Virus record (IMG/VR): IMGVR_UViG_3300009075_000015
Span: 1 to 25,589 of that record
From: a virus
Direction: 5' to 3' (one strand)
DNA length: 25,589 nt
Part shown: piece after piece, positions 1 through 25,589 of the stretch
Position numbering within the stretch: position 1 is the stretch's first letter
How the letters are laid out: each line of letters begins with the position of its first letter
Notes under the pieces: generated by a model
What the model saw: the letters and a program-made list of their open reading frames with translations, nothing else
The model's database searches: none
What the model was told of the DNA's origin: nothing
Translations under genes and position numbers: made by a program

Positions 1-25
1 ACCACAAACAAATGGAGGGTTCGGT

Positions 26-1091
26 ATGAAATTAGCACTAATCACCGACCAGCACTTTCGGAGCAAGAGGCGACCATCAAATTTTCGATGGCTTCTTCCA
101 AAAGTTCTACGAGAAGGTCTTCTTTCCTGTACTTGACGAATTGGGCATCGAACAGGTCGTTGATCTAGGGGACACCTTCGATCGGAGAAAGTTCATCAAC
201 TTCCTCACGCTCAACAATGCGCGAAACTACTATTTCGACCAGCTTCGAAATAGGAGTATCAACGTACATCTCCTGGTGGGTAACCACTGCACGTTCTACA
301 AGAACACGAATGCGGTAAACAGTCCCAAGCTTTTGCTCGGTGACTATGCCAACATCCGCGTCATTGAGAACGCAGAAGAGGTTACGTTTGAGAACCTCAA
401 GATTCTGTTCATCCCGTGGATCTGCGACGACAATCGTGAACACACTATGAACAAGATTGCAGATACATCTGCCGAAGTTGTCATGGGCCATCTAGAGGTT
501 GATGGGTTCGAAATGTATCGTGGTCAGCCTAACATCGGTGGTGATCGTCCAGACACATTCAAGAAATTCGATCAGGTGTTTTCGGGACATTTCCACCACA
601 GATCATCGAAGGGCAACATTAGCTATCTCGGCAATCCGTATGAGCTAACGTGGTCTGACTTCGATGACCCACGTGGGTTCCACATCTATGACACATGCAC
701 GCGCGAGCTGCATTTCATAGAGAACCCATACAGGATGTTTTTCAAGATCCACTACGATGATCGGTCATCAGACTATTCAAAAGTCCCTGTAAAGGACTAC
801 AAGGATCGGTTCGTCAAGTTGATCGTGGTGAACAAGACTGATCAACTCGCGTTCGATAAGTTCGCCGATAGGATGTACAACGCAGGCCCAGCAGAATTAA
901 AGATTCTGGAGAACGTTGTAGACTATGATGAATCGGCAGTTGATGACGGTCAGATTGACGTTGAAGATACACCAACGCTGTTGGATCACTATGTTGATGC
1001 GACAGAAACAGACCTAGACAAAACACGGCTAAAGACGTTCTTGAAGTCGTTGTATGTTGAGGCACTGGCCCAAGAGGAAGCTAATACCTGA
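26..1091 (+). CDS. 47: Recombination endonuclease subunit gp47 (SbcD/Mre11-like), with apparent frameshift
   Basis: Catalytic subunit of the gp46/gp47 nuclease, which resects DNA ends for recombination-dependent replication. All calcineurin-like phosphoesterase motifs are present: D8-x-H10 (in MKLALITDQHFG), GDTFD (D49), GNH (N86-H87), GH (H155) and GHFH (H188, H190). The ATG at 26 follows GGAGGG at 14-19, but its frame stops early. One extra T in the TTT at 56-58 separates the first 10 codons from the rest; reading TTC at 57-59 restores FGARGDHQIFDGFF and runs to the stop at 1089-1091. Corrected length is about 354 aa (T4 gp47: 339). The longest uninterrupted frame starts only at 141, at a TTG that is an internal Leu, and would lack motif I. 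The stop overlaps the gp46 start (TGATG). Family is certain; whether the shift is a sequencing error, a mutation or recoding is open. Confidence 0.95.
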
Positions 1092-2815
1092 TGGTTCGAT
1101 TTTCGTTCATTCGCTGGAAGAATTTCCTCTCGACAGGTAATGCCTGGAATGAGATATGTCTAGATGGGGCAAGCACTACCCTGATCGTTGGTGACAACGG
1201 TTCTGGTAAAAGCACCCTGCTAGACGCCCTTTGCTTCGGCCTGTTCGGTAAGCCGTTCAGAAACGTCAACAAAGGACAACTCCTAAATTCCATCAATCAG
1301 AAACAAACCCTCGTTGAGGTTGAGTTTAAGGTTGGGTCGCACAACTACAAAGTCATTCGTGGCATGCGGCCCAACCTCTTTGAGATTCACAAAGACGGGA
1401 CCTTGCTGAACCAAGATGCATCCGTAAAAGACTACCAATCCATCTTAGAGGATCAAGTCCTCAATTTTACCTACAAGTCATTTACGCAGATTGTCATTCT
1501 TGGTTCAGCATCCTTTACTCCGTTCATGCAGTTGCCTAGCGCACACAGGCGCGAAATCATCGAAGACCTGCTAGATGCCCGAATCTTCTCGGCTATGAAC
1601 AAGGTGCTGAAGGAACGCTTCGGGCAGTTGTCGGCTGACCTGATGAACCTAGAACGGGACCTTGATCTGCAAAAGCAGAAGGTAATGGTGCAGAAGGCGT
1701 ATGTAGACAACCTACGGCTTGATCGTCAGCAGAAGGTTGCTGAGAATCAGAAGGCAATTGAAGCTACATTAGCCGACATTGGGAAGTATGAGGAGGAGTT
1801 GAAAAACATTCGTGCCTTTATAGACCACTTGAAGTCTCACATGGCAGACGAAGCTGAGGTAAAGTCCTTGTCTGTCGCGTTAGATTCTGGCTTGTCTAAG
1901 GCACAGGATAGGCTCTCCCAACTAGACAAGCAAATCAGTTTCTACAAGAAGAATGACAACTGTCCTACTTGCAATCAGAGTATTGCGTCGGATTACAAGC
2001 AACTCGTTCTAGAGGAGCGCGAGAAGTCAAAAGTTTCGTGGGCCCAGGAGGTTGCCGAGATTGAAGCGCAAATGGCAAAGCTGAATGTGCGTAAGGATGA
2101 AATCGATCAGTTTCGTGCTGAGGTGGCTAAGTGTGCCTCTACTGTTATGGAGGTCACCACCCAGATTCAGGCTGGTCAGCAGTTTGTGGAAAAGCTGCAA
2201 CGAGAAAACGTTGAGTTAGGCAAGACGACAGACAACATCGAAGAGGAGAAACGCAAGCTTCGGGATGGTTCGCAGGTCGTGGTCGATCTGATGAACAAGC
2301 GATCCACGTTGAACGAGGACAGGCAGTATTTCAACGTCGCCACGATGCTGTTGAAGGATACAGGTATCAAGACGAAGATCATTCGCCAGTACCTGCCGAT
2401 CATCAATCGGTTGGTCAATAAATACCTGCAGGCAATGGACCTGTTCGTCAACTTTGAACTGGACGAATCCTTTAACGAAACGATCAAGTCGAGGCACCGC
2501 GATGAATTCACCTATGCATCCTTCAGCGAAGGAGAGAAGCAACGAATTAACTTGGCTCTTCTATTTGCCTGGCGCGCTGTGGCTTCTGTACGCAACACAA
2601 CAAACACAAATCTGCTACTCTTTGACGAAATCCTTGACGGATCCTTGGATGCAACGGCCGTAGAGTATTTCTTGAATCTGGTGCGAGAGATTGGACAAGA
2701 TCATAACATCTTTGTGATCACACACAAATCGGATCTATTCGTTGACAAGTTTGATAGAGTGGTCAAGGTGCAGAAGGTCAACGGGTATTCGATTCTTGAC
2801 GTAGTGGAGCGATAA
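1091..2815 (+). CDS. 46: Recombination endonuclease subunit gp46 (SbcC/Rad50-like ATPase)
   Basis: ABC-type SMC-like ATPase that partners gp47 in DNA end processing. In order: Walker A GDNGSGKS at residues 34-41, Q-loop Q133 (FTQIVILGS), a long coiled coil from about 175 to 400 broken by a zinc hook CPTC at 291-294, ABC signature SEGEKQR at 479-485, Walker B NLLLFDE at 507-513, D-loop SLD at 518-520 and H-loop H545 (VITHKSD). Its 574 aa is close to T4 gp46 (560). It starts in the TGATG overlap with gp47, implying translational coupling, and ends in a TAATG overlap with the next gene. No damage is visible. Confidence 0.97.
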   Translation: MVRFSFIRWKNFLSTGNAWNEICLDGASTTLIVGDNGSGKSTLLDALCFGLFGKPFRNVNKGQLLNSINQKQTLVEVEFKVGSHNYKVIRGMRPNLFEIHKDGTLLNQDASVKDYQSILEDQVLNFTYKSFTQIVILGSASFTPFMQLPSAHRREIIEDLLDARIFSAMNKVLKERFGQLSADLMNLERDLDLQKQKVMVQKAYVDNLRLDRQQKVAENQKAIEATLADIGKYEEELKNIRAFIDHLKSHMADEAEVKSLSVALDSGLSKAQDRLSQLDKQISFYKKNDNCPTCNQSIASDYKQLVLEEREKSKVSWAQEVAEIEAQMAKLNVRKDEIDQFRAEVAKCASTVMEVTTQIQAGQQFVEKLQRENVELGKTTDNIEEEKRKLRDGSQVVVDLMNKRSTLNEDRQYFNVATMLLKDTGIKTKIIRQYLPIINRLVNKYLQAMDLFVNFELDESFNETIKSRHRDEFTYASFSEGEKQRINLALLFAWRAVASVRNTTNTNLLLFDEILDGSLDATAVEYFLNLVREIGQDHNIFVITHKSDLFVDKFDRVVKVQKVNGYSILDVVER

Positions 2816-3075
2816 TGGCAAACATTCCAAAAGAGTATCTGGACGCCGACAACGATTTCGGATTCACGGCGACGGATGATCCTATCAAAGAAAAGGATCA
2901 AGCCCTGAGTGAGGTCGAGGACTTGCACGATAGGTTGGACAAGCTGGAAAAGCTCGTCATGCCTTTGCTAGTCAACCTCATGAAGAATCCCGAGAAGGAA
3001 CACATCAAGTGGCCTAATCGCAAGCCCCAAGTTGAGGCGTTCATTGAGACAGTATTGAAACTGACAAGAGGTTAA
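2815..3075 (+). CDS. Conserved hypothetical protein of T4-type phages
   Basis: An 86-aa acidic protein, translationally coupled to gp46 through TAATG. Residues 25-60 look like a short coiled coil (LSEVEDLHDRLDKLEKLV). They are followed by NPEKEHIKWPNR, a motif I recall from small hypothetical proteins beside recombination genes in T4-type phages including cyanophages (recalled, not searched). No catalytic motif or membrane segment is visible. Sitting directly behind gp46/gp47 it may be an accessory to end resection or replication, but this is only an inference from position. Confidence 0.85.
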   Translation: MANIPKEYLDADNDFGFTATDDPIKEKDQALSEVEDLHDRLDKLEKLVMPLLVNLMKNPEKEHIKWPNRKPQVEAFIETVLKLTRG

Positions 3076-3076
3076 C

Positions 3077-3610
3077 ATGGATCTGACTAGGCTTGAACTG
3101 ATCAACTTCATGGATCCATCGCTATACAAGCCCATCCCCGACTTTGACTTCTCAAATCCCCCTGAAGATCCTGTAGCGCTGAAGGCTGCATTGATCGAAA
3201 AGATGGAGCAACTGAAAGGGGTGGGCTTGTCTGCTAATCAAGTGGGTCTGCCATTCCGCGTGTTCGTGATGGGGTTGCCTGGCAACTACTTTGCGTGCTT
3301 CAATCCGAAGATCATCGGTGCGTCGAAAGAAAAGACTATTATCAAAGAAGGCTGTCTTTCGCTTCCTGGTGTCGTCGTTGCATTGAGCAGACCCGCAGCA
3401 GTAGCCGTTTCGTATCAAGACGAGAATGGCACAGCAGTGGTCAAGGAGCTAGAAGGAATTGGAGCGCGAGTCTTCCAGCATGAGTACGATCATATGGAAG
3501 GTCGCAACTTTATGATGCTTGCCAGCCCGCTGAAACAGAAGCGTGCGTTGGATACTTTGAGAAAGAAGGTTCGTGATGGCAAAAGGCTCGCCAGTTCAGA
3601 CGTTCAGTAA
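3077..3610 (+). CDS. def: Peptide deformylase
   Basis: Metallo-hydrolase that removes the N-terminal formyl group from nascent proteins. All three family motifs are intact: motif 1 GVGLSANQ at residues 48-55, motif 2 EGCLS at 91-95 with metal ligand C93, and motif 3 QHEYDH at 134-139 with ligands H135 and H139 and catalytic E136. The 177-aa length is normal and includes a C-terminal tail that many phage versions lack. The ATG at 3077 follows AAGAGG. The 3' end overlaps the next gene by 35 bases. Phage deformylases are known, notably in cyanophages, where they are thought to favour turnover of host or photosystem proteins; the role in this phage is unknown. Confidence 0.95.
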   Translation: MDLTRLELINFMDPSLYKPIPDFDFSNPPEDPVALKAALIEKMEQLKGVGLSANQVGLPFRVFVMGLPGNYFACFNPKIIGASKEKTIIKEGCLSLPGVVVALSRPAAVAVSYQDENGTAVVKELEGIGARVFQHEYDHMEGRNFMMLASPLKQKRALDTLRKKVRDGKRLASSDVQ

Positions 3611-4946
3611 GCGGGTTGCATTCCTCATATCAGACCAGAGTCTGATCCAGAATGGTGGAATTGGACAGTTCACCAAAGCATTTGCCTTAATGGCGAAAAA
3701 CTTGGGCTGGGCGGTTGATCTGATTTTAGACAAGAAGCCTAGATCAGAGGACTTCATTGCCCAGTTCAGGGATTGCATTGATCGTATCGTGGCGCCGACG
3801 GTTTCGTTACCGTATAGCAGTCATTCCGAAACGTTCGCGTTCACAGATTCGGTCAACTTCGAAAAGCAACTGAATTTCCGTAATGCGTTCATGCTCGCGT
3901 GTCAGGACGTTATGTATGATCTGATCGTGTGCAATGTGCCTGAGACCTATATTCCAGTCTACTCGACTGGGCTATATCGGTACATTCCGACAATCTTCTA
4001 CACCCACAATGAATCAATGATCGGGCTGGGTGAGGATGGGGTCGGGCCGTACAGCAAGGAATACGTCGAAGTGTTCAAGCGTATGTTCACGCTGCCTGGC
4101 ATCTTTGTGGCAACGCAGTCGCAGTCCAATGCTCAACGCTTGGAGTATATGGGTGTGGAGGCGCAGGTCCTTCCCATGCCGCTTTCTGAGCCGACGCTAC
4201 AAGAGCCTTCAACAGACCACATCAAGACTGGTGTGCTGTACATCGGGCGCTGGGAAGAGAGAAAGAATCCGCTAGAGTACCTGCGTATTATCAAAGAGAC
4301 TGGATTGCCTGCAAAGGTCATGACCAATCGTACAGGCGGCGGCAAGTTCGAATCAGCATTCAAGAAGATGGGCATCACCGATTACCATATTGCACAAGAG
4401 CTTAGGCCTAAAGAAAAGGTGGACTTCATTAAGTCTGCGCGAGTGTTCTACAACCCTGCGTTGAAAGAGGCCTTCTGTTACACGATGATTGAAGTGTTGG
4501 GGCACGCGCATGTGGTTGCTCTCTCCGAATACGATTGGTCAGTAGAGTTTTCGCACTATCCTAACGTGCATAGAGTGTTCAAGGCAGGTGCGGCGGCTCT
4601 TGTCAAGAAACTTTATGCCACAGAACCAGACCCTCTCGCACCGCGCAAGGTCAAAATTTACCATGATGTTGCGGTCTCCAGGTGGTGGAACTTTGTTACA
4701 GACCACAAGATCATAGGTAGCCCAAAGAATCGAAGTGAGGTGTCGAAAAAGGATGACATTTGGTACGATGATCATATAGACAGTTTGCAACGCTTTGCGA
4801 GTGTTGAGGATCTGGAAGTCTGCTATAAGGCGTGCGGACCAGATGGGTTCGGTCTCGTTCATGCACCCAGCCGCACATGGTTGACGACAAACAACACCGT
4901 TCCTTCTCCTGTTGAATCAAGGACTTGCGAGGACATATTTGGCTAA
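3576..4946 (+). CDS. GT-B fold glycosyltransferase (GT4-like)
   Basis: Predicted retaining glycosyltransferase of about 456 aa. Counting from the ATG, the N-terminal domain has the GT-B glycine loop GGIGQFTKAF near residues 27-36. The C-terminal domain begins at VLYIGRWEERKNP (about 220-232) and has the nucleotide-sugar E-x7-E motif in EAFCYTMIE (E298, E306). About 150 residues follow with no feature I recognise. The frame is also open from a GTG at 3573, but the ATG at 3576 is better spaced from AAGAAGG (3563-3569). The start lies inside the deformylase gene, so the two are coupled. The target is unknown: modified phage DNA bases, as T4 does with unrelated glucosyltransferases, or host surface glycans. 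The stop codon TAA is also the start of the first promoter-associated repeat. Confidence 0.88.
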   Translation: MAKGSPVQTFSKRVAFLISDQSLIQNGGIGQFTKAFALMAKNLGWAVDLILDKKPRSEDFIAQFRDCIDRIVAPTVSLPYSSHSETFAFTDSVNFEKQLNFRNAFMLACQDVMYDLIVCNVPETYIPVYSTGLYRYIPTIFYTHNESMIGLGEDGVGPYSKEYVEVFKRMFTLPGIFVATQSQSNAQRLEYMGVEAQVLPMPLSEPTLQEPSTDHIKTGVLYIGRWEERKNPLEYLRIIKETGLPAKVMTNRTGGGKFESAFKKMGITDYHIAQELRPKEKVDFIKSARVFYNPALKEAFCYTMIEVLGHAHVVALSEYDWSVEFSHYPNVHRVFKAGAAALVKKLYATEPDPLAPRKVKIYHDVAVSRWWNFVTDHKIIGSPKNRSEVSKKDDIWYDDHIDSLQRFASVEDLEVCYKACGPDGFGLVHAPSRTWLTTNNTVPSPVESRTCEDIFG

Positions 4947-4964
4947 GTCGTTGATTCTATTGGA
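4944..4964 (+). repeat. Promoter-associated repeat, copy 1
   Basis: TAAGTCGTTGATTC followed by TATTGGA. First of two direct copies upstream of the VWA gene promoter; its TAA is the stop codon of the glycosyltransferase. Same element as at 4981, 7524, 7557 (inverted), 20712, 23820, 23846 and 23875. Confidence 0.85.
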
Positions 4965-4980
4965 GAAGTGCAAAGTGTGC

Positions 4981-5002
4981 TAAGTCGTTGATTCTAAAAG
5001 GA
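4981..5002 (+). repeat. Promoter-associated repeat, copy 2
   Basis: TAAGTCGTTGATTC followed by TAAAAGGA. It starts 37 bases after copy 1 and 32 bases before the -35 box at 5013. The same offset (32-33 bases) is found at the 20745 and 23907 promoters, so its position relative to the promoter is fixed. Confidence 0.88.
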
Positions 5003-5012
5003 AAGAAAGTTC

Positions 5013-5041
5013 TTGACACAGGAGACGGGTTCGCGTAAAAT
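5013..5041 (+). promoter_or_regulatory. Strong sigma70-like promoter of the VWA gene
   Basis: TTGACA at 5013-5018, a 17-base spacer and TAAAAT at 5036-5041. The flanks GTTC before -35, TTCGCG just before -10 and AGCGGTCT just after it recur at the 20745 promoter, and nearly so at 23907. Expected transcription start is near 5048-5050, giving a leader of only about 20 bases. Confidence 0.9.
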
Positions 5042-5067
5042 AGCGGTCTAGTCAACGACACCTAGCC

Positions 5068-7512
5068 ATGCAAACTCTCTCCAATATCAAAGACTTGAAC
5101 ACGCAGAACACGCTCGCGGCTGAACAGCGTGAGCAGGCGGTCATGTCGAATCTGGCACGCTTGCTTGCGTCGGAGAACATCCACGTTGCGTTTCGAAAGG
5201 CGCCCACGGCGTCGTTCAACGTCAAGACTCGCGTGCTGATCATCCCCATCTTCACCTCGACCCTGTCGAAGGAGTTGGTGCAGATGCTTGTGGCCCACGA
5301 AGTGGGTCATGCCTTGTGGACGCCTGCCGAAGGTTGGCACGGTACTGTGTCGTCGCGTGGCATGGTCTATAAGGGCTATCTGAACGTCTGCGAGGACGCA
5401 CGCATTGAGCGCAAGATTAAGATCAAGTACCCGGGCGTCAATCGGGACTTTTTCTTCGGCTATCGCGAGCTGCTTGATAAGGGCTTCTTCGGCGACCTTC
5501 GCAGCGTTCTACGCAACCCGCGCGGTGTCTCGCTGGCTGACCGTATCAACCTCTACTACAAGGTTGGTCCACACGTTCCGAACATCCTGTTCACGCAAGA
5601 CGAGCTTGACCTCGTTGAGCAGGTCGGCGAGACTGATACGTTCAACGACGTTCTCCGCGTGACTGATCTGGTCTGGGAGTACGATAAGCAATTCCGTAAG
5701 GACCGTCGCGAACAGGCGAAGTCGGCTCCGGACGCTGGTGGTGAATATCACCAACCTGAAGCTAATGATGACAACGACGACGATGGTATTGACTCGCTTG
5801 ATCGCGACGACAGGAACGACGCTCCGAAGTCTGACGACAATGAGGACGATCTGTCTGACATGGACGATGAGGGCGACAATCAAGACCTGACCCCGGTTGA
5901 CGACGAAGAAACTGGCGATGACGGCGAAGGTGATGCGTCGATTGGCGACGATGACGGCGAAGGGTCTGACGACGATGACGGCGAAGGGTCTGACGACGAT
6001 GACGACGAGGAAACTCGTTTCGGTGACGGTGCTGGCGGCGATGCTGCTGCGGATCGCGACGATGCACCTGAGTTTGCGGAAACTGATCGTATCTTCCGTC
6101 AGAAGGAATCCGAACTGCTGGATCCGGCGTGCCGCGATATCATCTACGCGACGTTGAACAATCCGCTGACGGAAAAGGATGTGAAGATTCCGTACAAGAA
6201 CATGCTCCGGGCGTGTGAGGATTCGTTCAGCAACTCCATTAACTACGAACTGAATCAGTATCGTGGTTTCGATGAGGCCCGCCGTACGGCATGGATTGCG
6301 GAAGAAGAGCGCAAGTTTCATGCAGAGTTTCGCAAGCGCCACGAACGTTACATCACCCACCTTGCCCGCGAATTCGAATTGAAGCGCAATGCGTGGACGA
6401 CTTCGCGCTCGCGTGAGGCGCGTGGTGGGACGTTGAACCTGAACAAGATGCATCAATACAAGTTCAACGACGACCTGTTCAAAAAGGTGTCGGTTGTGCC
6501 GAAGGGCAAGAATCATGGCATGATCATGATCGTGGATGCGTCTGGTTCGATGGCGAATTCGATTGAGAACGTGCTAGAGCAGGCGGCGGTGCTGTCGATG
6601 TTCTGCCGCCGAGTGCAGATTCCGTTCCGGGTGTATGCATTCACCAACCCAGGCTTTACGGAAATTGAGAGAATGTACGGCTTTAAGCAGCCGAGGATCA
6701 AGCCTCGCGTCAACAAGTACGACCGCAGTCTGGTTGATGCTATGGGGGACGGTTGCGAGATTCAGCAAGAGCAGTATGCTCTGATGGAGCTTTTCTCGGA
6801 TCGCATGACGCTGCGCGATTTCAACAAGGCGCTGTTCTACTACATTTCGGCTGTCAGCAATCGGTATGGTGGTCGCAAGATCGCTATGTCGTCCACGCCG
6901 TTGAACGACGCGATTCTCACCATCCCGTCGATGGTTAAGAACCTGCGCGAAGAAACCAAGGTGGACAAGGTGTCGGTGGTCGTGCTGACTGACGGTAGTT
7001 CGGACTGTTCGAATTTCAGCGGTAGGGGGCTTGACTCGGCGCGTCATCGTGTCATTCTGACTTCGCCGTGGAATCGCAAGGCGTTCGAAGTGATGGCGGT
7101 TGATCAGTCCGCAGTGGATTATAGGACTCGTCCACACTACGATGATCTGTGCTTCACTAAGACGTACATCAAGATGGCGGCTGATGCTGCGAACGCTACC
7201 ATCGTTGGCTATCATGTTGTGCCGGGTCGCATGGCGGCTGGGATGCTGAACGAGTATCGCGGCTTCTACAAGAAGTCGGCTGATGACATGAAGATGGACT
7301 TTCGTAACAACAAGATGATGGCGATTGACGATTTCGGTTACGCGCAATACTTCATCATGTGGGACAAGGCGCTGAATCAGGAAGACAAGACGCTGGCTGC
7401 GGTCGATTCGGAGATGACTGTGCGGCGTGCGACTTCGGTGTTCAATGCAATGCAGCAATCGCGGCAGGTGAATCGGGTCTTCCTTTCGAAGTTCATGGAT
7501 CTGATCGCCTAG
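5068..7512 (+). CDS. Metallopeptidase-like and VWA domain protein (CobT-like)
   Basis: An 814-aa predicted partner of the AAA+ ATPase encoded next. Residues about 30-215 form a zincin-like domain with HEVGH (H77, E78, H81) and a downstream CEDARIE (108-114); the ED-x-R-(I/V)-E motif follows HExxH in NorD/CobT-type VWA proteins. A very acidic linker spans about 232-315. The C-terminal VWA domain has an intact MIDAS: DASGS (D490, S492, S494), T610 (SSTPLND) and D642 (LTDGSSD). The layout of acidic linker plus VWA resembles CobT and the Mg-chelatase D subunit; no cobalamin gene is nearby, so 'CobT' should be read as homology only. The ATG at 5068 has no clear Shine-Dalgarno sequence. Likely role is ATP-driven remodelling or proteolysis of an unknown target with the 7658 ATPase. 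Confidence 0.88.
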   Translation: MQTLSNIKDLNTQNTLAAEQREQAVMSNLARLLASENIHVAFRKAPTASFNVKTRVLIIPIFTSTLSKELVQMLVAHEVGHALWTPAEGWHGTVSSRGMVYKGYLNVCEDARIERKIKIKYPGVNRDFFFGYRELLDKGFFGDLRSVLRNPRGVSLADRINLYYKVGPHVPNILFTQDELDLVEQVGETDTFNDVLRVTDLVWEYDKQFRKDRREQAKSAPDAGGEYHQPEANDDNDDDGIDSLDRDDRNDAPKSDDNEDDLSDMDDEGDNQDLTPVDDEETGDDGEGDASIGDDDGEGSDDDDGEGSDDDDDEETRFGDGAGGDAAADRDDAPEFAETDRIFRQKESELLDPACRDIIYATLNNPLTEKDVKIPYKNMLRACEDSFSNSINYELNQYRGFDEARRTAWIAEEERKFHAEFRKRHERYITHLAREFELKRNAWTTSRSREARGGTLNLNKMHQYKFNDDLFKKVSVVPKGKNHGMIMIVDASGSMANSIENVLEQAAVLSMFCRRVQIPFRVYAFTNPGFTEIERMYGFKQPRIKPRVNKYDRSLVDAMGDGCEIQQEQYALMELFSDRMTLRDFNKALFYYISAVSNRYGGRKIAMSSTPLNDAILTIPSMVKNLREETKVDKVSVVVLTDGSSDCSNFSGRGLDSARHRVILTSPWNRKAFEVMAVDQSAVDYRTRPHYDDLCFTKTYIKMAADAANATIVGYHVVPGRMAAGMLNEYRGFYKKSADDMKMDFRNNKMMAIDDFGYAQYFIMWDKALNQEDKTLAAVDSEMTVRRATSVFNAMQQSRQVNRVFLSKFMDLIA
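5947..6004 (+). repeat. 24-base in-frame tandem repeat coding the acidic linker
   Basis: The unit GACGATGACGGCG + AAGGGTCTGAC occurs at 5947-5970 and identically at 5971-5994, with 10 more matching bases to 6004. It encodes DDDGEGSD repeats inside the acidic linker of the VWA protein. Perfect identity suggests recent slippage or expansion. Confidence 0.92.
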
Positions 7513-7523
7513 AGTGGGCTCTC

Positions 7524-7582
7524 TAAGTCATTGATTCCAATAGGAAAACTATTTGGCTTTTCCTTTAAGAATCAATGGCTTA
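7524..7582. repeat. Promoter-associated repeats 3 and 4 as an inverted pair
   Basis: Copy 3 (+ strand, 7524-7548) reads TAAGTCATTGATTC then CAATAGGAAAA. Copy 4 (- strand, 7582-7557) reads TAAGCCATTGATTC then TTAAAGGAAAAG. They face each other across 8 bases (7549-7556) and could form a long imperfect cruciform or RNA hairpin, but no U-tract follows. Six bases after copy 4 comes the -35 box of the AAA+ gene promoter. This is the only place where the element is inverted. Confidence 0.87.
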
Positions 7583-7587
7583 GCCGC

Positions 7588-7616
7588 TTGACAGCAGTTC
7601 CGTTTTCCTGTAGGAT
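7588..7616 (+). promoter_or_regulatory. Strong sigma70-like promoter of the AAA+ gene
   Basis: TTGACA at 7588-7593, 17-base spacer, TAGGAT at 7611-7616, followed by GACGGTTCT, a variant of the AGCGGTCT seen in the sister promoters. Expected start near 7623, so the leader is about 35 bases and carries AAGAGG before the ATG at 7658. Confidence 0.88.
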
Positions 7617-7657
7617 GACGGTTCTTAACTGACATCCTGCCACCAAGAGGATACTAC

Positions 7658-8929
7658 ATGATTGGTCTCACCTCGCAGCAACACGACATTCTCCAGCACC
7701 TGAACTCGGTCTTCGGGCCGGTTGTTTCGCGTGGTCAGTTGATGGACTACTACGCGAAGGGCAAGAATCACGGCATTCTGCCGCGTTGGCTGATGACGAA
7801 GGACTTCGCCGTGGGTCGTGGTATGTACACGACCATCGGTGCGGCGGCGTCGAGTGACAGCAAGCTGGATCCGTCGAAGCCGTTCCCGCCGTTCCCGAAG
7901 TCTGCGAACCCGGTCGGCGAGGCGTTCGCTGGTGTGGTCGAAGCGGACTCGGCAGTTGAAGTGCAGAACGTTATCCCGATGGCGAAGCCCGCCCGCAAGA
8001 ATGCGGCGATTTCGATCGGTGGGCAGAGTGAAGAATCGTTTGTCCCAGACAAGTTCGCCAACTTCGTTCCGTTCGGTAACTACGATGACGTTTACCGCGT
8101 CATCAAGTCGCGGCTCTTCTACCCGGTGTTTATTACGGGTCTGTCGGGCAACGGCAAGACTCTGATGGTCGAGCAGGCGTGTGCGGTGCTGGGTCGTGAA
8201 ATGATCCGCGTGCAAGTGACGCCCGAGACGGACGAGGACGATCTGATCGGTGGCTTCCGTCTGATCGACGGCGAGACTGTCTGGTTCGACGGCCCGGTGA
8301 CGATTGCCGCGATTCGCGGTGCGATCTGTCTGGTCGATGAAATCGACTACGGTACGGGCAAGATTTCTTGCTTGCAGGCCATTCTTGAAGGCAAGGGCAT
8401 TCACCTCAAGAAGGTGAACCGCTTCGTTCCGCTGACGCCTGGGTTCAACATCCTCGCGACTGCGAACACGAAGGGTCGTGGTGCCGAGGAGAACGGTGGG
8501 CGTTTTGTGAACACCCAGATCCTCAACGAGGCGCTGCTTGAACGTTTTGGCATCTGCCTTGAACAAGACTATCCGACGATGAAGACCGAGCTGAAGATCC
8601 TCGAAAAGGAACTGTCGAGTCTCGGTCGTCCCGACGAGGCGTTTGCAACGAATCTGGTGAAGTGGGCCGAAGTCATTCGACGCTCGTTCGAAGCGAACGC
8701 GATTGAGGACGTTATTTCGACGCGCCGTCTTGTCCACATCGTGCGTGCGTTCTCGGTGTTCGGTGACAAGGAGAAGGCGGTGGAGAAGTGCGTGACTCGT
8801 TTTGACCGTCAGACCCGCGACTCGTTCATTGAGTTGTATTCCAAAATCGCAATCGGGGAGGATAACCCCGCTGCGGCAGAAACCAAGACTATCCCGGAAG
8901 AAGATGGGAGTGCTACAACGACGTTCTAA
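7658..8929 (+). CDS. AAA+ ATPase of the MoxR/CobS type
   Basis: A 423-aa ATPase with Walker A GLSGNGKT at 161-168, Walker B ICLVDEID around 223-230, sensor-1 ATAN at 267-270 (N270) and an arginine-finger candidate in LLERF (R296). The stretch PETDEDDLIGGFRL just after Walker A is typical of CobS/MoxR proteins. Residues 1-60 (LTSQQHDILQHLNS then a basic tail) look like a winged-helix unit similar to the separate protein at 9014. MoxR-type ATPases work with VWA proteins, and the VWA gene lies immediately upstream behind a sister promoter. CobS-like genes are common in T4-type phages but their phage role is unproven. Start chosen by AAGAGG seven bases before the ATG. Ends with an acidic tail. 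Confidence 0.92.
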   Translation: MIGLTSQQHDILQHLNSVFGPVVSRGQLMDYYAKGKNHGILPRWLMTKDFAVGRGMYTTIGAAASSDSKLDPSKPFPPFPKSANPVGEAFAGVVEADSAVEVQNVIPMAKPARKNAAISIGGQSEESFVPDKFANFVPFGNYDDVYRVIKSRLFYPVFITGLSGNGKTLMVEQACAVLGREMIRVQVTPETDEDDLIGGFRLIDGETVWFDGPVTIAAIRGAICLVDEIDYGTGKISCLQAILEGKGIHLKKVNRFVPLTPGFNILATANTKGRGAEENGGRFVNTQILNEALLERFGICLEQDYPTMKTELKILEKELSSLGRPDEAFATNLVKWAEVIRRSFEANAIEDVISTRRLVHIVRAFSVFGDKEKAVEKCVTRFDRQTRDSFIELYSKIAIGEDNPAAAETKTIPEEDGSATTTF

Positions 8930-8943
8930 TCTAGTTTTCTAAA

Positions 8944-8979
8944 CGGTAGGCCCGGCGATCCTTGCGCGCCGGGCTACCG
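8944..8979 (+). terminator. GC-rich hairpin after the AAA+ gene
   Basis: CGGTAGGCCCGGCG (8944-8957) pairs with CGCCGGGCTACCG (8967-8979) with one bulged G and a 9-base loop. Only CATTTG follows, so it is a weak intrinsic terminator or an mRNA 3'-end stabiliser. Confidence 0.65.
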
Positions 8980-9013
8980 CCATTTGTAGCGCAAGGAACA
9001 GGAGAATTACATA

Positions 9014-9250
9014 ATGCAATTGACTACACAGCAAACGAAGATCCTCAATTATCTGCAAACAGGCAACACGCTGACCGAGAAGCAAGCCTTCCGCTTGTTC
9101 AAGGCGCGCCGCCTGTCCGGGCGTATTGCCGAACTGCGTCAAGCCGGCTACCCGATCTATCTGAACGACAATGGTTACCGTCTTGGTACGCCGTCGCGTC
9201 AGATGATTTCGGCTGCCTACCACGCAGTCGGATCGGCTCTGTTCCGCTAA
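9014..9250 (+). CDS. Small winged helix-turn-helix-type protein
   Basis: A 78-aa protein reading MQLTTQQTKILNYLQTGN, then a basic segment (FRLFKARRLSGRIAELRQAG) and YPIYLNDNGYRL. The plan of helix, recognition-like helix and beta wing matches the small phage HTH proteins of the HTH_39 type (Pfam name from memory). ACAGGAG lies a good distance before the ATG at 9014. It sits alone between two hairpins, behind the AAA+ gene, whose N-terminus has the same Q-Q-x-x-I-L-x-x-L pattern. It is a candidate DNA-binding regulator of the repeat-bearing promoters, but this is inference only. Confidence 0.82.
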   Translation: MQLTTQQTKILNYLQTGNTLTEKQAFRLFKARRLSGRIAELRQAGYPIYLNDNGYRLGTPSRQMISAAYHAVGSALFR

Positions 9251-9266
9251 GGATCGGCGAAGTGAA

Positions 9267-9296
9267 AACGGGGGCGTCCTGCGGGGTGCCCCCGTT
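9267..9296 (+). terminator. Terminator-like hairpin
   Basis: AACGGGGGC (9267-9275) pairs with GCCCCCGTT (9288-9296), nine base pairs around a 12-base loop, followed by CCCTTTGT. It separates the HTH gene from the DUF3310/clamp operon. The weak T-tract lowers certainty. Confidence 0.65.
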
Positions 9297-9319
9297 CCCT
9301 TTGTAATGTGGAGGTGAAT

Positions 9320-9658
9320 ATGGACTTGCAAGTGTCAACGCTACTTCAAATCGAAGAGCCGAGTAAGGCAGAGCCGTTCAAGTATCGCGAAGGCGAAATC
9401 CTTGACGAGCTGCGCGAGTACCTAATTGGCACATACGGCCAACACTACGTTGGCAAGAATAACATTCAGGCAAATGATTTGGTGTTGTCTGGTGATCGCA
9501 CAGAGGCGCGTGGGTTTTGGAAGTGGAACGCCATCAAGTACCTTTTGCGATACGGTAAGAAGAAGGGCACCAACAAGCAAGACTTGTTAAAGGCCCTACA
9601 CTATGCTATACTCTTAGTGTATTTGGACCACGAACAAGATAATGGAGAAGGTGAATGA
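9320..9658 (+). CDS. DUF3310-like phage protein
   Basis: A 112-aa protein. Its C-terminal half WKWNAIKYLLRYGKKKG followed by DLLKALHYAILLVYL resembles the 'N-x-I-K-Y-x-x-R-Y-x-x-K-x-G ... D-L-x-K-A' core of small phage DUF3310 proteins, sometimes labelled nucleotide kinase without proof. The N-terminal 40 residues are not recognised. The ATG at 9320 is preferred over the in-frame GTG at 9308 because GGAGGT at 9310-9315 is correctly spaced. The stop overlaps the clamp gene start (ATGA), and the 3' part contains a likely promoter for the clamp operon. Confidence 0.78.
   Translation: MDLQVSTLLQIEEPSKAEPFKYREGEILDELREYLIGTYGQHYVGKNNIQANDLVLSGDRTEARGFWKWNAIKYLLRYGKKKGTNKQDLLKALHYAILLVYLDHEQDNGEGE
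9584..9612 (+). promoter_or_regulatory. Possible internal promoter for the clamp operon
   Basis: TTGTTA at 9584-9589, 17-base spacer, TATACT at 9607-9612, within the DUF3310-like gene and about 43 bases before the gp45 start. It has no upstream repeat element. Confidence 0.5.
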
Positions 9659-10323
9659 AACTATCGGCGAATACGCTTGCGGTGCTGAAAAACTTTTCGG
9701 TGATCAATGTCAACATCGTCATTGAGCCGGGTAAGGTTTTGCGGACACTAGGCCCGAGCAGGAATATCTTTGCGAAGGCGGACATTACCGACGAGTTTCC
9801 TCGTCAGGTTCCTATCTATGACTTGACTTCGTTCCTGTCAACTGTCACGCTGTTCGATGACGTTGATATTGATTTCGAGGAGAAGTTCCTTGTCGTCAAG
9901 GCGGGTGGGGCAACGATCAAATACTACTACTCTGATCCTTCGATTGTGCAAGCGGCTCCGAATAAGGAGATCGTGTTCAACGAGGAACTCTTTTCGTTCA
10001 AGCTTTCGGCGGACGATGTGAACATGATCACGAAGGTGTCTGCGGTTCTCGCAGCCCCGACTATCTCTGTCGTGAGTAAGAATGGGTCTGCTGTGTTGAC
10101 TGTATCAGATCCTAAGAACGTAACCTCGCATTCGTATGTGAAGGAACTCGGCAAGTGCGACAAGGAGTTTGATGCTCGCCTGCGCGTAGAGGCGTTCAAG
10201 CTGTTGCCTGGTGATTATGTCGGAGTGATCGCCAAGAAGGGAACGGCAGGCGTCGTGCGCTGGGAGAATCAGACTACACCTTTGTCATACATCATGACGG
10301 TAGAGACTGACAGCAAGGTCTAA
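9655..10323 (+). CDS. 45: Sliding clamp gp45 (DNA polymerase processivity factor)
   Basis: Trimeric clamp that tethers the phage polymerase to DNA and, in T4, also activates late transcription. The 222 aa match T4 gp45 in length (228) and plan: MKLSANTLAVLKNFSVIN at the start, FPRQVPIYDLTSFLSTVTLF near 48-67 and a C-terminal strand with TTPLSYIMTVE. Clamps have no catalytic motif, so the call rests on overall pattern and on the downstream loader genes gp44 and gp62. The start is coupled to the preceding gene by ATGA. I saw no T4-type late promoter (TATAAATA) in the window, so a late-transcription role cannot be assessed here. Confidence 0.93.
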   Translation: MKLSANTLAVLKNFSVINVNIVIEPGKVLRTLGPSRNIFAKADITDEFPRQVPIYDLTSFLSTVTLFDDVDIDFEEKFLVVKAGGATIKYYYSDPSIVQAAPNKEIVFNEELFSFKLSADDVNMITKVSAVLAAPTISVVSKNGSAVLTVSDPKNVTSHSYVKELGKCDKEFDARLRVEAFKLLPGDYVGVIAKKGTAGVVRWENQTTPLSYIMTVETDSKV

Positions 10324-10329
10324 TACAAT

Positions 10330-11277
10330 ATGAACGAACGTGAGCAGTTTCTTTGGGTTGAGAAGTATCGCCCCCGCACCATCGATGATTGTGTCCTTCC
10401 TGAGTCGTTGAAGGGCACGTTCAGGGAGTTTCTGGAGAAGGGTCAGTTGCCCAATATGATCCTGGCTGGAACGGCGGGTGTTGGAAAGACGACAGTCGCG
10501 CGTGCGTTGTGCGAGCAATTGGGCAGCGACTATCTGCTGATCAATGCGTCTGAGGACTCGGGCATTCAGGTCCTTCGCGACAAGATCCGCAACTTCGCCT
10601 CTACGGTGTCGTTGGGCGGTGGTACGAAGGTCGTGATTCTTGACGAGGCGGATTATCTGCAACCGCAGTCAACACAACCTGCGCTGCGTGGATTCATTGA
10701 GGAGTTCGCGAACAATTGCAGGTTCATTCTGACTTGCAACTTCAAGAATCGTATCATTGAGCCTCTGCATTCGCGTTGTACGGTGATTGAATTCACCTTG
10801 TCGAAGGAAGACAAGCCGCACATGCTGGCGCAGTTCATGAAGCGGATCAAGATGATTCTCGGGGCAGAAGGAGTAGAGTTCAGCCGCGATGCCGTCGTGC
10901 ATCTGTTAATGAAGCATTTCCCCGACTATCGTCGGGTGCTGAATGAACTGCAACGTTATTCGGCTAGCGGCAAGATTGACGAGGGGATCCTGGTTGATCT
11001 GTCAGAGGACAATTTCAAGGCACTATGCAAGCACCTCAAGGAGAAAGAGTGGTCTGAAATGCGTAAGTGGGTCGCGCACAATGGCGACAATGACCCTACG
11101 CGATTGATTCGGCTAATCTATGACTCTGCGTCCAAGTCGGTCGAGTCTTCGGACATTCCGAAGCTTGTGCTGATCCTTGCTGAATATCAATTCAAGGTGC
11201 CGTTTGTCGCAGATCAAGAGTTGAACATGGTCGCAATGCTGACGGAAATCATGGCGAATGTACAGTTCAAGGACTAG
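10330..11277 (+). CDS. 44: Clamp loader large subunit gp44
   Basis: AAA+ ATPase that opens gp45 and loads it on primer-template junctions. It has Walker A GTAGVGKT at 47-54, Walker B VVILDEAD at 101-108, sensor-1 around TCNFKN (N137) and the SRC arginine-finger motif at 148-150 (PLHSRC). Length 315 aa (T4: 319). The N-terminal LWVEKYRPRTIDDCVLP is the usual loader signature. The start lies seven bases after the clamp stop and has only a weak AAGG upstream. Confidence 0.97.
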   Translation: MNEREQFLWVEKYRPRTIDDCVLPESLKGTFREFLEKGQLPNMILAGTAGVGKTTVARALCEQLGSDYLLINASEDSGIQVLRDKIRNFASTVSLGGGTKVVILDEADYLQPQSTQPALRGFIEEFANNCRFILTCNFKNRIIEPLHSRCTVIEFTLSKEDKPHMLAQFMKRIKMILGAEGVEFSRDAVVHLLMKHFPDYRRVLNELQRYSASGKIDEGILVDLSEDNFKALCKHLKEKEWSEMRKWVAHNGDNDPTRLIRLIYDSASKSVESSDIPKLVLILAEYQFKVPFVADQELNMVAMLTEIMANVQFKD

Positions 11278-11279
11278 CC

Positions 11280-11666
11280 ATGGGCAATTTCTTCGATCAC
11301 CTCAATGCGATCAATCACACCAAAGAGGACCTGATAACTGATGATCTAAGCGAGAAACAATACAACGCCTATATGGTTAATCGTGGGCTGAGTTACTTCA
11401 GGGATACGGTATTTCAAGCCAATGAAATGAACCGATTCCACATGCTTGACAGCAAGCTTCAATTTGCCTTTCTACTAAATAGTGTAGCCGCCAAGAAGCG
11501 GTTCTCCAAATGGTTTAAAAAGGAGAAAGTGGGTGACTTGGAAGTGGTCAAAGCATACTATGGTTATAGCGACCGACGAGCAGAAGAAATTCTGGACCTT
11601 CTAACACCCGAACAGATAGCCCACATAAGAACAAGACTATATCGGGGTGGAAAGAATGAAGCATAA
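11280..11666 (+). CDS. 62: Clamp loader small subunit gp62
   Basis: A non-ATPase subunit that completes the gp44/gp62 loader. The 128-aa protein reads FFDHLNAINHTKEDLI near the start, then AYMVNRGLSYFRDTVFQANE and LLNSVAAKKRFSKWFKK, a pattern shared by gp62 of T4-type phages. It is shorter than T4 gp62 (187 aa). It follows gp44 by two bases with AAGGA upstream of the ATG, and overlaps regA at its 3' end. No frameshift is visible, so the short length looks genuine. Confidence 0.9.
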   Translation: MGNFFDHLNAINHTKEDLITDDLSEKQYNAYMVNRGLSYFRDTVFQANEMNRFHMLDSKLQFAFLLNSVAAKKRFSKWFKKEKVGDLEVVKAYYGYSDRRAEEILDLLTPEQIAHIRTRLYRGGKNEA

Positions 11667-12105
11667 CGTTTTGGGATTGGAATTTGAAGGGGTTCCACAA
11701 TATCAGCCCCTAGAAATCACCTTGTCATCGCCTGATGACTTCTTAAAGGTGCGCGAGACACTTACCCGGATTGGCATTGCATCAGAGCGCAGCAATACGC
11801 TCTTTCAGTCCTGCCACATCCTGCACAAGCAAGGTAAATACTACATCGTCCATTTCAAGGAGTTGTTTGCTCTTGATGGGAAGCACTCAAACATGGACGA
11901 GAAAGATTTGCAGCGTCGAAACACTATTGCCAAACTGCTGTCTGATTGGGGGTTGGTTCAGGTGTTGGACTCTGATGCGTATTTCAATGACGTTGCTCCT
12001 ATGCGTCTGATTAAGGTTATATCTCACAAGGACAAAGCGAGTTGGAATTTGCAGTCTAAGTACACAATAGGTAAGAAGGGAATCTACTCGGGTTCTGACG
12101 AGTAG
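11656..12105 (+). CDS. regA: RegA translational repressor
   Basis: RNA-binding protein that represses translation of early phage mRNAs by covering start sites. The core is very close to T4 RegA: LEITLSSPDDFLKVRETLTR, QSCHILHKQGKYYIVHFKEL, RRNTIAKLLSDWGLVQVL and SKYTIGKKGIYSG. T4 RegA (122 aa) begins at the LEITL strand, whereas this 149-aa form has about 20 extra N-terminal residues (MKHNVLGLEFEGVPQYQP). A GTG at 11647 is also in frame, but the ATG at 11656 has better spacing from the purine-rich GGGGTGGAAAG. Overlaps gp62 by 11 bases. A hairpin spans its stop codon. Confidence 0.95.
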   Translation: MKHNVLGLEFEGVPQYQPLEITLSSPDDFLKVRETLTRIGIASERSNTLFQSCHILHKQGKYYIVHFKELFALDGKHSNMDEKDLQRRNTIAKLLSDWGLVQVLDSDAYFNDVAPMRLIKVISHKDKASWNLQSKYTIGKKGIYSGSDE

Positions 12106-12107
12106 AT
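12082..12107 (+). other. Hairpin across the regA stop codon
   Basis: ATCTACTCG (12082-12090) pairs perfectly with CGAGTAGAT (12099-12107) around the 8-base loop GGTTCTGA; the stop codon TAG is in the 3' arm. No T-tract follows, so it is not an ordinary terminator by itself. Confidence 0.6.
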
Positions 12108-12113
12108 CATCGT

Positions 12114-12132
12114 GCGGTGCCTAAGGGGCCGC
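12114..12132 (+). terminator. Weak terminator-like hairpin after regA
   Basis: GCGGTGCC / GGGGCCGC with loop TAA, containing one G-T pair and one G-G mismatch, followed by GTTTGTTGT. Together with the hairpin at 12082 it may end or attenuate the clamp/regA transcript. Confidence 0.5.
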
Positions 12133-12166
12133 GTTTGTTGTAACTTGCTCAACAGAGGAGAGAAAA

Positions 12167-12625
12167 ATGACAGGACTACTTCCTAATGACTATCGTGGTT
12201 GGTTGGTTGGGTTTGATAAGTTGTTCGAGGATGTGTTTCGTGAGTTTGCAGATCGAAAGGTGCCGACATGGCCGCCATGCGATATCCGTAAGGTGGCGCC
12301 AAACAAGTATGTCATTGAGTTGGCTGTTGCTGGCTTCGGCAAGAATGAACTGGAGGTCACCCTGAACAAGGACTCGTTGTCGATCACTGGCAGAGTCAAG
12401 GTTGACAATCAGGAAGGCAATGAATTCTACCAATACAATTCAATTGCCAAGCGTGGGTTCCGTAGAGACTTCAAGATTGAGGACTCTATGGTGGTTCAAA
12501 ACGCATCGTATTTCAATGGTATGCTGCGCGTCTATTTGGAGAGAATGGTTACGCAGGACGAGACAAAGAAGATTGAAATCTCGGATGAGGAACCAGTTTC
12601 CACAAAGCAGACTTTGATTGACTAG
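12167..12625 (+). CDS. hsp20: Small heat-shock protein (Hsp20/IbpA-like)
   Basis: ATP-independent holdase of the alpha-crystallin family, 152 aa. The N-terminal GWLVGFDKLFEDVFREFAD resembles IbpA. The alpha-crystallin domain runs from about PPCDIRKVAPNKYVIELAVA through GFGKNELEVTLNKDSLSITG to RGFRRDFKIEDSMVVQNASY and NGMLRVYLER, with the usual C-terminal acidic tail. AGAGGAGAG lies upstream of the ATG. Hsp20 genes are also found near this replication block in T4-type cyanophages. It stands as a single gene between hairpins, so it may be transcribed by read-through; no promoter is evident. Confidence 0.93.
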   Translation: MTGLLPNDYRGWLVGFDKLFEDVFREFADRKVPTWPPCDIRKVAPNKYVIELAVAGFGKNELEVTLNKDSLSITGRVKVDNQEGNEFYQYNSIAKRGFRRDFKIEDSMVVQNASYFNGMLRVYLERMVTQDETKKIEISDEEPVSTKQTLID

Positions 12626-12627
12626 AA

Positions 12628-12650
12628 ACTGGGGCCGAAAGGCCCCTAGT
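12628..12650 (+). terminator. Hairpin with GAAA tetraloop after hsp20
   Basis: ACTGGGGCC and GGCCCCTAGT pair around a stable GAAA loop with one bulged T; CGTTTG follows. Likely intrinsic terminator or 3' stabiliser of modest strength. Confidence 0.65.
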
Positions 12651-12678
12651 CGTTTGTGAAATCTTCGACGGAGAAAAC

Positions 12679-13029
12679 ATGAGCAACGTAAAGGTGATGT
12701 ACTTCTTGAATGGTGAAATGGTTATCGGAGACCTTAAGGAACCAGAAGACCTCCTTGAAGATTTCGGGAACATTACGGTAACGAACCCGTGTACGATTTC
12801 GTTGGTCCAAAGCGCCGAAAATGCCGAGCGCGTTGGTGTGCAGTTGAGGCCGTGGTGCCCTTTCTCTGAAACAAACAAGCTGAAGGTGTCACGGTCGCAT
12901 ATGGTATACATAACAGAGCCTATAGTGGATCTGCTGAATCAGTATCAGAAGTTGTTCGGTAGTGGGTTGGTGATCGCAAAGCCGGGAGAAGTTCCACCGC
13001 CGGGCGCGACAATCCATCGTATCAAGTAA
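12679..13029 (+). CDS. Conserved hypothetical, possibly Sm-like
   Basis: A 116-aa protein starting VKVMYFLNGEMVIGDLKE, with short alternating beta strands, then LRPWCPFSETNKLKVSRSHM and VDLLNQYQKLFGSGLVI. The opening 'strand - N-G-E-x-V-I-G - strand' and the later 'P-x-x-x-x-x-x-L-K-V-S' recall small Sm-fold-like proteins found in T4-type phages, but I cannot confirm the fold. No catalytic residues stand out. GGAG precedes the ATG. It is followed 10 bases later by another small gene with which it is probably co-transcribed. Confidence 0.8.
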   Translation: MSNVKVMYFLNGEMVIGDLKEPEDLLEDFGNITVTNPCTISLVQSAENAERVGVQLRPWCPFSETNKLKVSRSHMVYITEPIVDLLNQYQKLFGSGLVIAKPGEVPPPGATIHRIK

Positions 13030-13039
13030 TGGGGGAGTT

Positions 13040-13243
13040 ATGAGTGAGAAAAAGGTAGACGGCAGTGGCAAGAAGCCGGTGATGCAGATGCCTAAGAGTA
13101 TCAAGCGAATCCTCGCCTTAATGGATCCAGCAGCCAGCAAGGCGTACAAGCCTATAATGTGGGACGCGGTTAAAACCTATAACTTTCAACATCAACAAAT
13201 GCTGCGCCGAAAGTCAGGGGACAAAGATAGCGCAGGGGATTGA
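13040..13243 (+). CDS. Small basic hypothetical protein
   Basis: A 67-aa lysine/arginine-rich protein (MSEKKVDGSGKKPVMQMPK, then IKRILALMDPAASKAYKPI). No known motif is seen. GGGGGAG seven bases before the ATG is a strong ribosome site. It sits between the Sm-like candidate and the Ntn-hydrolase gene; the latter starts within three bases of its stop, which supports a real, co-translated gene. Confidence 0.72.
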   Translation: MSEKKVDGSGKKPVMQMPKSIKRILALMDPAASKAYKPIMWDAVKTYNFQHQQMLRRKSGDKDSAGD

Positions 13244-13245
13244 TT

Positions 13246-13779
13246 ATGACTACGATAGTCTATTGCAATCGAACAAAGCAATTGGCTGCCGATACCCGGG
13301 TTGGGTTTAACGGCTATCACGGCTTTGGGTCAAAAATACTGTTCCCCAAAAAGAATGTGATCATTGCTACAGCAGGCGATGGTGGTTCTGGTGAATGGAT
13401 CAGGTACAAGCTTCAGAAACTCAATTCCATTCACGACCTATATTTCATTCCAGACAAACCGAAGTTGGACGAGGAGTTCAGTGCCTTCGTTTGGTGGAAC
13501 GGCCCGTACATGATCACCGAGGATCTCAATCCGTTCCCTATTGAAACTGCATGGTGGTCGGATGGTACTGGCGGCGATTTTGCCCTGGCATTTCTGTCTA
13601 TGGGTATGGATCTTCCAGAAGCAATGATGCGGGCTGTGCGGTTAGACAGTAACTCTGGCCCACCGATTCATGTGGTGAAGTGTGATTCGACGGACAAGAA
13701 GATTAAGGTGTATCAGGATACTCTGAATCTGCCACCAATTAACGAGCAGTGCCACGTATTCAAAAATCCACCGCAATGA
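13246..13779 (+). CDS. HslV/proteasome beta-like Ntn-hydrolase
   Basis: A 177-aa protein that begins MTTIVYCNRTKQLAADTR, like HslV (mature N-terminus TTI-V). The expected catalytic set is in place: Thr2 as N-terminal nucleophile once Met1 is removed, D16 in AADTR (HslV D17) and K30 in GSKILF (HslV K33). The strand IIATAGDGGSGEW follows as in HslV. Length equals HslV (about 175 aa). No HslU-type unfoldase lies in the window. A TTG two codons upstream is in frame, but the ATG at 13246 is better spaced from AGGGG. It could be an active peptidase or a structural relative; oligomeric state cannot be read from sequence. Confidence 0.82.
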   Translation: MTTIVYCNRTKQLAADTRVGFNGYHGFGSKILFPKKNVIIATAGDGGSGEWIRYKLQKLNSIHDLYFIPDKPKLDEEFSAFVWWNGPYMITEDLNPFPIETAWWSDGTGGDFALAFLSMGMDLPEAMMRAVRLDSNSGPPIHVVKCDSTDKKIKVYQDTLNLPPINEQCHVFKNPPQ

Positions 13780-14384
13780 AGAAATTCCTAGACTACAAAG
13801 ACGATCTGGAGGAGTTGCAGGAGGGGTTCACAAACCTCTTGCCCCATCATGGCGAGCTAAAGCGCAAGCACGTTGATGCGGTCTGGGACATGCTGCAACA
13901 TTCGTATGCAAAGATCGGTGGCATTCATGGATCTGGCTTCTCGTCTAAAGAGGACATGATCGCGAAGATACCGATGTGGAAGATCGGCAAGACGGGCGGT
14001 CGCGTCAACTCGGTGGTCTTGTACAAAGACAAAGAGGGCCGCAAATCCGTTGCTGCTGGTACTGATGGTACCGTAGAAGGCAAAAAGCGCATGGCTGAAA
14101 TCATGACGCATGATATGCATCGAAGCTATGGAGAGAAATCTGGTCCTGCACTTGCGTTCATGAAGAAACACACTCCACCAGGATTCGTTCAGCAATATGC
14201 TATTCCTTACGAGCATGTGAAGAAGATTTCGAAGGCAAATGGCGACGATGTGCGGCGACCGCCAGAAGATGATCCAGAAATTCTCAAACATCCAGAGCTA
14301 AAGGATCATTTCTACCAACGACAGATTGGTGGACAATGGCACACGAAGGCAATGTTCGGTGTGCCCTATAAGAAGATTACTTGA
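13776..14384 (+). CDS. Hypothetical protein, possibly GNAT-like
   Basis: A 202-aa protein of which the middle, IGGIHGSGFSSKEDMIAKI followed by MWKIGKTGGRVNSVVLYKDK, then SVAAGTDGTVEGKKRM, resembles a domain seen in various phage proteins that I associate loosely with acetyltransferase-like folds (low certainty). The C-terminal HFYQRQIGGQWHTKAMFG recurs in that group. Its ATG overlaps the Ntn-hydrolase stop (ATGA), so the two are co-translated and may act together. A GTG at 13749 is also in frame but less likely. The promoter for the DNA polymerase gene overlaps its last codons. Confidence 0.78.
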   Translation: MKKFLDYKDDLEELQEGFTNLLPHHGELKRKHVDAVWDMLQHSYAKIGGIHGSGFSSKEDMIAKIPMWKIGKTGGRVNSVVLYKDKEGRKSVAAGTDGTVEGKKRMAEIMTHDMHRSYGEKSGPALAFMKKHTPPGFVQQYAIPYEHVKKISKANGDDVRRPPEDDPEILKHPELKDHFYQRQIGGQWHTKAMFGVPYKKIT

Positions 14385-14409
14385 CGCGAGTTGTTCCATG
14401 CTGTAGAAT
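14381..14409 (+). promoter_or_regulatory. Promoter of the DNA polymerase gene
   Basis: TTGACG at 14381-14386 (overlapping the end of the previous gene), 17-base spacer, TAGAAT at 14404-14409. It lacks the repeat element and the TTCGCG/AGCGGT flanks of the accessory promoters. Confidence 0.8.
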
Positions 14410-14432
14410 GATGTTTTTCGTGAGAGGTTTTT

Positions 14433-16952
14433 GTGAAGTTCTATACGAACGTAGCGCAGTATAAGACGAAGATTTACGCGCGGGGATATGAGAACGGTCA
14501 GACGTTCAACCGACGCGAAAACTTCAAGCCTACCTTGTTTGTCGAATCCGACAAACCTAGCGAGTGGAAGTCCCACCTAGGGGCCCAACTTTCGCCCATC
14601 AACTTTGAGTCTATTGTAGAAGCTCGCGACTTCGTTGAGCAATATGCCGAGGTTGACAACTTCCGAATCTACGGGCAGACTAACTATACCCATGGCTATA
14701 TCTCCGAGAAGTTCACGGACGCCGTAGCGTGGAACATAGATCAGATTCGAATCAGCACACTTGACATTGAGGTCAAGTCTGATAACGGCTTCCCTAATGC
14801 CCAGCAGGCAGCAGAGGAAGTTACCGCCATTACGGTTATGGATCGTGCGACGAAGGAGATTGTCTCGTTCGGTTGTGGCGACTATACACCGCACCATGAC
14901 AACATCCGATACGTCAAGTGCGAAACAGAACGACAGTTGTTGATGGAGTTTCTGACGCATTGGACTAGCAACTATCCTGATATCGTCACAGGTTGGTATG
15001 TCAAATACTTCGACATTCCCTATCTTGTCAATCGTCTTGCGCGTGTGTTTGGGGACGAGACTGCCAAGAAGCTCGGGCTGTGGTATGTCAAGCAACGCGA
15101 GACTGAGAAGTTTGGACAGAAGCGGTCCTTCTTTGAGCTAGGTGGTATTGCGATTCTTGACTATCAGGAACTGTATCGTAAGTTCACCTATAGCGCCCAA
15201 GAATCGTACACGCTGAACCATATTTGTTCGATTGAGCTAGGTGAGGAGAAGCTGTCATACGAGGAGTATGACTCTCTACATCATCTGTATCGCGAAAACT
15301 TCCAGAAGTACATGGAGTACAATAACCGCGACGTATGGCTGGTGTATCGTCTAGAGAAGAAACTACGCATGATTGAGCTATGCGTCACGATGGCATATGA
15401 CGCGAAAATCAACTATGAGGAGGTGTACTCACAGGTACGGTTCTGGGACACGATCATCTACAACCACCTTCTGACAAAGAAGATTGCTCTCCCGCCGCGT
15501 CCAGCAGGAACTCGTTCAGAGGCATATGCGGGTGCGTATGTGAAGGATCCGAAGGTTGGTGCATACAAGTGGGTGGTGTCGTTCGACGCGACCTCTCTGT
15601 ACCCTTCGTTGATCTTGCAGTACAACATTTCTCCAGATACGATTGCGCGGCCTGAGACTGACGTCCAAGCCAACATCGAATCGTTGATTGACCATCAAGG
15701 TGGCGCTGAGTTTCAACGTATGGGTCTGCACAATCTGCGCGAGCATGATTGGGGTATGACGGCGAATGGAGTCCATTTCAGCAACGAAAAGCTTGGCTTT
15801 TTTCCTGAGTTGGTGGACAAGTTCTTCCAAGACAGGCAGACATACAAGCGTAAGTACCTTGAAGCGAAGAAGATGTTTGAGGAGACACATGATCCGAAGT
15901 ATCAGGAAGATATGTCCCGTTACAACGTCTATCAGATGGCTCGCAAGATTTCGCTCAACTCGCTATATGGCGCAGCGGGCTCTGGCTACTTCAGGTTCTT
16001 CTCTATCAGAATCGCAGAGGCAATTACGCTATCTGGTCAGATGATGATTCAGGTAATGGAGAACACAGTCAATGAGTATCTGAACAAGGTGCTCAAGAAC
16101 GAGACTGCCAAGCCATACGTCATTGCGTGCGATACAGACTCGGTGTACATTACCCTCGATGATCTAGTGCAAAAGGTAATGGGCGACACAACTGACACAA
16201 ACAAGATTGTCAATTTCCTTGACAGAGTGTGCAAGGAGAAACTGTCGCCGTTGTTAGACGAGGCGTGTTATCGGATGGCAGTCTATACGAACGCATTCAA
16301 GAATGCGATTTCGTTCAAGCGTGAGTCGATTTCGGACTATGGCTTTTGGACTGCGAAGAAGCGGTATGCATTGCGTGTGTATGACAATGAGGGCGTGCGC
16401 TATCACGAACCTGAAATCAAGGTCACAGGTCTTGAGGTTGTGCGGTCATCTACGCCGGCAGTCGTGCGAGAAATGCTTCGTGGTGCAATCAAGGTGTTGA
16501 TGGATGGCAAACAGACTGCATTATGGGACTACGTTGCGGCGAAGAAGGACGAGTTCCTCAAGTGTCGTCCAGAAGATATCGCGTTCCCACGGTCTGTCAA
16601 TGGAATGGACAAGTATCGGTCTGCGAGCATGGTCTACGAGAAGGGCACACCGATGCAGGTGCGCGCCGCGCTGGTCTACAATCATCTTCTGGAAAAGAAC
16701 AAGCTGACCAAGAAGTATCGGCTGATCCAAGAAGGTGACAAGATCAAGTTCCTTTACTTGAAGGAGCCCAACACCATCAAGGAAAACACGATAGCTTTTT
16801 CGTCATCGATGCCTAAGGAATTGGGGCTTCATGCATACATAGATTACGAGGTGATGTTCGAAAAGACATTCCTCGAACCGTTAGCAAGCATTTTGTCATG
16901 TATCGGGTGGACACATAGTAAGGTCAATACGATTGACGATCTATTCACATAA
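14433..16952 (+). CDS. 43: DNA polymerase gp43 (family B)
   Basis: Replicative polymerase with 3'-5' proofreading, 839 aa (T4: 898). Exonuclease motifs: Exo I DIE (D111, E113), Exo II YFDIPY (D194) and Exo III YNNRD (Y296, D300). Polymerase motifs: A SFDATSLYPS (D385), B KISLNSLYG (K505, N509) and C CDTDSVYI (D567, D569), plus the KKRY motif in TAKKRYALRV. All catalytic residues are intact. The start is a GTG at 14433 with GAGAGG upstream and no nearby ATG alternative, which may keep expression modest. It has its own promoter at 14381. Confidence 0.98.
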   Translation: MKFYTNVAQYKTKIYARGYENGQTFNRRENFKPTLFVESDKPSEWKSHLGAQLSPINFESIVEARDFVEQYAEVDNFRIYGQTNYTHGYISEKFTDAVAWNIDQIRISTLDIEVKSDNGFPNAQQAAEEVTAITVMDRATKEIVSFGCGDYTPHHDNIRYVKCETERQLLMEFLTHWTSNYPDIVTGWYVKYFDIPYLVNRLARVFGDETAKKLGLWYVKQRETEKFGQKRSFFELGGIAILDYQELYRKFTYSAQESYTLNHICSIELGEEKLSYEEYDSLHHLYRENFQKYMEYNNRDVWLVYRLEKKLRMIELCVTMAYDAKINYEEVYSQVRFWDTIIYNHLLTKKIALPPRPAGTRSEAYAGAYVKDPKVGAYKWVVSFDATSLYPSLILQYNISPDTIARPETDVQANIESLIDHQGGAEFQRMGLHNLREHDWGMTANGVHFSNEKLGFFPELVDKFFQDRQTYKRKYLEAKKMFEETHDPKYQEDMSRYNVYQMARKISLNSLYGAAGSGYFRFFSIRIAEAITLSGQMMIQVMENTVNEYLNKVLKNETAKPYVIACDTDSVYITLDDLVQKVMGDTTDTNKIVNFLDRVCKEKLSPLLDEACYRMAVYTNAFKNAISFKRESISDYGFWTAKKRYALRVYDNEGVRYHEPEIKVTGLEVVRSSTPAVVREMLRGAIKVLMDGKQTALWDYVAAKKDEFLKCRPEDIAFPRSVNGMDKYRSASMVYEKGTPMQVRAALVYNHLLEKNKLTKKYRLIQEGDKIKFLYLKEPNTIKENTIAFSSSMPKELGLHAYIDYEVMFEKTFLEPLASILSCIGWTHSKVNTIDDLFT

Positions 16953-16961
16953 GACTATAAT
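16933..16961 (+). promoter_or_regulatory. Promoter of uvsX, inside the end of gene 43
   Basis: TTGACG at 16933-16938, 17-base spacer and a perfect TATAAT at 16956-16961; AAGGAG and the uvsX ATG follow. No repeat element upstream. Confidence 0.82.
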
Positions 16962-16982
16962 ACGAGTTACAAGGAGATTCAT

Positions 16983-18065
16983 ATGGCAAAGAAACAGACT
17001 TATTCCTCCAGCCTTTTGGACAAGCTAAAGAAGAATTCGACACTCGCACACACCGCAACCCTTTCAGAGTCCAAGTTGTTTTCTGACAGGGACATGATCC
17101 CCACCGCAATCCCAATGATCAACGTCGCGTTGTCTGGAAAGCTAGGTGGTGGATTCACACCAGGTCTTACCGCACTCGCTGGCCCGTCTAAGCATTTCAA
17201 GACGGGCTTTGCCTTGTTGTTTGTGTCGGCGTACTTCAAGAAATACCCAGATGCAATCTGTCTGTTCTATGACTCTGAGTTTGGTACACCGCAAGGGTAT
17301 TTCCAGAGTTTCGGAATTGATATGGAACGAGTCGTGCATTCTCCGATCACAAACATCGAAGAATTGAAGCACGATATCATGACGCAGTTGGACAACATCG
17401 GTCGGGATGAGCATGTCATCATCGTGGTCGATTCCATCGGCAACCTCGCCTCAAAGAAGGAAGTCGAGGATGCGCTAGAAGGTAAGTCGGTTGCGGACAT
17501 GACTCGCGCAAAACAATTGAAGTCGCTATTCAGAATGGTGACCCCGCATCTGGTACTCAAGAATATTCCGATGTTCATTGTCAACCATGTGTATATGGAA
17601 ATCGGGATGTTCCCGAAGCCAATCATGGGTGGCGGTACTGGGCCAATGCTTTCTGCTGATACTGTGTGGTTCTTGGGTCGTCAACAAGACAAGGAAGGTA
17701 CGGAGACCGTCGGTTACAACTTCGTCATCAACGTCGAGAAGTCTCGCTTCGTGAAGGAGAAGAGCAAGATTCTTGTCAATGTCGGTTTCGACAATGGCAT
17801 TTCAAGCTGGTCTGGCCTTCTTGAAGTGGCGCAAGAACTTGGCTTTGTACAGAAGCCGAAGAACGGGTGGTATCAGGTTGTTGATACCGAAACGGGCGAG
17901 CTTGTTGGCAAGATGTATCGCGAGAGCGAAACAGACTGCAAGGAGTTTTGGGAACCAATCCTCACGAACAGGTCTTTCCAGAAGAAGATTGAGGACAAGT
18001 ATAGACTTGAAGCTCATGCTATGCTAGACTCTGGGATTGATGAGGAGGTAGAGGATGAAGTCTAA
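16983..18065 (+). CDS. uvsX: RecA-like recombinase UvsX
   Basis: Strand-exchange ATPase driving recombination-dependent replication and repair. The 360 aa (T4: 391) carry the UvsX-type Walker A GPSKHFKT at 67-74, acidic residues in FYDSEFG (about 96-101), Walker B IIVVD at 146-150 and a following SIGNLASKKE. The long AMLDSGIDEEVEDEV tail is acidic, as in RecA family proteins. AAGGAG lies before the ATG at 16983. The last 11 bases overlap the next gene. Confidence 0.97.
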   Translation: MAKKQTYSSSLLDKLKKNSTLAHTATLSESKLFSDRDMIPTAIPMINVALSGKLGGGFTPGLTALAGPSKHFKTGFALLFVSAYFKKYPDAICLFYDSEFGTPQGYFQSFGIDMERVVHSPITNIEELKHDIMTQLDNIGRDEHVIIVVDSIGNLASKKEVEDALEGKSVADMTRAKQLKSLFRMVTPHLVLKNIPMFIVNHVYMEIGMFPKPIMGGGTGPMLSADTVWFLGRQQDKEGTETVGYNFVINVEKSRFVKEKSKILVNVGFDNGISSWSGLLEVAQELGFVQKPKNGWYQVVDTETGELVGKMYRESETDCKEFWEPILTNRSFQKKIEDKYRLEAHAMLDSGIDEEVEDEV

Positions 18066-18417
18066 AGGACCATTAGTCGAGTGCGGGTACAAATATGTGC
18101 CTTACTCTCCTATCGGGCCAGACGGCTCCAGAGACACTACGAAGGAACTCTGGGCCGTCGAGATTACCGATGGAAAGTTTGAAGGCATGAAGTATGAGTA
18201 CCCACATTGGAAGATTGAAGAAGTCGTTGATCCGATAACATTTGAAAAGAAGCACAAGCTGAATTTCAAATACAACATTCTGCCAACGAGCAGTCGAGAA
18301 GAACCTACTGACGCAGACACTAAACTGGAAATGATGAGCATGATGGGCAACATTTTGCTCAACATCTTGATCGAAGTTGCGAGGATTGAATGGCCGAAGA
18401 AAGAATTGAACGAGTAA
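18055..18417 (+). CDS. Conserved hypothetical between uvsX and gene 41
   Basis: A 120-aa protein, start inside the end of uvsX behind GAGGAGGTAG. The N-terminal half is beta-rich (WAVEITDGKFEGMKYEY, KLNFKYNILP) and the C-terminal part is a helix (LLNILIEVARIEWPKKELNE). T4 carries gene 40 at this same place, and 120 aa is close to its size, but I cannot show homology. It overlaps the gp41 start by 28 bases, so uvsX, this gene and gp41 form one coupled unit. Confidence 0.82.
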   Translation: MKSKGPLVECGYKYVPYSPIGPDGSRDTTKELWAVEITDGKFEGMKYEYPHWKIEEVVDPITFEKKHKLNFKYNILPTSSREEPTDADTKLEMMSMMGNILLNILIEVARIEWPKKELNE

Positions 18418-19823
18418 TCCTTCGTGGTCTGACGACAAACGAACACTACGGGCGCAAGGTGTTTCCACATCTGCGCCCGCAGTATTTTGAGAACCCGGCG
18501 GATCAGATCGTCTACAAGGCGATCAATGGATTCTTCGAAAGGTACAACACCACACCGACAAAGGAAGCTCTGTCGGTTGCCATTGCTTCTGACAAGTCGA
18601 TTCCCGAAAACTTGTATCCGACGATCAAGGAGATTGTTGGCGGGCTAGACCCAGTAGAAGGCGTGAACGAGGAGTGGATGGTAGATCAGACGGAGACCTT
18701 TTGCAAGGATAGGGCCGTCTACAATGCAATTCTACAGTCGATTGAGATTCTAGAGGGCAAGGACAAGAAGTACAACAAGGATGCACTTCCGCAGTTGCTT
18801 CAAGATGCGCTGGCGGTTGGGTTCGACAATGACGTTGGGCATGACTACTTTGCGGATATCGGTAAGCGGTTTGATTTGTTGCATTCAGACGAGGCTCGGA
18901 TCGCGTTCAAGTTAAAGCTACTGAACGAGGTGACGAAGGGTGGTATAAAGCGTAAGACCTTGAACATCATCATGGCAGGAACCAACGTTGGCAAGTCGAT
19001 GTTCATGTGCGACTGGGCTGCGTGGTTGGTCATGCAGGGGTTGAATGTCCTGTATGTCTCGGCTGAAATGGCAGAAGAGGAGATTGCGAATCGCATAGAC
19101 GCGAACCTGCTCAATGTCACCATTGACGAATTGAGGGACTACGGCAAGCCGATCTACGAAGGTCGGATGGGCAAGCTGAACGAAAAGACGCACGGTCGTC
19201 TGATCATCAAGGAGTACGCTACTGCTACGGCGCACGTTGGGCATCTTCATGCCCTGATGAACGAACTGAAGATCAAGCAGAACTTCGTTCCAGATATCGT
19301 TTTCGTTGACTATCTAAATATCATGCAGTCGCAGAGATTCAAGGTCGGTACGGATAGCTATACATATGTCAAGGCTATCGCAGAGGAGTTGCGCGGCTTT
19401 GCTGTTGTTCATAATCTGCCAGTCGTGTCAGCTACGCAGGTGAATCGGTCAGGGTATTCGAATACTGACATGGATCTGGATGACACCTCAGAGTCTTGGG
19501 GTCTGCCATCTACTGCTGACTTCTTCATTGCGCTGATTTCGTCTGAGGAATTGGTTAAGTTGAATCAGCAAATGGTGAAGCAACTCAAGAGTCGTTACGG
19601 CAACCCGAACAGAAAGAAGCGATTTGTTGTGGGTGTCGATCAAGACAAGCAACGATACTATGATGTGGAAGACAACGCTCAACTACAAGGAACTAGCGCC
19701 GTAATGATCGCAGAGAAAGAAAAGTCCGTAGAGTCGGTCGCCCGAGACTTCTTCAAGTCTGGGTCGCCCAAGACTGGCTGGCGCGATAACAAGAACGATA
19801 AGCTTTCGGGTTTGAAGGTATGA
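18390..19823 (+). CDS. 41: Replicative DNA helicase gp41 (DnaB-like)
   Basis: Hexameric 5'-3' helicase of the T4-type replisome, 477 aa (T4: 475). The C-terminal RecA-like domain has Walker A GTNVGKS at 197-203, catalytic-Glu region VSAEM (E226), Walker B VFVD at 304-307 and the SATQ sensor (Q350), followed by NRSGYSNTDMDLDDTSESWG and a nucleotide-site region in KKRFVVGVDQDKQRY. Residues 1-170 are the helical N-terminal domain. ATG at 18390 with GAGG upstream. The primase partner gp61 is not in this window. Confidence 0.97.
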   Translation: MAEERIERVILRGLTTNEHYGRKVFPHLRPQYFENPADQIVYKAINGFFERYNTTPTKEALSVAIASDKSIPENLYPTIKEIVGGLDPVEGVNEEWMVDQTETFCKDRAVYNAILQSIEILEGKDKKYNKDALPQLLQDALAVGFDNDVGHDYFADIGKRFDLLHSDEARIAFKLKLLNEVTKGGIKRKTLNIIMAGTNVGKSMFMCDWAAWLVMQGLNVLYVSAEMAEEEIANRIDANLLNVTIDELRDYGKPIYEGRMGKLNEKTHGRLIIKEYATATAHVGHLHALMNELKIKQNFVPDIVFVDYLNIMQSQRFKVGTDSYTYVKAIAEELRGFAVVHNLPVVSATQVNRSGYSNTDMDLDDTSESWGLPSTADFFIALISSEELVKLNQQMVKQLKSRYGNPNRKKRFVVGVDQDKQRYYDVEDNAQLQGTSAVMIAEKEKSVESVARDFFKSGSPKTGWRDNKNDKLSGLKV

Positions 19824-19824
19824 T

Positions 19825-20475
19825 ATGTACCTTCAAGAGGCAATCGAAGATGGTCTTTGGGCCGTAAGAAAAGACCTGATCACAACATCTGTCGTGAATG
19901 AGCAGGTGGAGGTACTTGCCCCTGTTCTGGCAGAGTTCGGTGCGAAGTTTCGAAAAGCCTCTCGTCCGCATGATACTTGGTCGTTGACGGGATTCTACGA
20001 TCCGAATCGTGACGACATATTGCTCGTCATGGGTTGCAGAGACACCAAACGCAAATACGAGTTCCGGGACGAGGTTCATTGCAGCCTCTATCTTTTTGAA
20101 CTCAACACTACGGTTCAGCATGAGCTGATTCATAAATATCAATGGTTGCAAAGGGATCCTGATGTTCATAGTTCGCGCATGTACAAGGCGGCAAGCAAGA
20201 AGCAACATTACTATAGCGACTATGACGAAATCGAAACTCAGGCCCATGACTTAGCAATGGAGATAAAGTATCACTATCCTGAACTGCCTGTGAATGAGAT
20301 ATTGAGGGAGTATATGCATGGAGATGCGGATCTTCCCACATTGAATAACTACATGAAGGCGTTCAACTGTGATACTTCGCATCCAGCGATGAAGAGGCTA
20401 TACAAGAAACTGTTCATCTGGCTGCCGAAAGTCCAAGTCAAAAGACCAATAACATATTCTTGGGAGGAAGCATGA
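19825..20475 (+). CDS. Putative zinc metallopeptidase-like protein (HELIH)
   Basis: A 216-aa protein with a clear zincin motif, VQHELIHKYQ (H99, E100, H103), and a downstream DEIETQAHDLA in which E135 or E137 could be the third metal ligand. The strand FELNTTVQHE directly before the motif is the usual edge-strand/helix arrangement of zincins. The rest is not recognised, and no signal peptide is seen, so it would act in the host cytoplasm. ATG at 19825, one base after the gp41 stop, behind GAAGG. It is unrelated at motif level to the HEVGH VWA protein at 5068. Substrate unknown. Confidence 0.8.
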   Translation: MYLQEAIEDGLWAVRKDLITTSVVNEQVEVLAPVLAEFGAKFRKASRPHDTWSLTGFYDPNRDDILLVMGCRDTKRKYEFRDEVHCSLYLFELNTTVQHELIHKYQWLQRDPDVHSSRMYKAASKKQHYYSDYDEIETQAHDLAMEIKYHYPELPVNEILREYMHGDADLPTLNNYMKAFNCDTSHPAMKRLYKKLFIWLPKVQVKRPITYSWEEA

Positions 20476-20651
20476 CGGCAACAGAAATTGCGGCCCTATT
20501 AGTATTCGTGCCGGCACTCGTCTTTTTCGTGTTCCGAAGTGGATTCTCTACCGGAGCAGAAAAGATGCTGCAGGCGTTGCACGCAAGCGGATGGCTGACA
20601 CAGGCCGCCGTCAAGGAGTTTGACTTGCAAGCCGTAGAGGACGAAGACTGA
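20472..20651 (+). CDS. Small single-pass membrane protein
   Basis: A 59-aa protein with one hydrophobic segment at about residues 7-24 (AALLVFVPALVFFVF) and an acidic, helical C-terminus (LTQAAVKEFDLQAVEDED). The ATG overlaps the stop of the metallopeptidase-like gene (ATGA) and has GGGAGGA upstream, so the two are coupled. A TTG at 20460 is in frame but unlikely. The transcript ends in a strong terminator 22 bases later. No function assignable. Confidence 0.78.
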   Translation: MTATEIAALLVFVPALVFFVFRSGFSTGAEKMLQALHASGWLTQAAVKEFDLQAVEDED

Positions 20652-20672
20652 TCCCTATCACATGACCCAGAT

Positions 20673-20704
20673 AACCCCTTGAAGTTTAAGGGGTTTTCGC
20701 TTTT
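20673..20704 (+). terminator. Strong intrinsic terminator
   Basis: AACCCCTT (20673-20680) pairs with AAGGGGTT (20688-20695) around GAAGTTT, followed by TTCGCTTTT. It closes the replication block and isolates the next operon. Confidence 0.88.
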
Positions 20705-20711
20705 GTGCGGC

Positions 20712-20737
20712 TAAGTAACTGATTCCATTAAGGAAAA
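20712..20737 (+). repeat. Promoter-associated repeat, copy 5
   Basis: TAAGTAACTGATTC followed by CATTAAGGAAAA, starting 33 bases before the -35 box at 20745. Single copy here. Confidence 0.87.
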
Positions 20738-20744
20738 ATAGTTC

Positions 20745-20773
20745 TTGACAGAATCTCCTGATTCGCGTAGGAT
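20745..20773 (+). promoter_or_regulatory. Strong sigma70-like promoter of accessory operon 1
   Basis: TTGACA at 20745-20750, 17-base spacer ending in GATTCGCG, TAGGAT at 20768-20773, then AGCGGTCT. Nearly identical in plan to the 5013 and 23907 promoters. Expected start near 20780, giving a leader of about 17 bases that contains GGAGG. Confidence 0.9.
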
Positions 20774-20796
20774 AGCGGTCTGAATATGGAGGTTGT

Positions 20797-21021
20797 ATGG
20801 CTTACTGTCGCAGGACTGACGGGTGCAGGGTCTATATGTACTATGGTGGAGTGTATCAGTTCCACGTTGGTGCAACCCGCACGCATCCTGAGGGGTTGAA
20901 TTTCTCTGTCAAGACTGCGAAAGAGGCGCTGCATAGGATGCGTCGTTTGCAGGCACAGGGGTTCGGCGTACCACAGTACGCAATCGATCGGCTTGAGGCC
21001 GAAGTTACCAAGGAGCAATAA
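20797..21021 (+). CDS. Hypothetical protein, first gene of accessory operon 1
   Basis: A 74-aa basic protein (MAYCRRTDGCRVYMYYGG, then EALHRMRRLQAQGFGVPQYA). The N-terminal half looks like a small beta unit with four Tyr in a short stretch, the C-terminal half like a helix pair. GGAGG lies six bases before the ATG and the gene follows a strong repeat-bearing promoter, so it should be among the most highly expressed accessory genes. No family recognised. Stop overlaps the next start (TAATG). Confidence 0.78.
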   Translation: MAYCRRTDGCRVYMYYGGVYQFHVGATRTHPEGLNFSVKTAKEALHRMRRLQAQGFGVPQYAIDRLEAEVTKEQ

Positions 21022-21320
21022 TGTTTGACCAGTACCCGTTGTCGCAGATCACAGTCAAAGACATTGCCGAGGCGCTTCCCCATAAGGAAGACAATCCAAC
21101 GATGCTGAAGCTCCGCGCTGCGCGTGAGGCTCTCGGCACGAAGGCGGCTGTCGATTCGAACAGCAATTTCGTGATGCCACCGGGCGTCGGCTCCTACAAC
21201 CTGAAGGTGTGGGCGGCGTCGCGTCTCCTCGCTCGTAAGGAGATGGAAGAAGACCTTGAGTATCAGGCCATCAAAGCCCTTGCAGCGGCGAAGGCGAAGA
21301 AAGCCAAGAGGCGGGCGTAG
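21021..21320 (+). CDS. Hypothetical protein
   Basis: A 99-aa protein coupled to the preceding gene by TAATG, with AAGGAG upstream. Residues 10-38 (ITVKDIAEALPHKEDNP, LKLRAAREAL) have a helix-turn-helix-like rhythm, but no sure match. The C-terminus is a lysine/arginine- and alanine-rich helix (ALAAAKAKKAKRRA), suggesting nucleic-acid or protein contact. Function unknown. Confidence 0.75.
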   Translation: MFDQYPLSQITVKDIAEALPHKEDNPTMLKLRAAREALGTKAAVDSNSNFVMPPGVGSYNLKVWAASRLLARKEMEEDLEYQAIKALAAAKAKKAKRRA

Positions 21321-21324
21321 TCAG

Positions 21325-21699
21325 ATGAAAACCATTGTCGCGGGTTCGCGGCACATGACTGACTACGCTTTCCTCAACGAGCGTATGCAAGCGGTGCCGT
21401 GGGAGATAACTGAGGTCGTGTGCGGATGCGCGCCTGGCGCAGATACGTTAGGCTCGGAGTGGGCGCAAATTAAAGGCATTCCTGTCTCATACTTTCCTGC
21501 TGATTGGAAGAAGTTGGGCCGCGCAGCCGGCCCGATTCGCAACAAACAAATGGCCGAAAACGCAGACGCACTGGTGGCGTTTCTGTACCCAGGTAGTCGC
21601 GGTACTGCGAACATGATCAAGCAGGCGCACAAGTTGAAACTGCGCGTGTGTGTCGTGTACTGTACCGAAAATGTGAATCCAGGAGTCTTTGGAATATGA
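21325..21699 (+). CDS. SLOG/DUF2493 family protein (YspA-like)
   Basis: A 124-aa Rossmann-like protein with the SLOG signature in order: KTIVAGSR at the N-terminus, VVCGCAPGADTLGSEWA, FPADWKKLGRAAGPIRN, MAENADALVAF and PGSRGTANMI. SLOG domains bind nucleotide-type ligands and occur in sensors or effectors of biological conflict systems as well as in many phages (family knowledge); here the ligand is unknown. The frame is open further upstream, but the ATG at 21325 starts exactly at the conserved first strand, so the upstream part is discounted. Next gene overlaps (ATGA). Confidence 0.87.
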   Translation: MKTIVAGSRHMTDYAFLNERMQAVPWEITEVVCGCAPGADTLGSEWAQIKGIPVSYFPADWKKLGRAAGPIRNKQMAENADALVAFLYPGSRGTANMIKQAHKLKLRVCVVYCTENVNPGVFGI

Positions 21700-21974
21700 A
21701 GCCCCGTGAAGAAGCAGCCATGCGAGTCGTCGCATGGCTGCATGAACACCCTGAATTCAACGCCCCTTACGGGGTTCTTGAGGGCAAGTCCGCAGACTCG
21801 CGTTCGTACAACGTGACGTTCGGCCGCGCCCGCTATCTCGACGCAGAGGTTCGCGTCTATAGCCCGCAATGGGTTATGCTACGTCACAGCAGGGACCCGG
21901 CCCGGCAGTCGCAGGTCTTCAAGGGCGCCACCGCCGTTGACGACCTTCTCACCTACATCAAACAGGAGCTATAA
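21696..21974 (+). CDS. Hypothetical protein
   Basis: A 92-aa protein (MKPREEAAMRVVAWLHEHP, then RSYNVTFGRARYLDAEVRVY and TAVDDLLTYIKQEL). Start chosen at 21696, where ATGA overlaps the SLOG stop behind AGGAG; an in-frame start further upstream would run through the SLOG gene. Strands in the centre and a C-terminal helix are predicted by eye. No family or active site recognised. Confidence 0.75.
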   Translation: MKPREEAAMRVVAWLHEHPEFNAPYGVLEGKSADSRSYNVTFGRARYLDAEVRVYSPQWVMLRHSRDPARQSQVFKGATAVDDLLTYIKQEL

Positions 21975-21975
21975 C

Positions 21976-22233
21976 ATGGCAATTAGCAGACCCGCCCTTA
22001 GACCCACCACCATCGACATTGACGGCCCTGATGGGAACGCATATGCGTTGATGGGGTATGCCACTAGGTATTCGAAGCAACTCGGCCTGCCCACGGCAAC
22101 CATTCTTGAAGAAATGCGGTCAGGCGATTACATCAACCTTCTCCGCACATTCGAAAAGTATTTCGGTGAGTTTGTGGCCCTCGAAACGACAAACGAGACA
22201 TACTTAGAGGCTTTTGGCAATGACGGCGCCTAA
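21976..22233 (+). CDS. Hypothetical protein
   Basis: An 85-aa protein (DIDGPDGNAYALMGYATRYS, LPTATILEEMRSGDYINLL, FEKYFGEFVALET). The opening 'D-G-P-x-G-N-A-x-x-L' pattern is common in small phage proteins of unknown role. AGGAGC precedes the ATG at 21976. The last 14 bases overlap the next gene. Function unknown. Confidence 0.75.
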   Translation: MAISRPALRPTTIDIDGPDGNAYALMGYATRYSKQLGLPTATILEEMRSGDYINLLRTFEKYFGEFVALETTNETYLEAFGNDGA

Positions 22234-22660
22234 AAATGGAATTGTGGAATGGGCGCCGAAAGCCGCGAAGGCGGTTTTCATTGCGGTGGAAGAACCCGTC
22301 GCGCAAGAGCTGAGTGAAGGGATTGTGCGGCTCGCGCGGCGCGTGGTCGAGTTGGAGGACGAACTACGCGAAAACGAAGGTGTGATTGCTGTTTGGCGGC
22401 GCCGTGCCGAGTTCGCGGAGGCCGAGCGGGATGCGCCTACTGTTCGCCGACGCTGCGCTGGCGAAGGGGGAGGGATGAGCGACGACATGGGATCGCTGTA
22501 CGAGGATTTGCAGCACGAGTGTATTGAGCTACGGGCCGAGCGCGACGCGCTGGCGGAGGAACTGCTCGACATACGTGGGTCGTTCCCCATCCCCAAAGAG
22601 CGACGGCTTGCGGTGGCAAGGGCGATATACGCGCTCGCGGCGAAGGGGGAGGGGAAATGA
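22220..22660 (+). CDS. Coiled-coil hypothetical, probable fusion of two small genes
   Basis: A 146-aa open frame with two parts. Residues 1-85 are helical (VRLARRVVELEDELRENE then AEFAEAERDA); residues 86-146 start MSDDMGSLYEDLQHECIELR and continue AERDALAEELLD. The junction carries GCGAAGGGGGAGGG then ATGAGCGAC (22461-22483), a sequence repeated exactly at 23035-23057, where it is the end of one gene plus the start of the next. Here the alternative frame reads LLFADAALAKGEG and stops at 22476-22478, just as in the true junction. So one indel near 22435-22440 probably fused two genes. The ATG at 22475 with its GGGGGAGGG site may still start a separate protein. Confidence 0.65.
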   Translation: MTAPKNGIVEWAPKAAKAVFIAVEEPVAQELSEGIVRLARRVVELEDELRENEGVIAVWRRRAEFAEAERDAPTVRRRCAGEGGGMSDDMGSLYEDLQHECIELRAERDALAEELLDIRGSFPIPKERRLAVARAIYALAAKGEGK

Positions 22661-23159
22661 CGCGCGAGTGCATCACGCATCACATTTGCGACTGCATGGC
22701 CGAGCGATTGAAGCGTGCCGAGGCCCTCGCCGCATTGCGTCTAGAGTGGTATGCGAAGGCACGCGCAGATCAGGAGCGTGCCGAGGCCGAGCGCGAAGCG
22801 CTGCGGGCCGAACCGTTGCGCGTCGGCTACCTAGCCGCAGACGAGATCGAGCGGCTACGGGACGAGCTACATTTCAAGGCGTGTCTTGTGCGCGACCTGC
22901 TGCCATATCAGGAGCGAGCCGTGAAAGCCGAGGCCGAGCGCGACGCGCTGCGTGAAGATGCGGAGCAATGGCGAAACCATGTTGCGAAGCTTGTTGAGAT
23001 TAGAAAGCTCAAAGAGCTTGGCGTAGCCGCGCCGGCGAAGGGGGAGGGATGAGCGACCTTGTGAAACGGCTGCGAATGCCTAGCATCCCCACATACCGCA
23101 AAGACTTGGATGACGCCGCCAATGAGATCGAGCTGCTACAGGCCGAGCGCGACGCGCTG
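22535..23159 (+). repeat. Dispersed 18-base repeats in the coiled-coil genes
   Basis: GCCGAGCGCGACGCGCTG (coding AERDAL) occurs exactly at 22535-22552, 22933-22950 and 23142-23159, with near copies at 22422 and 22784. A second shared block, GCGAAGGGGGAGG, lies at 22461, 22640 and 23035. Signs of duplication or recombination among these genes. Confidence 0.85.
22657..23052 (+). CDS. Coiled-coil hypothetical (Ea22-like type)
   Basis: A 131-aa, Glu/Arg/Ala-rich protein (ITHHICDCMAERLKRAE, ERAEAEREALRAE, AEAERDALREDAEQW) ending APAKGEG. Long heptad-like stretches suggest a coiled coil; the style is that of Ea22-like phage accessory proteins. A Cys/His-rich start (CITHHICDC) could bind metal. ATG overlaps the previous stop (ATGA) behind GGGGAGGGG. 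Shares 18-base repeats with both neighbours. Confidence 0.75.
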   Translation: MTRECITHHICDCMAERLKRAEALAALRLEWYAKARADQERAEAEREALRAEPLRVGYLAADEIERLRDELHFKACLVRDLLPYQERAVKAEAERDALREDAEQWRNHVAKLVEIRKLKELGVAAPAKGEG

Positions 23160-23354
23160 CTCACCGCCGCCGAGCATGGGCTGTCGCTGATGCTGGCGGG
23201 GCGGCTTGACGAGCAAGGCAACCCCATTGGCCCGCTGCGCCTGTATCACCGCTGCGAGGGGTGCGAAAGCGCCCTGCGCCTGTTGCAGAGCATGGGCAAA
23301 TATCCCGGCGCTCAACCTGCCGATGACGCCGCGCTAAAGGAGCCTAATGAATAA
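23049..23354 (+). CDS. Hypothetical Ea22-like phage protein
   Basis: A 101-aa protein beginning MSDLVKRLRMPSIP, then DLDDAANEIELLQAERDALL, a plan I associate with small phage proteins of the Ea22-like type (MSD-L-V-x-R-L-R ... A-A-x-x-I-E-x-L-x-A-E-R-D-A-L). The C-terminal half has CEGCESALRLLQ with two close Cys. The start overlaps the previous stop and has GGGGGAGGG upstream, sequence shared with the 22475 site. Role unknown. Confidence 0.78.
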   Translation: MSDLVKRLRMPSIPTYRKDLDDAANEIELLQAERDALLTAAEHGLSLMLAGRLDEQGNPIGPLRLYHRCEGCESALRLLQSMGKYPGAQPADDAALKEPNE

Positions 23355-23658
23355 GCTTAGAGTGTTTCTTGATGATGTGCGCCCAGCCCCCGATGCGAAT
23401 TGGACGGTAGTGCGGGACCCAAAACTAGCCATTGTAATGCTTGAGTTTGGGATCGTAGAAGAAATTTCGTTCGACCATGATTTGGGCGAGGGGCAAAAGA
23501 CTGGCTATGAAGTTGCTTGTGTGATCGAATGGCTGGTGCATAAGGGAAAGATCGACATGCCAAAATGGCATGTGCATTCTGCAAATCCTGTTGGCAGGGC
23601 CAACATTACTGCGGCAATGCAGGCGGCTGAAAAGTTGGCACAACGAAATAAGGAGTAA
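23347..23658 (+). CDS. Receiver-like domain protein (cREC type)
   Basis: A 103-aa protein with LRVFLDDVRPAP (D9, D10), EISFDHDLG (D43, H44, D45) and WHVHSANPVGRANI (H77, S78, N80). This is the pattern of the 'cyclic-phosphate processing receiver' domain, a receiver-fold relative proposed from comparative genomics to be linked with RNA-end or nucleotide processing in conflict systems; biochemical proof is not known to me. AAGGAG precedes the ATG at 23347, which overlaps the preceding gene by 8 bases. Confidence 0.83.
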   Translation: MNKLRVFLDDVRPAPDANWTVVRDPKLAIVMLEFGIVEEISFDHDLGEGQKTGYEVACVIEWLVHKGKIDMPKWHVHSANPVGRANITAAMQAAEKLAQRNKE

Positions 23659-23661
23659 CAG

Positions 23662-23811
23662 ATGGACCTGCTCTATATGCTGTATGCCCTTATCGTCCTG
23701 TTCTGGGCGGCTGTCATCTTCGGGGTCATCTCCGCTGGGCTGTTGCTCTACGTGGGGGTGGCTCGTTTCCTCCAGCGGAAACGAGAGTTGGCGCAACCCA
23801 TTGATTTCTAA
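23662..23811 (+). CDS. Membrane microprotein
   Basis: A 49-aa frame, MDLLYMLYALIVLFW then AAVIFGVISAGLLLYVGVA and RFLQRKRELAQPIDF. Almost the whole N-terminal 33 residues are hydrophobic (one or two membrane passes), followed by a basic stop-transfer tail, so the C-terminus should be cytoplasmic. AAGGAG lies 7 bases before the ATG. It is last in accessory operon 1. Small membrane proteins in such places are often superinfection or envelope modifiers, but no function can be claimed. The last codons resemble the promoter repeat (CCATTGATTTC). Confidence 0.78.
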   Translation: MDLLYMLYALIVLFWAAVIFGVISAGLLLYVGVARFLQRKRELAQPIDF

Positions 23812-23819
23812 TGGTTTTG

Positions 23820-23841
23820 TAAGTGCTTGATTCCATTAGGA
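23820..23841 (+). repeat. Promoter-associated repeat, copy 6
   Basis: TAAGTGCTTGATTC followed by CATTAGGA. First clear copy of a row of three (starts 23820, 23846, 23875: spacings 26 and 29). A degenerate further copy may lie at 23794-23814, over the end of the microprotein gene. Confidence 0.86.
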
Positions 23842-23845
23842 TTCG

Positions 23846-23867
23846 TAACCCATTGATTCATATAGGA
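23846..23867 (+). repeat. Promoter-associated repeat, copy 7
   Basis: TAACCCATTGATTC followed by ATATAGGA. Middle copy of the row. Confidence 0.83.
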
Positions 23868-23874
23868 GCTACGC

Positions 23875-23897
23875 TAAGTCATTGATTCCATTGAGGA
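23875..23897 (+). repeat. Promoter-associated repeat, copy 8
   Basis: TAAGTCATTGATTC followed by CATTGAGGA, 32 bases before the -35 box at 23907, the same offset as copy 2. Confidence 0.88.
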
Positions 23898-23906
23898 AGA
23901 AAGTTC

Positions 23907-23935
23907 TTGACACGATTCGCCGATTCCCGTACAAT
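23907..23935 (+). promoter_or_regulatory. Strong sigma70-like promoter of accessory operon 2
   Basis: TTGACA at 23907-23912, 17-base spacer, TACAAT at 23930-23935, then AGCGGT directly followed by the ATG at 23942. The predicted transcription start coincides with the A of the start codon. Confidence 0.9.
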
Positions 23936-23941
23936 AGCGGT

Positions 23942-24256
23942 ATGATTCGCAAACGCCGCTCTGATCGAAAGCACGCAGTCTACGCCGTCGTCAACATCCT
24001 GACGGGTGACTGCTACATCGGTATTACCGTGACGCAAGGCGCTGCTGTCAAGCGTGCTGTCAAGGTTCGTTTTCAAAAGCATGTCTCGCGTGCGAAGCAG
24101 GAGTCGAAGGACTGGTCGTTCTGCCGCGCGATTCGCGAGTGGGGTGCTGAGTGCTTCGAACCTCGCGTGCTTGAAGTTGTGCGTGGTCGTAAGGCGGCGC
24201 ATCAACGCGAACGCGAGCTGATCAAGACTCTGAACCCGACCCTCAATACGTTCTAA
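23942..24256 (+). CDS. GIY-YIG nuclease-like protein
   Basis: A 104-aa single-domain protein with the GIY-YIG pattern: AVYAVVN (Y14) and CYIGIT (Y25-I26-G27), then RFQKH with the catalytic-type R43 and H47, and C-terminal RERELIKTLNPTLNT with the likely metal-binding E92. No DNA-binding repeats are attached, so it may be a free-standing nuclease, either a homing-type enzyme without an intron or one used against host or rival DNA. The frame is open upstream from a TTG at 23882, but that would lie within the promoter; the ATG at 23942 is the first after -10. It has no leader and so no Shine-Dalgarno sequence. Confidence 0.85.
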   Translation: MIRKRRSDRKHAVYAVVNILTGDCYIGITVTQGAAVKRAVKVRFQKHVSRAKQESKDWSFCRAIREWGAECFEPRVLEVVRGRKAAHQRERELIKTLNPTLNTF

Positions 24257-24265
24257 GGAGATACT

Positions 24266-24424
24266 GTGGATCTGTATTCGAAACTCGTCAAGCAGGCGCA
24301 GTCGTTGAAGAAGCAGGGCGTGAAGGAATCAGCCGCGAAGAAGTTGATGGAGAATGCTGCTGGTCACGGTAGCATTAGCACAATGCTCGCGCTTGCTGCG
24401 GTCTACGGTCGTAACAAGTCCTAA
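24266..24424 (+). CDS. Small hypothetical protein, GTG start
   Basis: A 52-aa frame beginning at GTG 24266, five bases after AAGGAG: MDLYSKLVKQAQSLKKQG, then ESAAKKLMENAAGHG and STMLALAAVYGRNKS. Mostly helical by eye, with basic first half. It fits exactly between the GIY-YIG gene and the next start (AAGGATACC then ATG), which supports it as real. Function unknown. Confidence 0.7.
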   Translation: MDLYSKLVKQAQSLKKQGVKESAAKKLMENAAGHGSISTMLALAAVYGRNKS

Positions 24425-24434
24425 GGATACCACG

Positions 24435-25238
24435 ATGACGTACGGATTCTCCTTCCTTTCCGAAGCTGACTCGGACCTGTATCGCAGTCTGACGGGTCTG
24501 TGCAACAAGAACGGTGGGTTCTTCCGTTCCACCAAGCAACGGTGGTTCATCTTCACGAAGTCCATGATGACCCCGTGGGGCATGGACCCGTGCGTCACGC
24601 AACGCGGCGAGTACGCCGGCGTGAATGAAGCCGACTCCCAGAAGGCGAAGGACTTCTTCGGGGTTGACGTTCCTGTTGGGATGCGGCTCTACATGGTGAC
24701 GGCGACGATGCGCTGGGCGGCTGGTACTCGCGCCCGGCGTGAGGTCGAATGGGCGTTTGTTGTTGACGCCCTCGGTGTCGTCCGCAAGTACAAGCTGCAC
24801 CGCCTGTACAACGCGAGTGGTACGGCGTCCAGTATCAATGCCGCGAAGACCCAGGTCGAATTCGAACGTGCGGCGGATGCAGTCGTCCCTGCCGAGTTGG
24901 CTGCCGCCCTCGCCACCGAAAAGGCACGGGTTGCTGAGTTGGCGGCGATGCCGTTCGAGGTTGGCAATCACGTTGGTCGCAAGGGCAAGCGTGAGGTGTT
25001 TGAGCTGACGGTCGATTTCGTCAAGAATCTCGGCTGGAAGCAAGTCGCATACAACGTGGGCTGTGAGTCGTGGCTGGTCGTCGCGCACGACGCTGCGGGG
25101 AACACCGTCAAGATGTTCGGCGGGTTCGGTGCGGACGTCGCGAAGGGCGAGGTGATCAAGGTCAAGGCGACCGTCAAGGATCACACCTACTTCAAAGGTC
25201 GGGCAGAAACTATCGTCAATAGGTGCAAGGCATGCTAG
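24435..25238 (+). CDS. Hypothetical protein with possible OB-like C-terminus
   Basis: A 267-aa protein. The N-terminal part (YGFSFLSEADSDLYRSL, KQRWFIFTKSMMTPWG) is not recognised. An Ala/Glu-rich helix at about 130-165 (LAAALATEKARVAELAA) links to a beta-rich end, REVFELTVDFVKNLGWKQVA and VIKVKATVKDHTYFKGRAET, whose 'K-A-T-V-K-x-H-x-x-x-x-G-x-x-x-T' ending recurs in phage proteins with OB-like ends (recalled, low certainty). An in-frame start at 24354 would run through the preceding gene; the ATG at 24435 behind AAGGA is chosen. Second largest unknown class in the accessory region; no enzyme motif. Confidence 0.75.
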   Translation: MTYGFSFLSEADSDLYRSLTGLCNKNGGFFRSTKQRWFIFTKSMMTPWGMDPCVTQRGEYAGVNEADSQKAKDFFGVDVPVGMRLYMVTATMRWAAGTRARREVEWAFVVDALGVVRKYKLHRLYNASGTASSINAAKTQVEFERAADAVVPAELAAALATEKARVAELAAMPFEVGNHVGRKGKREVFELTVDFVKNLGWKQVAYNVGCESWLVVAHDAAGNTVKMFGGFGADVAKGEVIKVKATVKDHTYFKGRAETIVNRCKAC

Positions 25239-25354
25239 TGGCAATGTGCAATCGCGACATGACCGAGTGGGTCTATGTTCGTGTCGAGACTCTTGGGGAG
25301 GCGATGATTCGCTTCCCTGGTTTTTGTGTATGGTACGTCCTTCAAGGAGCGTAG
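25232..25354 (+). CDS. Possible microprotein
   Basis: A 40-aa frame, MLVAMCNRDMTEWVYVRVE then TLGEAMIRFPGFCVWYVLQ, overlapping the previous gene by 7 bases and fitting the gap before the next AAGGAG-ATG. A longer frame here (25246-25452) runs into the next gene in the wrong frame and is less likely. Only a weak AAGG precedes the ATG. No family recognised. Confidence 0.5.
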   Translation: MLVAMCNRDMTEWVYVRVETLGEAMIRFPGFCVWYVLQGA

Positions 25355-25357
25355 ACG

Positions 25358-25546
25358 ATGAAGCGCAAATTGCAAGATCGGAATCTGCAATTCAAGATCC
25401 TGAAAAACATGGTGGGCGACGAAGTGCTTTACTACTCGCCTTTCGGCAATAGCTACGGCGTCATGACGAAGAAGGAAGCGGCGAAGTTCGCGAAGTGGCT
25501 GGAGACGGATCTCGCCCCGTTCGTGCGTGCATGGGCGGAGGCCTGA
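25358..25546 (+). CDS. Hypothetical protein
   Basis: A 62-aa protein, MKRKLQDRNLQFKILKNMV then GDEVLYYSPFGNSYGVMTKK and EAAKFAKWLETDLAPFVRAW. AAGGAG lies 8 bases before the ATG. A basic N-terminal helix, a short beta hairpin and a C-terminal amphipathic helix can be guessed. No match known. Co-transcribed with its neighbours in accessory operon 2. Confidence 0.72.
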   Translation: MKRKLQDRNLQFKILKNMVGDEVLYYSPFGNSYGVMTKKEAAKFAKWLETDLAPFVRAWAEA

Positions 25547-25548
25547 TC

Positions 25549-25589
25549 GTGGGAAAGAAGGAGACGTTGGCCAAGCTGGCGGTGGAGCA
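25549..25589 (+). CDS. Partial gene running off the window
   Basis: GTG at 25549 opens a frame (MGKKETLAKLAVE) that continues to the window end. GGAGG at 25536-25540 and the two-base gap after the preceding stop support a real start. Too short to name. Confidence 0.5.
   Translation, partial: MGKKETLAKLAVE

Follow-up and report, generated by a model that had tools for sequence, protein, structure and literature searches.

A phage zincin–VWA protein and its CobS-type AAA+ partner as a candidate early, replication-linked remodelling machine

Two adjacent genes encode a zincin–VWA protein (814 aa; 5068..7512, plus strand) and a MoxR/CobS-type AAA+ ATPase (423 aa; 7658..8929, plus strand) in the window, the whole 25,589-nucleotide stretch of T4-like phage DNA that was analysed. 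The pair is the known cyanophage-core 'peptidase'/'CobS' (phrog_459/phrog_249) and not a new system. We give a probability of about 0.5 to the reading that it acts early and, driven by ATP and coupled to a zincin, remodels a complex associated with DNA or with replication. The two proteins would then be one machine, in which the AAA+ protein assembles into an ATP-consuming ring of MoxR type, the VWA/MIDAS domain of the partner binds a substrate peptide, force is transmitted via the acidic linker of the VWA protein, and the N-terminal zincin cleaves the segment that has been displaced or unfolded, or at the least holds on to it. Each subunit would be produced early from its own host-type promoter, and the machine would target a DNA-bound or replication-associated protein complex, neither inserting cobalt nor building virions. 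We infer complex formation, peptidase activity and a DNA-linked target of the pair from the following evidence.

Domains of the two proteins

Residues 22-814 of the larger protein match phrog_459, a 'peptidase' family that is distantly CobT-like, in a full-length profile comparison (E 9.7e-161), and a direct search of this protein against Pfam and NCBIfam gave nothing above cut-off. An earlier note, made from the letters of the DNA, had described a HEVGH/CEDARIE zincin-like domain, an acidic linker and an intact VWA MIDAS, and all of these are present. The zincin-like N-terminal domain (residues 27-222; 5146..5733) is the most conserved part of the protein (0.60 vs 0.45 for the VWA domain). 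It contains the HEVGH zinc-binding/catalytic motif at residues 77-81 (5296..5310) and NVCEDARIE at residues 106-114, whose VCE (residues 107-109; 5386..5394) includes E109, the proposed third zinc ligand. The acidic linker (residues 223-335; 5734..6072) has low model confidence and is 47% D/E and 5% K/R over residues 225-330. The VWA domain (6502..7509) has a complete MIDAS (D490-x-S492-x-S494, T610 and D642), and its fold matches NorD and midasin with Z 13-15.

HExxH arises by chance in 1.5% of shuffles of the protein. Among T4-like loci found via the AAA gene, and so picked without use of the motif, the partner keeps HExxH in 49/49 and the third-ligand motif in 48/49. Since relatives picked in this motif-blind way show little or no variation at the two histidines, the glutamate and the third-ligand glutamate, the zincin motifs are not a product of chance. 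Phage-plasmid-type partners retain the zincin ligands in 44/45 cases. The histidines are lost in some dnaE-linked relatives (Pseudomonas nickie type, Stenotrophomonas, Acinetobacter), which indicates that catalysis is dispensable in those relatives. Taken together, the data support the zincin and VWA parts as real and constrained. The predicted model of the region is confident and its topology, with strands, an HExxH helix (68-84) and an E109 helix (99-120), is compatible with a zincin; when the whole-protein model was submitted to Foldseek/VIA, the VWA domain filled both lists, leaving the zincin fold with no match of its own. The zincin part had no Pfam match above cut-off, and a PDB search using the A3 profile gave no credible match.

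The smaller protein matches phrog_249 over its full length (4.2e-98, profile), and Pfam finds AAA_5 (1.3e-17) and CbbQ_C. Its AAA+ core has Walker A, GLSGNGKT, at residues 161-168 (8138..8161) and Walker B, DEID, at residues 227-230 (8336..8347), and is nearest to NorQ, CbbQ, CobS and midasin (fold matches with Z 23-26 for NorQ/CbbQ and 17 for midasin). The MoxR/CobS-type assignment made earlier is thus confirmed, and the residue numbers given with it, E78, D490 and K167, are correct. Residues 1-60 (7658..7837) have the predicted topology H-b-H-H-b-b and would form a winged-helix-like domain, for which a Pfam search returned chance-level matches only. The AAA subunit of the dnaE-linked group has a C2H2/ROS-MucR-like N-terminus with weak profile matches (best 4.8e-5, below the Pfam cut-off). 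Judged from predicted topology and profiles, the N-terminal extension of the AAA subunit appears to be DNA-binding-like and to differ between the T4-like and dnaE-linked settings.

The nearest solved folds are NorQ/NorD and CbbQ and a metal chelatase belongs to the family, so that the pair might be a metal-centre insertase or activator like NorQ–NorD or CbbQ–CbbO, its HExxH holding a metal and cutting no peptide. However, conservation extends to the catalytic and third-ligand glutamates but not to the two x positions of HExxH, which is a peptidase-like pattern, and a conserved metalloenzyme neighbour was not seen. We regard metal insertion as very unlikely.

Gene linkage and promoters of the pair

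In the window the two genes lie next to each other between gp46 and gp45, in the same orientation and with the VWA gene leading, and the order in T4-like genomes is gp47-gp46-pair-gp45-gp44. The partner lies upstream on the same strand in all 46 of the 46 CobS-type loci with room for it. The reverse test found a CobS-type gene at 57/59 partner loci; one exception is a contig with CobS 8 kb off and the other is a short fragment. The distance matrices of the two proteins correlate with r=0.89 (partial r=0.71 once gp45/gp44 is removed), and the known partners gp45-gp44 give 0.90 as a yardstick. The pair genes therefore travel together and co-evolve, and the independent travel that the earlier note had named as a refuting case is ruled out. 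The pair also adjoins dnaE in 43/43 non-redundant phage-plasmid-type loci, and hundreds of plasmids from E. coli and Klebsiella carry it. Linkage to replication genes thus recurs in two unrelated phage settings, although the gene order could reflect inheritance and not function.

Each gene has its own strong promoter of one type, as had been proposed: sigma-70-type (early) sites TTGACA-N17-TAAAAT (5013..5041) before the VWA-peptidase gene and TTGACA-N17-TAGGAT (7588..7616) before the AAA+ gene, both on the plus strand. They are two of six perfect TTGACR-N17-TANNAT sites in the window, where 0.05 would be expected. A stem-loop with 26-nt arms (7523..7583, plus strand; about -30 kcal/mol) lies between the genes, and the second promoter follows it directly. 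A sigma-70 site (>=10/12) precedes 55% of both pair genes, compared with 3-4% in dinucleotide shuffles, and the late NATAAATA is found in 1-2% of pair genes compared with 40% for the neighbour hsp20. One published phage transcriptome study names neither cobS nor the peptidase. The early promoters and the constant place beside replication genes suggest that the machine acts early on a DNA-linked complex. Early promoters would also be compatible with a late role.

Iyer et al. 2021 (PMC7824862) described a MoxR + metallopeptidase-vWA pair in jumbo phages and proposed it for virion assembly. That study also predicts that structural proteins of phages are processed by zincins, and it cites a peptidase-less MoxR-vWA as required for assembly of an archaeal two-tailed virus. 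A role of our pair as a virion assembly or maturation chaperone-protease is nevertheless unlikely, given the promoter frequencies above and the fact that the neighbours of the pair are replication genes, not structural genes. Host takeover or anti-defence is an alternative with some chance of being right, though we do not favour it. An early machine would extract or cleave a host protein (RNA polymerase-associated, nucleoid or a defence complex), and this agrees with the early-type promoters of both genes and with a zincin that is intact in lytic phages. On the other hand, the near-invariant location beside replication genes and the strong conservation over hosts from Pelagibacter to Klebsiella suit an internal phage target better, and PADLOC models gave no match for the pair. 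What we found favours a complex linked to DNA or replication as the target of the proposed remodeller, without singling out one named protein; RNA polymerase, the nucleoid and a defence complex, the targets suggested in the earlier note, are still guesses.

Separation from cobaltochelatase

The AAA+ protein scores 53.5 bits against the CobS equivalog (TIGR01650; cut-off 558.55), the VWA protein has no match to CobT (TIGR01651 / PF06213+PF11775), and the nearest CobT-like phage relative scores 80 against a CobT cut-off of 759. Distant homology to CobS is real (9e-34, profile). When the profile of the T4-like zincin is compared directly with cellular CobT and nothing else, the match is weak (E 0.0022, probability 13%); homology to cellular CobT follows from the phage-plasmid and ICE-like forms that bridge the two (9e-18 and 3e-10). 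HExxH is missing from 30/30 cellular CobT. A Pfam search of the window, a 25.6-kb fragment, found neither CobN nor CobT, in agreement with the earlier note, and CobN is absent from 13/13 complete phage or plasmid records carrying the pair. The pair is separate from chelatase CobS/CobT, and the 'CobT/CobS' labels are misleading, as had been suspected, and so is the 'cobalamin synthesis' name under which the pair is found widely among phages.

The cyanophage 'cobS' annotation (PMC3037559) implies an auxiliary cobaltochelatase, and it has been proposed that such a CobST increases cobalamin by commandeering the CobN of the host (PMC8651126). Apart from the true distant homology to CobS and, via intermediates, to CobT, the data argue against this reading, which we consider extremely improbable. 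In addition to the scores and the missing CobN, an E. coli control genome had no CobN or CobT match, yet E. coli is among the hosts of the plasmids carrying the pair; E. coli may not be the host of the window phage. The cut-off for B12-dependent NrdJ was reached by none of the complete pair-carrying records, five of which had no RNR match. None of the human-gut genomes surveyed used the CobNST route (PMC4403557).

ICE-like elements also carry members of the family, and within it cellular CobST makes up one clade, so the description of the machine as phage-specific is not supported. It is conceivable, and we put it forward tentatively, that the pair represents an undescribed class of replication-linked remodelling protease, in which a MoxR ring, held to DNA by its N-terminal domain, and a zincin–VWA protein dismantle or cut a nucleoprotein complex early in infection, and that cellular CobST is its domesticated, peptidase-dead descendant. 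If CobST did descend from this mobile-element family, the customary annotation has the relationship the wrong way round.

T4-like cyanophages have 'cobS' among their core genes, and it is commonly regarded as an auxiliary metabolic gene for vitamin B12. Should the pair prove to be a remodelling protease that acts early and is linked to replication, the B12 ecological reading of 'cobS' is wrong, and an unrecognised core machine would be carried by ocean phages of very high abundance and by enterobacterial phage-plasmids, of which hundreds have been sequenced. The E. coli phage-plasmid versions allow this question to be tested in laboratory strains.

Comparison with known systems

The cyanophage core 'peptidase' and 'CobS' match the window proteins over their full length and have the identical order, also between gp46 and gp45. 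Identity of the window proteins to most phrog_459/phrog_249 relatives is about 25-32% (VWA protein) and 39-52% (AAA), and two IMG/VR contigs are closer (42-54% and 63-73%). The annotations of these relatives imply cobalamin or state no function. The aerobic cobaltochelatase CobS-CobT resembles the pair in having a homologous AAA+ ring and a partner with N-domain, linker and VWA. It differs in that its CobT lacks HExxH and its CobS forms a separate, well-supported clade, and CobN was not found alongside the window pair.

NorQ-NorD, CbbQ-CbbO and midasin share the AAA+ and VWA folds of MoxR-class remodellers with the pair, and to our knowledge none has an N-terminal zincin. At ICE-like loci (L305, L310), a zincin-VWA gene with HEAAH or HESAH and EDxRIE lies near a CobS-like AAA gene. 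Unlike the window, these loci have another gene order and one extra gene; we take the elements to be ICE and the extra gene to be DUF3150-like.

The earlier note implied that the architecture was newly seen, but Iyer et al. 2021 (PMC7824862) had already described it, and Liu et al. 2021 (PMC8651126) had reported that cobST is common among tailed viruses and belongs to the core genes of cyanophages. The published readings conflict, one being a virion-assembly chaperone-protease and the other a helper of host cobaltochelatase. The group 2.2 jumbo phage MoxR/metallopeptidase-vWA pair has the two-gene architecture and domain order seen in the window (PMC7824862), whereas the early-type promoters and replication linkage argue for a role other than virion assembly in the window lineage.

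Architecture and early-type promoters of the pair

The best reading of the VWA gene (5068-7512, 814 aa) and the AAA gene (7658-8929, 423 aa) is that they encode an early, ATP-driven, zincin-coupled remodeller that acts on a protein complex linked to DNA or replication. Both the pair and its architecture have been published (PMC7824862, PMC8651126, PMC3037559); our study adds tests between the published functions, a link from zincin to CobT, and an association with replication and DNA binding.

A phrog_459 ('peptidase') match spans nearly the full length of the VWA protein. In an AlphaFold2 model built from 91 sequences, confidence extended over the N-terminal domain and the greater part of the VWA domain; the acidic linker was disordered. 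Three strands precede HEVGH, which lies in helix 68-84, and E109 lies in the next long helix; read from this secondary structure, with no fold match, the order appears to be that expected of a zincin. Motif constraint was established by a non-circular test, in which VWA partners were taken solely via the AAA gene (n = 49). H-E-x-x-H was kept in 49/49 partners with varying x pairs (VG, VS, CG, TA, CA and TG), and the NxxEDxR motif (pattern match) and the DxSGS MIDAS were each kept in 48/49. Conservation within the VWA protein was highest in the zincin domain. The nearest folds of the VWA domain were the midasin MIDAS (Z 14.8, 223 residues, 3.9 A) and the NorD VWA (Z 14.7). For the ATPase, the closest folds by VIA were CbbQ (Z 26.4) and NorQ (Z 24.7), superposed at rmsd 2.2 over 250-261 residues, and then midasin (Z 16.9); its sequence matched midasin, NorQ and CobS. 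Because these relatives (CbbQ, NorQ, midasin, CobS and NorD) are all MoxR-class remodelling systems, this mechanism class is well supported for the pair. We infer complex formation, proteolysis and the nature of the substrate.

The promoters are of early type. One promoter type has six perfect sites in the window, situated upstream of both genes of the pair, gp43, uvsX and two small ORFs. A scan of upstream regions (126 for the VWA gene, 135 for the AAA gene) found a strong sigma-70 site in 55% of each set, compared with 3-4% in dinucleotide shuffles; such sites were commoner there than before any neighbouring gene. The pair has also been read as a virion-assembly chaperone-protease, and for the T4-like lineage there is evidence against this role. 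The late-promoter motif NATAAATA preceded 1-2% of pair genes, and the scan was able to detect it, since it was found before 40% of hsp20 genes. A CTAAGTCRTTGATTCYA-like repeat lies 5' of several early-type promoters (4942-5041, 7523-7616, about 20700-20773 and 23865-23935). The copy between the two genes (7523-7616) forms a stem-loop with 26-nt arms and a promoter directly after it, an arrangement resembling the promoter early stem-loop cassettes of T4-type phages.

Gene order and linkage

The 25.6-kb IMG/VR fragment comes from a T4-like myovirus and carries its core genes on the + strand: gp47, gp46, peptide deformylase, the pair, gp45, gp44, gp62, regA, hsp20, gp43, uvsX and gp41, several of these names being assigned by position and similarity. 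Across T4-like genomes the pair lies between gp46 and gp45-gp44. The phage peptide deformylase (3077-3610) is close 5' of the pair, and a def gene is upstream in 27 of 49 T4-like loci seeded with the VWA protein. Elsewhere in the window, 13240-13779 encodes an HslV-family peptidase-like protein (phrog_1040, 5e-19; start MTTIV) without a Pfam match, and no HslU gene was seen within the window. A possible second zincin (19825-20475) has HELIH and a SprT-like match below threshold. Proteins with cREC (cyclic-phosphate processing receiver) and YAcAr SLOG-family domains are encoded at 23347-23658 and 21256-21699; both families are tied to nucleotide-signal conflict.

The earlier note gave correct coordinates and residue numbers for the pair, and the pairing of the two genes was borne out computationally. 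They travel together in 46/46 and 57/59 IMG/VR loci with room, the two exceptions being a contig with CobS 8 kb away and a short fragment. In annotated phages, match counts of the two proteins, searched separately, agree for most genera. Their distance matrices correlate at 0.89, and at 0.71 once gp45 and gp44 are removed.

The pair is also found in a dnaE-linked group unrelated to the T4-like phages, namely SSU5-like phage-plasmids and relatives from Rhizobium, Pseudomonas, Stenotrophomonas, Aeromonas and Acinetobacter. dnaE was downstream on the same strand in 43/43 non-redundant loci, with at most 2-3 intervening genes in annotated examples, and a sigma-factor gene directly followed the pair in 17 of the 43. 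HExxH was kept in 44/45 VWA partners. Three elements from Stenotrophomonas, Pseudomonas and Acinetobacter (L014, L015 and L184) have lost the zinc-ligand histidines (DREVST, DSEIS and DQEVA) while the pair and its dnaE linkage remain, which suggests independent losses of catalysis. The AAA protein of this group starts with a ROS/MucR-like C2H2 finger in at least 38 of 48 cases, individual profile matches being weak, whereas that of T4-like phages has a winged-helix-like start in the model; two distant lineages therefore seem each to have equipped the motor with a DNA-binding-like domain of its own kind. Both hold this motor beside replicative polymerase genes.

Cobaltochelatase and the relation to CobT

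The pair has been read as the cobaltochelatase CobS/CobT, which needs CobN. This was rejected: the CobS score was 53.5 bits, below the cut-off of 558.55, the CobT profile gave no match at all to the VWA protein in the window, and CobN was absent from 13 complete phage or plasmid records bearing the pair. The control genomes included E. coli, in which neither CobN nor CobT was found; the pair is nonetheless present on hundreds of plasmids from E. coli, Klebsiella and relatives. No B12-dependent reductase scored above the cut-off in the phages examined in detail; three records had reductase-like matches of 590-630 aa.

Two loci in proteobacterial genomes (L305 and L310) have a cluster of a CobS-like AAA gene, a gene that we take to be DUF3150-like, and a zincin-VWA gene with HEAAH or HESAH; we assume these clusters to be ICE-like. 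By sequence, the phage-plasmid proteins bridge the T4-like zincin and CobT. In profile comparisons, a set of phage-plasmid/ICE-like proteins was linked on one side to the T4-like zincin (9e-18) and on the other to cellular CobT (3e-10). A protein of Klebsiella pJN2-26 scores 83 bits against Pfam CobT N and 334 bits against CobT_C, yet keeps HEVGH...NALEDVYIER. In the AAA-partner tree, T4-like, phage-plasmid, ICE-like and cellular proteins form four separate supported groups. HExxH is retained in the ICE-like zincin-VWA genes and absent from 30/30 best cellular CobT loci; in the profile alignment it lies opposite the conserved, non-catalytic RG-x-x-D-x-x-AL of CobT, and the glutamate motif is retained. 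With the root of this tree not fixed, we infer the direction from the simplest history, in which CobT would be a decayed zincin.
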